DNA of 64,000 bases from Hyphomonadaceae bacterium BL14. Its GTDB lineage: Bacteria; Pseudomonadota; Alphaproteobacteria; Caulobacterales; Maricaulaceae. The position numbers were made by a program, and so were the translations under genes. Shown here piece after piece: positions 1 through 64,000 of this stretch (positions are counted from its first letter, which is position 1; every line of letters begins with the position of its first letter). The DNA lies in contig CP091242.1 in the NCBI GenBank assembly GCA_027627705.1, forward strand, positions 608,076 to 672,075, given 5' to 3'. The notes under the pieces were generated by a model that searched no databases, had not been told where the DNA came from, and saw nothing but the letters and a program-made list of their open reading frames with translations.

Positions 1-182
1 TGCCCGCGCGGCTGGAGCATTCGCTGGCGCGGCCCGGCCCGCGCGGGAGTGTGCATCTCATCGTGCCGCTGGCCGACGGACGGCGTGCCGAGCTGCGCCT
101 GCCCGGTGAACATGGCGTGGACCCGGTGGCGCGCGCCGCCTTCAAGGCGCTCGACGGCGTGGCGGAGGTGGAGCTGATCTGA
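1..182 (+). CDS. dnaE: DNA polymerase III alpha subunit, C-terminal end (partial)
   Basis: The gene enters from the left edge and codes for 59 visible residues, reading from base 3 to the TGA at 180-182. The tail has the pattern seen at the extreme C-terminus of bacterial DnaE: a beta-rich nucleic-acid-binding region ending in a leucine-proline-glycine step (LRLPGEHGV) and then a short helix closing with ALDGVAEVELI. DnaE is the catalytic subunit of the replicative polymerase. Only the last few percent of the protein is present, so the call rests on this tail pattern alone and no catalytic motif can be checked. Confidence 0.6.
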   Translation, partial: PARLEHSLARPGPRGSVHLIVPLADGRRAELRLPGEHGVDPVARAAFKALDGVAEVELI

Positions 183-335
183 TGCGGAGCCGGTGCCATC
201 CTGGCTCGCGATAGGCCCGCGCGCGCCTGCAGCGCGGGGGCGCCGCAGGCACCCGGGTCATGGTATTCCTCACCACTCATGCCCAGTGCCGCGCCGTGTG
301 CGTGCGCGGGGCCGACACGCCTGGAGAGATCGCCC

Positions 336-1199
336 ATGCCTGAAGACCGGCCCGCTTCCACTGCTCCTGCCGCCGCGGTCCGGCCCAAGGCCGCGCCGTC
401 CGTGCTGGCGGCCCCGCGCCCGCGCACATTCGGCGCCGTCAACTGGCTGGGGCTGTGGACGCTCTACAAGAAAGAGGTGCGCCGCTTCCTCAAGGTGCAT
501 TTCCAGACCGTGCTGGCGCCGGTGGTCACCTCGCTCCTGTTCATGATCGTGTTCTCGCTGGCCATCGGGGCGCAGCGCGGCGAGATACTGGGCGTGGCCT
601 ATGCCAGCTTCCTGGCACCGGGCCTGGTCATGCTGGGCGTGCTCAACAATGCCTTTGCCAATTCCTCCTCCTCGCTCATCGGCGCGAAGATGATGAACAA
701 CACCACCGATTTTCTCATGCCGCCTCTGTCACCCTCGGAGCTCGCCGCCGCGTTCATCGGCGGGGCGGTGACTCGCGGCGTACTGGTGGGTGTGGCCACG
801 GCGGTGTGCATCGCGCCGTTTGTCGACATGAGCGTGGCGCATCCCTGGGCGGTGGCGTATTTCGGCCTGTCGGCGGCGCTGATGATGGGCGTGATCGGGG
901 TCATGGCCGGTCTGTGGGCGGAGAAGTTTGATCATCTCGCCGTGGTGACCAATTTCGTGATCCTGCCGCTCGCCTTCCTGTCGGGCACATTCTACTCGGT
1001 GGAAATCCTGCCCGAGCCCTTTTACACGATCAGCCATATCAATCCGGTCTTCTTCCTGATCGACGGGTTCCGCTACGGCTTTATCGGGGCGGGCGACAGC
1101 CATCTGGGCCTCGGCATCGCGGTCACGGCGGGGCTCAATCTGGTGCTGATCACAGGGTGCTATCTGCTATTGCGCTCGGGCTGGCGCTTGAAGAGCTGA
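336..1199 (+). CDS. ABC-2 type transporter permease
   Basis: A 287-residue membrane protein with about six hydrophobic segments after a Pro/Ala-rich cytoplasmic N-terminus. It is of the ABC-2 permease type that exports drugs, polysaccharides or lipids. The central region (SSSSLIGAKMMNNTTDFLM, then a Pro-Leu-Ser turn) matches the coupling region of this family, and the last segment ends in ...LLLRSGWRLKS. The start at 336 is chosen over an in-frame ATG at 279 because GGAGAG lies 7 bases upstream of 336. No ATP-binding subunit lies on either side, although permease and ATPase are normally neighbours. The substrate cannot be deduced. Confidence 0.85.
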   Translation: MPEDRPASTAPAAAVRPKAAPSVLAAPRPRTFGAVNWLGLWTLYKKEVRRFLKVHFQTVLAPVVTSLLFMIVFSLAIGAQRGEILGVAYASFLAPGLVMLGVLNNAFANSSSSLIGAKMMNNTTDFLMPPLSPSELAAAFIGGAVTRGVLVGVATAVCIAPFVDMSVAHPWAVAYFGLSAALMMGVIGVMAGLWAEKFDHLAVVTNFVILPLAFLSGTFYSVEILPEPFYTISHINPVFFLIDGFRYGFIGAGDSHLGLGIAVTAGLNLVLITGCYLLLRSGWRLKS

Positions 1200-1251
1200 G
1201 GCGAAGGGGCCTAGATCAGGGAAGTACGATTGAACCTGGGGGCTTTTGCGC

Positions 1252-2436
1252 ATGGCCAGACCGTTGATGGATACCTATTCACCGCCCGATATTGATTTCG
1301 AGCGGGGCGAGGGGGTTTATCTGCATGCGCGCGGCGGCGCGCGCTATCTCGACTTTATCTCCGGCATCGCCGTGAACGGGCTGGGCCATTGCCACCCGGC
1401 GGCGGTGGCGGCGCTGAAGGACCAGGCTGACACGCTGTGGCACACGTCGAACATGTTCCGCGTGCCCGGCCAGATCGCGCTGGCCGAAAAATATTGCCGC
1501 GACAGCTTTGCTGACCGCGTATTCTTCACCAATTCGGGCACCGAGGCGATGGAGTGCGCGCTGAAAACCGCGCGCCATTATCACTTCGCCCATGGCCGCC
1601 CGGACCGGTACCGCATCATCACCTTCACCGGCGCCTTCCATGGCCGCACTTTCGGCGCGATCAATGCGGGCGGCAATCCGGCCTATCTCGAAGGCTTCGG
1701 CCCGCGCATGGAGGGGTTTGACCAGGTTCCCTTCGGCGATCACGAGGCGCTCAGATCCGCCATCACCGAGGAGACCGCCGCGATCCTGGTCGAGCCGGTG
1801 CAGGGCGAGGGCGGCGTGCGCGCCGTGCCCGATGTCTGTCTGCGCGGCTTGCGCGAGCTGTGCGACGAGCACGGTCTTCTGCTGATCTATGACGAAGTCC
1901 AGTGCGGCGCCGGGCGCACCGGCAAGCTGTGGGCTCACGAATGGGCCGGTTCGGCCGCGCCCGACATCATGGCCGTGGCCAAGGGCGTGGGCGGGGGCTT
2001 CCCCATGGGCGCGTGCCTGACCACAGATGCGGCCGGGGCCCACATGGTGGTGGGCACGCACGGGTCCACATTTGGCGGCAATCCGCTGGCCATGGCGGTG
2101 GGGAATGCCGTCTATGACGCGCTGACCGCGCCCGGTTTCCTTGACCATGTCAATGCCATCTCCAACTCCCTGCGCCAGCAGCTGTCGGGTCTGGTGGATG
2201 CGCATTCGGACAAGGTGGCCGAGCTGCGCGGGCGCGGCCTGCTGATCGGGCTGAAGCTCAAGGACGGCTATCTCAACAAGCAGCTGGCCGCCCATGCGCG
2301 CGGCCATCACCTGCTGATGGGCGCGGCCGGTGACAATGTGGCCCGCCTGGCGCCGCCGCTGATCATTGACGAGACCCATGTGCGCGAGGCCGTGACAGCG
2401 CTGGATGCGGCGCTCACCGCGCTGGAGCCGCAATGA
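1252..2436 (+). CDS. argD: Acetylornithine aminotransferase
   Basis: A class-III PLP aminotransferase of 394 residues, the usual length for ArgD. It converts N-acetylglutamate semialdehyde to N-acetylornithine in arginine synthesis and often also serves as succinyldiaminopimelate transaminase. Visible motifs are the FTNSGTEAMECALK phosphate-binding region, the LIYDEVQCGAGRTG aspartate motif and the PLP lysine in AVAKGVGGGFPMGA. ATG 1252 is used, with a G-rich stretch 9 bases upstream; ATG 1267 is a possible alternative. The gene overlaps hslO by 4 bases, so the two are probably translated together. argF, which often sits between argD and hslO in alphaproteobacteria, is absent here. Confidence 0.92.
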   Translation: MARPLMDTYSPPDIDFERGEGVYLHARGGARYLDFISGIAVNGLGHCHPAAVAALKDQADTLWHTSNMFRVPGQIALAEKYCRDSFADRVFFTNSGTEAMECALKTARHYHFAHGRPDRYRIITFTGAFHGRTFGAINAGGNPAYLEGFGPRMEGFDQVPFGDHEALRSAITEETAAILVEPVQGEGGVRAVPDVCLRGLRELCDEHGLLLIYDEVQCGAGRTGKLWAHEWAGSAAPDIMAVAKGVGGGFPMGACLTTDAAGAHMVVGTHGSTFGGNPLAMAVGNAVYDALTAPGFLDHVNAISNSLRQQLSGLVDAHSDKVAELRGRGLLIGLKLKDGYLNKQLAAHARGHHLLMGAAGDNVARLAPPLIIDETHVREAVTALDAALTALEPQ

Positions 2437-3404
2437 TGCGCCCCGTCGCGCCGGGCGAGGCTGGCGCGGGTGATGACCGCGTCACCGGCTTCCAGCTGGA
2501 AGGCCGGCCCGTACGCGGGCGCATGGTGCGGCTGGGGGCCGCCGCCGACGCGATTCTGTCCGCTCACGCCTATCCTGACAGCGTCGCGCGCCTGGTGGGC
2601 GAGGCGGCGCTGCTGGTGGTGCTGATCGGGGATTCGCTCAAGTTTGACGGCAAGCTGATCATCCAGGCCAGCGGGCCGAGCTCGGGCGGGCGCCAGATCG
2701 AGGGCGAGGGCGCGGTATCCTTCGTGGTGGCCGATTTTGTGCCGGGTGAGGGCGTGCGCGCCTACGCCAAATACGATGCCGAACGCGTGGCCGCGCTGGA
2801 AGCCGAGGGCCGCGCAGGCGCGCGCGAGCTGCTGGGCGGCGAGGGCCATTTTGCCATGACTCTGGATCCCGGTCCGGGCATGGAACGCTATCAGGGCCTG
2901 ACCCTGATCACCGGCGACACGCTGGCCGACAGCGCAGAACATTATTTTGACCAGTCCGAACAGGTGCCCTCGCGCCTGCGCCTGGCCGTGGGCCGCGAAG
3001 TGCTCGATGGCGGGCGCACGGTGTGGCGCGCGGGCGGGGCGCTGATCCAGCGCATCGCAGGCGATGCGGCGCGCGGCGACAGCCAGGAGGCGTTCGACCA
3101 CGCGCGTGCCCTGTTCGAGACGCTGGGCGATGACGAATTGCTCGACCCCAAGCTCAGCGCCGGCGAGGTGCTGTACCGCCTGTTTCACGAGGACGGCGTG
3201 CGCGTGGAGCCCGGCCGTCCCGCACCGCGCCGATGCAGCTGTGAACGCGCGGCGCTGGCCCGCCTGCTGGCACGCTTTCCCAGCGATGACCGCGAACATA
3301 TGAGCGCGGCGGACGGCTCGGTGGCGATGACGTGCGAATACTGCAATCGCGAATGGTCCTTCACGGCGACCGAGATCGATTCTGCGGCCAGCGCGAACGA
3401 TTGA
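2433..3404 (+). CDS. hslO: Hsp33 family redox-regulated chaperone
   Basis: A 323-residue Hsp33 homologue, a cytoplasmic holdase chaperone switched on by oxidative unfolding of its C-terminal zinc centre. The four zinc-binding cysteines are present as a CSC pair (in RRCSCERA) and a CEYC pair near the C-terminus, followed by the usual W-S-F-T end. The N-terminal part (SAHAYPDSVARLVGEAALL, then LKFDGKLIIQASG) is typical of the family. The start overlaps the argD stop by 4 bases. The protein is complete and nothing in it is odd. Confidence 0.93.
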   Translation: MMRPVAPGEAGAGDDRVTGFQLEGRPVRGRMVRLGAAADAILSAHAYPDSVARLVGEAALLVVLIGDSLKFDGKLIIQASGPSSGGRQIEGEGAVSFVVADFVPGEGVRAYAKYDAERVAALEAEGRAGARELLGGEGHFAMTLDPGPGMERYQGLTLITGDTLADSAEHYFDQSEQVPSRLRLAVGREVLDGGRTVWRAGGALIQRIAGDAARGDSQEAFDHARALFETLGDDELLDPKLSAGEVLYRLFHEDGVRVEPGRPAPRRCSCERAALARLLARFPSDDREHMSAADGSVAMTCEYCNREWSFTATEIDSAASAND

Positions 3405-3488
3405 GGCGGGCGGTGCCTGCGGCGCGGCGCTGACAGGCGGCGCTGTGCGGTCCTGCCCCTGTGCGCCGGGCGTGCATCCAGCCGGCGG

Positions 3489-3516
3489 TGCGGGGGCACG
3501 CCGTCGCGCCCCCGCA
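3489..3516. terminator. Possible bidirectional terminator hairpin
   Basis: A perfect 9-bp inverted repeat (TGCGGGGGC at 3489-3497 and GCCCCCGCA at 3508-3516) with a 10-base loop lies between the convergent hslO and phosphatase genes. There is no clear U-tract on either strand, so an intrinsic terminator is plausible but not certain. Confidence 0.45.
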
Positions 3517-3524
3517 TGCCGTGC

Positions 3525-4568
3525 CTATTCCAGATACAGCGCTCTGAGCCGTTCCAGGTCCGCGCCCAGAACCCCTGTCAGATAAGCCTCCACGCTGCCG
3601 TGGTCGGCCTCGATCTGGTCCAGGGCGGCGGCCAGATAGGCGGGGTCCGAGCGCATGAAGGGCGCGAGGACCTCATCAGGCAGATTGACCCAGAAGGCGG
3701 CCGGATCGTCCGCGTCCACCGAGGCGCGGCTGGCTTCAATATCGGCCATGTAATCGACGAATGTGTCGGACAGGGCATAGTCAGCCAGCACCACCTCGCG
3801 CGGCACGCCCAGCGCCTTCAGGATCAGGGCCGCGGCCACGCCGGTGCGGTCCTTGCCCGCCGAGCAATGGAAGGTCGTCGCCTGCGGACCGGTTTCCAGC
3901 GAGCGGAACAGGGCCGCGAACCGGCCGGCGAACTCGGTGGGCATCACGCGGTAGAAACCGGCGAATGCAGCAGCCGAATTGGCCTCCGACATGCCGCCGG
4001 CGAAGGCTTCTGCGAACACGGCGGTGTCGATCTCGTAGTCCCAGTCCAGTGTCTCCACCGTGCCGGCGCGCCAGTCGGTCGGCTCGGCGCCGCGTTCGCT
4101 GGAGGCACGGAAATCACAGACCACACCGATCCCGAGCCCGCTCAGATAGCGGTAGTCATTGTCGGTCAGGCCGGTCATCACGCCCGAGCGGTACAGGCGG
4201 CCCCAGCGCACGCGGCGGCCATCGGCGGTTTCATACCCGCCCAGATCCCGGAAATTCTTCCCGCCTTCCAGCGGCAGCAGGCGTTCAGCCACGGTGTACT
4301 CGCTCCCTGACGGCGTGCGCACGCGCACATAAGGCCGCCCGGCGATCGCATCGGCCGGGATGGCAACAGACTGACCCTGCACGGCCACCGGCATGAAGGA
4401 TGCGGCGTCAAAATCAGACGGATCGCTGCTGACGGCAATGGCGCTGGGCGCCGGAACGTTGGTCCAGGACAGGGTCAGCTGCCCCGCATCGGACCGCGAC
4501 AGGGCATATTGGGCCTCCACCGCCGGGGCGGCGATGACCAGGCAAAGGCAGGCGAGCCATAGGCGCAT
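3525..4568 (-). CDS. Secreted atypical tyrosine/phosphoinositide phosphatase (Y_phosphatase3 type)
   Basis: A 347-residue exported phosphatase with an N-terminal signal peptide (cleavage near VEA-QYA). The C-terminal two thirds carries the pattern of the Y_phosphatase3 family, which includes MptpB and Listeria LipA: NFRDLGGYETADGRRVRWG, then LYRSG, then the P-loop HCSAGKDRTG, with the nucleophilic Cys near residue 235. The Lys-Asp pair inside the CX5R loop is the signature linked to activity on phosphoinositides as well as phosphotyrosine. Residues ~20-90 form an additional beta-rich domain. It lies 60 bases downstream of the TonB receptor on the same strand and is probably co-transcribed, suggesting that it releases phosphate from an external compound. 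The substrate is inferred, not shown. Confidence 0.85.
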   Translation of the reverse strand: MRLWLACLCLVIAAPAVEAQYALSRSDAGQLTLSWTNVPAPSAIAVSSDPSDFDAASFMPVAVQGQSVAIPADAIAGRPYVRVRTPSGSEYTVAERLLPLEGGKNFRDLGGYETADGRRVRWGRLYRSGVMTGLTDNDYRYLSGLGIGVVCDFRASSERGAEPTDWRAGTVETLDWDYEIDTAVFAEAFAGGMSEANSAAAFAGFYRVMPTEFAGRFAALFRSLETGPQATTFHCSAGKDRTGVAAALILKALGVPREVVLADYALSDTFVDYMADIEASRASVDADDPAAFWVNLPDEVLAPFMRSDPAYLAAALDQIEADHGSVEAYLTGVLGADLERLRALYLE

Positions 4569-4628
4569 GATGTCCTCCTGACGGCCAGTGGGCCGGCGGG
4601 CGTGCGCCCCCCGGCCCTGGCGGTGTGT

Positions 4629-7181
4629 CTAGTAGCTGACGCGGATGCCGGCCATGAAGCGGCGGCCGAACCCTTCGACCTCGGTGGGCAGGCTGCGGTC
4701 GCGGTTCTGGTAGCGCACGCCCAGCTCGTCGGTCAGGTTGTTGGCGTCGAAATACAAGGTCGCAAAGTCAGCGACCTGGTAGCGGGCCGAGAAATCGAGA
4801 CGCTCGTAGGCACCCCAGTAATTGTCGGCGTCGATATCAGTCTCGATCGAGGACAGCCAGTCATCGCGCCAGGAATAGTTCAGACGCAGCGACAGGCCGT
4901 AATTCTCGTAATAGAGCGAGGCGTTGTAGATCAGGTCCGACGTGCCCGGCAGGGGCAGGGCGCGGCCGTCGGGCGCTGTGAACTCGCTGTCGATGAGTGT
5001 GATATTGCCCTGGAAGCCGAAGCCATCCAGCGGGCCGGGCAGGAAGGTCCATTGCTGCTGATAGTTCAGCTCCACACCCGTCAGGCGGCCATCGGACCCG
5101 TTGTCCACGGTGACGTAGTCAAAGCCGGCCGTGCCCGGGCCGAAGCGGTCGTCAGCCAGGGTTGTGGAGGCATCAAAGATGACATTGTCCACCCAGCGCG
5201 AGAAGGCGCTGACCGCCAGGATGCCGCCGGCATTGGGGTACCACTCGACCGCTGCGTCCACGCCCCAGGCCTCTTCGGCCTGCAGGCGCGGATTGCCGCC
5301 AATCACCACATTGTTGGAGGCGTCCACAACGGCGCTGGCGCGCAGCTCGCGGTAGTCCGGGCGGCTGATGCCGGTGGTCAGGCCAGCGCGCAGCTTGACC
5401 GTTTCGCTGGCGTCGAAGCTGTAGTTCACGCTGGGGAAGAGGCGCGTATCGCTCTGTGAGATCGAGAGCGGCTGGGGACCGGCCGCAGTCACCGCGAACC
5501 CGGCCGTGGTGTAGTCGCTGTGCTCTACGCGCGCGCCGGTGACCAGGGTGGACCGCCCCCAGTTCACGGTTGCCTGAGCGTAGGCAGCGAGGATGTCTTC
5601 CTCGATGCTGATGGCCTGATCGGGAGCGATCGACAGATTGAAGCCGCCCACCGCTTCGGCCCAGGCTTTTCGAATGCCCTCATTGTCATACAGGAAGACG
5701 TCGAAACCGCGCGGGAAGTCCGACGTCCACGGACGGTCTGTCTGGAAAGCGTCAATGTTCACCGAGGCCGGGAAGGGGCGCAGGAGGGCACCCAGATTGC
5801 TGCCCGGATTGCCGCCGGTGGCCGAGCGTGTGTCGTACTGGACGCCGAACTCGATCGTGGTGTCATGACCGCCCAGCTCGATGTCCCGGCTGGCATCGGC
5901 CTGGAGCTTCCAGGCGTCGGTTTCGAGCACATCGCCAAACAGGATCGACAGATTGGCTGCCAGCGGACCCGATTGCGGGATGGCGGGCAGAGGGCCGCCC
6001 ACCGACGGAGCGGGGGTGAAGCGGGTCTGGAGCAGATTGACCGTCACAAAGCGCGGGTCGGTGCGGTCGTAGACCACGGTGGGCAGACTGACATTGGGTA
6101 CAGCGAGAACGGACAGCGGGATGGGCAGGATCGTGGAGCTTTCCGTCTCGGTATAGTTCAGGCGGGCTTCCACGCGCCATCCGGCAGCGTCAAAGTCAGA
6201 CCCCGCAGTCGTCGTCCAGGTATTGTTGTTGTAGCGCCCGTCCTGAAGCAGGCGCTGGATCGGTACCGCCACCACGGTGCCGGTCTGCACGCCGCGGCCT
6301 GGGCGCCCGCCCAGATCGAACACGAACTGGTCGCGCGTCTCGCGGTCGATGAACTCGCTGTACAGGGTCGACACAAACACGCGCGTTGCGTCATCGGGCC
6401 GGAATTCCACATGGAGGTTGGCCGCATTGGTCTCGCGTTCCAGCGAGTACGTGCGGAAATCGAGGTCTTCAGGCAGCATGACGCCGCCAACCTCTTCATA
6501 GGAATACTCGCGATTGTCCGTAATCTGATTATTGCGGTAGTGGGACAGCGCCGCCAGAACGCCGAAACGGTCGTTCGACCATGAGGCCCGGCCGGCCAGC
6601 TGGCGCTGGGGCCCGTCGCCCAGATCATTGCTGCCATAGCCCGCTTCCCCATTGAAGCCGAAGCCTTCAATCGAGAACGGGTTGAAGGTGTTGATGTTGA
6701 TCGTGCCGGCCACAGCCTCGGCCGAAAGAGACGGGGTCAGGGTCTTGATCGCCTCGATCGAACCCACGATCACGGTGGGAATGGAGTCGAACCGGGGCAC
6801 GCGCCCGCCTTCTGCACCGAGCACTTCGATCCCGTCAAACGCCACGGTCGTCCAGCGCTCCGGCATGCCGCGGAAGTTGATGTAGCGCGCCTGGCCCTGG
6901 TCGCGCTGGATGGCCAGGCCGGGCAGGCGGCCCAGCGCGTCAGCCGCGTTCTGGTCAGGGAAGCGTCCGATCGTATCGGCCGCGATCACATCGATGAAAT
7001 TGTCCGCATCGCGCTTCTGGGCGATCGAGGCTGCCTGGGAGTCGCGGATCGGCGATGCCGTGACGCGCACGACGTCCATGCTGGCATCTTCCTGGGTCGC
7101 GGGCGCGGCGCTTTGGGCGCTGGCGGCTCCGGTCATCAGGGCTGCGGTGGATATGCTCAAGAACAAGGCAGTGCGTTTCAT
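4629..7181 (-). CDS. TonB-dependent outer-membrane receptor
   Basis: An 850-residue outer-membrane receptor with a signal peptide ending ...GAASAQS, an N-terminal plug domain (GRFPDQNAADALGRLPGLA, then YINFRGMPERW, then SIEAIKTLTPSLSAEAVAG) and a long 22-strand-type barrel ending in an aromatic residue (GIRVSY). The FPDQN/LPG pattern is typical of the large receptors that Caulobacterales-like bacteria use for carbohydrates and other non-siderophore ligands. The gene is divergent from a double TetR-type regulator and upstream of a secreted phosphatase, so it probably imports a phosphorylated substrate or its product. The length is normal and the frame intact. The ligand is unknown. Confidence 0.93.
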   Translation of the reverse strand: MKRTALFLSISTAALMTGAASAQSAAPATQEDASMDVVRVTASPIRDSQAASIAQKRDADNFIDVIAADTIGRFPDQNAADALGRLPGLAIQRDQGQARYINFRGMPERWTTVAFDGIEVLGAEGGRVPRFDSIPTVIVGSIEAIKTLTPSLSAEAVAGTININTFNPFSIEGFGFNGEAGYGSNDLGDGPQRQLAGRASWSNDRFGVLAALSHYRNNQITDNREYSYEEVGGVMLPEDLDFRTYSLERETNAANLHVEFRPDDATRVFVSTLYSEFIDRETRDQFVFDLGGRPGRGVQTGTVVAVPIQRLLQDGRYNNNTWTTTAGSDFDAAGWRVEARLNYTETESSTILPIPLSVLAVPNVSLPTVVYDRTDPRFVTVNLLQTRFTPAPSVGGPLPAIPQSGPLAANLSILFGDVLETDAWKLQADASRDIELGGHDTTIEFGVQYDTRSATGGNPGSNLGALLRPFPASVNIDAFQTDRPWTSDFPRGFDVFLYDNEGIRKAWAEAVGGFNLSIAPDQAISIEEDILAAYAQATVNWGRSTLVTGARVEHSDYTTAGFAVTAAGPQPLSISQSDTRLFPSVNYSFDASETVKLRAGLTTGISRPDYRELRASAVVDASNNVVIGGNPRLQAEEAWGVDAAVEWYPNAGGILAVSAFSRWVDNVIFDASTTLADDRFGPGTAGFDYVTVDNGSDGRLTGVELNYQQQWTFLPGPLDGFGFQGNITLIDSEFTAPDGRALPLPGTSDLIYNASLYYENYGLSLRLNYSWRDDWLSSIETDIDADNYWGAYERLDFSARYQVADFATLYFDANNLTDELGVRYQNRDRSLPTEVEGFGRRFMAGIRVSY

Positions 7182-7225
7182 GGGGGCCCCTCCGGCGCAA
7201 ATGGAGCCCTCGATATCGCGCCATT

Positions 7226-7240
7226 GAACAAACGTACCGA
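7226..7240. promoter_or_regulatory. Candidate operator, copy 1
   Basis: GAACAAACGTACCGA, 45 bases upstream of the TonB receptor start, recurs at 7414-7428 as GAACGAATGTACCGA (13 of 15 identical). One copy lies near each of the two divergent genes, which is the layout expected for sites bound by the adjacent regulator. No binding evidence is available. Confidence 0.35.
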
Positions 7241-7248
7241 GTCAATTT

Positions 7249-7284
7249 TTCTCGACAATTTCGCGTTTTCTCGACAATTTCGCG
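7249..7284. repeat. Two 17-bp exact direct repeats in the divergent promoter region
   Basis: The 17-mer TTCTCGACAATTTCGCG occurs at 7249-7265 and again at 7268-7284, a 19-bp period close to two helical turns, so both copies face the same side of the DNA. It lies in the 295-bp gap between the TonB receptor and the TetR-type regulator. It may be a tandem operator or part of the receptor promoter. The surrounding DNA is much more AT-rich than the genes. Confidence 0.55.
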
Positions 7285-7413
7285 ATAGTTTTACGAATAA
7301 ATGTCCTGATCCTGACAGTTTAGCCGCGACAAAAAGCTTTCCAAACCGGTGCTTGGGTCGCGCCCGCGCATTGTGAAGCGGCGGCGTCACGCTGTAATAA
7401 AATGGGCAAATTC

Positions 7414-7428
7414 GAACGAATGTACCGA
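7414..7428. promoter_or_regulatory. Candidate operator, copy 2
   Basis: GAACGAATGTACCGA, 49 bases upstream of the TetR-type regulator start, is the near-identical partner of the motif at 7226-7240. It could mediate autoregulation. This is inferred from repetition and position only. Confidence 0.35.
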
Positions 7429-7476
7429 AGGGCGCGCGTGCTGGCGCGGGTCGGTGAATGGCGTTAGCGTGCGCGC

Positions 7477-8712
7477 ATGCTGTGTGACCCTGCGTCTTCA
7501 GTCCGTGCACGCCTTGTGTCGTCCGCCCGCATGCTGATGAGCCGGCACGGGCTGCGCGAGGCCACTGCGCGGCGCGTCGCCGAGGCGGCGCAGGTCAGCG
7601 TGTCGCTGGTCAATTACCATTTCAAGGACCGCAACGGGCTCATCGGCGCGGTCTATGAAGACGAGCTGGTCCGGCACCAGGCCTGGCTGGCGGATGCGGC
7701 CGGGGCGCTCGCCGAGTCGGTGACCGGCCCGGAGCATCTGGCTGACTGGCTGTCTGCCTTTGTCATGCGCCGCGCGCTGAACAGCGATACGGTCGCGCTG
7801 GAGCGCATCCTCTGGATCAATGCCGGGCGTGTCCCCGGGCTGGCCGGCCTGGCACAGGACTGGATGGCCGCGGTGGAGGCCTTTGCCGGCCAGATCGCGG
7901 CGCAGTTCCAGCTGGGTGTCGAGGCGCAAGACCATCTGGCGGAGTTCTATCTGTCGTGTGATCTGCTGGTCTCGCCCGCCATGTCCGACCAGGCGGGCCT
8001 GACCCTGGCCAATCTGGCTGCCCGGCGGTTTGCCGCGCGCCTGTCGGGGGTGGGCACCGGAGACGATGCGGCCCCGGACCTGTTTGATGCCCTGCATGGC
8101 GTTCTGGTGCGCAGCCATGAGCGCCCGCCCGCTGCGCCCGGTCACAGCGCCAGCCAGCGCATCATCCAGGCGGCACTGGACATCGTCGCGCGCGACGGCG
8201 CGGACGCGGTGAACCATCGCGTGCTGGCGCGCGAGGCAGGCGTGCCCCTGGGGGCCACCACACGGCATTTCACCTCGCGCCCGGACATTTTGCGCTGCGC
8301 CTTCGAACACGCCCACGCCGCCCTGTCCGAAGGCGCGCGCGCCCAGTCGGGCGGCACATGGCGGATGACGCGCAGCCAGCTGGCCGAGGGCAGCGCGTCC
8401 AGCCTGCTGACGGCAAACGGGGATATCGCCGTATCCATGCTGATCATGGAGGAGCTGGTCATTTTCGCCCAGACCGACGCGGCTCTGTCGGGACTCGCCC
8501 GGTCTCTGGTGGCCATGCGCGGCGAGACGTCCCTGGCCGTATTGCGCGCCGTGGCCGAGCCGCCCGCGGCGGTCACGCGCACCGATGCCTTCGTCTGGTC
8601 GCTGTGTACGTTCGGGATGCTGGCCCGCCTGCGCCTGACGCCGCCCGGGGAGCGCGCCGCGTTTGTCCGTGGCAGGACGCTCGGCCGGCTTAACCTGCTG
8701 GGGCCGGGCTAG
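7477..8712 (+). CDS. Transcriptional regulator with two tandem TetR domains
   Basis: A 411-residue protein, about twice the usual TetR length. The first half has a TetR helix-turn-helix at residues ~10-60 (RRVAEAAQVSVSLVNYHFKD) and a ligand-type helical domain. A second complete TetR helix-turn-helix starts near residue 225 (VLAREAGVPLGATTRHFTSR) and is followed by its own helical domain. The two halves are diverged, so any fusion or duplication is old. The protein probably controls the divergent TonB receptor and phosphatase genes through repeats in the shared 295-bp promoter region. The ATG at 7477 fits the start of the first TetR domain; no strong ribosome site is visible. The 3' end overlaps that of the convergent GST gene by 4 bases. 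Confidence 0.85.
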   Translation: MLCDPASSVRARLVSSARMLMSRHGLREATARRVAEAAQVSVSLVNYHFKDRNGLIGAVYEDELVRHQAWLADAAGALAESVTGPEHLADWLSAFVMRRALNSDTVALERILWINAGRVPGLAGLAQDWMAAVEAFAGQIAAQFQLGVEAQDHLAEFYLSCDLLVSPAMSDQAGLTLANLAARRFAARLSGVGTGDDAAPDLFDALHGVLVRSHERPPAAPGHSASQRIIQAALDIVARDGADAVNHRVLAREAGVPLGATTRHFTSRPDILRCAFEHAHAALSEGARAQSGGTWRMTRSQLAEGSASSLLTANGDIAVSMLIMEELVIFAQTDAALSGLARSLVAMRGETSLAVLRAVAEPPAAVTRTDAFVWSLCTFGMLARLRLTPPGERAAFVRGRTLGRLNLLGPG

Positions 8713-9341
8713 ACCTGCCCGCTTGGCCTTGCCCGGCAGGCCTCGCGCCACGCGGCCAGCGCCTCCAGCTCCGGTGCAGGCTCCATCTTCACCCACCCTG
8801 CAAAATCCACGAAGACCAGGGCGGAGATGTCGGCGAAGCTGAAGGCGTCCCCCGCGAGCCAGGGGGTGTCGCGCAGGCGTTCGTCAAGAACCGTGAAAAA
8901 CCGCTGGCCGCGGGCGCGGCCGCGGTCGGCAAGCTCGGGGATTTGCGCAACCGGGTCCGGGCCCGGCAGAGCGCGGTCTTTGAGGGCCTTGGAGGTGTTG
9001 CGCAACACCTCCATGATCGCCATCAGGCCTTCGCTCTCCACCCGCCAGACCCATTCCGCCGTGCGCGCCTGCTCCAGGGGCGACCGGCCCAGCAAAGGCG
9101 GGTCGGGATAGAGCGCTTCGAGATAGCGCACGATGGCCGCGTTATCGCACAGCGCCTCGCCCTCTTCGGTCACCAGGACCGGCACGGTGCAACGCGGATT
9201 GATGGTCTGGAATTCCGGGGCGAAGTGCGCGCCGGAGCGCAGATCAATCTCCACCCGCGCCACATCCACGCGCTTTTCCGCGATCACCATGCGCGCGCGC
9301 CGGGGCGAGGGGGCGGTGGCGCAGTCATAGAAAGTCATCAT
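8709..9341 (-). CDS. Glutathione S-transferase family protein
   Basis: A 210-residue cytoplasmic GST. The N-terminal thioredoxin fold begins MTFYDCATAPSPRR, with the possible catalytic Cys/Ser region in the first 15 residues. It contains the cis-proline motif (CTVPVLVTEEG), the glutathione-contacting DNAAIVRYLE segment and an all-helical C-terminal domain ending ...AWREACRARPSG. Its start lies 20 bases downstream of the amidase stop on the same strand, so the two form a likely operon. The substrate is not predictable. Confidence 0.88.
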   Translation of the reverse strand: MMTFYDCATAPSPRRARMVIAEKRVDVARVEIDLRSGAHFAPEFQTINPRCTVPVLVTEEGEALCDNAAIVRYLEALYPDPPLLGRSPLEQARTAEWVWRVESEGLMAIMEVLRNTSKALKDRALPGPDPVAQIPELADRGRARGQRFFTVLDERLRDTPWLAGDAFSFADISALVFVDFAGWVKMEPAPELEALAAWREACRARPSGQV

Positions 9342-9360
9342 CGGGATCAGGCTCCGCGTG

Positions 9361-11100
9361 TCAGGAAAATTGCGCCGGGCGCTCGTCCGCGACGCCCAGG
9401 CGTGCCTCGATGGCGGTGCCCAGCGCGAGGATCACGCCCTCTTCATGGAGCGGCGCCCACAGGCTGGTGGCGTAAGGCACGCGGTGCAAGATGCCGCTTT
9501 CATCGGCCGGCTGGCCGAAAATCGTGCGCGTGGGCGCCTCGGTGAAGCCCGATCGGAAGGCCAGCTGGGGGTGGCCGGTATAATTGGTGATCAGCAGCAT
9601 CGCCCCGGCGAAGTTCGGCCCGATCACGGCGTCGAGGTCTGCAAACCGGGCATCCATCATCTCCATGGCCTCGCGGCGCAGCCGGTCGGCATTGATGAGA
9701 TCCACCGCAGACAGAAAGCGCGTGCGCCGCCAGGTATTGGGCCAGGCCGCATCATCCTGCCAGCGCAGGCGGTCATCCAGGTCCTGCAGCGTCAGATGCT
9801 CGAAGGCTGCGGCCGCCTCGGCCTCAAGCTGCATCAGCATGGCGTCCCAGGGCCGGTCATCGACCTCGAACGGGACCAGCGTCACGCCCAGGCTGCGCGC
9901 CGCCTCCAGCGCGGCCCGGTCGGGATCGGCGGCACCTTCAAACCAGCTTGCGTTATAGCCGACGCGCAAGCCGGAAAGGTCGCGGGCGAAATCGGCTTCA
10001 AAGCCGGTATCGCGGCTGGCCGGATCGCCGTCATCGCCGCCATTGATCGCGGCCAGCACCAGCGCCGCGTCGGGCACCGAGCGCACGATGGGGCCGATCT
10101 TGTCGAGCGACCAGCACAGCGCCATGGCACCGGTGCGCGCCACCCGCCCGAACGTGGGCCGCAGGCCGGTCGATCCGCAGCGGTGCGAGGGCGAAACGAT
10201 GGAGCCCAGCGTCTCGGTCCCGATGGCAAAGGCGCACAGGGCCGCCGCCGTGGCCGAGGCCGGACCGGCCGAGGAGCCGGAGCTGCCTTCCGCCGGATTG
10301 AACGGATTGCGCGTCACCCCGTCATACCAGATATCGCCATACGCGATCGCCCCGCTGGTCGCCTTGCCCAGCAGCACCGCGCCTGCAGCGTCCAGACGCC
10401 GGGCGATCACCGCTGTTTCGCCGCCGATGCGGTCCGCATACACGCTGGCGCCCCAGGTGGCGGGCAGGCCTTCGACGTCGATAATGTCCTTGAGCGCATA
10501 GGGCACGCCATGCAGGGGTCCGCGCACCTGGCCCGCCGCGCGTTCGCTGTCGCGGGCGGCGGCTTCGGCACGGGCGCGGTCCGCGCTGACATGGACGAAG
10601 CATTCCAGCTGCCCGGCGTGGGCCTCGATGCGGGCCAGATAAATCTCGGTCAGCTGCACGCTGGTGATGGCGCCGGACGCCATCCAGCCGGCGAGGCGCC
10701 AGACCGGCGCATAGGCGATGCCGGCCGGATCGGACGGCAGGGGACCGGGATCAGCCGGCAGGCCGCTGACGGCATTGGCCTGTTCGCGAAACGTGCGTCC
10801 GGGCAGGCGCGGATCAAAGATCAGGCCCGGATGCAGGCCATTGGGTTTTTCCAGGGCGCGCAGGCGTTCGGCGCGCGCCTGCCACGCCTCCAGCCCGGTC
10901 AGCATCTGCGCGCGCTCGGCCGGTGTGTAGGCCACGCCCGACAGCGTTTCGGCGCAGGCCAGCGTCTGTGCGCTCAGACCTTCGGGGCGCCCAGGGGCGG
11001 GCTGGGAACAGGCGGCGAGCGCACCGCCTGCGCCGGCGCCGGCCATCAGGGCGAGCACGCCGCGGCGTGTCGCGCGTGGATCAGGCATGTGTTTGGTCAT
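9361..11100 (-). CDS. Tat-exported lipoprotein amidase (amidase signature family)
   Basis: A 579-residue amidase. The N-terminus has a twin-arginine motif (RATRRGVLALMAG) followed by a lipobox (LAAC), so the enzyme is likely exported folded and lipid-anchored. The Ser-cisSer-Lys triad region is complete: the lysine in GVPYALKDIIDVEG and the serines in GSSGSSAGPASAT. Such enzymes hydrolyse carboxamides, often from peptides or xenobiotics. The ATG at 11100 is used because upstream in-frame codons lie before the Tat signal. The gene starts 222 bp from the divergent four-TM protein gene and is followed by the GST gene. The exact substrate is unknown. Confidence 0.88.
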   Translation of the reverse strand: MTKHMPDPRATRRGVLALMAGAGAGGALAACSQPAPGRPEGLSAQTLACAETLSGVAYTPAERAQMLTGLEAWQARAERLRALEKPNGLHPGLIFDPRLPGRTFREQANAVSGLPADPGPLPSDPAGIAYAPVWRLAGWMASGAITSVQLTEIYLARIEAHAGQLECFVHVSADRARAEAAARDSERAAGQVRGPLHGVPYALKDIIDVEGLPATWGASVYADRIGGETAVIARRLDAAGAVLLGKATSGAIAYGDIWYDGVTRNPFNPAEGSSGSSAGPASATAAALCAFAIGTETLGSIVSPSHRCGSTGLRPTFGRVARTGAMALCWSLDKIGPIVRSVPDAALVLAAINGGDDGDPASRDTGFEADFARDLSGLRVGYNASWFEGAADPDRAALEAARSLGVTLVPFEVDDRPWDAMLMQLEAEAAAAFEHLTLQDLDDRLRWQDDAAWPNTWRRTRFLSAVDLINADRLRREAMEMMDARFADLDAVIGPNFAGAMLLITNYTGHPQLAFRSGFTEAPTRTIFGQPADESGILHRVPYATSLWAPLHEEGVILALGTAIEARLGVADERPAQFS

Positions 11101-11322
11101 GGCGGCGTCCCCTGTGTGTCCCTGTTCACCGGGCATTCACCCGGCGCGGCGTTAAGGTTCATGAACGGCTGCATTGCGGCGGGCGTCAAGTCATCGGGCT
11201 CAAAACCCAATTGTGGCGGGAATGGCGCAAAATTCTTCAAAGACTGCCTTCGTTCTGGACGATTCTGCTGTTTGGTTAATGCACGGGCGCTGGGTGTCTT
11301 CCGACTGTCAAAGGGGCTGAAT

Positions 11323-12294
11323 ATGCGTGATGGAATCAATAGCCGGCAAGGCCAGAGGCCGCGTTATCTGGCACCGGGCCAGACCGCGGATACGCAAGGA
11401 CCGGACGGGCTGACGCTGGATGCGCGCCCCGGGGTCGACAACCGGCTGGACGCGGCGTGGAAGAATGCGGCAGCCGCGTTTTCCGCCTACACCGACTTTC
11501 GCGCCCGCCACAAGGTGACGCGCGCGGCGTCCTATCCGGACAGCCACATCATGCATTTCTCGATTCTGGCCGCCCTGGTGCTGTTCGAGGGGCTGGCCAA
11601 TGCGTATTTCTTCTCCAAGGGCTCGGATCTGGGCCTGCTGGGCGGGTGGATCCAGGCGATCACCGTGGCCTTCACCAATGTCATCGCGGCCTTCTTCCTG
11701 ATCGGTTTTCTGGGCCTGCGCCTGTTGCAGAACCCGGTCAGCCGGCCCTTCTCCTTCTGGGTGGCGGTGGTGGGCGTGCCGCTGGCGGTGGCCTTCATCG
11801 TGTTCCTGAACTTCTCGGCCGCGCACTACCGCGACCTCTTGGAGCTGCAGGCTGCGGCGATGGTGATGACCGGCGAGTTTGCGCCCAATGGCGAGATTCT
11901 CACCCCGGTGACCCGCGCGCTGACCTTCCAGCCGTTCGAGACGCTCGAAGCCCTGTTGCTGTTTATCCTGGGCATCACGTTTGCCGCCATTGCCGCGTTC
12001 AAGGGTGCCACGTTTGACGATTCCCTGATCGGCTATGGCGCGGTACAGCGCCGGGCGGTGGCGGCCTCGGCCCATCTGTCTGAAGTGATGAAGCGTCAAT
12101 ACCGCAAGGAAGACGCGGACCTGCGCACGCTGGAGCTGGCCGAGGGCCTCAAGATCGACATGGACGAGTTCTTCGCCCGCGACTATGCCGGCTCTGCGGC
12201 GCGCTATGAGCGCATGGCGCAGGGCAAGGCCGGGCCCGCGAACGGGCCGGACACGGCCTATGACTCCGAGCCGCCGCCTTACGTGCGCCGCTAG
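11323..12294 (+). CDS. Conserved four-TM membrane protein of unknown function
   Basis: A 323-residue protein I cannot assign to a named family. After ~75 polar residues there are four predicted membrane segments (roughly residues 85-105, 110-140, 145-170 and 205-230), then a C-terminal cytoplasmic region rich in charged helices that could form a coiled coil. The real start is the ATG at 11323, with AAGGGG 6 bases upstream; the same frame is open for ~2 kb further upstream only because of GC bias opposite the amidase gene. The gene is followed after 87 bp by a membrane-anchored vWA-like protein, and the two probably act together. Confidence 0.75.
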   Translation: MRDGINSRQGQRPRYLAPGQTADTQGPDGLTLDARPGVDNRLDAAWKNAAAAFSAYTDFRARHKVTRAASYPDSHIMHFSILAALVLFEGLANAYFFSKGSDLGLLGGWIQAITVAFTNVIAAFFLIGFLGLRLLQNPVSRPFSFWVAVVGVPLAVAFIVFLNFSAAHYRDLLELQAAAMVMTGEFAPNGEILTPVTRALTFQPFETLEALLLFILGITFAAIAAFKGATFDDSLIGYGAVQRRAVAASAHLSEVMKRQYRKEDADLRTLELAEGLKIDMDEFFARDYAGSAARYERMAQGKAGPANGPDTAYDSEPPPYVRR

Positions 12295-12309
12295 GCCGAA
12301 TGTGACGGG

Positions 12310-12334
12310 CCGGGGCTGGCGCTGAGCGCCCCGG
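12310..12334 (+). other. GC-rich hairpin between the membrane protein and vWA-like genes
   Basis: The inverted repeat CCGG...GGCGC-TGA-GCGCC-CCGG forms a strong stem with a 3-base loop in the 87-bp gap. There is no T-tract, so it could attenuate transcription or stabilise an mRNA end. Confidence 0.35.
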
Positions 12335-12381
12335 TGCCCCATGCTCACAGTTAACGCCAGCGGACGACGGGGGAGTACGCC

Positions 12382-13173
12382 ATGCGCTCGAAAGACCTGA
12401 TAGGCTTTTTCAACATAGCCGTGGTGATCGGGATGCTGGGCGCGATCAGCTATGCGGCGATCAGCCTGCAGCCTGCGGAATACGATCCCGAGACGCTGTG
12501 CCTGGCCGGCGAGACCCCGCCCCATGTGGTGGTCATGATCGACCGCACCGAAGTGATCTACACCCCCGCCCAGGCCGACCAGATCCGCCAGACCATTGTG
12601 AACGCGCGCAATGGCCTGGCCATTGGCGAGCGCCTGTCGGTGTATGAGCTCAATCATCGCGGCGAGATCCGCAACACCAACCGGTTCTCGGTGTGCAATC
12701 CGGGCCGCGGCGACCAGATCAACCCGCTCTACCGCAACCCCCAGCGCGTGCAGGCGCGCTACGAGGCTCTGTTCGACCGGCCGCTGGACGCGGCGCTGGA
12801 AGGCCTGTTCGACCTGATTGAGTCGCCCATCACCCCGCTGCTGGAATCGCTGGCCGAGCTGACCACCCGGCCTGAGTTCGACCCCACCGTTCCGCGCCGG
12901 CGCATCGTGCTGATCTCCGACATGTTCCAGAACACGCGGCTCTACACCGTCTACAGCCCGACGCGCCAGGATTTGCGCAACCGCCTGCCCGCCCCCGATC
13001 AGGTGGCGCAGGCCATCCGCAATGAATACGGCGACGGGCTGCGCGGGCTGGAGCTGGACGTCTATTACGTGGACCAGCCCGGCTGGAACGCCGAGGAACG
13101 CACCCTCATCCGCGCCCACTGGCAGGCGGTGTTCGTCGAGCTGGGCGTGCGGGATCGCTGGACGGAGTTTTGA
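12382..13173 (+). CDS. Membrane-anchored vWA-like protein
   Basis: A 263-residue protein with one N-terminal membrane anchor (residues ~10-32), the rest probably outside the membrane. The body resembles a von Willebrand A / Rossmann fold: a hydrophobic strand ending in an Asp (VVVMIDRTE) at the place of the MIDAS loop, then helices, and a later strand ending RIVLISDMFQNT. The MIDAS Ser residues are replaced, so metal binding is doubtful. The CNPGRG motif and two Cys residues are further landmarks. It follows the four-TM protein gene in the same direction. The function is unknown; a complex of the two proteins is inferred from adjacency. Confidence 0.7.
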   Translation: MRSKDLIGFFNIAVVIGMLGAISYAAISLQPAEYDPETLCLAGETPPHVVVMIDRTEVIYTPAQADQIRQTIVNARNGLAIGERLSVYELNHRGEIRNTNRFSVCNPGRGDQINPLYRNPQRVQARYEALFDRPLDAALEGLFDLIESPITPLLESLAELTTRPEFDPTVPRRRIVLISDMFQNTRLYTVYSPTRQDLRNRLPAPDQVAQAIRNEYGDGLRGLELDVYYVDQPGWNAEERTLIRAHWQAVFVELGVRDRWTEF

Positions 13174-13222
13174 GGGGGCACGGAAGAACGCACATCCTCA
13201 AGCTTTGCTGAGGCACCCAGCC

Positions 13223-14359
13223 TCACCCCCGCCCCAGCGCCTCCAGCACATCCCCGATCAGATCGTCGGCCGCTTCGATGCCGCAGGACAGGCGCACCAG
13301 ATCGTCCGGGGTGGGGCTCAACGGGCCTTCGATGGGTTTGCGGTGTTCGATCAGGCTTTCCACCCCGCCAATCGACGTGGCCTGGATGAAGACATGGGTG
13401 CTGGCGCACAGGCGCGCAGCGGCTTGCGCGCCGCCTTTCAGGCGGATCGATAAAAGTCCGCCAAACCCGCCGGTCATCTGGCGTGCGGCGATGGCGTGTC
13501 CGGGATGGCCGGGCAGGCCGGGATAGAGCACGTGGGAGACGGCCGCATGGCCGGTCAGCGCCTGCGCCAGCTGCAGGGCATTAGCGCTCTGGCGGTCAAA
13601 CCGCACGAACAGGGTGCGCAGGCCCCGGATCAGCAGCCAGGATTCAAACGCGCCGGGCACGGCGCCGGTGAGGCTGTGATGATCACACAGCGCCTGCCAG
13701 CGTTCGTCCTGCGCGCGGGTGACTACCGCGCCCGCCAGCACATCGCTGTGGCCGTTGAGATATTTGGTGGCTGAATGCATCACCAGATCGGCGCCCAGAT
13801 CCAGCGCGCGCGTGGTGCAGGGCGGGGCGCAGGTGCCGTCGACGGCCAGTACCGCGCCGGCGCCATGGGCGATGTCAGCGGCGCGCGCGATATCCACCAG
13901 CGACCAGAGCGGGTTGGCCGGCGTCTCGATCCACACCAGCTCCGTCGTGCCCGGGCGCACGGCGTCGGCCAGCGCATCGGGATCGTCCGGATCGAACAGG
14001 GTAAGGGTGAGGGCGCCTTTGGCTTCCAGATGCTGGAGGAGCTTCTTCGCCCCGTAATACATCTTGGTCTGCGCCACCACATGGGCACCAGGTTTCAATG
14101 TGGCGAACACCGCCATGGCGGCCGCCAGCCCCGAGGCGAACAGGCGCGCGCCCGCGCCGCCTTCCAGCGCGGCGAGGATGTCCGCGGCATGGGCCTGGGT
14201 CGGGCCTTCCGGGCGCAGATAATCATGGGCGCCGATCAGGGCGTTGCCGGTGCCCCGCGCATAGGTGGTCGCGGTGTGGATGGGCGGGATCACCGCGCCG
14301 GTTTCGGCATCGATCCGGTGCAGCGCCTGCGCGGCGAGGGTTTCGGGGCGTTTAGCCAT
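13223..14359 (-). CDS. metC: Cystathionine beta-lyase (Cys/Met metabolism PLP enzyme)
   Basis: A 378-residue PLP enzyme of the Cys/Met metabolism family, which cleaves cystathionine to homocysteine, pyruvate and ammonia. Visible features are the substrate loop with [11 protein letters not shown] near the N-terminus, the cofactor-contacting [13 protein letters not shown] and the PLP lysine in [16 protein letters not shown]. The size fits MetC. Gamma-lyase or gamma-synthase activity cannot be excluded from sequence alone. The start overlaps the hemB stop by 8 bases on the same strand, suggesting coupled translation. Confidence 0.85.
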
Positions 14360-15335
14360 TGAGGATTTTCGCCGCCCTCGGCGCGAAATACGTCAGCACG
14401 CCGTCTGCGCCGGCCCGTTTGAACGCCAGCAGGCTTTCCAGCATCGCCCGCTCGCCATCGATCCAGCCATTGGCGGCGGCGGCCTGGATCATGGCGTACT
14501 CACCAGAGACCTGGAACACATAGGTGGGCAGGGCGAAGGCGCTCTTCACCCGCGCCACGATGTCGAGATAGGGCATGCCCGGCTTGACCATCACCATGTC
14601 GGCGCCCTCGGCGATGTCGAGCTCCACCTCGCGCAGGGCCTCGTCGGTATTGGCCGGGTCCATCTGATAGGTCTTCTTGTCGCCTTTCAGCGCCACCGAG
14701 CTGCCGATGGCGTCGCGATAGGGGCCGTAGAAGGCCGAGGCGTATTTGGCCGCGTAGGACAGGATCATCACATGCTGGAAGCCTTCGGCGTCCAGCGCTG
14801 CACGGATGGCGCCCACGCGCCCGTCCATCATGTCGGACGGGGCGATCACGTCGCAGCCGGCCCGCGCCTGGGTCAGGGCCTGCGCGCACAGGCGCTCCAC
14901 CGTGGCGTCGTTCACGATCACCCCGTTCTCAAGCAGCCCGTCATGGCCGTGATCGGTGAAGGGATCGAGCGCCACATCGCAGATGATACCCACCTCGGGC
15001 GCGGCGTCCTTCATCGCCTTGATCGCGTGAGCCACCAGACCGTCGGGATTGTCTGCCTCGCTGCCGTGCGCATTCTTTCTGGCGGCGTCCACATTGGGAA
15101 ACACGGCGATGGCCGGAATGCCCAGGGCGCGCGCCTCCACAGCGGCTTTGGCCGCATCGGCCACGGTGAGCCGCGTGACACCGGGCATGGAGGCCACCGG
15201 TTCGCTGTGCGCCTTGTCGGTGACCACCAGCGTCCAGATCAGATCGTCCGGGGTCAGATTGTTCTCGCGCATCAGCCGGCGCGACCAGTCATGCTGGCGC
15301 ATGCGGCGCAGACGGGTGGTGGGAAACTGGGCCAT
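14352..15335 (-). CDS. hemB: Delta-aminolevulinic acid dehydratase (porphobilinogen synthase)
   Basis: A 327-residue HemB, which condenses two 5-aminolevulinate molecules to porphobilinogen in haem synthesis. The two active-site lysine regions are visible: [16 protein letters not shown] and [10 protein letters not shown]. The metal-site motif [15 protein letters not shown] has the Asp-type pattern of Mg-dependent enzymes and not the triple-Cys zinc site. The C-terminal [11 protein letters not shown] is typical. The length is normal and the gene is complete. It overlaps metC at its 3' end. Confidence 0.95.
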
Positions 15336-15413
15336 GTCGGTGTATCTCGCGTTGCGAAGCTTTGGTTGGCGCAGAACACCCGGCGGCGCGCCCCTTGTCT
15401 AGGAGGTTTTCCC

Positions 15414-16550
15414 ATGCGGTTCGAACTCACAGAAGATCAGGCGATGATCCAGGACGCCGCGCGCAAGTTCGCCGACGACCGGCTCAAACCCCATGCCGCC
15501 AGCTGGGACGAGGAAAAGCATTTCCCTGTCGATGTGCTCAAAGAAAGCGCCGCCATGGGGTTTGCCGGCATCTACACGCGCGAGGATGTGGGCGGATCGG
15601 GCCTGAGCCGGGTGGATGCGGCGCTGATCTTCGAACAGCTCTCGCGCGGGTGCGTGTCCACGGCCGCCTTCATCTCCATCCACAACATGGTCAGCTGGAT
15701 GATCGACAGCTGGGGCGATGAGGACCAGCGCCAGCGCTGGCTGCCGAAACTGACCGCCATGGACATGATTGGCTCCTACTGCCTGACCGAGCCGGGCTCC
15801 GGCTCTGACGCGGCCAGCCTGCGCACCAAGGCGGTGCGTGATGGCGATGATTATGTGCTCAACGGCGCGAAAGCCTTCATCTCCGGCGCCGGGGCCAGCG
15901 ACCTCTACATCGTCATGTGCCGCACGGGCGGGGACGGTCCCAAAGGCGTGTCGGCCATCGTGGTGGAGAAGGACACGCCGGGGCTGTCGTTTGGTGCCAA
16001 TGAAAAGAAGATGGGCTGGAACTCCCAGCCCACTGCGGTCGTCAGCTTTGAAGACTGCCGCGTGCCTGTGGCCAACCGTCTGGGCGAGGAGGGGCAGGGC
16101 TTCCTGTTCGCCATGAACGGGCTCAATGGCGGGCGCATCAATATCGGCGCGTGCTCGCTGGGCGGGGCGGCGGAAGCCACGGACCTTGCCATCGCCTATG
16201 CGAAGGAACGCAGCCAGTTCGGCAAGGCGCTGGCCGAGTTCCAGGCCACCCAGTTCAAGCTCGCCGACATGGCCACCGAGCTGGAAGCGAGCCGGCTCAT
16301 GCTGCTGCGCGCCGCCGACGCGCTGGACCGCAAGGACCCGGCGGCACCCCAATACTGCGCCATGGCCAAGCGCTTCGCCACCGATCTGGGCTTCCGCATC
16401 GCCAATGAGGCGCTGCAGATTCATGGCGGGTACGGCTATCTCAAGGACTATCCGCTGGAACGCATCGTGCGCGATCTGCGCGTTCACCAGATTCTGGAAG
16501 GCACCAACGAGATCATGCGCGTGATCATCGCCAAGGATTTGCTGAAATAG
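15414..16550 (+). CDS. Acyl-CoA dehydrogenase, isobutyryl-CoA dehydrogenase-like
   Basis: A 378-residue flavin acyl-CoA dehydrogenase. It has the family signatures [14 protein letters not shown] (FAD/substrate loop), [20 protein letters not shown] and [20 protein letters not shown], with the catalytic glutamate expected in LEGTNEIMR near residue 365. The sequence resembles isobutyryl-CoA (ACAD8-type) dehydrogenases of valine breakdown, and a 3-hydroxyisobutyryl-CoA hydrolase gene lies 1.6 kb downstream. The start is fixed by AGGAGG 7 bases upstream of ATG 15414. The chain-length preference is inferred. Confidence 0.9.
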
Positions 16551-16601
16551 CGTCAGGCGGCGCGGCTCGCCGAGCGGGGCAGGCTGATGCGCCAGGGCAG
16601 G

Positions 16602-17024
16602 TCAGCGCGCGTCGATCCAGGGATTGAGCACGGTCAGGCCTGCAGCCTTGAACGCACTGGCGTCACGTGACGCCACGGCGAACCCGTGGGCGCCTGCGAT
16701 CGCCGCAATATGGCCATCAGGTGTGGGGAAGCCCTGTCCGGCCGCGCGCGCCCGGATGGCGAGGTGGGCATAGTGCTGTGCCGCCGGCGTGTCGAACGGC
16801 AAAATGCGGCCGGCGAACTCGTCCAAGAGCGTATCGACGCGGGTCGCCAGAAGGGCCTTTCGTCTGCCGTCCGGCAGGACGCTAACACCGAACAGAAGTT
16901 CCGCCACTGTGACACTGGAAAGGAACAACGCTGCGCCGGCGTGCGCGTCCATCCACGCACAAACCAATGGGTGAGGTTCGGGCTTGATTGCCTCGGAAAC
17001 GACATTGGTGTCGAGGACGATCAT
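16602..17024 (-). CDS. PIN-domain toxin (VapC/FitB type)
   Basis: A 140-residue PIN-domain ribonuclease toxin. The acidic residues expected for the metal site are present: Asp in MIVLDTNVVSE, Glu in TVAELLFG, Asp in TPDGHIAAIA and Asp in VASRDASAF. The gene lies 12 bases downstream of its cognate ribbon-helix-helix antitoxin gene and is intact. Together they form a VapBC/FitAB module that is divergent from a second, damaged module of different type. Confidence 0.9.
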   Translation of the reverse strand: MIVLDTNVVSEAIKPEPHPLVCAWMDAHAGAALFLSSVTVAELLFGVSVLPDGRRKALLATRVDTLLDEFAGRILPFDTPAAQHYAHLAIRARAAGQGFPTPDGHIAAIAGAHGFAVASRDASAFKAAGLTVLNPWIDAR

Positions 17025-17036
17025 CGGATGCGTCTG

Positions 17037-17291
17037 TCAGTCAAACTTCATTGGCTCGGCCGGGCGCCTGTCGCGGACCTGCTCCAGCGCCTCGATATCA
17101 GCATTTGTCAGGCCCAATCTCCGGCTTGTCTCCGCCAATGCCGTGCCTAGCCCCACTCGTCCCTCGGGCAGCGCGGCGGCTTCAAGGATGGCGCGTATTT
17201 CCGCTTCCGTACTCCGATTGTTTTGCGCGGCGCGAATTTTCAGTGCGCGATGCACATCCTCGGGAAGATTGCGAATGGTGACAGCCGCCAT
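17037..17291 (-). CDS. Ribbon-helix-helix antitoxin (FitA type)
   Basis: An 84-residue antitoxin. The N-terminal ribbon (AAVTIRNLPEDVHRALKIRA) is followed by two helices ending near residue 40, then a C-terminal tail that would wrap the PIN toxin. Such proteins bind palindromes in their own promoter; a strong one lies 29 bases upstream at 17320-17347. The gene is followed directly by its toxin. Confidence 0.9.
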   Translation of the reverse strand: MAAVTIRNLPEDVHRALKIRAAQNNRSTEAEIRAILEAAALPEGRVGLGTALAETSRRLGLTNADIEALEQVRDRRPAEPMKFD

Positions 17292-17319
17292 GATGAGGCC
17301 CTCCAGAGCCTGTTAGCAA

Positions 17320-17347
17320 TGCTATCAATATGATATCAATGATAGCA
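17320..17347. promoter_or_regulatory. Palindromic operator shared by two divergent TA modules
   Basis: The arms TGCTATCA (17320-17327) and TGATAGCA (17340-17347) are perfect inverted repeats, and the centre holds a third perfect palindrome, TGATATCA (17331-17338). It is upstream of the FitA-type antitoxin on the minus strand and overlaps the likely start of the Phd-type antitoxin on the plus strand. It is the expected kind of binding site for the ribbon-helix-helix antitoxin. Confidence 0.7.
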
Positions 17348-17738
17348 CATATCAAGCCGGCGCCGGTAGTTGGGGGATCGAAAGCGGATGTTGGGCTCCT
17401 GCTTGTGCCGCCTGCTCGACGAGCTGCAGGAGACCGGCAAGCCGCGGGTGATCACCCGCCACGGCAAGCCGGTGGCGACGATCTATGGAACGCAGGCCCC
17501 CGGTGCCGCTCGCGGCGTGTCCGATGGCGACCGTCGGGCCCCGTTCGGGAATGAACCCGTGCCTCAGGCCGATCCCTACGCCGAGGCCAAAGCGATGCTC
17601 AAAGCGGATCCGGACTGGCGCAAATTATCAGGTCCGGAGCTGGTTGCTGCGATAAAGGCCCTACAGGCGGACATGAGACCCGACCCTGTGCTGGACGCCA
17701 TGAGCTGGGAAGAACGTAAGGAGCTGATACGCTCGTGA
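17339..17738 (+). pseudogene. Phd/YefM-type antitoxin, probably frameshifted near its N-terminus
   Basis: The body (LLDELQETGKPRVITRHGKPVA) is the conserved DNA-binding region of Phd/YefM antitoxins. The first strand and helix appear in a different frame, starting at ATG 17339 (MIAHIKPAPVV, then SKADVG), and join the body if one base is skipped between about 17393 and 17410. Without a frameshift, the only starts are a TTG at 17370 or an ATG at 17388, giving a truncated N-terminus. The 3' end overlaps the following PIN toxin gene (GTGA). Either the gene is decaying or the sequence has an indel error here. Confidence 0.65.
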
Positions 17739-18158
17739 CCGGGAGTTCAGAGCTGGTCGTCCTTGATGCGTCGGCCGCTGCGTCGTTCATTCTGCCGTCT
17801 CAACGTACACCAGCCGCCCAGACATTCCTGGATCGAGCTTCAAAAAGCTGATTTTGTCTCGCCCGACATATTTCTCTGGGAAACCCTGAACCTGATTTTG
17901 CGCCATGCCCGCTTCTATAGGCTCAACGTAGAACCAATGGTCTCCGCCCTTGATCTATTGAAGGTGGAATCCCGGCCCGGCCTCAGCCGCAAGGAAATGT
18001 TGGAGCTGATGGACCTGGGCCTGACTGAAAACCTCTCCCTCTTCGACGCCGCCTATCTCGCCCGTGCGCTGGACCTTGACGCCCCGCTGGCGACGCGCGA
18101 TGCGGGGTGGTTGCGCACTTCCGCCCTGGCGGGGGCGCCGTATCTTGACCTGCGCTGA
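17735..18158 (+). pseudogene. PIN-domain toxin (VapC), interrupted by a +1 frameshift in an A run
   Basis: From GTG 17735 the first frame encodes a PIN N-terminus (ELVVLDASAAASFILPS...) and stops at TGA 17849-17851. The remaining two thirds continue in another frame (KADFVSPDIFLWETLNLIL onward). Removing one A from the five-A run at 17842-17846 fuses both parts without loss: Asp in VLDASA, Glu in LWETLN, Asp in LFDAAYLA and Asp in LATRDAG are all kept. The lesion is therefore recent, a sequencing error, or a rare translational slippage site. Confidence 0.8.
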
Positions 18159-18171
18159 ACAGGACTGACCC

Positions 18172-19218
18172 ATGACCGATGATCTGATTATCCGCCGCGC
18201 CGGCGATGTCGGCCGGATCACGCTGAACCGCCCCGGCGCGCTCAATGCGCTCAATCAGGCCATGGTGGACGGCATGACCGCCGCCCTGCTGGACTGGCGC
18301 GAGGATGCGGAAGTGAAGGCTGTGGTGGTGGACGGCGCGGGCGAAAAAGGGTTCTGCGCCGGCGGCGATATCCGCATGCTGGCCGAAAGCGGCAAGGCCG
18401 GCGACGGGCGCGCCTGGCGCTTCTGGCGCGACGAATACCGGCTCAACACGCTGATCGCCGAGTATCCCAAGCCCTATATCGCCCTCATCGACGGCATCAC
18501 CATGGGCGGCGGGGTCGGGGTGTCGGTGCATGGCGATTTCCGTGTGGCGGGCGACCGGACGATGTTCGCCATGCCCGAAACCGGCATCGGCTTTCATCCC
18601 GATGTGGGCGGTGCCTATTTCCTGCCGCGCCTGGCCGGCGAGATCGGGACGTGGATGGGGCTGACCGGCGCGCGCCTGAAAGCCGCTGACTGCATCCTGA
18701 CCGGCGTGGCGACCCATTATGTGCCGAGCGATCAGCGCCAGGCGCTGATCGACGCGCTGGAAGGTACGGCGCTCGATCATGACGGCGAAGCGGTCGAGGC
18801 GCTGCTGGACCGGTACGCCGCAGATCCCGGCGCCTCTGACCTGTCGCTGACGCGCGCCCTGATCGACAGCGCGTTTGCCGGCGATGAAGTCGAGGCCATG
18901 GCCGGGCGGCTGGAATCGGCCGGCGATCCCTGGTCGCTGCGCCAGCTTGAAGTGCTCCGGTCCAAATCGCCCACCGCCTGTGCGGTGACGCTGGCGGCCC
19001 TGCGCCGGGGCGCGGATTTGAGTTTCCGCGAGGTGATGACCCAGGATCTGCGGGTCTCCATGCGCTGCCTGGATGACGGGTCTGACTTCTATGAAGGCGT
19101 GCGCGCGGTGATCCTGGACAAGGACAACGCCCCGCGCTGGGCATCAGCCGCGGGCGATGTATCGGGCTGGTTCGCGCCGCTGCCCGGTGATGAAGAGATG
19201 AGCTTTCTGGACGGCTGA
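18172..19218 (+). CDS. 3-hydroxyisobutyryl-CoA hydrolase (enoyl-CoA hydratase superfamily)
   Basis: A 348-residue crotonase-fold enzyme, longer than ordinary hydratases and matching the HIBCH subgroup that releases 3-hydroxyisobutyrate in valine catabolism. Oxyanion-hole motifs are GFCAGGDIRML and GITMGGGVGVS. The catalytic-side segment is MPETGIGFHPDVGGAYFLPRL, as in HIBCH proteins. The C-terminal half has the HIBCH-specific helical extension (FREVMTQDLRVSMRCLDDGSD). It works in the same pathway as the isobutyryl-CoA dehydrogenase-like gene upstream; the damaged toxin-antitoxin module lies between them. Confidence 0.9.
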   Translation: MTDDLIIRRAGDVGRITLNRPGALNALNQAMVDGMTAALLDWREDAEVKAVVVDGAGEKGFCAGGDIRMLAESGKAGDGRAWRFWRDEYRLNTLIAEYPKPYIALIDGITMGGGVGVSVHGDFRVAGDRTMFAMPETGIGFHPDVGGAYFLPRLAGEIGTWMGLTGARLKAADCILTGVATHYVPSDQRQALIDALEGTALDHDGEAVEALLDRYAADPGASDLSLTRALIDSAFAGDEVEAMAGRLESAGDPWSLRQLEVLRSKSPTACAVTLAALRRGADLSFREVMTQDLRVSMRCLDDGSDFYEGVRAVILDKDNAPRWASAAGDVSGWFAPLPGDEEMSFLDG

Positions 19219-19311
19219 GGCGCTCCGGTCGGCCAAGCCAGCGCCCGCCCGCCTTGATCACGCCTGCCAAACCGGCAACACTCGCGTTAACGCTATGCCG
19301 GGGAGGGCGAC

Positions 19312-19629
19312 ATGGAGATTCTTCAACAGGTGCTGGATTTTTTCCGCGCCGGATTTGATCAGGTCAATGCGGTGCAGGGGCTGATCATTGCGCTGATCGC
19401 GGCCGTGCTTCTGCCCAGCCTGGCGCGCCTGCCCGTGTTCGTGGTGGGTGCCGCGCTTGTGCATGTTCTGGTGGACACGCTGCTGCCGGTCCTGTCGGGC
19501 GGGGCGGCGATCGCCTTGCCGCAAGTGCTCGAACTGAGCTTCTGGCGCTATGTGGCCACCTTGCTGGCGGGCTATCTGGTTGTCATCCTCATCCTGGGCC
19601 TGCTGAAGCGGTTGCTGCTGCGCCGTTAA
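19312..19629 (+). CDS. Small hydrophobic membrane protein (paralogue 1)
   Basis: A 105-residue protein with about three membrane segments and a basic C-terminus (LLLRR). The second half aligns with the next gene at 19781: both share an H-V-x-V-D-x2-L-P core, a G-A stretch, a Tyr-rich turn, a GY-x-V segment and a terminal K-x2-L-L-x-R-R. This suggests a tandem duplication. The start has a GGGGAGGG-like site 6-8 bases upstream. No function is known to me. Confidence 0.7.
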   Translation: MEILQQVLDFFRAGFDQVNAVQGLIIALIAAVLLPSLARLPVFVVGAALVHVLVDTLLPVLSGGAAIALPQVLELSFWRYVATLLAGYLVVILILGLLKRLLLRR

Positions 19630-19780
19630 CCGTGCGCCTTGCGGCAATCGTGCCACGATAGAGACGCGGCGCGCGTGCGCATCCGCTGAATTGGTTTATT
19701 TTTCCTTGCTTTCTGTTAAGGTTTTGGCAGTCTCCCCGCCATGCTTGGCCTGAGGGAGGCCGTTAAGCGAGGGGAACGCA

Positions 19781-20161
19781 ATGGAATTCGTTGATATGAT
19801 CTGGGGCTATATCGCTCCTGTCTGGAACTGGCTTGTGGCCGGGCTCGCCGTGCACGGCCCGCTGACGGCCGGTGGCGAGATCAACTGGACCTTTCTGGGC
19901 CTGCAAATGGGTGTCATCGCGCTGGTGATGGCGCTGCTGATGCAGCAATACGGGGCGATCCTGATCTTCACCGTGCTCGGTGTGATCGTGCACGTGGTGG
20001 TGGATGTGGCGCTGCCGATGGTGCGCGCCGGGGCTGAGTTCGCGATGCCGCCGGTGACCGAGATGACCTATCTGCAGTACGCCGCTTTCCTGGCGCTGGG
20101 ATATTTCGTCGCCATTACCGTGTTGTCGATCATCAAGTCGGTGCTGCTGCCGCGCCGCTAG
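19781..20161 (+). CDS. Small hydrophobic membrane protein (paralogue 2)
   Basis: A 126-residue protein with about three membrane segments, paralogous to the product at 19312-19629, with ~20 extra residues at the N-terminus. The shared C-terminal half includes GVIVHVVVDVALPM and the ending IIKSVLLPRR. It has its own ribosome site (GAGGGGAACGC before the ATG). The 151-bp gap upstream contains T-rich DNA that could hold a separate promoter. The function is unknown. Confidence 0.7.
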   Translation: MEFVDMIWGYIAPVWNWLVAGLAVHGPLTAGGEINWTFLGLQMGVIALVMALLMQQYGAILIFTVLGVIVHVVVDVALPMVRAGAEFAMPPVTEMTYLQYAAFLALGYFVAITVLSIIKSVLLPRR

Positions 20162-20188
20162 GGGGCCGCAATCTGACCGCCTGTCATT

Positions 20189-20223
20189 GCCGCCGGGTGC
20201 CGCGTCACTGCGCGCCCGGCGGC
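20189..20223 (+). terminator. Intrinsic terminator candidate
   Basis: A perfect 9-bp stem (GCCGCCGGG at 20189-20197 with CCCGGCGGC at 20215-20223) is followed by a short TTT run. It lies 28 bases after the second small membrane protein and before the enoyl-CoA hydratase gene. Confidence 0.55.
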
Positions 20224-20289
20224 TTTGTGCGTCTTGGCGTCACGCCTTGAGCGCGCTAAGCCTGCACCACGCAGACAGGAGAGCGCGCC

Positions 20290-21087
20290 ATGGCCCAGGA
20301 AGACGACGTCCGGCTTGATGTAACCCGCGCCGGGGTGGCGGTCATCACGCTGAACCGGCCCGCCAAGCACAATGCGTTCAACGCCGATGTGATCGCACGC
20401 CTGTCCGACATCTTTGAAACGCTGCGCACCAACGCCCAGGTACGCATCGTCTTTCTGCGCGGGGCGGGCGGCAGTTTCTCCGCCGGCGCGGATCTCGAAT
20501 GGATGAAGGCCGCTGCCGACTGGACCCATGCGGACAACGAGGAGGATGCGCTGGGCCTGGCCCGCATGCTGCACCGGCTCTACGACCTGCCCCAGATCAC
20601 CGTGGCGCTGGTCCATGGCGCGGCCATGGGCGGGGGTGCCGGGCTGATGGCGGCCTGCGATATTGCTGTGGCGGTCAAGGACGCGAAAATCCGCTTCTCC
20701 GAAGTGCGCCTGGGCCTGACCCCGGCTACCATCTCGCCCTTCGTGGTGCGCGCCATCGGCCCGCGCCAGGCCCGTGCGCTGTTCGTCACCGGCGAGGGCT
20801 TTGACGGCGAATTCGCCCACCAGATCGGCCTGGCCCAGTATGTCGTCGACAGCGCCGAGGAGCTGGACGACATGATGGAGCATATCGCGAAACTGGCGTT
20901 CGACGCCGCGCCGGGCGCCGTGCGCGACGCCAAGGCGCTGGTGGATATGGTCACGGGCGAAGACATCGACGACGGGCTGATGCGCAAGACCGCCCACAAA
21001 ATCGCCGACCGCCGCGTCAGCGATGAAGGCCGCGAGGGGCTCGCCGCGTTTCTGGAGAAGCGCAAGCCCTGGTGGCTGGAAGGCTGA
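20290..21087 (+). CDS. Enoyl-CoA hydratase, probable 3-methylglutaconyl-CoA hydratase
   Basis: A 265-residue crotonase-family hydratase. The oxyanion-hole motif is GSFSAGADLEWMK, and the second glycine-rich motif is HGAAMGGGAGLMAACD. The acidic residues for hydration lie in IRFSEVRLGLTPATISPF. The pattern matches the AUH/LiuC subgroup of leucine catabolism, and the next gene, 65 bases downstream, is the biotin subunit of a methylcrotonyl-type carboxylase. The pair is best read as part of a liu-like operon. Specificity is inferred from context. Confidence 0.88.
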   Translation: MAQEDDVRLDVTRAGVAVITLNRPAKHNAFNADVIARLSDIFETLRTNAQVRIVFLRGAGGSFSAGADLEWMKAAADWTHADNEEDALGLARMLHRLYDLPQITVALVHGAAMGGGAGLMAACDIAVAVKDAKIRFSEVRLGLTPATISPFVVRAIGPRQARALFVTGEGFDGEFAHQIGLAQYVVDSAEELDDMMEHIAKLAFDAAPGAVRDAKALVDMVTGEDIDDGLMRKTAHKIADRRVSDEGREGLAAFLEKRKPWWLEG

Positions 21088-21152
21088 GCCGGCGCTGGCA
21101 CCCGCTCGCCGGATCGCCCGGCCCCTGACAGACAGCCGCCCCCGTAACGGAA

Positions 21153-23147
21153 ATGGCCATGATCAAGACGCTGCTTATCGCGAACCGGGGCGAGATCGCC
21201 TGCCGCATCATGCGCACCGCGCACCGCATGGGGATCGCCACGGTGGCGGTGTTTTCCGACGCCGATGCCCGCGCGCCCCATGTGCGCATGGCCGGGCAGG
21301 CGGTGCGCCTGGGTCCGGCACCGGCGCGCGAGAGCTATCTCAAAGCCGATCTGATCCTGGAAGCGGCGAGGCAAACCGGCGCTGACGCCATTCATCCGGG
21401 CTATGGATTCCTGTCGGAGAACGCCGAGTTCGCCCGCGCCTGCCAGAAAGCCGGGATCATCTTTGTCGGTCCCGATCCTGAAGCCATTGACGCCATGGGC
21501 CTCAAAGACCGCGCCAAGGTGTTGATGGAAAAGGCCGGGGTGCCGGTGACGCCGGGCTATCACGGCCAGAACCAGGACCCGGGCTTTCTTGAGCAGCAGG
21601 CGGGCAAGATCGGCTATCCGGTGCTGATCAAGGCGGTGGCCGGCGGCGGTGGCAAGGGCATGCGCAAGGTGGAGGCGGCCGGCGAATTCGCCGCTGCGCT
21701 CGCCAGCTGTCAGCGCGAAGCCGCGTCGAGCTTCGGCGATGACCATGTGCTGATCGAGAAATTCATCTCCAGCCCGCGCCATATCGAGGTGCAGGTGTTC
21801 GGCGACCGGCGCGGGCGCGTGGTGCATTTCTTCGAGCGCGACTGCTCGCTGCAGCGCCGCCACCAGAAAGTGATCGAGGAAGCCCCGGCGCCGGGCATGA
21901 CCCCCAATGTGCGCGCGGCCATGTGCTCGGCCGCCGTGCGCGCGGCCGAGGCCGTGAACTATGTCGGCGCGGGGACCGTCGAGTTCATTGTGGACGGGTC
22001 CGGGCCACTACGCGAAGACGGCTTCTATTTCATGGAGATGAATACGCGGTTGCAGGTGGAGCACCCGGTCACCGAGGCGGTGACGGGCTATGATCTGGTC
22101 GAGCTGCAGCTGCGTGTGGCGGCGGGCGGACCGGTGCCGGAACAGGACCGCATCGCCATCAAAGGCTGGGCCCTGGAGGCGCGCCTCTATGCCGAGGACC
22201 CGGGCACCGGCTTCCTGCCCTCCATCGGCCCGCTGGACCGGCTGGTATTGCCCGGCAAGCCCGAAGGCGTGCGCGCCGATAGCGGCGTGGAGCAGGGCGG
22301 TGAGGTGTCGCTGCACTATGATCCCATGATCGCCAAGCTGATCACCCATGGCCCCACCCGCGAGGATGCCATCGACACGCTGGTGGCGGGCCTGGATGCG
22401 CGCACGCTGGTCTGGCCGGTGCGCACCAATGCCGGCTTCCTGCGCCGGGCGCTGACCCATCCCGATTTCCGTGCTGGTGTTGTCGACACCCGCTTCATCG
22501 ACCAGCGCCTGGACGTGCTGGCACCCAAAGCGCCGCCGGCCCTGAGCTGGATCGCCGGGGCCCTGGCGATGGCCGGCGGCGGGCCGCTGGCCGCCCCTGC
22601 GCGCGATCCCTGGGACATGCGCGACGGCTTCCGCGTCAATGGCGACCCGGTGTTTGAAGTGGGCCTTGATCATGCCGGCGCGCGCGTGGGTGTGCGCCTG
22701 ACATTGAATGACGGCGCGCTGGAGGCGCAGGCGGGCGATCAGACGTTGGTGCTCGTCGAACCGCGCTTTGAGCCGGGGCTCTTTACCGCGCGCCTCAACG
22801 ACCAGCCGGTCAGTGCGCGCTTCGAGATCTGGCCCTCGCGCGGTGCGCTGGTGGCCGCCCAGGGCGAAACCCACCTGATCACCGAATATAACCCCGCCGC
22901 CCAGGCCGACGCGCTGGAGGGCGGCGCCGCCATTCTCGCCCCCATGCCCGGCAAGGTCCTCTCCGTCGCCGTCAAGCCCGGCGACACGGTGAAAAAGGGC
23001 CAGACCCTGGTCGTCCTCGAAGCCATGAAAATGGAACACGCCCTGACCGCGCCGCGCGACGGCGTGGTGGAGGCCGTCAATGCTGCAGCTGGCGCACAGG
23101 TGAGCGACGGTGCAGCGCTGGTGGTGCTGAGCGAGGCGGAGGCCTAA
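21153..23147 (+). CDS. Methylcrotonyl-CoA carboxylase biotin-containing alpha subunit
   Basis: A 664-residue biotin-dependent acyl-CoA carboxylase alpha chain. Domains in order are biotin carboxylase (begins LLIANRGEIACRIMRT; glycine-rich ATP loop KAVAGGGGKGMR; MEMNTRLQVEHPVTE), a linking barrel domain, and a C-terminal biotinyl domain with EAMKMEH, the biotin lysine near residue 626. The length and the upstream methylglutaconyl-CoA hydratase gene favour methylcrotonyl-CoA over acetyl- or propionyl-CoA. The beta subunit is not in the window. A second possible start is ATG 21159. The stop overlaps the convergent pgsA stop. Confidence 0.88.
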   Translation: MAMIKTLLIANRGEIACRIMRTAHRMGIATVAVFSDADARAPHVRMAGQAVRLGPAPARESYLKADLILEAARQTGADAIHPGYGFLSENAEFARACQKAGIIFVGPDPEAIDAMGLKDRAKVLMEKAGVPVTPGYHGQNQDPGFLEQQAGKIGYPVLIKAVAGGGGKGMRKVEAAGEFAAALASCQREAASSFGDDHVLIEKFISSPRHIEVQVFGDRRGRVVHFFERDCSLQRRHQKVIEEAPAPGMTPNVRAAMCSAAVRAAEAVNYVGAGTVEFIVDGSGPLREDGFYFMEMNTRLQVEHPVTEAVTGYDLVELQLRVAAGGPVPEQDRIAIKGWALEARLYAEDPGTGFLPSIGPLDRLVLPGKPEGVRADSGVEQGGEVSLHYDPMIAKLITHGPTREDAIDTLVAGLDARTLVWPVRTNAGFLRRALTHPDFRAGVVDTRFIDQRLDVLAPKAPPALSWIAGALAMAGGGPLAAPARDPWDMRDGFRVNGDPVFEVGLDHAGARVGVRLTLNDGALEAQAGDQTLVLVEPRFEPGLFTARLNDQPVSARFEIWPSRGALVAAQGETHLITEYNPAAQADALEGGAAILAPMPGKVLSVAVKPGDTVKKGQTLVVLEAMKMEHALTAPRDGVVEAVNAAAGAQVSDGAALVVLSEAEA

Positions 23148-23755
23148 CCCCTTCCCAACGCCCCCCGCACATACGGAAGCGCCGTCCAGGCGGTGAGGAT
23201 GGCGATGAACCAGACCCCGCCCACCCAGTAGAAGAACCATACCTCCACCGGCAGGCGAAGCGGCGTGGCGAGGTCCAGGGTCACCAGCACGAACGGCGCG
23301 GCGGTCATGATCATGGCCAGCGCCGTCTTGGTGCGCGCCTCGCCGGTGACGTTGAGGGTGGCGGGCGCCGGGCGGGTGAAGCGCAGGGCGGTGACCAGCA
23401 CATCGCGGCCTACAATCACCGCCACCGGCGCGGCCAGCCAGATCATCCAGCCGCTGATGGCGGCAAAGGCGATGAGATACGCGCCCACCAGCACCTTGTC
23501 GGCGATGGGGTCGAGCAGGGCGCCCAGCGCGCTGCGCGCATCCAGCACCCGCGCCAGCCAGCCGTCGAGCCAGTCGGTGAGGGCGGCGAGCACGAAAATC
23601 ACCGCTGACGCCCCGCCCCAGACCAGTGCGGCGCGCTCCACCTCCTGACCGGCGCTGACAATCAGGCACCAGGCCCCGATCATCCCCGCGGCCATGCGCG
23701 CCAGCGTGATCACATTGGGCAGATGGCACAGGGCGCTATTCGTGGAAATGGTCAT
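23144..23755 (-). CDS. pgsA: CDP-diacylglycerol-glycerol-3-phosphate 3-phosphatidyltransferase
   Basis: A 203-residue inner-membrane enzyme that makes phosphatidylglycerol phosphate. The complete CDP-alcohol phosphotransferase signature D-x2-DG-x2-AR-x8-G-x3-D-x3-D is present ([12 protein letters not shown] followed by [12 protein letters not shown]). Several membrane segments follow. It overlaps the 3' end of uvrC by 20 bases on the same strand; uvrC followed by pgsA is a common bacterial order. Confidence 0.92.
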
Positions 23756-25646
23756 AGATCGTCCTCGCCAGCGTTTTCGACACGCCCTCCACGGCTTCCA
23801 GATCGGCCAGATTGGCGCGGGTGATCGCGCGCGCGGAGCCGAAATGTTTCAACAGAGCACTTTTGCGCGTGGCACCAATGCCGGGAATGTCGTCCAGCGG
23901 GTTTTCGCGGATCTGGCGCTGGCGCCGGGCGCGGTGGCCGGTGATCGCGAAGCGGTGCGCCTCGTCGCGCAGGCGCTGGATGTAGTACAGCACCGGATCA
24001 TTGGGCGGCAGGCGCACGGGCGGCTTGCCGGGCAGGTAGAACACCTCGCGCCCCGCATCGCGGTCCGGCCCCTTGGCGATGGCGGCCAGGGGAATGTCCA
24101 GCAGTTCCAGCTCCTCCATCACGCCCTGCACAGCCGACAGCTGTCCCTTGCCGCCATCGATCAGCACCAGATCGGGGGTTGGCGCGCCGTCATCGCGCTC
24201 GCGCTTCAGGCGGGCAAAGCGCCGGCGCAGCATGGCGCGCATCATGGCGTAATCATCGTCGGTGGCGGCATCATCGCCCTTCATGTTGAAGCGGCGATAG
24301 CCGGTTTTCTCAAACCCCTCCGGCCCGGCCACGATCATGGCGCCCAGGGCGTTCGTGCCCTGGATGTGGGAATTGTCATAGACCTCGATGCGCACGGGCG
24401 GCGCGCCAAGCCCGAAGACCCGCGCCACGCCTTTGAGAAGATGGGCCTGGGACGCGCTTTCGGCCATCTGGCGGGCCAGCGCCTCGCGCGCATTGCGCAC
24501 CGCCTGCTCCATCAGCTGTTTCTTGTCGCCGCGCTGGGGCGCGCGGATCTCCACGCCATGCCCGGCGCGCAGGGCCAGAGCCTCGCTGAGGAGTTCGGCT
24601 TCCTCCGGGGCATGGCTGACCAGCAGGAGGCGCGGGGCGGGCTTGTCGTCATAGAATTGCGCCAGGAACGCCGCCAGCACAGCACCCTCGGGCGCGTCGG
24701 CCTCGTGGCGCGGATAGAAGGCGCGATTGCCCCAGTTCTGGCCGGCCCGGAAGAAGAAGACCTGCACGCAGGACCGCCCGCCTTCGCTGTGCACGGCCAC
24801 CACGTCGGCCTCTTCCAGGCCTTCAGGATTGATGTCCTGATGGGTCGTTACCGCCGCGATGGCGCGGATGCGGTCGCGCAGCTTGGCGGCGTGCTCGAAA
24901 TCCATCGCCTCGGACGCCGCGGTCATCTGGGCCTGCAGCGCCTCGCGCAGCTCGTTGGAGCGCCCGCGCAGGAAGCTCGTCGCATCGGCCACCAGCTCGG
25001 CGTATTCCTCGGCGTCCACATAATCCACGCACGGCGCTGCGCAGCGCTTGATCTGGTACAGCATGCAGGGCCGTGTGCGGCTCTCATACACGCTGTCTGA
25101 ACAGGTGCGCAGCAGGAAAGCCTTCTGCAGCGTGTTGAGTGTGTTGTTCACCGCGCCGGCGCTGGCGAAGGGGCCGAAATACGCGCCCTTGGCCTTGCGC
25201 GCGCCGCGATGCTTGGTCAGTTGGGGCGCGGCGTGATCGCTGCGGATCAGGATGTAGGGAAAGGACTTGTCGTCGCGCAGGATGATATTGAAGCGCGGTT
25301 TGAGCCGCTTGATCAGGTTGGCTTCCAGCAAGAGCGCCTCGGTCTCGGTGCTGGTGACCACAAACTCCATGGTGCGCGTCAGCGCGATCATCAGGGCGAT
25401 GCGATTGGTGTGGCCGCCGGTCTTGGCATAGTTCGCCACCCGGTTTTTCAGCCTTTTCGCCTTGCCCACATAAAGCACCTCGCCATCCGCGCCATACATG
25501 CGGTAGACGCCCGGCTTCATCGGCAATTGCTTGACATAATCGGCGATGATCTGCGGCCCGGAGCGCGCCTCGTCCGGCGCACCGGCGGGGGCGGCGTCGT
25601 CAGCCGCATCCAGAGGCGGCGCATCAGGGCGGGCGGCTTTGACCAT
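23736..25646 (-). CDS. uvrC: Excinuclease ABC subunit C
   Basis: A 636-residue nucleotide-excision-repair nuclease. Domains are GIY-YIG at the N-terminus ([19 protein letters not shown]), the Cys-rich segment ([19 protein letters not shown]), a UVR helix pair ([17 protein letters not shown]), the RNase H-like 5'-incision domain ([19 protein letters not shown]) and a C-terminal double helix-hairpin-helix ([18 protein letters not shown]). ATG 25646 is preferred over an in-frame TTG at 25655. All domains are intact. The IS-disrupted parE gene lies just upstream. Confidence 0.95.
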
Positions 25647-25700
25647 AAGAGGCAAGATAGGCCGCGCCGCGCGCCGCGTCAGCGGGGAGGGGCAGGTGGG

Positions 25701-25763
25701 TTACCGGGAGAAGTCGGACTGGGCGTGGACGACAGCGATGATGCGAAGTGATTGCGGGCGTGC
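25701..25763 (-). pseudogene. C-terminal fragment of ParE/RelE toxin (left of the IS element)
   Basis: A 20-codon minus-strand remnant reading ARPQSLRIIAVVHAQSDF and then a stop at 25703-25701. The LRIIAVVHA stretch is typical of the last strand of RelE/ParE toxins. It continues, in frame, the N-terminal part of the toxin found on the other side of the IS element (26618-26848), showing that the IS inserted into this gene. Confidence 0.75.
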
Positions 25764-25830
25764 CTAGGACCTGTTGACGAAGTGGATTCCCAACCCGCCC
25801 GAAGCGTGATTCAAGACTGGCTTTTGGGAG

Positions 25831-26256
25831 GTGGTCTTGGTTCGCGGTTTGATGACGGACGAGGAGTGGGCGTTCTTTGCGCCTTTCGTGGTGGCGACCG
25901 GAGGCAAGCGGGGCCGCCCGCCTTCTGATCATCGCCGCGTGCTGGACGGCGTGTTCTGGATCGCGCGCACCGGCGCGCCCTGGCGTGATCTTCACGACTA
26001 TTTCGGTCCGTGGACGCGGGTCTACCGCCAGTTCCGCCGCTGGACGCTGTCAGGCGTGTGGGAGGTGATGTTGGAAGCGCTGGGCGAGAGCGGGGCCGTA
26101 CCCGACAGTCTTCAAATGGTCGATTCCACTATCGTTCGCGCGCACCATCAGGCTGCGGGCGCTAAAGGGGGACTCAAAAACAGGGTTTTGGGCGCTCAAA
26201 AGGTGGCTTCACGACCAAAATACACCTTCGCACCAACGCTGAAGGGCTGCCCATAG
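25831..26256 (+). CDS. IS5-family transposase, first frame (orfA)
   Basis: The N-terminal part of a DDE transposase with the DUF4096-type helical domain (LMTDEEWAFFAPF, GRPPSDHRRVLDGVFWIARTG) and the first catalytic Asp in MVDSTIVRAHHQAAG. The start is one of GTG 25831, TTG 25837 or ATG 25852; a GGGAGG site at 25826-25831 favours TTG 25837. The frame's tail after AGAKGG is unlike the family. A -1 shift at AAAGGGGG (26164-26171) joins it to the second frame, the usual expression mode in this group. Confidence 0.85.
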   Translation: MVLVRGLMTDEEWAFFAPFVVATGGKRGRPPSDHRRVLDGVFWIARTGAPWRDLHDYFGPWTRVYRQFRRWTLSGVWEVMLEALGESGAVPDSLQMVDSTIVRAHHQAAGAKGGLKNRVLGAQKVASRPKYTFAPTLKGCP

Positions 26257-26618
26257 CCGCTGAGATCACCGGCGGTGAAGTCTCCGACTACAAAGGTTAT
26301 GAGGCGGTGATGGCCGCGCATGGCCCAGTCCCGCGCGTCCTGCTGGCCGACAAAGGCTATGACAGCGACAATATCCGAACATCGCTGGAAGCCGCCGGCG
26401 CCGTGCCGATGATCCCGGCGCGCCGAAACCGCAAGAACCCCGTCCAGATCGACGACTTCGTCTATGGGCTGAGAAACCGCATCGAGCGGTGCTTCAACAA
26501 GCTGCGCTGCTCACGCCGCCTCGCCACACGCTACGACAAGACCGCCGACAGCTATCTCGGCTTCATCCATCTCGCTTCAATCCGCCTGTGGTTCCGGTAC
26601 TTTGTCAACAGCACCTAG
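26166..26618 (+). CDS. IS5-family transposase, second frame (orfB, by -1 frameshift)
   Basis: The C-terminal part of the transposase, reached from orfA by -1 frameshifting at the AAAGGGGG run. It reads TQKQGFGRSKGGFTTKIH at its beginning, then the second catalytic Asp in LLADKGYDSD and the glutamate region in NRIERCFNKLRCSRRLATRYDK. The stop codon TAG is formed by the last three bases of the flanking CTAG. The fused protein would have ~260 residues, a normal size. Confidence 0.85.
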   Translation, partial: RGTQKQGFGRSKGGFTTKIHLRTNAEGLPIAAEITGGEVSDYKGYEAVMAAHGPVPRVLLADKGYDSDNIRTSLEAAGAVPMIPARRNRKNPVQIDDFVYGLRNRIERCFNKLRCSRRLATRYDKTADSYLGFIHLASIRLWFRYFVNST

Positions 26619-26848
26619 AATATCAAAACATGCGATGCGCGCCGCGCTGCGTATACGGTTTCACCTCTTCGCCGTAGCTTCCTCCAAGCGTAGCGGGTGT
26701 TTGGCAGCCGCCGGGCGAAAGTAACCAAGTCCAGCATATAGGTCCGCGCCTGCTCCGGACCGCATTTATCGATAGTGCAAGCATGGATCGCGTCCAGATC
26801 AGCCAGCGCCCTGACGCTGAAACGGACAGTGTCAGGACTGCGCGTCAC
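26615..26848 (-). pseudogene. ParE/RelE-type toxin, truncated by IS insertion (N-terminal part)
   Basis: 77 residues from GTG 26848 with the RelE/ParE pattern (FSVRALADLDAIHACTIDK, ARTYMLDLVTFARRLPNT, WRKLRRRGETVYAARRASHV). It stops at a TAG created at the IS junction, removing the last ~20 residues, which survive at 25701-25763. The lost part includes the final strand with the active-site side of the toxin, so it is probably non-functional. It overlaps the upstream antitoxin gene by 17 bases. Confidence 0.82.
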
Positions 26849-27074
26849 AACGCGCCTGGGCTTCCGCCAGGCTCAGCGTCACGTCCGTGTCGACAGCGTC
26901 CGACAGGCGGTCATCCAGCAAATCGTCCAGCGTGATGCGCGCGGCGTCCAGCGCATCCTTGCGCCGCTCAATCAGGTCCAGCGCATACGCCACCGCCTCG
27001 TCAGCGCTGGCGAAACGGCCCGAGCGTACGAGGGCGTCCAGGCGGACGGCAGTTTCGGGCGAGAGCGCGTTCAT
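26832..27074 (-). CDS. ParD-type antitoxin
   Basis: An 80-residue antitoxin with a ribbon-helix-helix-like N-terminus (LSPETAVRLDALVRSGRFASADEAVAYAL) and an acidic C-terminal tail (TLDDLLDDRLSDAVDTDV) that would bind the toxin. It is intact although its toxin gene is broken by an IS element. It could still act as a repressor of its own promoter or neutralise related toxins. Confidence 0.8.
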   Translation of the reverse strand: MNALSPETAVRLDALVRSGRFASADEAVAYALDLIERRKDALDAARITLDDLLDDRLSDAVDTDVTLSLAEAQARCDAQS

Positions 27075-27131
27075 TCAGGCAAGTCTACCGCAAGAGCGGC
27101 CCGCGAGCCAGATGATGGCGAGACAGATCCC

Positions 27132-27545
27132 CTACCGCCAGCGCTCCAGGCTGACCCCCACACTGTCCGCATCGGCCAGCGCGGTCAGCTTGTCGATGCT
27201 GAGCGCCAGGCGCGTGATGCGCGGATCGGTGAACAGCGTGTCGGCGATGGTCTGGGCGAGGTCTTCGAGCAGGTCATGGTGGCGGGCCAGCACGATCTGG
27301 CGCACGGTTTCGGCCAGGGACGCATAATTGACCGTGTCGGCGAGCCGCCCGTCGGGATGGCAGGCGCTGGCGTCCACGTCGGCGGTCAGGTCGATGCGCA
27401 CCGGCTGCCGGCGGCCGCGCTCGCTGTCATAGACGCCCACCTCCGCCTCCAGGCGCAGGCCGCGCACATGCACGCTGACGCGCTCGCCCGCGTGGGCGGG
27501 GCGGGGCGAGGGGGCGTCGCCGGGACGGACGGGTTCAAGTTTCAT
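27132..27545 (-). CDS. folB: Dihydroneopterin aldolase
   Basis: A 137-residue FolB of the folate pathway, which converts 7,8-dihydroneopterin to 6-hydroxymethyl-dihydropterin. Characteristic segments are VHVRGLRLEAEVGVYDSERG, VNYASLAETVRQIV and LLEDLAQTIADTLF, whose Glu and Tyr/Lys positions form the pterin pocket. ATG 27545 is used; the frame is open further upstream but enters the promoter region of the divergent reductase gene. folB divergent from a FolM-like gene is a sensible pairing because both act on pterins. Confidence 0.87.
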   Translation of the reverse strand: MKLEPVRPGDAPSPRPAHAGERVSVHVRGLRLEAEVGVYDSERGRRQPVRIDLTADVDASACHPDGRLADTVNYASLAETVRQIVLARHHDLLEDLAQTIADTLFTDPRITRLALSIDKLTALADADSVGVSLERWR

Positions 27546-27645
27546 GGGCGCGGCGCCTCTTTTTTGTGCGGCGATCAGGCTATATGCCCCGTGCGGGCGC
27601 GTGTGAACACGGACTGGCGCCCTTTTGAGCAGACCGGAGCCGTCC

Positions 27646-28437
27646 ATGACCCCGACACACCCCGCCGGCAAAGGCGCAGCCCTGGTGACCGGCGCGTCCA
27701 AGCGTATCGGGCGCGCGCTGGCAGACGCTCTGGTAGAAGACGGCTATGCGCTGGCAGTGCATTACAATGCCTCGCGCGCGGAGGCCGACGCCTTTGTCGC
27801 CGCGATTGAGGCAAAGGGCGGCCGCGCCACGGCGCTGGGCGCGGACCTGGCGGACCCGGACGCGGCCGCCGGCCTGATTGATGCGGCGCGCGCCGCGCTG
27901 GGGCCGGTCAGCGTGCTGGTCAATTCGGCCTCCGTGTTCGAGGATGATGCCGTGGGGACGATCACCGCCGCCAGCTTCCGCCGCCATATGGACGCCAACA
28001 CGCTGGCGCCGGCACTGCTCAGCCAGGCGTTTGCGGCGCAGGCGCCGGACCGGCCCGGTGGTGCGATGATCTTCAACCTGCTTGACTACAAGCTGTTCAA
28101 TATGAACGCGGATTTCTTCTCCTACACCCTGTCCAAAGCCGCGCTGATGACCATGACCCAGATGCTGGCGCGCGCGCTGGCGCCCAAGGTGCGCGTCAAC
28201 GCCGCCGCGCCGGGCCTGACCCTGCCCAGCCCCTATCATTCCAAGGAAGAATTTGAGCGCCTGCATCACGACACCCCGCTGGAATGCGGGCCGGAGCCGG
28301 CTGATCTGGTGCGCACGCTGCGCTATTTCCTGGAGACGCCGTCAGTCTCGGGCCAGATCGTCTGTGTGGATGGCGGCCAGCATTTCGATCCGCGCCTGAC
28401 GCGCGACGTGTTCGGGGCGCTGGGCGGGGCCGGGTAG
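27646..28437 (+). CDS. SDR family oxidoreductase, FolM/pteridine reductase-like
   Basis: A 263-residue short-chain dehydrogenase. The cofactor loop is TGASKRIGRA, with the Arg typical of NADPH-dependent pteridine reductases, and the catalytic pair is Tyr/Lys in YTLSKAALM. Other landmarks are VLVNSASVFEDD and the C-terminal GQIVCVDGGQHF. The divergent folB gene supports a role in reducing dihydrofolate or dihydromonapterin. ATG 27646 is chosen; an in-frame TTG at 27625 is less likely. A general SDR cannot be excluded. Confidence 0.8.
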   Translation: MTPTHPAGKGAALVTGASKRIGRALADALVEDGYALAVHYNASRAEADAFVAAIEAKGGRATALGADLADPDAAAGLIDAARAALGPVSVLVNSASVFEDDAVGTITAASFRRHMDANTLAPALLSQAFAAQAPDRPGGAMIFNLLDYKLFNMNADFFSYTLSKAALMTMTQMLARALAPKVRVNAAAPGLTLPSPYHSKEEFERLHHDTPLECGPEPADLVRTLRYFLETPSVSGQIVCVDGGQHFDPRLTRDVFGALGGAG

Positions 28438-28447
28438 GGGCGAGCGT

Positions 28448-28774
28448 CTAACGCCCGCCGCGCGGCCCCTCGGTCAGCACCACGATTTCGCTGGGATGGG
28501 CGAAGCGCAGTACGGCGCGGGCGCGTTCTTCCAGATAATCCACATCCACCGCGCCGGTACGCTCGTCGAGCCGGGCGACCCGGTCCTCCATGCGCTCGCG
28601 CTGGGCGCGCGTCTCTGCCAGTTCTGCCTCCACCGCCGCAATCTGGATCTGGATTCGCGCATGATTGAGCGTGCCCTGCTCCCCGTGCAGGGCGTGATAG
28701 CCGAAATAGGCGATCAGCATCGCCAATACGGCTGTCAGGCTGAACCGCTTTAGCGTGTTCACGGCCGTCTCCAT
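28448..28774 (-). CDS. ftsB: Septum formation initiator, FtsB/DivIC family
   Basis: A 108-residue bitopic membrane protein with one N-terminal membrane segment (residues ~10-30) followed by a coiled coil (VEAELAETRAQRERMEDRVARL) and the conserved DYLEERARAVLRFAHPSEIVVL end. This is the usual FtsB/DivIC layout: a divisome component that bridges FtsQ and FtsL. In many alphaproteobacteria it lies just before pdhA; here recG, sdhE and an antitoxin gene lie between. Confidence 0.85.
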   Translation of the reverse strand: METAVNTLKRFSLTAVLAMLIAYFGYHALHGEQGTLNHARIQIQIAAVEAELAETRAQRERMEDRVARLDERTGAVDVDYLEERARAVLRFAHPSEIVVLTEGPRGGR

Positions 28775-28842
28775 CCACCGTCCGCCTTTTGCGGATCGTT
28801 ACGGCGGGGAGACTAGCCCGGGCAGGGTAAAGGAAGCGTTAG

Positions 28843-28917
28843 GCGAATCAGATTCCAAGATGATTCGCTGCCTTTTAAGCCTGCTTTGCGGGCTGAAAAA
28901 CAGGCGCCTGTTTTCAG
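28843..28917. repeat. Two adjacent inverted repeats between ftsB and sdhE
   Basis: GCGAATCA (28843-28850) pairs perfectly with TGATTCGC (28861-28868). A second near-perfect palindrome at 28893-28917 is centred on CAGGCGCCTG with CTGAAAA/TTTTCAG arms. The 175-bp gap holds no gene. The second hairpin could terminate the sdhE transcript coming from the right; the first has no obvious role. Confidence 0.45.
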
Positions 28918-28949
28918 ATAAATGGCGTGGCTGCCAAAAATCGTCGGCG

Positions 28950-29273
28950 TTAAGCCGACGGCCCGTCGCCCAGCGCCGCCTCGGCGTGGAAGCGGAAGGC
29001 CTTGAGCGCATCCAGCACCGGCGTGTCGTAATTGCGCGGCGTCTCGGCCGCGCCGGTGATCCAGGCGTACACATCGGTGTCCGGCGCATCGAGCAGGCGC
29101 TCGAACGCGTCCAGCTCGCCCGGGGACATGGTGTCCAGCCGCGCCTGCGCAAACCGCCCCATGATCAGATCGGCTTCCTTGAACCCCCGCCGCCAGGCAC
29201 GAAAGGTCAGCCGCTTCTTGCGGTCAATGGGATCAATGGGACGGTTCGGATCGGAGAAGGGATCATCGCTCAT
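28950..29273 (-). CDS. sdhE: FAD assembly factor SdhE
   Basis: A 107-residue protein of the SdhE/DUF339 family, which helps insert covalent FAD into the succinate dehydrogenase flavoprotein. It carries the RGFKEADLIMGRFAQ segment, a variant of the family's RGxxE core, followed by an acidic helix (ELDAFERLLDAPDTDVYAWI). ATG 29273 is used; ATG 29300 is also possible. The sdhE/recG neighbourhood is common in alphaproteobacteria. Confidence 0.85.
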   Translation of the reverse strand: MSDDPFSDPNRPIDPIDRKKRLTFRAWRRGFKEADLIMGRFAQARLDTMSPGELDAFERLLDAPDTDVYAWITGAAETPRNYDTPVLDALKAFRFHAEAALGDGPSA

Positions 29274-29368
29274 GGGTGGGGATTTAGGTTGGAACGACAT
29301 CGTCGGGAAGGGGGTGCGGCCTACCGGGCTCAGCGAACCTGCCAAGGCCGATGACATCCGGCCGCGTT

Positions 29369-29584
29369 TTATTGCAACCGCTCCGCAATCCAGAGCTTGA
29401 TGAGTGATTGCCGGGTCACGCCCAGATGGCGCGCCTGGCGGTCCAGCGCTTCCACCATCCATTCGGGCCATTCCACGCTGACGCGCCGCATTTCCTCATT
29501 CGCACGCCGCGCCTTGGACCAGTCCACGGCGGCGCTAACGTCTTGCCCGGCGTCAAATGCCGCATAGAATTCATTGGCTTTCAT
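29369..29584 (-). CDS. Orphan BrnA/CopG-like antitoxin
   Basis: A 71-residue protein starting at ATG 29584 with GGAGG 9 bases upstream. Its N-terminus (FYAAFDAGQDVSAAVDWSKA) and its C-terminal ribbon-helix-helix (RRVSVEWPEWMVEALDRQA, then GVTRQSLIKLWIAERLQ) resemble BrnA-family antitoxins. The BrnT toxin gene expected just upstream is absent: only 116 bp separate it from recG. It is therefore an orphan. Confidence 0.75.
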   Translation of the reverse strand: MKANEFYAAFDAGQDVSAAVDWSKARRANEEMRRVSVEWPEWMVEALDRQARHLGVTRQSLIKLWIAERLQ

Positions 29585-29700
29585 GGCGCGCCGCCTCCAG
29601 AGCGGATGCCCAATATACCAGCCGCCCGAACGCGCTTCAATTTCTGGTTCGGGTGCCACACCCCTTCCCCTCCCGCCCCGGCGCGGCTTAACTCGTGCCC

Positions 29701-31791
29701 ATGCGCCCGCAATCCCTCTTCCCCCTATTCGCTGACATCACCACGCTGAAGGGCGTGGGGCCGAAGCTGGCGGAGTTGATGTCGCGGGCGGTGGGCGGGG
29801 CGCGGGTGAAGGATGTGTTGTTTACGCCGCCCACCGGCCTGGTGGACCGCACCCGGCGCCTGTTCATCTCTGACGCAGGCGATCTGGGCGGCGTCGTGAC
29901 GCTGGAGGGGGAGGTGGAGGCGCATGTGCCGCGCCCCACCATGAAGCAGCCCTACAAGGTGCGCCTGCGCGACGAGACGGGTTTTTTGCATCTCGTCTTC
30001 TTCAACGCCCGGCCCGATTATCTGATGCGCGTGTTGCCGGTGGGCACGCGCCGGGTGGTGTCGGGCAAGGCTGAGCGCTTCGGGTCTGAAATCCAGATGG
30101 TGCATCCCGACCTGATCGCCGCGCCCGGCGAGATCGCGGAGGCTGACTTGCTGCAGCCGGTCTATCCGCTCACCGCCGGGCTGTCGGGCGCGGTGATGCG
30201 CAAGGCGGTGGCGGGCGCGCTGGAGGCGGTGCCGGAGCTGCCCGACTGGATCGACCCGGCGCTGGCGGCGCGCGAAGGCTGGCCCGGCTGGCGCGAGGCG
30301 CTGGCGGCGCTGCATGCGCCCGCGTCCGCCGAGGATCTGGAGCCCCACGCGCCCGCGCGCCGGCGCCTGGCCTTTGACGAGGTGTTCGCCCATCAGCTGG
30401 CCCTCAAGCTCGCCCGCCGCGAACGCCGCGCCCGCAAGGGCCGCGCGCTGGAGGGCGATGGCGCGAAGGTGAGGGCGGTGATCGACGCCGCGCCCTTCAG
30501 CCCCACGGGGGCTCAAGTGCGCGCGTTCGAGGCGGTGCGCGAGGATTTGCGTGCGCCCGCGCGCATGATGCGCCTGATCCACGGCGATGTGGGATCGGGC
30601 AAGACGTTCGTCGCCGCGCTCGCCGCCGCCCATGCGGCGGAAGCCGGCGTGCAGACCGCCCTGATGGCGCCCACCGAAATCGTCGCGCGCCAGCATGCCG
30701 GCGTGCTGGAGGCTTTGCTGGCGCCCGCCGGCATTCGCGTCGCCGTGCTGACCGGCCGCGACAAGGGCGCGCGCCGGGCGGAGATATTGGAGCAGATGGC
30801 CAGCGGCGAAGCGCAAGTCGTGTGCGGCACCCACGCCCTGTTCCAGGAGGCGGTGGAGTTTCACGATCTGGGCCTGGTGGTGATTGACGAGCAGCACCGC
30901 TTCGGCGTGTCGGACCGGCGCCGCCTCACTCTGAAAGGCGCCGCGCCCGACGTGCTGGCCATGAGCGCCACGCCCATTCCGCGCACGCTGACGCTGGCGG
31001 CGTTTGGCGATCTGGATGTCTCGCGTCTCGATGAAAAGCCCGCCGGGCGCATCCCGCCGGACACCCGCGTGGTCTCCGCCCAGCGCCTGAGCGATGTGGT
31101 GGACGGGCTCAAACGGGCGCTGGCCCAGGGTGACCGGGCCTACTGGGTGTGTCCGCTGGTGGAGGAGAGCGATATCTCCGACCTGGCCGCCGCCGAGGCG
31201 CGCCATCACATGCTGGGCGAGATGCTCCCCGGCCGCCGCGTGGGCCTGGTCCATGGCCGCATGCCCGCGCGCGACAAGCAGCAGGCGGCCGAGGATTTCC
31301 GTGCGGGGAAAATCGATGTGCTGGTGGCCACCACCGTGATCGAGGTGGGGGTGGACGCGCCCGACGCCACCATCATGGTGATCGAGCACGCCGAGCGCTT
31401 TGGCCTCGCGCAGCTTCACCAGCTGCGCGGCCGGGTAGGGCGCGGCGACAAGGCGTCCACCTGCCTCCTCCTCTATCACGGCCAGCCGGGCGAAACGGCG
31501 CGCGCGCGCCTGGACATCATGCGCCGGACCGATGACGGGTTCGAAATCGCCGAGGAAGACTGGCGCCTGCGCGGCTCGGGCGATCCGCTGGGCCTGCGCC
31601 AGTCAGGCCTGCCGGACTACCGCCTGGCCGATCTGGCCGCCCACGCCGACCTGATCGAGCTGGCCAGCGACGCCGCCCGCTACGAAACCGCCCGCGAGGA
31701 CGTGTTCGCCGGCCCGCGCGGCGAGGCGCTGCGGACGTTGCTGTATCTGTTCGAACGCGATGAGGGTGTGAGGTTGATGCGGTCGGGGTGA
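29701..31791 (+). CDS. recG: ATP-dependent DNA helicase RecG
   Basis: A 696-residue branched-DNA helicase that regresses stalled forks. It has an N-terminal wedge/OB domain (LKGVGPKLAELMSRAVGG), Walker A GDVGSGKT, the DEQHRFGV variant of the DEAD box, MSATPIPRTL (motif III) and the C-terminal helicase domain (VATTVIEVGVDAPDATIMVIEHAERFGLAQLHQLRGRVGRG in pieces). ATG 29701 is preferred to GTG 29695. The gene is complete. Confidence 0.96.
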   Translation: MRPQSLFPLFADITTLKGVGPKLAELMSRAVGGARVKDVLFTPPTGLVDRTRRLFISDAGDLGGVVTLEGEVEAHVPRPTMKQPYKVRLRDETGFLHLVFFNARPDYLMRVLPVGTRRVVSGKAERFGSEIQMVHPDLIAAPGEIAEADLLQPVYPLTAGLSGAVMRKAVAGALEAVPELPDWIDPALAAREGWPGWREALAALHAPASAEDLEPHAPARRRLAFDEVFAHQLALKLARRERRARKGRALEGDGAKVRAVIDAAPFSPTGAQVRAFEAVREDLRAPARMMRLIHGDVGSGKTFVAALAAAHAAEAGVQTALMAPTEIVARQHAGVLEALLAPAGIRVAVLTGRDKGARRAEILEQMASGEAQVVCGTHALFQEAVEFHDLGLVVIDEQHRFGVSDRRRLTLKGAAPDVLAMSATPIPRTLTLAAFGDLDVSRLDEKPAGRIPPDTRVVSAQRLSDVVDGLKRALAQGDRAYWVCPLVEESDISDLAAAEARHHMLGEMLPGRRVGLVHGRMPARDKQQAAEDFRAGKIDVLVATTVIEVGVDAPDATIMVIEHAERFGLAQLHQLRGRVGRGDKASTCLLLYHGQPGETARARLDIMRRTDDGFEIAEEDWRLRGSGDPLGLRQSGLPDYRLADLAAHADLIELASDAARYETAREDVFAGPRGEALRTLLYLFERDEGVRLMRSG

Positions 31792-32097
31792 GGGGGGCAA
31801 GAGACCAGTTCCATTGTTTTCCCGGAAGCCGCGAAGCGGCTATCCGGGATCCATCCGCCATGGTTTCCAACCGCCTGAGTGGTGGTGAATGATCGGTGGA
31901 TGGGGGTCCCGGGTCTCGCTCCGCTCGCCAGGTAAAACAGATGGCGGACTGATCCGCGCCTTGTCCCGATGAGAGCGCCTCTCGTTACTTCGCAAGCGCA
32001 GCATTGTCTTGCGGGCTTTACGTCATGGCCCGGTGCCTGCTACACGCCAGATGACCTCAACAGGGAGCGCGCAGCAACTATTTCGCGTGTGAAATAA
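31792..32097. other. 306-bp intergenic region between recG and pdhA
   Basis: It contains one copy of the ~115-bp palindromic repeat (31817-31936) and then ~160 bp without recognisable features that must include the pdh operon promoter. No strong ribosome site is visible before the pdhA ATG at 32098. Confidence 0.5.
31817..31936. repeat. Dispersed palindromic repeat, copy 1
   Basis: Begins TTTTCCCGGAAGCCGCGAAG, continues through CTATCCGGGATCCATCC and, after a variable middle, ends in CGGTGGATGGGGGTCCCGGG plus a degenerate tail. The left half (ATCCGGGAxCCATCC) is complementary to the right half (GGTGGATGGGxxCCCGG), so it folds back on itself. The same element recurs at 57119-57230 and 58679-58793. 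It sits downstream of recG, outside any gene. Confidence 0.75.
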
Positions 32098-33159
32098 ATG
32101 ACCTCCAAATCCACCGCCCCGAAATCCACCGGCCCGAAATCGTCCGCCTCGAAGCCTGCCGCCGGCAGTGCCGCGAAGAAGCCGGCCAAGCTGCCGGTCA
32201 CCCAGGACCAGCTTCTGGGCTGGTATCGCGACATGCTCTTGATCCGCCGGTTCGAGGAAAAGGCCGGCCAGCTCTACGGCATGGGCCTGATCGCCGGTTT
32301 CTGCCATCTCTATATCGGCCAGGAGGCCGTGGTGGTGGGCGTGCAGGGCGCGCTCTTGCCCGGCGACCAGGTGACCACCGGCTATCGCGATCACGGGCAT
32401 ATGCTGGCCGCGGGCATGACCGCCAACGGCGTGATGGCCGAGCTGACCGGCCGCGAGGGCGGGTATTCGCGCGGCAAGGGCGGGTCGATGCACATGTTCT
32501 CGCGCGAGAAGCAGTTCTTCGGCGGCCACGGCATTGTCGGCGCCCAGGTGCCCATCGGCGCAGGGCTCGCCTTCGCCAACAAATACAAGAAGAACGGCAA
32601 AGTCAGCGCGACGTATTTCGGCGACGGCGCTGCCAATCAGGGCCAGGTCTATGAGAGCTTCAACATGGCCAAGCTCTGGAATCTGCCCGCCCTGTTCATC
32701 ATCGAGAACAACGGCTACGCCATGGGCACCAGCGTGAAGCGCGCGAGCTCGGAGACCGAGCTGTTCCGCCGCGGGGCCGGTTTCGGCATTCCCGGCGAGG
32801 CGGTGGACGGCATGGACGTGATCGCCGTCTATGAAGCGGCCAAGAAAGCCGCCGCCCACGCCCGCGAGGGCCATGGCCCGTATATTCTGGAAATGAAGAC
32901 CTATCGCTATCGCGGCCACTCCATGTCCGACCCGGCCAAGTACCGCACCCGCGACGAGGTCAATGAATACCGCGACCACAAGGACCCGCTGGATCTGGCC
33001 CGCAAAAACCTCATCGAGGCCGGCTGGAGCGATGAGGATGCGCTCAAGGCCATGGACAAAGAGGTCAAGCAGATCGTCAACGAAAGCGCCGAATTTGCCA
33101 AGGACAGCCCCGAGCCGGACCCGAGCGAGCTGTATACCGACGTGCTGGTGGAGGTTTAG
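32098..33159 (+). CDS. pdhA: Pyruvate dehydrogenase E1 component, alpha subunit
   Basis: A 353-residue TPP-dependent E1-alpha of the alphaproteobacterial heterotetrameric type. The N-terminal ~35 residues are a Ser/Lys/Pro-rich tail. Conserved segments are LYIGQEAVVVGV, TGYRDHGHMLA, the TPP/Mg motif GDGAANQGQVYESFN ending near IIENNGYAMGTS, and the phosphorylation-loop-like YRYRGHSMSDP. With E1-beta and E2 encoded downstream it forms the pyruvate-to-acetyl-CoA complex. Only a MAPEG gene interrupts the operon. Confidence 0.95.
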   Translation: MTSKSTAPKSTGPKSSASKPAAGSAAKKPAKLPVTQDQLLGWYRDMLLIRRFEEKAGQLYGMGLIAGFCHLYIGQEAVVVGVQGALLPGDQVTTGYRDHGHMLAAGMTANGVMAELTGREGGYSRGKGGSMHMFSREKQFFGGHGIVGAQVPIGAGLAFANKYKKNGKVSATYFGDGAANQGQVYESFNMAKLWNLPALFIIENNGYAMGTSVKRASSETELFRRGAGFGIPGEAVDGMDVIAVYEAAKKAAAHAREGHGPYILEMKTYRYRGHSMSDPAKYRTRDEVNEYRDHKDPLDLARKNLIEAGWSDEDALKAMDKEVKQIVNESAEFAKDSPEPDPSELYTDVLVEV

Positions 33160-33162
33160 GCG

Positions 33163-33564
33163 ATGCCCATTGACGCCAGCTTGCTGGTCATCGCCGTCCT
33201 GATCTTCATCATCATGGTGATGGTGCAGGGCGTATTTTCCAATCTGGAGCACAAGCCCAAGGATCTGCTGGGCGCGCGCGACGGCCTGACCGATTCCAGC
33301 GTGCTGACTGCGCGCGCCCGGCGCGCCAACCAGAACATGATCGAAGCCCTGCTCATGCACGCGCCGCTGGTGCTGGTCGTGCTGGCGCTGGACCGCGCCA
33401 ACGACATGACGGCGCTGGGCGGCCTGATGTTTGTTGCCGGACGCGCGGTCTACGCGCCGCTTTACTGGCTCGGCGTGCCGGTGGTGCGCTCCTTTGCCTG
33501 GGTCATCGCGCTGGCGGGCACCGTGCTCGTCCTTTTCCAAATTCTTCCGTTTTCCGGAGCCTAG
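33163..33564 (+). CDS. MAPEG family membrane protein inside the pdh operon
   Basis: A 133-residue four-helix membrane protein of the MAPEG superfamily (eicosanoid/glutathione metabolism type), with the family-like helix-2 region ARARRANQNMIEALLMHAP and the later FVAGRAVYAPLYWLGVP. It starts 3 bases after the pdhA stop, with its GGAGG inside the pdhA end, and stops 6 bases before pdhB, so it is certainly co-transcribed. Its role in bacteria is generally unknown, and its link with pyruvate dehydrogenase is unexplained. Confidence 0.85.
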   Translation: MPIDASLLVIAVLIFIIMVMVQGVFSNLEHKPKDLLGARDGLTDSSVLTARARRANQNMIEALLMHAPLVLVVLALDRANDMTALGGLMFVAGRAVYAPLYWLGVPVVRSFAWVIALAGTVLVLFQILPFSGA

Positions 33565-33570
33565 ATCGTC

Positions 33571-35043
33571 ATGCCCATCGAAGTGCTCATGCCCGCCCTG
33601 TCGCCCACCATGGAGGAGGGCACGCTGGCCAAATGGACCGTCAAGCCCGGCGACACGGTGAAATCGGGCGATGTCATCGCCGAGATCGAAACCGACAAGG
33701 CCACGATGGAGGTTGAAGCCGTCGAGGAAGGCGTGGTCGGCAAGCTGCTGGTCGAGGAAGGCGCTGAAGGCGTCAAGGTCAACGCCGTGATCGCGCTGCT
33801 GCTCGAAGAGGGCGAGGACGAGCGCGCGCTGGAGGGGGCCGGATCCGGCGGCAAGACGTCTGAGAAGGATAGCGGGTCGAAATCCGCCGCTTCGTCAGCG
33901 TCTGATGAGGCCGATGAGGAAGAAGAGCCGTCCGGGGCTGACTCTGCCTCGAAGACTGCCGACGGCGATAGCTCCAGATCCTCCGAAGGTGGCAAGCCCC
34001 AAAAGGTGCAACACGCCAAGCCGCAAGCCTCCGATCCCGAAATCCCTGAAGGCACCAAGATGGTGAAAATCGCCGTGCGTGACGCGCTGCGTGACGCCAT
34101 GGCCGAGGAGATGCGCCGTGACGAGACGGTATTCGTCATGGGCGAGGAGGTGGCCGAGTATCAGGGTGCCTACAAGGTCACGCGCGAGCTGCTGCAGGAA
34201 TTTGGGCCTGAGCGCGTGGTGGACACCCCCATTACCGAGCACGGGTTTGCGGGGCTTGGCGTGGGCGCTGCCTTTGGCGGACTGAAGCCCATCGTCGAGT
34301 TCATGACCTTCAACTTCGCCATGCAGGCCATCGACCATCTCATCAACTCGGCCGCCAAGACGCTCTACATGTCCGGCGGCCAGATGGGGTGCCCCATCGT
34401 GTTCCGCGGCCCCAACGGAGCCGCCAGCCGCGTGGGCGCCCAGCACAGCCAGGACTTCTCCAGCTGGTACGCCCATGTGCCGGGCCTGAAGGTCATCGCG
34501 CCCTATGACGCCGCCGATGCCAAAGGCCTCCTCAAGGCCGCGATCCGCGACCCCAATCCAGTGGTCTTCCTGGAACATGAGCTGATGTATGGCGAAAGCT
34601 TCGACATTCCCGACGTGGACGACTGGGTCCTGCCCATCGGCAAGGCCAAGGTGCGCCGGGAGGGCAGCGATGTGACCATCACGGCCCATTCGCGCATGGT
34701 CGGCTTTGCGCTCAAGGCCGCCGAGATTCTCGCCGAAGAGGGCATCGAGGCCGAGGTGATCGATCTGCGCACCCTGCGCCCGCTGGACACTGATACGGTG
34801 GTGGCCAGCGTGAAGAAGACCAATCGCCTGGTCTGCGCCGAGGAAGGCTGGGGCCGCATGGGCGTGGGCGCGGAGATTGCCGCGGTGGTGGTGGCCGAGG
34901 CCTTTGACTATCTCGACGCGCCGCCGCTGCGCGTGCACCAGAAAGATGTGCCGCTGCCCTATGCCGCTAATCTGGAAGCCCTCTCGCTGCCGGGTGTGGC
35001 GGATATCGTGAAGGCGGTGAAAGCCGTCTGCTACGCGGAGTAA
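33571..35043 (+). CDS. pdhB: Pyruvate dehydrogenase E1 component, beta subunit with N-terminal lipoyl domain
   Basis: A 490-residue E1-beta. Residues 1-80 are a lipoyl domain (lipoyl Lys in [12 protein letters not shown]) nearly identical to that of pdhC, followed by a ~75-residue Ser/Asp/Glu-rich flexible linker and then the transketolase-like E1-beta domain ([54 protein letters not shown]) and C-terminal domain. A lipoylated E1-beta is a known alphaproteobacterial arrangement. The lipoyl-coding DNA is duplicated between pdhB and pdhC. Confidence 0.95.
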
Positions 35044-35049
35044 TCCCCC

Positions 35050-36444
35050 ATGCCCATTGAAATCCTGATGCCCGCTCTGTCGCCCACCATGGAGGAGGGC
35101 AATCTCTCGTCCTGGCTCGTCAAGGAAGGCGATGCGGTCAAATCCGGCGATGTCATCGCCGAGATCGAGACCGACAAGGCCACCATGGAGGTGGAGGCCG
35201 TCGATGAAGGCGTGATGGGCAAAATCCTCGTCGAGGCCGGAACCGAAGGGGTGAAGGTCAATGCGGTGATAGCGCTCCTCCTGGAAGAGGGCGAGGACAA
35301 GGGCGCGCTGGAGGGGGCGGGGTCTTCATCTAAAAAAGACTCCCCCCCACCCCAACCCTCCCCCAAGGGGGAGGGAGGCAAGTTCTCCACGTCTGAGAAA
35401 ACTCAGCAACAAGATGCGGCGTCTGACGATAACTCTGAGGCCGATGATACCTCGTCTCCCTCCCCCTCGGGGGAGGGCCGGGGTGGGGGGAGCGGCGGCT
35501 CAACCCGCATAAAAGCCTCGCCACTCGCGCGCCGCCTCGCCGAGCAGGCCGGGCTGACGCTGTCGGACATTGAAGGCTCCGGCCCCGGCGGGCGGATCAT
35601 CAAGCGTGATGTGGAGGCGGCGTCCAAGGCCGCGCCCGCCGCGAAACAGGTCGACGCTCCGCGCGCCCAAGCCTCGAGCGCCAAATCCACCGGCGACGCG
35701 CCCAGGCCGCAGATCGACGAGCACGAGCCGCTGGCGCGCTATGGCATTTCGGCGGACCGCTATAAGCTGCGCAAGGCTGACGGCATCCAGAAAATCTCAG
35801 CCAAACGCCTCACGGACTCCTTCCGCGACGTGCCGCACTTCCCGCTGAATGTGGATTGCCGCCTTGATGCGCTGCTGGCCTTCCGCAAGCAGATCAATGA
35901 CAAGGCGCCGGACGGCGTGAAGGTGTCGGTCAACGACATCCTGATCAAGGCGTCGGGCCTCGCCCTCAAGCGCGTGCCCGAGGCCAATGCCAGCTGGATC
36001 GAGGACGGGCGCGTGGCGATGCACAAGCACGCCGACGTGTCGGTGGCCGTGGCCATTGAGGGCGGGCTGATCACGCCGATCATCTTTGACGCGGACCAGA
36101 AGGGGCTCGCCCAGATTTCCGCCGAGATGAAGGATCTGGCCGCCCGCGCGCGCGACCGCAAGCTCAAGCCCGAGGAGTTCCAGGGCGGCACCTTCTCCCT
36201 GTCCAATCTGGGCATGTTCGGGATCAAGTCCTTCGCCTCCATCCTCAACCCGCCCCAGGGCATGATTTTGAGCGTGGGCGCGGGCGAGGAACGGCCCGTG
36301 ATCACCGATGGCGCCATCGCCAAGGCGACCGTCATGACGGTCACGCTCACCTGTGATCACCGCGTGGTGGACGGGGCCACCGGCTCCCGCTGGATCGCGG
36401 CATTCAAAGGCTTCATCGAAGACCCGGTGACGATGTTGATGTGA
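35050..36444 (+). CDS. pdhC: Dihydrolipoamide acetyltransferase (E2) of pyruvate dehydrogenase
   Basis: A 464-residue E2: an N-terminal lipoyl domain ([16 protein letters not shown]), a linker, a peripheral subunit-binding domain ([30 protein letters not shown]) and the catalytic acetyltransferase domain ending with the active-site motif [10 protein letters not shown]. The first linker (residues ~97-150) is not the usual Ala/Pro-rich sequence but the translation of a palindromic repeat ([12 protein letters not shown] ... [12 protein letters not shown]). The reading frame is preserved, and both functional domains are intact. Confidence 0.94.
35342..35490. repeat. Palindromic repeat element inserted in frame within pdhC
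   Basis: Two hairpins with identical 9-bp stems and 2-base loops (CCCTCCCCC/GGGGGAGGG at 35356-35375 and 35458-35477) are enclosed by an outer inverted repeat (CCCCCACCCC at 35344-35353 and GGGGTGGGGG from 35480). The ~150-bp unit lies in the E2 linker and is translated without a stop. It resembles the intergenic element at 49625-49754. Confidence 0.8.
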
Positions 36445-36493
36445 GCGCGCGCATGCGCGCCGGGGCTGAGGCAGGCGCTGACGCGCGCCAGCC

Positions 36494-37222
36494 CTAAACC
36501 CGCTGCTCCGCCTCCAGCCGTTCGATCAGGCGGGCGCGGGCATCGGGCAGGCGCTTGTCGGCGGGCCACAACACGCGGCGTTCCAGAAAATGCGCGCTGA
36601 GCCGCAGCCCCGCGCCGATATCGCCGGGCCGGACTGCGCCTGAACCGGTCAGAAAGCCGGGCAGGGCCAGCATCTTGTCCGCCCACGGCGCGCCGCCCTC
36701 GGCGCTCACCGCGCGCCCCGATTTGGGGCTCACATAAATGAGGTTCTCCGTCACGCCCGTGGCCGCGCAATGACGCAGATCGAGCCCGTAGCCCAGGTCC
36801 GCCAGCACGCCGAGCTCCCAGCGGACATAGAGCGCCGGCCAGACTTGCGGGTCAGTGAGATGCTCCGTGACCAGATCGAAGGCCTCGGCCACGCGCGGGT
36901 GCGGCTCGCGCTCGGGCAGGCAGAGCGAGGCCATGGCGCACAATGCGTTGAGGCCCGCCAACGCCAGCGGGTCCTCCATGATCGCGCCGGTGGACAGGTC
37001 TTCGGCTTCGACGGTGAGCGCGCCCAGATGCTCCTCCAGCCGCGCGCGCCAGACCGCGCGTACGCGATTTCCCGGCTGCAGCACGGGGCGCAGGGTGCGC
37101 GAGCGCCCGCCGCGCACCAGACCCGCATGACGGCCATGCTCGGCGGTCAGGATCTCCACCACGGCGCTGGTCTCGCCATGGGGACGCACCGCCAGGATGC
37201 GGCCTGACGCCGTCCACTCCAT
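36494..37222 (-). CDS. recO: DNA repair protein RecO
   Basis: A 242-residue RecO, which loads RecA on SSB-coated gaps with RecR. The N-terminal OB fold (ASGRILAVRPHGETSAVVEILTAEHG in pieces) and the helical domain (LDLRHCAATGVTENLIYVSPKSGRAV) fit. The zinc-finger cysteines found in some RecO proteins are reduced here (a single Cys in that segment), as in many alphaproteobacteria. The start overlaps the era stop by one base (TAATG), making it the last gene of the rpoZ-recO run. Confidence 0.9.
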   Translation of the reverse strand: MEWTASGRILAVRPHGETSAVVEILTAEHGRHAGLVRGGRSRTLRPVLQPGNRVRAVWRARLEEHLGALTVEAEDLSTGAIMEDPLALAGLNALCAMASLCLPEREPHPRVAEAFDLVTEHLTDPQVWPALYVRWELGVLADLGYGLDLRHCAATGVTENLIYVSPKSGRAVSAEGGAPWADKMLALPGFLTGSGAVRPGDIGAGLRLSAHFLERRVLWPADKRLPDARARLIERLEAEQRV

Positions 37223-38178
37223 TACACGTCAAACTCGAGGCCCAGGGCGGAGAAGCGCGCGCGCTCCTCGCTCCAGCCCGGCCGCACCTTCACGTGCAGG
37301 AACAGGTGCACGCGCCGGCCGAGATCACCCTCCAGCTCGACGCGCGCATGCTCGCCGATCCAGCGCAGTGTGGCGCCGCCCTTGCCGATAATGATCGGCT
37401 TGTGGCCTTCGCGCTCCACATAGATGGTCTGCTCGATGCGGACCGACCCGTCCTTCTGGTCCTTCCAGTCCTCGGTCTCCACGGTGAGCGCATAGGGCAG
37501 CTCCTCGTGGACGCGCAGATACAGCTTCTCGCGCGTGATCTCGGCGGCCAGCATGCGCTCGGGCAAATCCGCGATCTGATCTTCGGGATAGAGCCAGGGG
37601 CTGTCCGGCATGGCGCGGCCCAGCGCTTCAGCCAGATCCGCGGTGCGGTCGCCGTTGGTGGCGCTGATCATGAACACGTCGGTATAGACGCCGCTTTCAT
37701 AGAGCTGGCGTGACAGTTCCAGCAGCTCCTCGCGGCGCACCAGATCAATCTTGTTGATCGCCAGAATGGCCTTGAGATCATGGACTTTCAGTCCCTCGAT
37801 CACGCGCTCCACATCCTCCACGCTCTTGCCCGCGCCTTTGAGCTGGGCGGCCGCGTCCACCACGTGGACGATGATGTCGGCGTCCGACGCACCATCCCAG
37901 GCAGCCGCGACCATGGCGCGGTCGAGGCGCCGGCGCGGGCGGAACACGCCGGGCGTGTCGACCAGCACGATTTGCGCGGTACCGCGCAGCATCACGCCGC
38001 GGATCTGGAAGCGGGTGGTCTGCACTTTGGGCGTGACGATGGAGACCTTGCGGCCCACCAGCGCGTTGACCAGCGTGGATTTGCCCGCATTGGGCGCGCC
38101 GATTATGGCGGCAAAGCCGGCGCGGGTGCCGGACTGGGCCGCCGTGTCGGTGCCCGATGGGGTGGCGTTATCGGTCAT
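37222..38178 (-). CDS. era: GTPase Era
   Basis: A 318-residue Era, a GTPase for 16S rRNA maturation and 30S assembly. G motifs are GAPNAGKST (G1), DTPGVF (G3), NKID (G4) and SATNG (G5). The C-terminal KH domain includes GKGGATLRWIGEHARVELE. The start at 38178 overlaps the rnc stop by 4 bases. Residues 1-20 are an Ala/Thr-rich tail before the GTPase domain. Confidence 0.95.
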   Translation of the reverse strand: MTDNATPSGTDTAAQSGTRAGFAAIIGAPNAGKSTLVNALVGRKVSIVTPKVQTTRFQIRGVMLRGTAQIVLVDTPGVFRPRRRLDRAMVAAAWDGASDADIIVHVVDAAAQLKGAGKSVEDVERVIEGLKVHDLKAILAINKIDLVRREELLELSRQLYESGVYTDVFMISATNGDRTADLAEALGRAMPDSPWLYPEDQIADLPERMLAAEITREKLYLRVHEELPYALTVETEDWKDQKDGSVRIEQTIYVEREGHKPIIIGKGGATLRWIGEHARVELEGDLGRRVHLFLHVKVRPGWSEERARFSALGLEFDV

Positions 38179-38855
38179 AGGCTTGTCTCCGCGGACAGAA
38201 GCTGATCGGCGGCCGCACGTTCGGCCCCCTGTTTGGATGAACCCTCGGCTTCGCCGCGAAGCTCGCCCACGCGCACCTCCACGGTGAAGTTCGGGCGATG
38301 ATCGGGACCCTTGCGCGCCAGGACCGTGTACACGGGGGCCGGGCGCCCGGTCTGGGCCGCCCATTCCTGCAGGCGGGACTTGGCGTCGCGCGGCCGGCGT
38401 TTCAGGCCGTCCAGCTCCTCTTCCCACTGGGTCAGGAAAAAGGCACGCGCCGCGTCCAGCCCGCCATCAAGAAACAGCGCGCCGATCACCGCCTCGCAGG
38501 CATCGGCCAGGATGGAGGCTTTTTCGCGTCCGCCCAGGCGCGCCTCGGCCGCGGACAGGCGCAGGCCTTCGCCCAGGCCGCAGCGCTGCGCGGCGCGCGC
38601 GCAGGCGTTTTTGTTGACCAGCGCATTGAGGCGCACTGCCAGCCCGCCTTCATTCAGATCCGGGAAGCGCTCATGCAGCGCTTCGGCGGCCATCAGGCCC
38701 AGCACCCGGTCGCCCAGAAACTCCAGCCGCTCATTGGAGGCATCGCGCGAGCGCCCGTCGCCGTGGGAGGCATGGGTCAGGGCGCGCTCCAGCAAGGCCG
38801 GATCGGCGAAGGCGTGCCCGATGCGCGCCTGGACATCCTTGAAACGGTCGCTCAT
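38175..38855 (-). CDS. rnc: Ribonuclease III
   Basis: A 226-residue double-strand-specific RNase. The catalytic signature NERLEFLGDRVLGL is intact, and the second acidic cluster (ADACEAVIGALFLDGG) is present. A double-stranded RNA-binding domain closes the protein (KSRLQEWAAQTGRPAPVY). ATG 38855 is used; upstream in-frame sequence belongs to lepB. It overlaps lepB by 4 bases and era by 4 bases. Confidence 0.95.
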   Translation of the reverse strand: MSDRFKDVQARIGHAFADPALLERALTHASHGDGRSRDASNERLEFLGDRVLGLMAAEALHERFPDLNEGGLAVRLNALVNKNACARAAQRCGLGEGLRLSAAEARLGGREKASILADACEAVIGALFLDGGLDAARAFFLTQWEEELDGLKRRPRDAKSRLQEWAAQTGRPAPVYTVLARKGPDHRPNFTVEVRVGELRGEAEGSSKQGAERAAADQLLSAETSL

Positions 38856-39652
38856 CTCGGCTCCGGGTCCAGGGGCGCCAGTGTGCGCCCGGTTCTGATG
38901 CGTGCCCAGGTCCAGGGCCGCCACAGGCTGAAATCGGGGCGCACGGAGATCAGCACCCGGTCGGCGCGGCCGATCACAGAATCGATGCGCACCATGCCGG
39001 GTCCTTCAGGCGGGCTTGCGCGGCTGTCGCGCGATTCGCTGCGATTATCGCCCAGCACGAAGAGATGGCCTTCGGGCACCAGCACCGGGCCATAATCGTC
39101 ATAGGCACCCGGCGCGCCATGCAGCACGTCCCAGGCCCGCCCGTCACCGAGGATTTCCTGCCAGCGGGCATAGCGCGTCAGCGTGCCGTCCGGCCCGATG
39201 CGCGTGTCCTCGCCCAGCAACCCGCGCGGTGCCGGCGCGCCATTGATGAACACCATGCCCCCGGTCAGCGTGATCATGTCGCCTGGCAGGCCGATGACGC
39301 GCTTGATGTAGGCCGATCCCGGCGCGTGGGCGGGTGAGAACACCACGATATCGCCGCGCAGGGGCGTTGAGCCGAACACCCGTCCCGGTCCCACAGGCGG
39401 CGACAGGGGCAGGGAGGCGCGCGACCAGCCATAGGGCCATTTGGACACGGCGATATAGTCGCCGGGCTCCAGGGCGGGGCGCATGGAGTCCGACGGAATG
39501 GTGAAGGGCTGAAACACCAGCGTGCGCATGGCCAGCGCCAATATGGCGGCCAGCACCAGTGTCACGATCAGGCGCTGGTCCGCGCGCAGGCGGCGCACCG
39601 CCCGCGCAATGCGCCGGGCACGGCGCGCGCGGGCCGTGGCGCCGGCGGTCAC
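38852..39652 (-). CDS. lepB: Signal peptidase I
   Basis: A 266-residue inner-membrane signal peptidase. After an Arg-rich cytoplasmic N-terminus there is one membrane segment (residues ~28-45), then the catalytic Ser56 in PSDSMRP and the general-base Lys117 in [11 protein letters not shown]. The [14 protein letters not shown] box is also complete. It lies in the acpS-lepB-rnc-era order common in alphaproteobacteria, with 4-base overlaps on both sides. Confidence 0.95.
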
Positions 39653-40065
39653 GCGGCCCCCGGCCGGGCCGGGTCCAGCGCCTCGATGATCACAAAGGCC
39701 TGCGCCCAGGGATAATCATCGGTCAGGGTGATATGGATGCGCGGTTCAAGTCCCTGCGGTGTCAGCGATTCCAGGCGCTGCGCCGCCGCGCCGGTGAGTT
39801 TCAGCGTCGGCTGGCCGCCCTTGAGGTTGATCACTTCCATCTGCTGCCAGGTCACGCCGCGATAAATGCCGGTGCCCAGCGCCTTGGCGCAGGCTTCCTT
39901 GGCAGCAAAGCGCTTGGCGAAGGTATCGGCCGAGCGGCGCCGGCTGGCGGCCTTGGCGCGCTCGATCTCGGTAAAGACACGGGTCTTGAAGCGGTCGCCA
40001 AACCGCTCGATGGAGCGCTCGATGCGCCGGATATCGATGATGTCGGTTCCGACGCCCAGGATCAT
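39649..40065 (-). CDS. acpS: Holo-[acyl-carrier-protein] synthase
   Basis: A 138-residue AcpS that transfers 4'-phosphopantetheine to acyl carrier protein. It has the N-terminal metal-binding motif [14 protein letters not shown] and the second motif [18 protein letters not shown]. The size and ends are normal. It overlaps pdxJ and lepB by 4 bases each. Confidence 0.95.
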
Positions 40066-40820
40066 GCCGGCAGCTCGGCGCGGGCGGCATTGATCAGGGC
40101 GCGCATCTGGCTCACCGTATCGGCCAGCCCGGTGAAGATCGCCTCGCCGATCAGGAAATGACCGATATTCAGCTCACGCACCTGTGCAATGGCGGCGATC
40201 GGCTGGACCGTGTCGAAGGTCAGGCCGTGTCCGGCGTGAATCTCCAGCCCGCGCCGCGCGCCTTCCCTGGCGGCGATGGTGAGGCGTTTGAGCTCGGCTG
40301 CGGCCTTCTTGCGCCGTCCGGCATGGCAATGCTCGCAATAGGTTCCGGTGTGCAGCTCGATGACCGACGCGCCCAGCGCCTCAGCCACGGCGATCTGGAC
40401 CGGATCAGGCTCGATGAACAGTGAGACGCGGCATCCCGCCTTGTTCAGCGCGGCGATGAACGGGCGCAGATGGGCGTGATGGGCGGCCACGTCCAGCCCG
40501 CCTTCGGTGGTGCGTTCCTCGCGCTTTTCCGGCACCAGGCACACCGCTTTGGGCGTGTGGCGCAGGGCGATGTCCAGCATCTCCTCCGTGGCCGCCATCT
40601 CCAGATTGAGCGGTACCGACAGCTCCTTGGACAGGCGCTCGATATCGGCGTCGGAGATGTGGCGGCGGTCCTCGCGCAGGTGCGCGGTAATGCCGTCGGC
40701 ACCCGCTTCGACGGCCAGATGCGCCGCACGCACCGGATCGGGCAGGGCACCGCCGCGCGCATTTCTTATGGTGGCAACGTGATCGATATTGACGCCGAGG
40801 CGGACCGGATGCGCGCTCAC
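40062..40820 (-). CDS. pdxJ: Pyridoxine 5'-phosphate synthase
   Basis: A 252-residue TIM-barrel enzyme that condenses 1-deoxyxylulose 5-phosphate with 3-amino-2-oxopropyl phosphate. Typical segments are [30 protein letters not shown], the ELHTGTYCE loop and [12 protein letters not shown]. It is complete and lies between pyrE and acpS with 4-base overlaps. Confidence 0.96.
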
Positions 40821-41404
40821 GGGTTCAGCCCCCGGCTGCCCGGCTTGATAGCCGGTATGCGTTCGAGTTCCGGCGGCAGCTGGTCAGCCGGATAGGCCGG
40901 GAAGCTCACCGTCGCCAGCGACACCAGCGGCACGCCCACGCTCGCCTTGCCGCCTGAACGGTCCACCAGACAGCCCTGGGCGACGACTTTCGCGCCCGTG
41001 GCCTGGATGGCCGCGATGCACTCGCGCGAGGACAAGCCCGTGGTGACAATGTCCTCGATCACCAGAACCCGGTCGGCGGCGTTCAGCTCGAAGCCGCGGC
41101 GCAGCGCAAACTCGCCGTTCTCACGCTCCACAAACAGGAAAGGCAGGCCCATGACCCGCGCGGTTTCATAACCGGGAATGATCCCGCCCAGCGCCGGTGA
41201 CACAATGGCGGTGAAGGGGCCGTGGCCGGCGGATCTGATCTTTTCAGCCAGCGCGGTGCACAGCCGTCCCGTGCGCGCGGCGTCGCGGAACACCAGCGCC
41301 TTTTGCAGGAAGACGGAGCTGCGCAGGCCCGAGGAGAGAATGAAATGCCCCTCAAGCAGCGCGCCCGCCTGGCGGAATTCTTCCAATACGTCGTCCGTCG
41401 TCAT
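40817..41404 (-). CDS. pyrE: Orotate phosphoribosyltransferase
   Basis: A 195-residue PyrE of pyrimidine synthesis. The PRPP-binding motif reads [18 protein letters not shown], and the N-terminal part ([18 protein letters not shown]) and [14 protein letters not shown] are typical. The start overlaps the rsh stop by 4 bases. Confidence 0.94.
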
Positions 41405-43659
41405 GCCGGCTCCTGCTCGGTCTTCGGGTCGTAGTCGGGGATGTCGCCCGGCCGGCGCGCACGCTCGGCGGTGACCACCCGATCGCTGGTTTTCAAAGCC
41501 GCCACGATATTGTTCAGGTGGCGCGCGTCGAACACCTCCACATCGAACGCCATCTCGAAAAAGTCACGCGTGCGCTGCAGGGTTTTCACATCGGTGATAT
41601 TGCCACCGGCCTCGCCCACCACGCCGGCGATCTCGGCCAGCACGCCCGGTTCATTGCGCACCGTGGACAGAACCCGTCCGATGGACACGCCATGGGCACC
41701 CGCTTCCGGGGTCCATTTGAGATCAATCCAGCTTTCCAGGGTCTCGTCATCTTCAAGTTCGGCCAGGCGCTCGCAATCGATGGCGTGCACCTCCACGCCC
41801 TTGCCTTCACGGATGACGCCGACAATCCGGTCGCCGGGCATGGGTGAGCAGCAGGGCGCAAAATGCAGGCTGACGCCCGGCGTAAGCCCGCGCCCGTGAA
41901 CGTAGAGCCCGGCCTTGGCGTCGGCGATGCGTTCGCGGTCCTGGGGCCGCCGGCCGCGCATTTCGCGGTGACCGGGATAGACCGCTTCGAGCAGGCCGAT
42001 GGACGAAATCCGGCCCTTGCCCAGCGCGTGGTAGAGGTCCTCCACGCTGTCCATCTCCAGACGGCGCAGGGCGTCGCCCAGGGCGGATTCGCGAAACACC
42101 TTGCCCTCTCGCAGGAAGGCGTGCTCGGCGATCACCGTGCCGATGCGAATGAATTCTTCCGCTTCCGACGAACGGATCAGGCGCCGGATCGCGGCGCGCG
42201 CGCGACCGGTGATCACCAGATCTTCCCAGCCCGCAGGCGGTTGACGCACCCCGCCCTTGATGATCTCGATCATGTCGCCATTGTTCAGGCGCGTGCGCAG
42301 CGGCCGGTCGCGCCCGTTGATCTTCGCGCCAATGGCCGCGTGGCCCAGCTCGGTGTGGACCGCATAGGCGAAATCCAGCGGTGTGGCACCGCCAGGCAGG
42401 GCGATCAGCTCGCCCTTGGGCGTGAAGCAATAGACCTCGTTGGCGAACATCTCGAGCTTGGCGTGCTCGAGGAAGTCCTCCGGATCGCCGCCCTGTTCCA
42501 GGATTTCCATCAGCGGGCGCAGGCGCTCCAGCGGATCGCCGCCCGCTTCCTCGGCTGCGGCCGCATCATAAGCGTATCCGCCTGCCTTGTAGCGCCAGTG
42601 AGCCGCCACGCCGGTCTCCGCAATGCGGTCCATGTCATGGGTGCGGATCTGCAGCTCGATGCGGATATTGGACGGGCCGATAATGGTGGTGTGTAAGGAG
42701 CGGTAATTATTCGGCTTGGGCGTGGAGATGTAATCGCGGAAGCGTTCTGGCACGCTGCGCCAGCGCTGATGGACCAGGCCCAGCGCGATGTAGCAATCAA
42801 TGGGCCGCTCCACGAGAATGCGGAAGGCATAGATGTCGGCGATATCGTCAAACGTGACGCCCTTGCGCTCCAGCTTGCGCCAGATCGAGTAGGGCCGCTT
42901 TTCCCGCCCGAACACCACGCAGTCCAGCCCCGCCTCGTCGAGCAGGTCAGACAGCCTGGCCGAAACAGAGGCGACGGCGTCATGGCGGGTGAGGCGCAAA
43001 TCCTCCAGCCGGCGGTGAATGGATTCATACGCCGCCGGGTTGAGGTTCCGGAACGCCAGGTCTTCCAGCTCGGTGCACACCCGGTTCACGCCGATGCGCC
43101 GGGCCAGCGGCGCGTAAATCTCCAGCGTCTCGCGCGCGATGCGCTCACGCTTGTCCTGGCGCGAATGGAAATGCAGCGTGCGCATATTGTGCATGCGGTC
43201 GCACAGCTTCACCAGCAGAACGCGGACATCGCGGGTGATCGCCACCACGAGTTTCTGCAGGTTTTCTGCCTGTTTGGTGCGCTTGGAGCTGAGCTCCATC
43301 TGGCCCAGCTTCGTGACGCCGTCCACCAGCTGCGCGATGTCCTCGCCGAATTGTTCAGTGATGTCTTCGGGCGTGGCGTCGGTATCTTCGACCGTGTCGT
43401 GCAGGAGGCCGGTGCAGATGGTCGCCGCGTCCAGCCGCAGCTCCGCCAGCAGCATCGCGACCGCGACCGTGTGCCCGTAATAGGGCTCACCCGATTTGCG
43501 GAACTGGCCCTGATGATGAAGCTTGGAGAAGTTATAGGCGCGCGTGATCAGCTCGCCATCGACATGGGGGTCATAGGCGCGAACACGCGCGATCAGGGCG
43601 TCGGCGCTGGGAATGGCGTCGGCGGGCAGAAGCGCAGACGGGGTCGCCAGCGCCGTCAC
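41401..43659 (-). CDS. rsh: Bifunctional (p)ppGpp synthetase/hydrolase (RelA/SpoT homologue)
   Basis: A 752-residue stringent-response enzyme. The N-terminal hydrolase HD domain has [16 protein letters not shown], so it is probably active. The synthetase domain follows ([34 protein letters not shown]), then TGS ([32 protein letters not shown] in pieces), the conserved Cys region ([15 protein letters not shown]) and a C-terminal ACT domain. It is the only such gene in the window. rpoZ lies directly upstream, 3 bases away, as in many bacteria. Confidence 0.95.
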
Positions 43660-43662
43660 GGC

Positions 43663-44028
43663 TTAGAGTCGGCCGTCAGCCGGTCCGTCGCGGTCGGACT
43701 GCAGCGCCTTGAGCATGGCAGCTTCGTCCATTTCCGGAGCGGGCAGGGCCGGGCGGGACTCGGCCTGACGCTCGCGCTCGGCCTCTTCCTCGTCATCGGA
43801 CGGGATGACCCGTTGCAGGCCGGCAATCAGGTTTTCGGTCAGGCCACCGAGATCAAGCTTGTCGTCCGCGATCTCGCGCAGGGCGACAACCGGGTTCTTG
43901 TCGTTGTCGCGGTCAACCACCAGCGGCGCACCGGCAGCGATGGTGCGCGCACGATGAGCGGCCAGCAGAACCAGCTCGAAGCGGTTCTCCACCTTCTTGA
44001 TGCAATCTTCAACGGTGACGCGGGCCAT
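43663..44028 (-). CDS. rpoZ: DNA-directed RNA polymerase omega subunit
   Basis: A 121-residue omega subunit. The N-terminal half is canonical ([33 protein letters not shown]), and the C-terminal half is an acidic extension common in alphaproteobacteria. ATG 44028 has AGGAGG at 44036-44041 on the minus strand. It is the first gene of the run rpoZ-rsh-pyrE-pdxJ-acpS-lepB-rnc-era-recO. Confidence 0.95.
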
Positions 44029-44100
44029 GCGCAGGCCTCCTGACAATCATGCGAGACGTGAACCCGTGCAGATACCCCACGCGGGCACCACCTTCAAGCC

Positions 44101-44661
44101 TTACGCCGCAGCGCACAACACCCCGCCCGCCGGACGGCAGGCGCGGCGGTCCGCCAGGGGCAGGGCGGCGATCAGGCTTTGCAGTGTGGCACCGCTGACC
44201 GGATCACGCCAGCGCGGCGCAATGTCTTTCAGTGGTAACAGGACGAAGGCGCGCGCGGTCAGGCGCGGATGCGGCAGGTCCAGCCCGCCGGGAAACCGGG
44301 CGGTGCGCCCCTCATAGTCCAGCAAATCCAGGTCCAGCGTGCGCGGCGCGTTACGCACCGTGCGCGCGCGCCCGTGCGCGGCCTCGGCCTCATGCAGTAC
44401 CGCCATCAGCGCCTGCGGGTCATGGTCGGTACGCACGGCGATGCAGGCATTCACAAATGGCGGATCGCTCGGGTCCGGCCAGGCCGGGCTGCGCCAGGGG
44501 CGCGACGCGGCGATGGTCTGCACGCCGGCTGCGGCCAGACACCGCAGCGCTGAATTGAGCGTTCCAAGCGGCGCGCGGCCCCGGTATGCTTGGTTCGCGC
44601 CGAGTCCGATATAAATGGCCCGGCAGGACGCATTACCCATCAGTGATACAGCGAAAGGCAT
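44101..44661 (-). CDS. folK: 2-amino-4-hydroxy-6-hydroxymethyldihydropteridine diphosphokinase
   Basis: A 186-residue HPPK that pyrophosphorylates the pterin made by FolB. Signatures are IYIGLGANQ near the start, the ATP-binding RTLDLDLLDYEG and the DLPHPRLTARAFVLLPL segment. The start may be ATG 44661 or ATG 44640; neither has a clear ribosome site, and the shorter form is closer to the usual N-terminus. The gene is divergent from the NYN gene with almost no gap. Confidence 0.92.
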   Translation of the reverse strand: MPFAVSLMGNASCRAIYIGLGANQAYRGRAPLGTLNSALRCLAAAGVQTIAASRPWRSPAWPDPSDPPFVNACIAVRTDHDPQALMAVLHEAEAAHGRARTVRNAPRTLDLDLLDYEGRTARFPGGLDLPHPRLTARAFVLLPLKDIAPRWRDPVSGATLQSLIAALPLADRRACRPAGGVLCAAA

Positions 44662-44666
44662 AGGCG

Positions 44667-45254
44667 ATGACCTTCTATCCCAACGAGCGGCTAGGTATTT
44701 TTATTGACGGCGCGAACCTCTATTCGGCGGCGCGCGGGCTGGATTTCGATATCGACTACAAGAAGCTTCTGGAGGAATTTCGCAAGCGCGGCCGGCTGAT
44801 CCGGGCCAATTACTACACCGCGCTGCTGGAGAATGAGGAATACACGCCGATCCGCCCGCTGATCGACTGGCTGGACTATAACGGCTTCAAGATCGTCTCC
44901 AAGGCGGCCAAGGAATATTCCGACGAAAGCGGGCGCCGGCGCATCAAGGGCGACATGGATGTCGAACTGGCCGTCGACATGATGGAGGCCTGCGGCTATC
45001 TCGACCATATCGTCCTGTTCTCCGGTGATGGTGATTTCCGCAAGGTGGTCGAGGCCGTGCAGCGGCGCGGCGTGCGCGTCTCGGTGGTCTCCACCCTGAA
45101 ATCCTCGCCCCCGATGGCGTCCGACGATCTGCGCCGCCAGGCCGACGCCTTCATCGAACTGGCCGATCTGGGCAAGCTGGTCGGGCGCGAGCGGCGCTAT
45201 CGTGATTACTCCGAAACCACCGAAGACGAAGGTGATGACGGCGATGATGCTTAG
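44667..45254 (+). CDS. NYN domain (LabA/DUF88 family) protein
   Basis: A 195-residue PIN-like NYN-domain protein, probably an RNA- or DNA-acting nuclease. The conserved acidic residues are visible: GIFIDGANLYSA, KGDMDVELAVDMM and LFSGDGDFRKVVEAV. A short acidic tail ends the protein (TTEDEGDDGDDA). It overlaps the uracil-DNA glycosylase gene by 11 bases, so the two are translationally coupled. The target is unknown. Confidence 0.88.
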   Translation: MTFYPNERLGIFIDGANLYSAARGLDFDIDYKKLLEEFRKRGRLIRANYYTALLENEEYTPIRPLIDWLDYNGFKIVSKAAKEYSDESGRRRIKGDMDVELAVDMMEACGYLDHIVLFSGDGDFRKVVEAVQRRGVRVSVVSTLKSSPPMASDDLRRQADAFIELADLGKLVGRERRYRDYSETTEDEGDDGDDA

Positions 45255-45891
45255 GCCCGAGCCGGCGCGCGATTGCGCGCTGTGCCCGCGCCTGGCGGCC
45301 TACCGCCTTGAGAACGCCCGGTCTGAACCTCTCTGGTTCAACGGTGCCGTGCCGAGCTTTGGCGATGCAGAGGCGCGCGTACTGATCGTCGGGCTGGCGC
45401 CGGGCCGCACCGGGGCGAACCGCACCGGGCGCCCCTTCACCGGCGACTGGGCAGGCGATCTTCTGTATCCCACCATCGCCAAATACGGCCTCAGCACCGG
45501 ACGCTTCGACCCCGATGGCAATGACGATCTGCGCCTGACCGGCGCGATGATCACCAATGCAGTGCGTTGCGCCCCGCCGCAGAACAAGCCGGTGGGCGGG
45601 GAGATGGCCAATTGCCGGCCCTTCCTGGCCGACAGGATCGCGGCCCTGCGGCATCTGGACGTGATCATCACGCTGGGCCGCATCGCCCATGACAATACGC
45701 TCAAAGCCCTGGGGCTGAAGCTGTCAGCTTACGCGTTTGGCCACGGTGCGCGGCACGATCTCGCGGGGCCCCACGGGCCGCTGATCATGATCAACAGCTA
45801 TCATTGCTCGCGCTACAATACCAATACCGGACGGCTCACCGAGGCCATGTTCCATGACGTGTTCGCCAGCGCCTGCGCGGCGCTGACATGA
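45244..45891 (+). CDS. Uracil-DNA glycosylase, family 5 (UdgB-like) with 4Fe-4S cluster
   Basis: A 215-residue glycosylase. Motif 1 is GLAPGRTGANRTGRPFTGDW, typical of family 5 (UdgB); motif 2 lies around SYHCSRYNTNTGRLT. Four cysteines suited to an iron-sulphur cluster are present (CALC near the start, then NAVRC and NC). ATG 45244 is chosen because AAGG lies 11 bases upstream; ATGs at 45235 and 45247 are in the same frame. It removes uracil and related bases from DNA. Confidence 0.85.
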   Translation: MMLRPEPARDCALCPRLAAYRLENARSEPLWFNGAVPSFGDAEARVLIVGLAPGRTGANRTGRPFTGDWAGDLLYPTIAKYGLSTGRFDPDGNDDLRLTGAMITNAVRCAPPQNKPVGGEMANCRPFLADRIAALRHLDVIITLGRIAHDNTLKALGLKLSAYAFGHGARHDLAGPHGPLIMINSYHCSRYNTNTGRLTEAMFHDVFASACAALT

Positions 45892-45895
45892 CGCC

Positions 45896-48085
45896 CTAGC
45901 GCCCGCTGGGGCCGCGCGTGGCACCGTCATCGCCGCTTGCGTCCCCGCCGGCATCGCCCGCGTCCCCGCCGGTCTCGCCAGCTTCCAGCGCTTCCAGCGC
46001 CTCGGCTTCGCGCATGGCGGCGACAAAATCGGCAGGCAGGGCCGGCAGATCACGGCGGAACTGACCGCCCACCATGTCGGCCTGCAGCATCAGGGCGGCC
46101 GAACCGCTTTGTGACATGCGCGCGCGATAGACCTGGACGTTTTCGATCACCCGCTGGACATAGTTGCGCGTCTCGGAGAACGGGATGCTCTCCACCCAGT
46201 CGATGGGGTCAATATCGCCGGTGCGCGGATCGCCATAATTGGCCACCCAGGTGCGCACCCGGTGCCCGCCGGCATTATAGGCCGCCAGCGCCATCACCAG
46301 TGAACCGTCATAGGCGTTCACCACCTGATCAAGATGGGCCATGCCCAGCATCATGTTGTACTGGGGATCGTCGGTGAGCCATTGCAGATTGAAGGGCACA
46401 CGCAATTGCTGGGCGGTCTGGCGTGCCGTGGCGGGCATCATCTGCATGATGCCGCGCGCGCCGGCACCGGAAATGGCGCGCGCATCAAATTCGGTCTCCT
46501 GGCGGATCACCGAGAAGGTCAGGGCGGCGTCGGGGAAGACCGGCGCATTGCGCGGCAGATCGATCAGCGGATAGGCGCGCTCGGCCAGCGCCGTCCCGGC
46601 GGTGCGGCTGGCCTTGGCGGTGCGCACCGCCTCGCGCAGGCGCATATGGTCCATGGCGATATCGGCCAGCATGGCGACTTCCTCGGCCGTCTCAACCGCG
46701 TTGGCGAAGTGGTAGACGAATACCCGGAAGAAATAATCCGACCCGGTTTCTGCCAGCAGGCGCACGGCGCGCACTTCGGTGCGCGCTTCAAACGCGGCGC
46801 GGACCGCCGGCGCGGGATCGGGATCGGGCGGCAGGACAATTTCGGCCGCGTCGGGGCCCAGCGCCAGAATGGCCAGCTGGCCGTAATAGGCGGTGGGGTG
46901 CGCGGCGGCCGCCAGGAAGCGCTCGCGCGCCAGATCCAGCTGACCGGCCGCTTCGGCCGCGCGGCCCTGCCAGTATTTGGCCCGCGCCAGGGAGACCGGC
47001 GTGCGCACGCCTTCTTCCAGGGACATGAAATGGTCCAGCGCCGCTTCGGGCCGGTTCAGGCCCGTGAGCGCGATCCAGCCGGCGTTGAACTCCGCGTCAG
47101 CGAAGTCCACGCCCGCGCTCATGCCGTGGCTGGCGGCCAGCTGATAGGCGGTGTCCCAGTCGCGTTCGCGGATGCGGTCCAGGATCATCAGCTTGCGCTC
47201 GGTCCACATGGACGACAGCGCCGTCTCGTTCTGGTGCTGATCAGGCAGCTCGAGCAGCAGGGGCAGGGCATCGCTCACCCGGCGCTGGCGCCGGAAACGC
47301 GCGCGCTCATAGATCAGCCCGGCATTGGTCTGCAGCGAGGCCGGTACCGCGTTGACCGCCCCGTCCACGCCCGGCTGGCGCGCGGCCAGCGAAATGCGCG
47401 CCTGGGCCAGGCGCTGCTCGCCCTGGGTCAGTTCCGGGATCAGGCGGCTGGCGGCGGTGCGCTGACCGGCCCAGAGAAGATAATCGACCCGCTCGGCATG
47501 GTCCTCGCGCGTCAGGATCGAGCCGAACTCGCGCAGCGTATCGGTCTGGAAGCTCAGCCGCATGGACTGGCCGCGCCAGCCGGTGCGGATCTCTTCGCGG
47601 CCTTCATCGATGCGGCCCAGCGCCAGCAAGGCGCGGCCCAGCGCCACGCGGCCTTCGCCGGTCAGCGGCTCGCGGTTTTCAAACCAGGCGGCGATCATGG
47701 CCGGGCTGAAGCCGGATTCCTCGATCTTCCATTCGGCTTCGCGCTGGATCGCCGCTTCACGCGGCCAGCCTGCCAGCTGGTCCAGAGCCAGGTGCAGATC
47801 GGAGAAGGACGCGCGCGCATCGCTGGTGGCCAGGCGCCAGAACAATATGCGCCGCGCCGCCGGATCGGTGACCGTGTAGGCGGCCTCGCGCACGAAGCTC
47901 CAGTCATCGTCATTGGCCGCGCGCATGGCGCGCCGGAACAGCTCGAAATCGGCATCGCTCAGCGAGGCGATGTGATTGGGGACGGGCGGCGCCAGGCGTG
48001 GCGAGGGCTCCTGCGCGCCCGCCACAGAGCAGACGGCAGCGCTGGCGGCCAGCACGGTCACAAAACGCACGATCATCGCAGACAT
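45896..48085 (-). CDS. slt: Soluble lytic murein transglycosylase
   Basis: A 729-residue periplasmic enzyme with a signal peptide (ending VAGAQEP). The N-terminal ~550 residues form the superhelical ring of Slt70-type proteins. The catalytic SLT domain follows, with the active Glu in SVIRQETEFDARAISGAGA, then GIMQMMPATARQ and AYNAGGHRV. A disordered Gly/Asp-rich tail closes it. ATG 48085 has GGAGG just upstream. It is divergent from dapA with a 139-bp shared promoter region. Confidence 0.93.
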   Translation of the reverse strand: MSAMIVRFVTVLAASAAVCSVAGAQEPSPRLAPPVPNHIASLSDADFELFRRAMRAANDDDWSFVREAAYTVTDPAARRILFWRLATSDARASFSDLHLALDQLAGWPREAAIQREAEWKIEESGFSPAMIAAWFENREPLTGEGRVALGRALLALGRIDEGREEIRTGWRGQSMRLSFQTDTLREFGSILTREDHAERVDYLLWAGQRTAASRLIPELTQGEQRLAQARISLAARQPGVDGAVNAVPASLQTNAGLIYERARFRRQRRVSDALPLLLELPDQHQNETALSSMWTERKLMILDRIRERDWDTAYQLAASHGMSAGVDFADAEFNAGWIALTGLNRPEAALDHFMSLEEGVRTPVSLARAKYWQGRAAEAAGQLDLARERFLAAAAHPTAYYGQLAILALGPDAAEIVLPPDPDPAPAVRAAFEARTEVRAVRLLAETGSDYFFRVFVYHFANAVETAEEVAMLADIAMDHMRLREAVRTAKASRTAGTALAERAYPLIDLPRNAPVFPDAALTFSVIRQETEFDARAISGAGARGIMQMMPATARQTAQQLRVPFNLQWLTDDPQYNMMLGMAHLDQVVNAYDGSLVMALAAYNAGGHRVRTWVANYGDPRTGDIDPIDWVESIPFSETRNYVQRVIENVQVYRARMSQSGSAALMLQADMVGGQFRRDLPALPADFVAAMREAEALEALEAGETGGDAGDAGGDASGDDGATRGPSGR

Positions 48086-48224
48086 AACGCCTCCAGGGCC
48101 CCTCAGGCCCAATGCTGATGCAGGACGGCCCGTCTGTCCACGTGCTTGAACGCCCTTGGCGCACGGGGGCTGCAGTCGTATGGTCCGCGCCCCTGATTTT
48201 TCGAAGCCTTGAACGGACTTTTTC

Positions 48225-49097
48225 ATGCTGCGCGGCTCCATGACGGCTCTCGTGACGCCCTTCAAGAATGGCGCCGTGGACGAGGCGGCCTTCGCCAACC
48301 TTGTCGAGCGCCAGATCGCAGCGGGCACCCATGGCCTGGTGCCTGCGGGCACCACAGGCGAGACGCCCTGTCTGACGCGCGCCGAACATCTGCGCGTGAT
48401 CGATCTGTGCGTCGAAGTGTGTGCCGCGCGCGTCCCCGTCATTGCCGGGACCGGCAATAACGCCACCGCTGCGACCATCGAGGTGCAGCGCCACGCCAAG
48501 ACCGTCGGCGCCGATGCAGGGCTTGTGGTTGCTCCGTATTACAACAAGCCGTCCCAGGACGGGATTGCGGCTCACATCGAGGCGGTGGCGGATGCCGTGG
48601 CCCTGCCGATCTTCGTCTACAACATCCCCGGCCGCTCGGTGGTCGATATCCTGCCCGAAACCATGGCCCGCATCGCGCGCCACCCCAATGTCATCGGGAG
48701 CAAGGACGCCAGCGCGCGCATGGAGCGCGTCACCGAGCACCGCGCGCTGGTCGGCAACAGCTTCATCCAGCTATCGGGCGATGACGCAACGTCCCTGGGC
48801 TTCAACGCCCATGGCGGCGTCGGCGCCATCTCCGTCACCTCCAACCTGGCACCCCAGCTGTGCGCTCAGTTCCAGACCGCCATGCTGGAGGGGCGCTGGG
48901 ATGAGGCGCGCACGCTGCATGACACGCTCGCGCCCCTGCACGCGGCCCTGTTCGCCGCGCCCAGTCCTGCGCCGGTGAAATACGGCCTGTCGCTGCTGGG
49001 CCTATGCTCGGACGAGGTGCGCCTGCCGCTCACGCCATGCCCGGAGCCGGTGAAGGCGCGCGTGCGCGCGGCCATGGAAAGCTGCGGCCTGATATGA
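48225..49097 (+). CDS. dapA: 4-hydroxy-tetrahydrodipicolinate synthase
   Basis: A 290-residue lysine/diaminopimelate enzyme. It carries [14 protein letters not shown], the YYNKPSQDG tyrosine motif and the Schiff-base lysine in VIGSKDAS. The size is normal. It overlaps smpB by 4 bases (ATGA), a common alphaproteobacterial pairing. Confidence 0.96.
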
Positions 49098-49564
49098 GCA
49101 GTTCGGGACCTGACAAGGGCCTGGTCGCCGTCAACCGGCGCGCCAGGTTCGATTACGAAATCACCGATACGTTCGAGGCGGGCATGGTGCTGACCGGCAC
49201 CGAGGTCAAAAGCCTGCGCATGGGCAAGGCCAATATCGCCGAATCCTATGTCAGCCCGGAAAAGGGCGAGATCTGGCTGATCAATTGCGACATCCCGCCC
49301 TACGGCCACGGCAACCGCTTTAATCATGACCCGAAGCGCGCCCGTAAGCTGCTGCTGCACAAGCGCGAAATGAACAAGCTTGCCGGCTCGGTCCAGAAAG
49401 ACGGGCTGACCATCGTGCCCCTGCGCCTGTTCTTCAACGAGCGCGGCATGGCCAAGCTCCAGATCGGTCTGGCCAAAGGCAAGAAGACCGTCGACAAGCG
49501 CGAAACCATCAAGCAACGCGACTGGAACCGCAGCAAGCAGCGGATCTTGAAGAATTTCGGGTGA
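49094..49564 (+). CDS. smpB: SsrA-binding protein SmpB
   Basis: A 156-residue trans-translation factor that binds tmRNA. It carries the typical [24 protein letters not shown] and the basic C-terminal tail [20 protein letters not shown]. The start at 49094 overlaps the dapA stop. The tmRNA gene is not in the window. Confidence 0.97.
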
Positions 49565-49624
49565 GGGGAGCTCCTGCTGGAAATGCAGGCGCCCAGCCTC
49601 AAAGAAAGAAGCGCTGCGTATAAG

Positions 49625-49754
49625 CCCCCTCTCCCCCATTTATGGGGGAGAGGATAAAGGTGAGGGGGTGGACCTTTCCGGTGATCCGGCTCAGCCGCGC
49701 CTGGCGGAACCGCACACCCCTCACCCTACCCCCTCCCCTCAAAGAGGGGAGAGG
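49625..49754. repeat. Composite palindromic repeat between smpB and the amidohydrolase
   Basis: The left hairpin has a perfect 12-bp stem (CCTCTCCCCCAT at 49628-49639 and ATGGGGGAGAGG at 49642-49653). The right hairpin has CTCCCCTC/GAGGGGAG at 49733-49751. An outer inverted repeat (GGTGAGGGG at 49659-49667, CCCCTCACC at 49717-49725) joins them. It is the same class as the element inside pdhC. Confidence 0.75.
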
Positions 49755-49813
49755 AGGCTTTAACGCTTTGATTGTTCTGGGCAAGAAGTCGCCTGGCGTT
49801 ACCGAAACAGGCC

Positions 49814-51109
49814 TCAATGCGCATACCCGTGTTCACCTTCGCGCCGGAGTACGGCGTAGCGGTCGCGCAGGCGGGTCTGGCGGGTTTCCAGCGAGGTGAC
49901 CTGGCCGTCGATAAGCACGGCTGTGGGCGCGCTGAGCACCTCCAGCGGATCACCGTCCCAGACCACCACGTCCGCGGCCTTGCCGGTCTCCAGCGAGCCG
50001 AAACGGTCGGCGACGCCGTAGATTTCCGCCGGCGTCAGCGTGACAGCGCGGAAGGCATCGTCCCAACTGGCACCGTGGGCCACGGCGATACCGGCGTGCT
50101 GACGCAGGAGGCGCGGGTTCCAGTACAGATCCGAGCCCAGCGTGGTGTAGGCCAGCTGCACCCCTGCTGCATGCAGGGTCGCTGCGGCACGGTTGCTGGC
50201 CGCCAGCGTGTCAAAGCTTTCGGGCAGATTGCGCATGGGATCGAGGATGACGGGAATGCCGGCCTGCGCGATCTCGTCGGCCATCAGATGCGCCTCCGCG
50301 CCGCCCACGATGATCAGGCGGATATTGGGGTAGCGGCCGGCAAACTGGATCGCCCGGCGGATATCGCTGGCCCGGTCCATGCGCATGATCAGCGGCATGG
50401 CACCGCGTGCCACATCCACCATGGCGGCGGCATCGAAGCGGTTGATGGCGTCGCCTTCGTGATGGGCCATGAAGCGGCCGGGATAGAAGCGCGCGTCTTC
50501 AATGGCGGCCCGCAAATAGGCCCAAGCGGCGCTCCGGGCACCGCCCGCAGTGCGGGCACCCGAGACAGACAAATCCACCAGCATGAACTGACGGTCGGCA
50601 AACAGGCTGTCCGGCGCGCCGCTGGCATCAGCCAGCGCGCCGCGTCCGGCGATGATGGCCGAGCCCACAGCGGGATGCACGGCAAAGCGTGTCACGCCCT
50701 TGATCCGCGCCGAGGCAATGTGATTGCCCGCCGGGTTGAAGCTGTCGGCCACATCCATGGCAGCGGTGAATGTCGAGCCCGACGCCGCGTTGTCGCGCGC
50801 CCCGGTTTCGGCGCTGACTTCCACCAGGCCCAGCTCGGTCTGGGGATGGAACAGGCCCGGCGTGATCCAGCCGCCTTGCGCGTCAATCACGCGCGCACCG
50901 GACGGGATGCGCACCTGCGCGCCCACCTCGGCGATGACGCCATCGCGGATCAGTACCGTGCCGGTTTCGATCACCCCGGCTTCGCCATTGGTGATGACGC
51001 GGCCATTGGTGACCGCGATCGTCTGGGCCGCGGCGCTGACGGGCAGGGCGGCGGCCAGCGCCAGCGGGGCGAGGAAAGCGCCAAGGGCGCGTATGGAAAA
51101 GCGGGTCAT
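49814..51109 (-). CDS. Amidohydrolase-like protein with degenerate metal site
   Basis: A 431-residue exported protein with a signal peptide (PVSAAAQT) and the amidohydrolase fold (VTNGRVITNGEAGVIETG at the start, GSLETGKAADVVVWDGDPL near the end). The HxH motif expected after the first strand is replaced by FHPQTE, and the later metal-ligand His residues are not recognisable. It may therefore be catalytically dead or use a different chemistry. It is adjacent to a related, intact amidohydrolase gene with a one-base overlap. Confidence 0.82.
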   Translation of the reverse strand: MTRFSIRALGAFLAPLALAAALPVSAAAQTIAVTNGRVITNGEAGVIETGTVLIRDGVIAEVGAQVRIPSGARVIDAQGGWITPGLFHPQTELGLVEVSAETGARDNAASGSTFTAAMDVADSFNPAGNHIASARIKGVTRFAVHPAVGSAIIAGRGALADASGAPDSLFADRQFMLVDLSVSGARTAGGARSAAWAYLRAAIEDARFYPGRFMAHHEGDAINRFDAAAMVDVARGAMPLIMRMDRASDIRRAIQFAGRYPNIRLIIVGGAEAHLMADEIAQAGIPVILDPMRNLPESFDTLAASNRAAATLHAAGVQLAYTTLGSDLYWNPRLLRQHAGIAVAHGASWDDAFRAVTLTPAEIYGVADRFGSLETGKAADVVVWDGDPLEVLSAPTAVLIDGQVTSLETRQTRLRDRYAVLRREGEHGYAH

Positions 51110-52533
51110 CAGCGCACTCCTTCACCAGGTTGGCCAAGCATGAAATCGCGCACCGTGCGCCGCTCGGGATCGGCGCGGTCATACATCAGCGCGCCATCGA
51201 TATAGACATGGTCGGCCAGGGCGTAGCTGGAGAACGGGTGCGCCGACCAGATCACGATATCGGCGCGCTTGCCGCTCTCAATCGAGCCGGTCTCCTCGAA
51301 AATCCCCAGACCCCGTGCCGGCGCTGACGTGAACCAGGCCACCGCCTCGGCGTCGGAAATATCCAGCCCCATGCGACGGCCATCGCCCAGGGCCTTGGCC
51401 ACTTCGTGGTTGAGGCGCTGAATGCCCAGATCGGAATCGGAGTGGATCATCGCGCAGGCACCCAGCGCATGGGTGATCGGCAGGTTCTCAATGATCGAGT
51501 CATACGCCTCCATCTTGAACCCGCCCCAGTCGGCCCACACCGCCGCGCAGGTGCCGGCCTCGGCCAGCAGATCGGGGATTTTGTAGGCCTCCACCGCGTG
51601 GTGGAAGACCGAGACGTGGTAGTCGAACTCTTCGGCCATATCGAGCACCAGCGCCATTTCGTCGGCGCGGTAGCAATGCATCTGGATCAGGATTTCCCCG
51701 TCCAGCACGCCCATCAGCGTGTCCAGCTCCAGATTGCGCGCGGGTGGCGTGGCCGACGCATCATCGGCGTCCCAATAGCGGTTCCAGGCGGCGCGGTATT
51801 CCACCGCGCGCTGCCAGGCTTCGCGGTATCCCGCCATATTGCCCATGCGCGAGGCCGGGGCGCGGCCCTGATTGCCGTAGACCCGCTTGGGGTTCTCGCC
51901 GCAGGCCATTTTCAGCGTGTAGGGAGCGTCGGGAAACTTCATCGCCTGGACGCTGCGCGCAGGCACATTGCGCAAGGTCACGCCGCGGCCGCCGAACAGA
52001 TTGGCCGAGCCCGGCAGCACGTGCAGCGTGGTCACGCCGGCGGCGAGCGCCGTGTCAAAGCCCGGGTCCTGCGGCCAGACGCCATGCTCGGCCCACACCT
52101 CCGCTGTCACCGGGGCGGTGGCTTCATTGCCGTCGGAATGGGCGTTGACCGAGGGGCTGGCATAGACACCGAGATGGGAGTGGATGTCCACCACGCCCGG
52201 CGTCACGAAGCGGCCTTCAGCCTCGACGATTTCAGCGCCGTCGGGGGCGGCGAGGCCCTGGCCGATGGCGGCGATGCGCCCGTTCTCGATCAGGATGTCG
52301 GTGTTTTCCAGCAGCTGATCGACGCCGTCGAACACGTTCGCGCCGCGGATCAGCGTCACGCCGGACGGGGCCGGCTGATAGGTGGAGGGGTAGGGGTCAG
52401 GATTGAACCGCACCAGCTCGCCGGCACCGCCATTGGCGTCCCCGCCATTGGCCTCATCCCCGGCACCATTGCACCCGGTCAGGGCTGCCAGCGCCAAAGC
52501 GCCAGCCCCCACACTGCTCCAGAATAGTCTCAT
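51109..52533 (-). CDS. Lipoprotein amidohydrolase
   Basis: A 474-residue exported lipoprotein (lipobox LTGC near residue 21) of the amidohydrolase superfamily. The metal site looks complete: DIHSH (HxH), a candidate carbamylated Lys in TLKMACGENP, His in MHCYRADE and FHHAVEAYK, and Asp in IHSDSDLG. The Gly/Asn/Asp-rich segment after the lipobox is a flexible tether. It is probably a partner of the degenerate paralogue encoded downstream. The substrate is unknown; peptide-like or imide compounds are typical for relatives. Confidence 0.87.
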   Translation of the reverse strand: MRLFWSSVGAGALALAALTGCNGAGDEANGGDANGGAGELVRFNPDPYPSTYQPAPSGVTLIRGANVFDGVDQLLENTDILIENGRIAAIGQGLAAPDGAEIVEAEGRFVTPGVVDIHSHLGVYASPSVNAHSDGNEATAPVTAEVWAEHGVWPQDPGFDTALAAGVTTLHVLPGSANLFGGRGVTLRNVPARSVQAMKFPDAPYTLKMACGENPKRVYGNQGRAPASRMGNMAGYREAWQRAVEYRAAWNRYWDADDASATPPARNLELDTLMGVLDGEILIQMHCYRADEMALVLDMAEEFDYHVSVFHHAVEAYKIPDLLAEAGTCAAVWADWGGFKMEAYDSIIENLPITHALGACAMIHSDSDLGIQRLNHEVAKALGDGRRMGLDISDAEAVAWFTSAPARGLGIFEETGSIESGKRADIVIWSAHPFSSYALADHVYIDGALMYDRADPERRTVRDFMLGQPGEGVR

Positions 52534-52764
52534 CTGATCCCTCCCGCGATCCGTCCGGGTTCAGCGCTCCCCGCGCCGACTCCCTGTCGTCTGTCGGATA
52601 TCGGCTCAGCCTCACGGAAACCGGCAGGCGAGGGAAGGGGTTATTGTGTAACGATGGCAGGGGGAGGAAAGTGGGCAAGCGGGCCTGCTTCAGCCACCAG
52701 CATTTACGAAACGCCTGCACGAAAGTCGGCGCCCATGGCTGGCTGAAGGCGGCGTTGGCCCGGG

Positions 52765-53856
52765 TCAATGTGTAGTGTTTAAGGGCGCGCCCTCGACATA
52801 GATCGCGGTACCATCACCCGCAGAGTCCATCCGAACCCACGTCAGGTCCGCCGTCTCTGTATTCAACAGGAGCGGCCGGGTGTGGCCTGGCGTGAAGGCG
52901 CCTGACCAGCTGACGCGCCGCCGACCGAACCCGTCCGTCTGACGTACTTCGAGGCGCCACCGATCACTGCCGTCGGAACCGGCTGAGTCAGGCGGGTCCA
53001 GATGCGTCGCCACGCGCACCGTGCAGCCCTCAATCGGTTCTATCACATAGCCAGCCTCGTTCGCTTCGAGGGTCAGTTCGACGACGTAGGCGTCAAATAT
53101 GTAAAGCCGCCGTTCGCCGAGCGAGGCGCAATAGCGCCGGTTCTGGGCGAAATCGAAGAACGGTTTGGCGTGCGGGGCGCCACACGGGCGCTCCGGGTGT
53201 GGCACATTGGTCTGGGTGACGGAGAAGAGCGGCGTGCGGCCGAGATCGATGAGATGCCCGCCCAGCAAGGCGGTGCGCCCACCCTCACGCCGGTCCATAC
53301 CGCGCGCGCCATGACCGTGGCCGACATGAAGAAAAGCCAGAACCGGCGGCTCGGCGCCCACGATGACATCGGACACATTCTCTGCGGCAAACCGGTCGCG
53401 CGCATTCATGAAGGTGGGTGCCAGACCCCGGGCGTGCAGGGCGCCTTCAGACAGGCCTCCATCCTGAGTCTGTATGTCATAGGCGAAAGGCCGGGCGTGA
53501 AGCTGTGCGGCCACGAAGAGCAGATCGTTAAAATGGGGCCGGTTGACGTAGGGTCCGTCCAGCGTCCACGCGCCGTCGGCGCCGGGATGGATCAGGCCCC
53601 GGCCAATCAGCGTCTCGGCTCCGAAATGAGTAACTCTGGCCTGGCGTCCGACCGCTTCCAGCAAGCACGCCGACACATAGCGCGTGTAAGGGTCCGGGTG
53701 AGACTCATTCATGATCACCACAAGCGGATCAGCGGCCAGTATCTCGTCTGCGAGCTGGTCGATCAGGGGCCGCGCGCCTACCGGCTCAGCCGGCTCGCCA
53801 TCACGCCCGCACGCCGCCAGCATCGCGCACGCGATCCAGCAGCCGATTTTTCGCAT
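52765..53856 (-). CDS. Lipoprotein with an EreA/ChaN-like N-terminal domain
   Basis: A 363-residue putative lipoprotein (MRKIGCWIACAMLAACG). The N-terminal half has a Glu-x-His pair (VIMNESHPDPYTR) followed by VTHFGAET and a HVGHGHG motif, a pattern reminiscent of the EreA/ChaN haem-binding and esterase superfamily. The C-terminal half is beta-rich. The function is unknown. Its start region overlaps by 56 bases the 3' end of the decayed ATP-grasp gene. Start 53856 gives a clean lipoprotein signal; 53868 is possible. Confidence 0.65.
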   Translation of the reverse strand: MRKIGCWIACAMLAACGRDGEPAEPVGARPLIDQLADEILAADPLVVIMNESHPDPYTRYVSACLLEAVGRQARVTHFGAETLIGRGLIHPGADGAWTLDGPYVNRPHFNDLLFVAAQLHARPFAYDIQTQDGGLSEGALHARGLAPTFMNARDRFAAENVSDVIVGAEPPVLAFLHVGHGHGARGMDRREGGRTALLGGHLIDLGRTPLFSVTQTNVPHPERPCGAPHAKPFFDFAQNRRYCASLGERRLYIFDAYVVELTLEANEAGYVIEPIEGCTVRVATHLDPPDSAGSDGSDRWRLEVRQTDGFGRRRVSWSGAFTPGHTRPLLLNTETADLTWVRMDSAGDGTAIYVEGAPLNTTH

Positions 53857-54775
53857 CGGTGATAGCATTGGCGAATAATTGCTCCCAATTGCAGCCCGCC
53901 CAGGCCGAATACCCAAACCATTGTCCTTCAGGGTTGCACTCCAAGAATACATAATCCCCAATAGGCGTCTTAATGAAATCAAATATTCCAATGTCGAGAT
54001 TAGCTTTTGTTATAAATTTTCAACACTTTTCATGAATACGTGTTGGCATTTGATATGGTTCATATGTTAAATTAAACTGATCCCTTCTCCAATCAAATGA
54101 TCCAAATTTACTATCTTGAAAGTTAATTTTTATCGCACGCGATTCATTCCTAGATAAAATCACCCTGAGCTCGAATTCTTTCTCAATATACTTTTGGTAA
54201 ATTGAAGGCACTTGCCTGACCTTATCAGCGGCCCCATTCAAGAAATCAAGATTAAGTCGCTCAGTCATTCCTGCGGATCCGGGATAATGTCGATCCCCAA
54301 TCACCTTGTATGCAATGCCCTGCCCTAGGAGTTGCAATTTTGAAGCATCGGTACCAAAAATTGTTGGAGGAACTATAAAGCCGACGTCTTGAGCCAATTT
54401 AGTTTGGTAAATTTTATATAATGTCTTCACGCTTTCAAAAGGTGAATTAAATATGTGGGAATGGGTAAATATTTCTGATATCGGATTTATAAGTGATTTC
54501 CATCCGTCATTTCGAAATTCCGTGGATGCGAAATCTTCATTTATTTTATTTTTTCTATTTACAACTTTCGATTTTATTCTCTTCCATATATCGGTCGGTA
54601 TGCTGGTATCAATGGGCGTTCCGGCAATCGAGAGTTATGAATTGTTTGATTCTGAAAAAATGGACACGAGAGGGCAGTCAAAATGATTTACAACCACCAC
54701 TTCTGAAAAATCAAGAAGCGGTAGAGTGCTCGAGATATGATAATCTTCGGGTTGTCCGAAAACGATTAAGTTCAC
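53801..54775 (-). pseudogene. ATP-grasp ligase of graspetide (omega-ester RiPP) type, broken by two stops
   Basis: A single minus-strand frame runs for 324 codons from GTG 54775 to TGA 53803-53801, the normal length of these enzymes. It starts VNLIVFGQPEDYHISS, has the central ATP-grasp region (KLAQDVGFIVPPTIFGTD, AYKVIGDRHYPG, SRAIKINFQ) and ends with the metal/ATP motif YVFLECNPEGQWFGYSAW, the signature of microviridin/plesiocin-type ester- or amide-forming ligases. TAA at 54637-54635 and TGA at 54022-54020 interrupt it in the same frame. The gene is much more AT-rich than its surroundings, consistent with transfer. Its last 56 bases overlap the next gene. Confidence 0.8.
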
Positions 54776-54781
54776 GGGAGT

Positions 54782-54809
54782 GGCCCCGAACGAGTTTGGA
54801 TTCGGGGCC
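54782..54809 (-). other. Hairpin between the RiPP precursor and the ATP-grasp gene
   Basis: A perfect 9-bp stem (GGCCCCGAA with TTCGGGGCC on the plus strand) with a 10-base loop lies between the precursor stop and the ligase GTG. There is no U-tract in the minus direction. Such hairpins often set the ratio between an abundant precursor and its enzyme. Confidence 0.6.
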
Positions 54810-54817
54810 GCTTTCAT

Positions 54818-55005
54818 TTAATCAATCTTAAAGTCGTCCATGTCGTACGTGGATGTACCGTCCGGATTGTCGGTCACCCAATCGCGTGCGCAAATGAAGA
54901 TGCGATCATCAGCGCCCGCAACAGATTCAATTTCTTCCGGGGTGAGGATGCGACCGAGGCTTTCGCTTTTGAAGAGGGCCGCTAGGGGGTCGAGGGGCTA
55001 GACAT
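54818..55005 (-). pseudogene. Candidate graspetide precursor peptide, frameshifted
   Basis: From ATG 55005 (GGAG 6 bases upstream) the frame gives MSSPSTP and stops. Adding one C to the five-C run near 54983 joins it to LAALFKSESLGRIL, TPEEIESVAGADDRIF, ICARDWVTDNPDG and finally TSTYDMDDFKID, a 62-residue peptide. A leader with an LTPEE...VAG stretch and a short C-terminal core combining Thr/Ser acceptors with Asp donors fits an ATP-grasp side-chain-crosslinked peptide. The microviridin leader motif PFFARFLE is absent, so it would be a different group. The peptide lies directly before the ligase gene. Confidence 0.6.
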
Positions 55006-55017
55006 GCGTTTCTCCAT

Positions 55018-55454
55018 GGCTGCTCGCAGCAAAGTGCTGCACCGAAACCTTACCACTCACGGTTCGACATGCAACACTAGAAACGCCACTCAGGGGATTT
55101 CGATGAAAATGTGGACGTTAAGTTGGTTGCGCAGCAGTTGCATTCATCGTGTAGGTCCTGACGGCAACTCTCTCACCCACATAAGAAAATGGGGCCCAAC
55201 GGCTGCTAATCCCATGGATCTGGGTGCTTGAAGATCGCCCGTCGCCAAGCGCTTGTTGGGAAGTCTGATTTAGAATGTCGCAATATAGTTGTCTTCTCTG
55301 CCTTGCGCGGCCATCAAGCTCACGGTCGCTGTCGCATGGAATCCGAAGCCATAGAGCTCCTGATCGTGCCCCATGCCACACCCCCACTTGCCCCCGCGCG
55401 CGGTCAGCGCGATGGTCGCGCCCTGGCTGAATCATCTGACCGAGGACGCATTCC
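55018..55454. other. 437-bp stretch without a recognised gene
   Basis: Between the decayed precursor and the TPP enzyme gene. Several short frames exist on both strands but none has a convincing start, ribosome site or family pattern. A minus-strand frame near 55270-55375 (beginning MGHDQELYGFGFH) was considered and left unassigned. The region must hold the promoters of the precursor and of the TPP enzyme gene. Confidence 0.4.
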
Positions 55455-57101
55455 ATGGCTCTGCGCACTGGTGCCCAGCATCTCATCGACGCGCTCGCCG
55501 CTCAGGGCGTGGAGCGGATTTTCGGGGTTCCGGGGGAGAGTTATCTGGCCGCGCTGGATGCGCTGGTCGATAGCGGCATTGCCTTCATCACCTGCCGGCA
55601 CGAGGCGGGGGCCGCCAATATGGCCGAAGCGGACGGCAAGCTGACCGGGCGGCCGGGCATCTGCTTTGTTACGCGCGGGCCGGGGGCGACGCAGGCGGCG
55701 GTCGGGGTGCACACGGCGTTTCAGGATTCCACCCCCATGCTGCTTCTGGTGGGTCAGGTGCGCCGCGAGGATGAGGGGCGCGAGGCGTTTCAGGAGCTCG
55801 ATTACGCGCAGGCCTTCGCCGGGATCGCCAAGGCGGCGTTCGAAATTCGCGATCCCGCCCGGGTGGGCGAACAGATGATGCGCGCCTACGCGCTGGCCCT
55901 GCACGGCCGGCCCGGCCCGGTGGTAGTGGGCCTGCCCGAGGATATGCTGACTGAAGAAGCCGAGGCGCCGGCGCCGCGCGCCTTCACCCGCTCGCTGAAT
56001 GATCTGGGCGCCGATACGGCCAGGACCATCGCCGCGCGCATCGACGCTGCGGAGCGCCCGCTGATCCTCGCCGGGGGCCCTGGCTGGAGTGCGGCGGCGC
56101 GTGCGGCGCTGCACGAATTTGCGGTGCGTTTCAATTGCCCCGTCGCCACAAGTTTCCGCGCCAAACATGTGTTCGACAACACCCATTCCCATTATGCAGG
56201 CGAGGCGGGGATCGGTGTGAACCCGGGCCTGCGCGATGCGCTGCGCGAGGCCGACGTGATCCTCGCCATCGGTCCGCGCCTGGGCGAGATGACCACCCAG
56301 AGCTATGAGCTTTTTGACGTGCCCGGCGGGGTGGGCGACCGCCTGATCCACATCCATCCCGGCGGCGAAGAGCTGGGCCGCGTCTATCATCCCGACATGG
56401 CCGTCACGGCCTCGCCCGGCGCGGCCATGCTCGCCATCGCAGAGGCGGCCACACCGCAAAACGCCGCCCGCCGCGCGGCCTGGGTCGCGGCGCGGCGCGC
56501 TGATTACGAAGCGTGGGTGCAGCCTGTGAGCGTCACCGGTGCGGTCAATCCATCGCAGATCTGGCGCGCCGTGTCGGCCCGTTATGGCGACAGCGCGATC
56601 ATGACCAATGGCGCAGGCAATTTCGCCGCCTGGCTGCACCGGTTTTTTGATCACAGTGCGTATCCCGGTCAGCTGGCGCCCACATCGGGGGCCATGGGCT
56701 ACGGCCTGCCCGCCGCCATCGCCGCCAAGCTGCGCCACCCTGACCGCCCGGTTATCGCCGTGTGCGGAGATGGCGATTTCCTGATGGCCGCGCCCGAGCT
56801 TGCCACCGCCGCCCAGCATGGCGCGAACATCGTGGTGTGTGTGTTTGACAACGGGACCTACGGCACGATCCGCATGCATCAGGAGCGCGCCTATCCCGGC
56901 CGTGTCTCGGGCACGGGCCTGGTCAATCCCGACTTCAAGGCGCTGGCGCAAAGCTTCGGCATGGCCGCCTGGTATGTGACGATGACCGACGATTTCCTGC
57001 CTGCGCTGGAGGCGGCGCTGGCGTCGGGGCGTCCGTCCCTGATCCATGTGCGCCAGTCACCCGAAGACATCGCCCCGGGCAAGAGGCTGAGCGCGCTTTA
57101 G
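55455..57101 (+). CDS. Thiamine pyrophosphate-dependent enzyme (acetolactate synthase-like)
   Basis: A 548-residue TPP enzyme with three domains. The N-terminal domain has the catalytic Glu in CRHEAGAANMAEADGK, then RGPGATQAAVGVHTA; a central Rossmann domain follows (PLILAGGPGWSA); the C-terminal TPP/Mg motif is VCGDGDFLMAAPELATAAQHG...FDNGTYG. It resembles acetolactate synthase large subunits, but no small subunit gene is adjacent, so benzoylformate decarboxylase or glyoxylate carboligase-like roles remain possible. It lies next to the decayed RiPP locus but has normal GC content. Confidence 0.88.
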   Translation: MALRTGAQHLIDALAAQGVERIFGVPGESYLAALDALVDSGIAFITCRHEAGAANMAEADGKLTGRPGICFVTRGPGATQAAVGVHTAFQDSTPMLLLVGQVRREDEGREAFQELDYAQAFAGIAKAAFEIRDPARVGEQMMRAYALALHGRPGPVVVGLPEDMLTEEAEAPAPRAFTRSLNDLGADTARTIAARIDAAERPLILAGGPGWSAAARAALHEFAVRFNCPVATSFRAKHVFDNTHSHYAGEAGIGVNPGLRDALREADVILAIGPRLGEMTTQSYELFDVPGGVGDRLIHIHPGGEELGRVYHPDMAVTASPGAAMLAIAEAATPQNAARRAAWVAARRADYEAWVQPVSVTGAVNPSQIWRAVSARYGDSAIMTNGAGNFAAWLHRFFDHSAYPGQLAPTSGAMGYGLPAAIAAKLRHPDRPVIAVCGDGDFLMAAPELATAAQHGANIVVCVFDNGTYGTIRMHQERAYPGRVSGTGLVNPDFKALAQSFGMAAWYVTMTDDFLPALEAALASGRPSLIHVRQSPEDIAPGKRLSAL

Positions 57102-57118
57102 GGCTGCCCGGCCCTGCC

Positions 57119-57230
57119 TTCCCGGAAACCGCGAAGCGGTTATCCGGGACCCATCCCGACACATATGAGCCGCCCCGGCGGTGGAGATAATCGGTGGATG
57201 GGTCCCGGGTCGGCTGCGCCGCCCGGGAAA
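57119..57230. repeat. Dispersed palindromic repeat, copy 2
   Basis: Begins TTCCCGGAAACCGCGAAGCG, continues with TTATCCGGGACCCATCC and ends CGGTGGATGGGTCCCGGG...GCCCGGGAAA. It is nearly identical to copy 1 in the left 40 bases, and the outer ends TTCCCGG/CCGGGAA are inverted. It lies 18 bases after the TPP enzyme gene. Confidence 0.78.
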
Positions 57231-57268
57231 GCAATATTAGTGGTGATCGGCCTTGCTTTCCGAGTTGA

Positions 57269-58657
<1,389 letters not shown>

Positions 58658-58678
58658 GGGGCTCCTTCACTCAACGCT

Positions 58679-60512
<1,834 letters not shown>

Positions 60513-60761
60513 GGAGCGTGTAACCACACGTCTTTGCAGTCAACTTTTCCTCCGCTTTATGGGGAGGGTGGGGCGGAGCGCAGCTTCGGCTCGGATCGGG
60601 TGGTGGCGGAGCGCCTCGTATGGTTCTGGGCAGTCTCCCACCACACACCGCCCCATTGCCAGCCCGGTGTGAAACCGGTATAGCCCGCCGCTCACTCGCC
60701 GCGTGCGCTGTCAGGCCCCGCGCGCAAGTCCGGTTCACCTTTGACTTTGAGGGAGAGACCC

Positions 60762-60944
60762 ATGGCGGTCCCCAAGCGCAAAACCTCTCCGTCCAAGCGC
60801 AATATGCGCCGCGGACATGATTCCATCTCCACGACGGCCTATGTCGAGGACAAGGACACCGGCGAGCTGCGCCGTCCGCACCATGTCGATCTCAAGACCG
60901 GCATGTATCGCGGCAAGCAGATTTTCACGCCGAAAGAAGACTGA
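60762..60944 (+). CDS. rpmF: 50S ribosomal protein L32
   Basis: A 60-residue L32 with the typical [20 protein letters not shown] start and the [21 protein letters not shown] middle. The zinc-binding cysteines of some L32 proteins are absent, as usual in alphaproteobacteria. GGGAGAG precedes the ATG at 60762. A terminator follows. Confidence 0.96.
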
Positions 60945-60970
60945 ACCGGCCGAGCCGGGGAGACCAGAGA

Positions 60971-61000
60971 GCCCTGCGCGAGTGATCGCGCGGGGCTTTT
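60971..61000 (+). terminator. Intrinsic terminator after rpmF
   Basis: The stem GCCCTGCGCGA / TCGCGCGGGGC with a 4-base GTGA loop (one mismatch/bulge) is followed by TTTT. It is 26 bases after the rpmF stop. Confidence 0.75.
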
Positions 61001-61075
61001 GCTTTGGGCGGTTGGTATTGACCGGACAGCGTCTCAGGCGCGGCGCCTATGGTTTGACCTGGCGTGCTGCGCGCC

Positions 61076-61450
61076 TCAGGCGCGCCGCACCAGCGCCTTT
61101 TCCCCGCAGCTGGGGCGGCGGATTTCCACGCTCACCACGCCGGGCAGGGCGGCGTCCAGGCGCTCGAACACCCAGTGGGCGATGGCTTCCAGCGAGGGGT
61201 GTTCCAGCCCCTCCACCTCGTTGAGCAGGCGGTGGTCCAGCTGGTCGCGGATTTTCGCCAGCTCCGCATCGATCTCCCAGAAATCACGCACCATGCCGCT
61301 CTCTGTCGCGCGCGCGCCCGACAGGGTCACCGTGCCGGCGAAGGAATGGCCGTGCAGGCGCGAGAACGGATGGTTCGCGTCCTTGTGGGTGAAATGATGG
61401 GCGGCGTCGAAGGTGAAGTCCTTCGAGATTTCCAGTACGAGTGCGGACAT
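61076..61450 (-). CDS. queD: 6-carboxytetrahydropterin synthase (queuosine pathway)
   Basis: A 124-residue 6-pyruvoyl-tetrahydropterin synthase-family protein. The zinc-binding His residues are in FDAAHHFTH and LHGHSFAG, and the catalytic region DHRLLNEVEGLEHPSLEAIAHW is present. The size fits QueD, which makes 6-carboxy-tetrahydropterin for queuosine. Other queuosine genes are not in the window. Confidence 0.88.
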   Translation of the reverse strand: MSALVLEISKDFTFDAAHHFTHKDANHPFSRLHGHSFAGTVTLSGARATESGMVRDFWEIDAELAKIRDQLDHRLLNEVEGLEHPSLEAIAHWVFERLDAALPGVVSVEIRRPSCGEKALVRRA

Positions 61451-61540
61451 GGCTTCCTGACCTGAGCGTGGCGCGCCATATACAGAATGCAGCGCACAAT
61501 GGAAACCGCGCGGCGCTGCAAGCGATATGAGGAGCCGTCC

Positions 61541-61756
61541 ATGAGCCAGCCGCCCGAAGATGCAAAGCCGGTGCGCAAACCCGTCACCGCGCTGACGCTC
61601 GCCCTGTGGGCCGCACCGGTATTGGGTGGTTTCGCCGTGCTGGCCCTGGCGCTGGCCATGAACTGGCAGCCCTGGTTCGGCTATGCCGCCGTGATCGCGG
61701 GCGTGCTGGGTGCCGTCATGATGGCGGGCGAGCATTTCGGCGTGCGCGGGCAATAG
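61541..61756 (+). CDS. Small two-TM membrane protein
   Basis: A 71-residue protein with a polar N-terminus (MSQPPEDAKPVRK) and two membrane segments separated by NWQPWFG. GAGGA precedes the ATG at 61541. No known family was recognised. It lies 66 bases before rarA. Confidence 0.65.
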   Translation: MSQPPEDAKPVRKPVTALTLALWAAPVLGGFAVLALALAMNWQPWFGYAAVIAGVLGAVMMAGEHFGVRGQ

Positions 61757-61822
61757 ACTGTTTCATATGCCCCTGCGCCGCGCGCGTTGCCCCCGCGATA
61801 GCGCGCGATCATAGTCGTCCCC

Positions 61823-63133
61823 ATGACCAATCTGTTCCAGTCCGCCGGTCTTGAAGCCGCCGCGCCGCGCCCGCTGGCCGACCGGTTGCGTCCACAGGCC
61901 CTGAGCGATGTGGTGGGTCAGGATCATCTGATCGGCCCGGACGGCCCGCTTGGGCGCATGCTGGCGCGCGGGCATCTGGCCTCCATCATCCTGTGGGGGC
62001 CGCCGGGCGTGGGCAAGACCACGCTGGCGCGCCTGCTCAGCGATGCGGCGGGGTTGGAGTTTGACGCCATCTCGGCGGTGTTCTCCGGCGTGGCGGACTT
62101 GAAGAAAGCCTTCGACCGCGCCCGCGCCCGCCGCGCCTCGGGCCAGGGCACGTTGTTGTTCGTCGACGAGATCCATCGCTTTAACCGCGCCCAGCAGGAC
62201 GGCTTTTTGCCCGTGGTGGAGGAGGGGGTGGTCACCCTGGTGGGTGCCACCACCGAAAACCCCAGCTTCGAGCTCAACGCCGCGCTCCTGTCGCGCTGTC
62301 AGGTGCTGGTGCTCAAGCGGCTGGACGCCGATGCGCTCGAACGCCTGCTCACCCGCGCCGAGGCGCTGGAGGGCCGGGCGCTGGCGCTGACGCCAGAGGC
62401 GCGCGATGTCATGATGGCGCTGGCCGACGGGGACGGGCGCTATCTGCTCAATCTGGCCGAACAGGTCTTCGCCGCCTCACCCGATACACCGCTGGCCCCG
62501 GCGGGCCTGGGCCAGCTGGTGCAGCGCCGGGCCCCGTCCTACGACAAGGCGGGCGATTCCCACTACAATCTCATCTCCGCCCTGCACAAATCCATTCGCG
62601 GTTCGGACCCGGACGCGGCGCTGTACTGGCTGGCGCGCATGCTGGAGGCGGGCGAGGACCCGCTCTTCCTCGCGCGCCGCCTGGTGCGTATGGCCAATGA
62701 GGATATTGGTCTGGCCGATCCCGGCGCGGTGCACGCGGCGCTGGCGGCCAAGGACGTGTATGATTTCCTGGGCAGTCCCGAAGGCGAGCTGGCGCTGGCC
62801 CAGGCCGTGGTCCATCTCGCCTGCGCGCCCAAATCCAACGCCGTCTACAAGGCCTGGAAGGCGGCGGTGCGCAGCGCCAAGGCGACGGGCTCCCTGAGCC
62901 CGCCCAAACACATCCTCAACGCTCCCACCAAGCTGATGAAGGCTGAAGGCTATGGCCAGGGCTATGAGTACGACCACGACGCTGCCGGCGGGGTCTCGGG
63001 TCAGGATTATTTCCCGGACGAGATGACCGACCGCCCGGTCTTCTACGAACCCAAGGACGGCGGGCGCGAGGCGCAGTTGAAAGAGCGCCTGGACCGCTGG
63101 CGGGTGCTGAGAAACGAGCGGCGGGGGCGTTAG
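61823..63133 (+). CDS. rarA: Replication-associated recombination protein A (AAA+ ATPase)
   Basis: A 436-residue RarA/MgsA ATPase acting at stalled replication forks. It has Walker A GPPGVGKTTLARLL, Walker B LLFVDEIHRFNRAQQD, the sensor GATTENPSFELNAALLSR, and the C-terminal tetramerisation domain (DPDAALYWLARMLEAGEDP, MANEDIGLADP). It is complete and ordinary. Confidence 0.95.
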   Translation: MTNLFQSAGLEAAAPRPLADRLRPQALSDVVGQDHLIGPDGPLGRMLARGHLASIILWGPPGVGKTTLARLLSDAAGLEFDAISAVFSGVADLKKAFDRARARRASGQGTLLFVDEIHRFNRAQQDGFLPVVEEGVVTLVGATTENPSFELNAALLSRCQVLVLKRLDADALERLLTRAEALEGRALALTPEARDVMMALADGDGRYLLNLAEQVFAASPDTPLAPAGLGQLVQRRAPSYDKAGDSHYNLISALHKSIRGSDPDAALYWLARMLEAGEDPLFLARRLVRMANEDIGLADPGAVHAALAAKDVYDFLGSPEGELALAQAVVHLACAPKSNAVYKAWKAAVRSAKATGSLSPPKHILNAPTKLMKAEGYGQGYEYDHDAAGGVSGQDYFPDEMTDRPVFYEPKDGGREAQLKERLDRWRVLRNERRGR

Positions 63134-63140
63134 GTTCGCC

Positions 63141-63536
63141 TCACCCGAACACCGCCGCAAACGGGAACAGAACCCCGATCGCCAGCGACCAGACGGTGAA
63201 GGCGATGGTCATGAACAGGAGTGCGGTCTCGCGCTTGCCGGTGAGGATGGCCGGGATGGCACCCGCCACGACCCAGATCACCATGGTGCCCAGCTGGACC
63301 AGCAGGATCGCCGCCATTTGCGCCGGCCAGAGGAGGCCAATGATGGCCAGCAGGCCCAGGCTCAGCTGGAACGCGCCGAGCAGGCGCAGATACACATCCA
63401 CCTGCACCGCGTCATAGAAGAGCTTGCGCGCCGCAAAGCCCGGCGTGAACACCATGATCAGTCCCGCCCCGCCTGCCGCCAGCACGGCGGCGAGATAGAG
63501 CGCTCTCAGCGCGATGGTGTCGGCAAGGGTCAGCAT
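63141..63536 (-). CDS. Four-TM small membrane protein
   Basis: A 131-residue hydrophobic protein with four predicted membrane segments and few charged residues; the start at 63536 has GGAGG upstream. It resembles small DUF-type membrane proteins, but I do not recognise a named family. It is convergent with rarA. Confidence 0.7.
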   Translation of the reverse strand: MLTLADTIALRALYLAAVLAAGGAGLIMVFTPGFAARKLFYDAVQVDVYLRLLGAFQLSLGLLAIIGLLWPAQMAAILLVQLGTMVIWVVAGAIPAILTGKRETALLFMTIAFTVWSLAIGVLFPFAAVFG

Positions 63537-63815
63537 GACGGCCTCCGGTGGCGGCGGGAAGGTGTGCGACGGGCCGGTAACGCGCGAAGCGGCGGCTTGG
63601 GTCCGTCGCGGACTGGTGGCGCAGCGCAGATCAGCACAAGCGGGGTCTGGCACCCGGCGCATCAGTCGTGTGGTGCCGATGTCGGCACGCTTGGGTGTCA
63701 GGATGCGCCCCCTCGCGGCAACGGGTCAAGGCGGGGCCCTAACCGAAGCCGTCTTGCATATCATTCAACGTTAAACTAAAGTGATTAGCATTGAACCAAG
63801 TGGGAGGAGGGCGCC

Positions 63816-64000
63816 ATGGCGCAGAGCCGCAGACTGTTTCTGAAACTCGCCGGCGCGTCCGCGCTGACGGTGGTGGGGGCCGGGGCCGTGTTCACCGCAA
63901 CCCGCAAGCCGGTGCGGGCGCTGGTCCCGTGGGAGACGGCGATGAGCGGCACCCATGGCGACCCCCGTCTGCGGGCGCTGGCCTGGGCCATCCTGGCGCC
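63816..64000 (+). CDS. Nitroreductase-like (Acg family) protein with Tat signal, 5' part
   Basis: The first 61 residues of a gene leaving the right edge. It begins with a twin-arginine signal (SRRLFLKLAGASALT) and continues ALVPWETAMSGTHGDPRLRA, a pattern seen at the start of Acg-type FMN-binding oxidoreductases. GGAGGAGG precedes the ATG at 63816. The call is tentative because the catalytic part is outside the window. Confidence 0.55.
   Translation, partial: MAQSRRLFLKLAGASALTVVGAGAVFTATRKPVRALVPWETAMSGTHGDPRLRALAWAILA

Follow-up and report, generated by a model that had tools for sequence, protein, structure and literature searches.

What did the AT-rich DNA on the minus strand of the Hyphomonadaceae bacterium BL14 chromosome once encode, and which of its genes are still open? 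The window analysed here is a stretch of 64,000 nucleotides (contig CP091242.1, positions 608,076 to 672,075 of the forward strand), and positions below are those of the window unless another contig or locus is named. An initial annotation had proposed a decayed graspetide (ATP-grasp RiPP) unit at 53801..55005, with a broken ligase and a candidate precursor. The features recognised in the present analysis are collected in Table 1.

Table 1. Features of the graspetide locus in the window
Feature	Position	Strand	Remarks
Broken precursor gene	54818..55005	-	ATG 55005 in one frame, leader and core (54997-54821) in another; stop 54820-54818
Hairpin between precursor and ligase start	54776..54807	-	Stem of 10 bp; -22.8 kcal/mol (z -4.46 over 54830-54770)
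Broken ATP-grasp RiPP ligase (graspetide synthetase type)	53801..54775	-	In-frame ATG also at 54817
Open frame, probable lipoprotein of predicted EreA/ChaN (Tiki) fold	52765..53856	-	363 aa; overlaps the ligase 3' end by 56 bp
Cassette extent	52664..55380		Not present at this site in relative G012, where the flanks show 94 % and 91 % identity

Results

The ATP-grasp ligase

Read on the minus strand, 54817-53801 is a single frame for a complete ATP-grasp RiPP maturase, interrupted by two stops. As had been annotated, these are a TAA (54637-54635) and a TGA (54022-54020), and the FLECNPEGQW signature is read in the frame 54775-53801. Over the same stretch the five other frames contain 12 to 30 stops, compared to two in the ligase frame. 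The N-terminus of a metagenomic homologue, P0002, aligns opposite V15 of the frame, and therefore the GTG at 54775, the start assumed in the initial annotation, is the likelier one. The low GC content noted earlier was borne out for the ligase, which has 41 % GC compared to 65, 66 and 69 % in three neighbouring genes.

The search of the masked translation that had been suggested as a check did return ATP-grasp RiPP ligases. The NCBIfam models TIGR04187 (E 5e-31, 108 bits, curated cut-off 350), TIGR04185 (MvdC; E 1.5e-30, 106.5 bits, cut-off 425), TIGR04184 (MvdD; 68.9 bits, cut-off 475) and TIGR04192 (65.6 bits, cut-off 230) all matched, each below its curated cut-off. AMdnB (PDB 7m4s) was found by sequence search with E 1.1e-20 and with the ligase profile A1 at 7e-64, and CdnC was also among the solved relatives. 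A scan of 5.8 billion proteins returned five homologues, of which P0002, with 327 aa, is intact and 47 % identical over 96 % of the query (E 1.3e-93). Homology to known graspetide synthetases extends over the ATP-grasp core and is much stronger than chance would give; identities among the aligned relatives are in the range of 24-30 %. When P0002 was used as the query, no relative was found in the genome contigs searched. PADLOC gave no match to an anti-phage defence system for either the ligase or the hydrolase described below, and carriage by phages or plasmids was set aside, the relatives in 2 phage and 73 plasmid records being distant and all under 60 % identity.

All 15 columns that are invariant in ten other aligned ligases are kept in the window ligase, as are 33 of 35 columns with conservation in eight or more of the ten, and both stops sit at variable columns of this alignment. 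From the retained invariant residues and the position of the stops we infer that the gene died recently. It is a broken gene of the graspetide synthetase class and not a working member of it.

The precursor and the hairpin

Upstream of the ligase, the frame 54997-54821 reads PLDPLAALFKSESLGRILTPEEIESVAGADDRIFICARDWVTDNPDGTSTYDMDDFKID, with the leader LTPEEIESVAGA followed by a core rich in Asp, Thr and Ser, and its stop abuts the in-frame ATG of the ligase. As it stands, it is not a translatable gene. The leader frame opens after an in-frame TAG, with no ATG, GTG or TTG ahead of the leader motif, and the ATG at 55005, which has a GGAG six bases upstream (55015-55012), belongs to a different frame that ends at a TAG. 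Because the ligase is broken too, programmed frameshifting was not retained as an explanation for the precursor.

A leader profile of 16 columns was built from precursor candidates at 10 other ligase loci, leaving out the window. As these 10 precursors were chosen by eye and by pattern, the fit of the profile to them is no test, and it is the match in the window that tests it. Among all 1450 stop-to-stop pieces of the whole window the precursor piece ranked first (E 0.011; the next piece 1.9), and in a larger set of loci its score was modest (E 0.19). Searched over 29 ligase places, 25 in the order and four in the class, the profile matched those 10 precursors and the window only, and at 14 of the 24 other ligase places of the order no precursor was recognised. 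No homologues of the precursor peptide itself were found, as no candidate shared enough words with it. The proposal of a candidate precursor with a Thr/Ser/Asp-rich core directly upstream of the ligase has therefore held: at a modest score, its leader is common to the precursors of 10 further ligases in the order.

The suggested group lacking the PFFARFLE leader motif was upheld in part. PFFARFL is absent from all 11 precursors (PF[IL][FL].K occurs in 3 of the 10 relatives), but such absence is not new, as PMC8939145 describes many graspetide families with other leaders.

Hairpins recur at this position: in 9 of 11 loci 197 or more of 200 shuffles fold less well than the segment 3' of the precursor, the segments being hand-chosen and the one at the second ligase of locus L012 leading to another gene instead of the ligase. 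Such a hairpin would set an excess of precursor over enzyme.

The overlapping hydrolase

The unit does not end at 53801, as the initial annotation had it, because a third gene (53856-52765), overlooked there, starts inside the ligase at 53856; the broken ligase and precursor of the proposed unit stand, but the overlooked gene tells more about the locus than they do. The call of this gene product as a lipoprotein is based on an LAAC motif identified by eye. The metagenomic pair P0002/P0009, on a contig of 3.8 kb, is consistent with this overlap and with its phase, so that the overlap has remained constant at about 50 % protein divergence.

The Tiki fold of the hydrolase was seen in predicted models of middling confidence. 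Only one Foldseek match was under 0.001, and it too was a Tiki-fold protein; EreC was among the matches of the first model and absent from the list of the second, which excludes nothing. No Pfam model matched the window hydrolase at E 1 or better, while PF04187 matched seven of its relatives weakly, one of them (L015) above the cut-off, and a PDB sequence search with the hydrolase profile returned nothing meaningful. E51, H53, R59, E81 and H182 are invariant in 33 sequences, and they may be equivalents of the Ere active-site residues.

Distribution and gene neighbourhood

With at most five ligase and four hydrolase candidates scored per genome, so that counts may be low, the ligase profile found at least 25 places in 19 of 398 genomes of the order and the hydrolase profile at least 55 places in 46 of the 398. 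In the class, 5 of 385 genomes, including that of BL14, had ligase matches. Nine of the 25 ligase places have a Tiki-superfamily hydrolase no more than about 1.5 kb away: the window, both ligases of L012, L014, L015, L056, L057, L058 and L071. At the second L012 ligase a transposase-like frame, recognised by eye, separates the two genes. Six of the 55 hydrolase places are within 3 kb of a ligase, compared to a roughly estimated expectation of about 0.008. The best 80 of 526 loci matched by alignment A1, from diverse phyla, had no hydrolase matching profile A2 within flanks of up to 5 kb, and one of them (L169, a Sphingomonas) had a weak leader match.

The intact pair that was to be sought in relatives has counterparts in the form of open ligases, both in the genus and in the BL14 genome itself. 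The second BL14 ligase is open (C1:699397-700362) and has an open precursor (MQTLTRVAQNRNRTLTKEEIDRVAGAN...); this second graspetide pair (L011:9380-10594, near C1:699.4-700.6 kb, outside the window), with the leader RTLTKEEIDRVAGA, adjoins transposase-like frames recognised by eye. A large cluster is present at L012:3582-15661 (G017, same family), with two precursors, two open ligases, HlyD, a C39 ABC exporter, DUF6624 and two Tiki-fold proteins.

C39 exporters are found near ligases in L012, L056, L057, L058, L062, L065 and L066. A single C39 match was obtained in the BL14 genome, at a distant position and within a frame that also encodes membrane domains. This C39 and ABC membrane-domain protein (L125:128-2904, near C1:2066664) lies beside a bacteriocin-like peptide with the leader RELSMEEVDAVAGGE, and it is possible that it serves as an exporter in trans.

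Ligases are broken at three of the eight places in the genus, namely in the window, at G010:C30 (L014), where a 123-codon remnant is left, and at G009:C1 (L071), where about 125 codons of frame remain. An open hydrolase frame follows directly downstream at all three, compared to one of the five others (L015). The association has p 0.07 in the genus and p 0.04 over the order (24 loci, one contig-edge locus dropped), a weak pattern that no more than suggests hydrolase retention where the ligase decays. One plain reason for the ligase 3' end being kept is that the candidate hydrolase start lies within it in the window and in L014. A case against the retention pattern comes from another family of the class, where the ligase of G476 has one TAA and there is no such hydrolase on its 7.7-kb contig.

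The insertion site

The cassette is flanked by an amidohydrolase gene on one side and the gene of a thiamine-pyrophosphate enzyme on the other, both recognised by Pfam. In G012 nothing but about 3 bp separates these flanks, in place of window positions 52664-55380. At the same site G001 carries 1.1 kb of unrelated DNA, including a gene that matches PF03403; the segment in G013 is 0.86 kb long and AT-rich, and its protein has no Pfam match at E 0.001; G009 has a short gap. The comparison covers genomes with the left flank within 1.5 kb and thus leaves out nine other genus genomes having the thiamine-pyrophosphate gene. No clear terminal repeats were found at the insert ends, the longest shared stretches being 7 bp inverted and 4 bp direct. 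Depending on the species, this intergenic site (window 52533-55455; L073, L074, L085) thus holds nothing, a PF03403 gene, an AT-rich gene or a graspetide cassette, and it seems to take up cargo.

Discussion

We consider it highly probable that the locus is a recently decayed 2.7-kb graspetide cassette, probably laterally acquired, which has lost its biosynthetic half while its hydrolase frame is still open. Such a cassette would have had the order precursor, hairpin, ATP-grasp synthetase and overlapping lipoprotein hydrolase. In intact relatives, binding of the leader by the synthetase would allow it to link Thr/Ser (or Lys) side chains of the core with those of Asp/Glu. An exporter of the C39 type, acting in trans, would then cleave behind the leader's VAG[AG] and carry the product out, where the lipoprotein may act on it outside the cytoplasm. 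The gene identities, the lesions, the overlap, the presence or absence at the site and the repeated association were read from sequence, and the chemistry, the export and the role of the hydrolase are inferred from them.

The hydrolase is probably an extracytoplasmic enzyme whose target was the peptide, or which gave protection from it. Self-protection, in which the peptide or its ester rings would be hydrolysed, is a tentative assignment, placed slightly above maturation or trimming because the protein is predicted to be extracytoplasmic and survives the loss of biosynthesis. Maturation or trimming is a weaker candidate, and a role unrelated to the peptide is about equally doubtful. A more specific proposal, which we regard as rather speculative, is that the ligase and the lipoprotein form a production/immunity unit, the ester rings of the graspetide being opened extracytoplasmically by an EreA-fold enzyme, and that death of the biosynthetic half with retention of the hydrolase, as at three of eight genus loci, leaves resistant non-producers.

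The alternative that survives best, though we think it unlikely, is that the hydrolase is an independent envelope enzyme that does no more than share the insert, so that the graspetide unit would comprise the ligase and precursor only. The GC content of the hydrolase gene (65 %) is near that of host genes, unlike that of the ligase, and 49 of the 55 members of its family are away from any ligase. Two of these, L028 and L030 in two species of the genus (G007 and G003), were examined by eye and adjoin methionine-synthase-like genes. The hydrolase family is therefore wider than graspetides, and this neighbourhood suggests that a part of it has a role outside them. Against such independence speak an overlap fixed at about 50 % protein divergence and a ligase neighbourhood that recurs for two hydrolase types.

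That the lesions are sequencing or assembly errors in a functional cluster is improbable. The frame break of the precursor does adjoin a short C run, a point in favour of error, but there are three separate lesions within about 1 kb of a complete single-contig genome, and two of them are stop codons in an otherwise open frame. Still less probable is an ATP-grasp enzyme from a different pathway, such as a RimK-like modifier, with the upstream frame arising by chance: although the scores under the curated cut-offs would allow it, four RiPP-maturase models match, no match to a RimK model reaches E 1, the solved relatives include AMdnB and CdnC, and the leader recurs upstream of 10 other ligases. 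Expression through stop-codon readthrough or programmed frameshifting, which the retention of every invariant ligase residue could be taken to favour, is hardly credible, as three different lesions (TAA, TGA and a frame change) would need three recoding events and the intact homologue P0002 needs none.

A decayed cassette with an overlapping ligase-hydrolase unit, in which the hydrolase outlives the biosynthetic genes, offers a concrete candidate for resistance. The survey also yields, for graspetide loci of the order, precursors of one leader type and a common hairpin layout.

PMC8939145 lists 174 graspetide families, with the precursors of branch 4 largely unpredicted, and the words Alphaproteobacteria and Caulobacter are absent from its main text. 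PMC13097080 numbers graspetide groups up to 43 and describes DUF6624 as frequent; a DUF6624 gene is also present in L012. Resistance roles for neighbouring enzymes are proposed, and not tested, in the available parts of both papers. In the literature searched, no paper was found that combines graspetides with pseudogenes.

Compared to the microviridin synthetases MvdC/MvdD, AMdnB and CdnC, the window ligase belongs to the same ATP-grasp fold family by sequence, but it scores under the cut-offs of both MvdC and MvdD, and its precursor does not have the PFFARFL leader of microviridin precursors. The leader ending LxxEExxxVAG[AG] resembles the double-glycine leaders cut by C39 exporters, whereas an atypical GA occupies the cut site of the window precursor, and no exporter gene is part of the cassette. 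Relative to ChaN and EreC of the Tiki-fold superfamily, the window hydrolase has 10-15 % identity and an extra C-terminal beta-rich region.

A close likeness is to the branch 4 loci of cluster 575 in PMC8939145, which have an ATP-grasp ligase, a precursor, a C39 peptidase and a distant erythromycin-esterase relative. The combination of the latter with ATP-grasp and C39 peptidase is mentioned there for two gammaproteobacteria, with modification or resistance as the proposed role. The window differs from cluster 575 as described there in its bacterial class, in the overlap of ligase and lipoprotein, in its broken biosynthetic genes and in a cassette without an exporter. As a link between graspetides and a similar hydrolase is already in print in PMC8939145, the kind of system is known; what the present locus adds to it are a decayed cassette, a fixed overlap and a surviving hydrolase.
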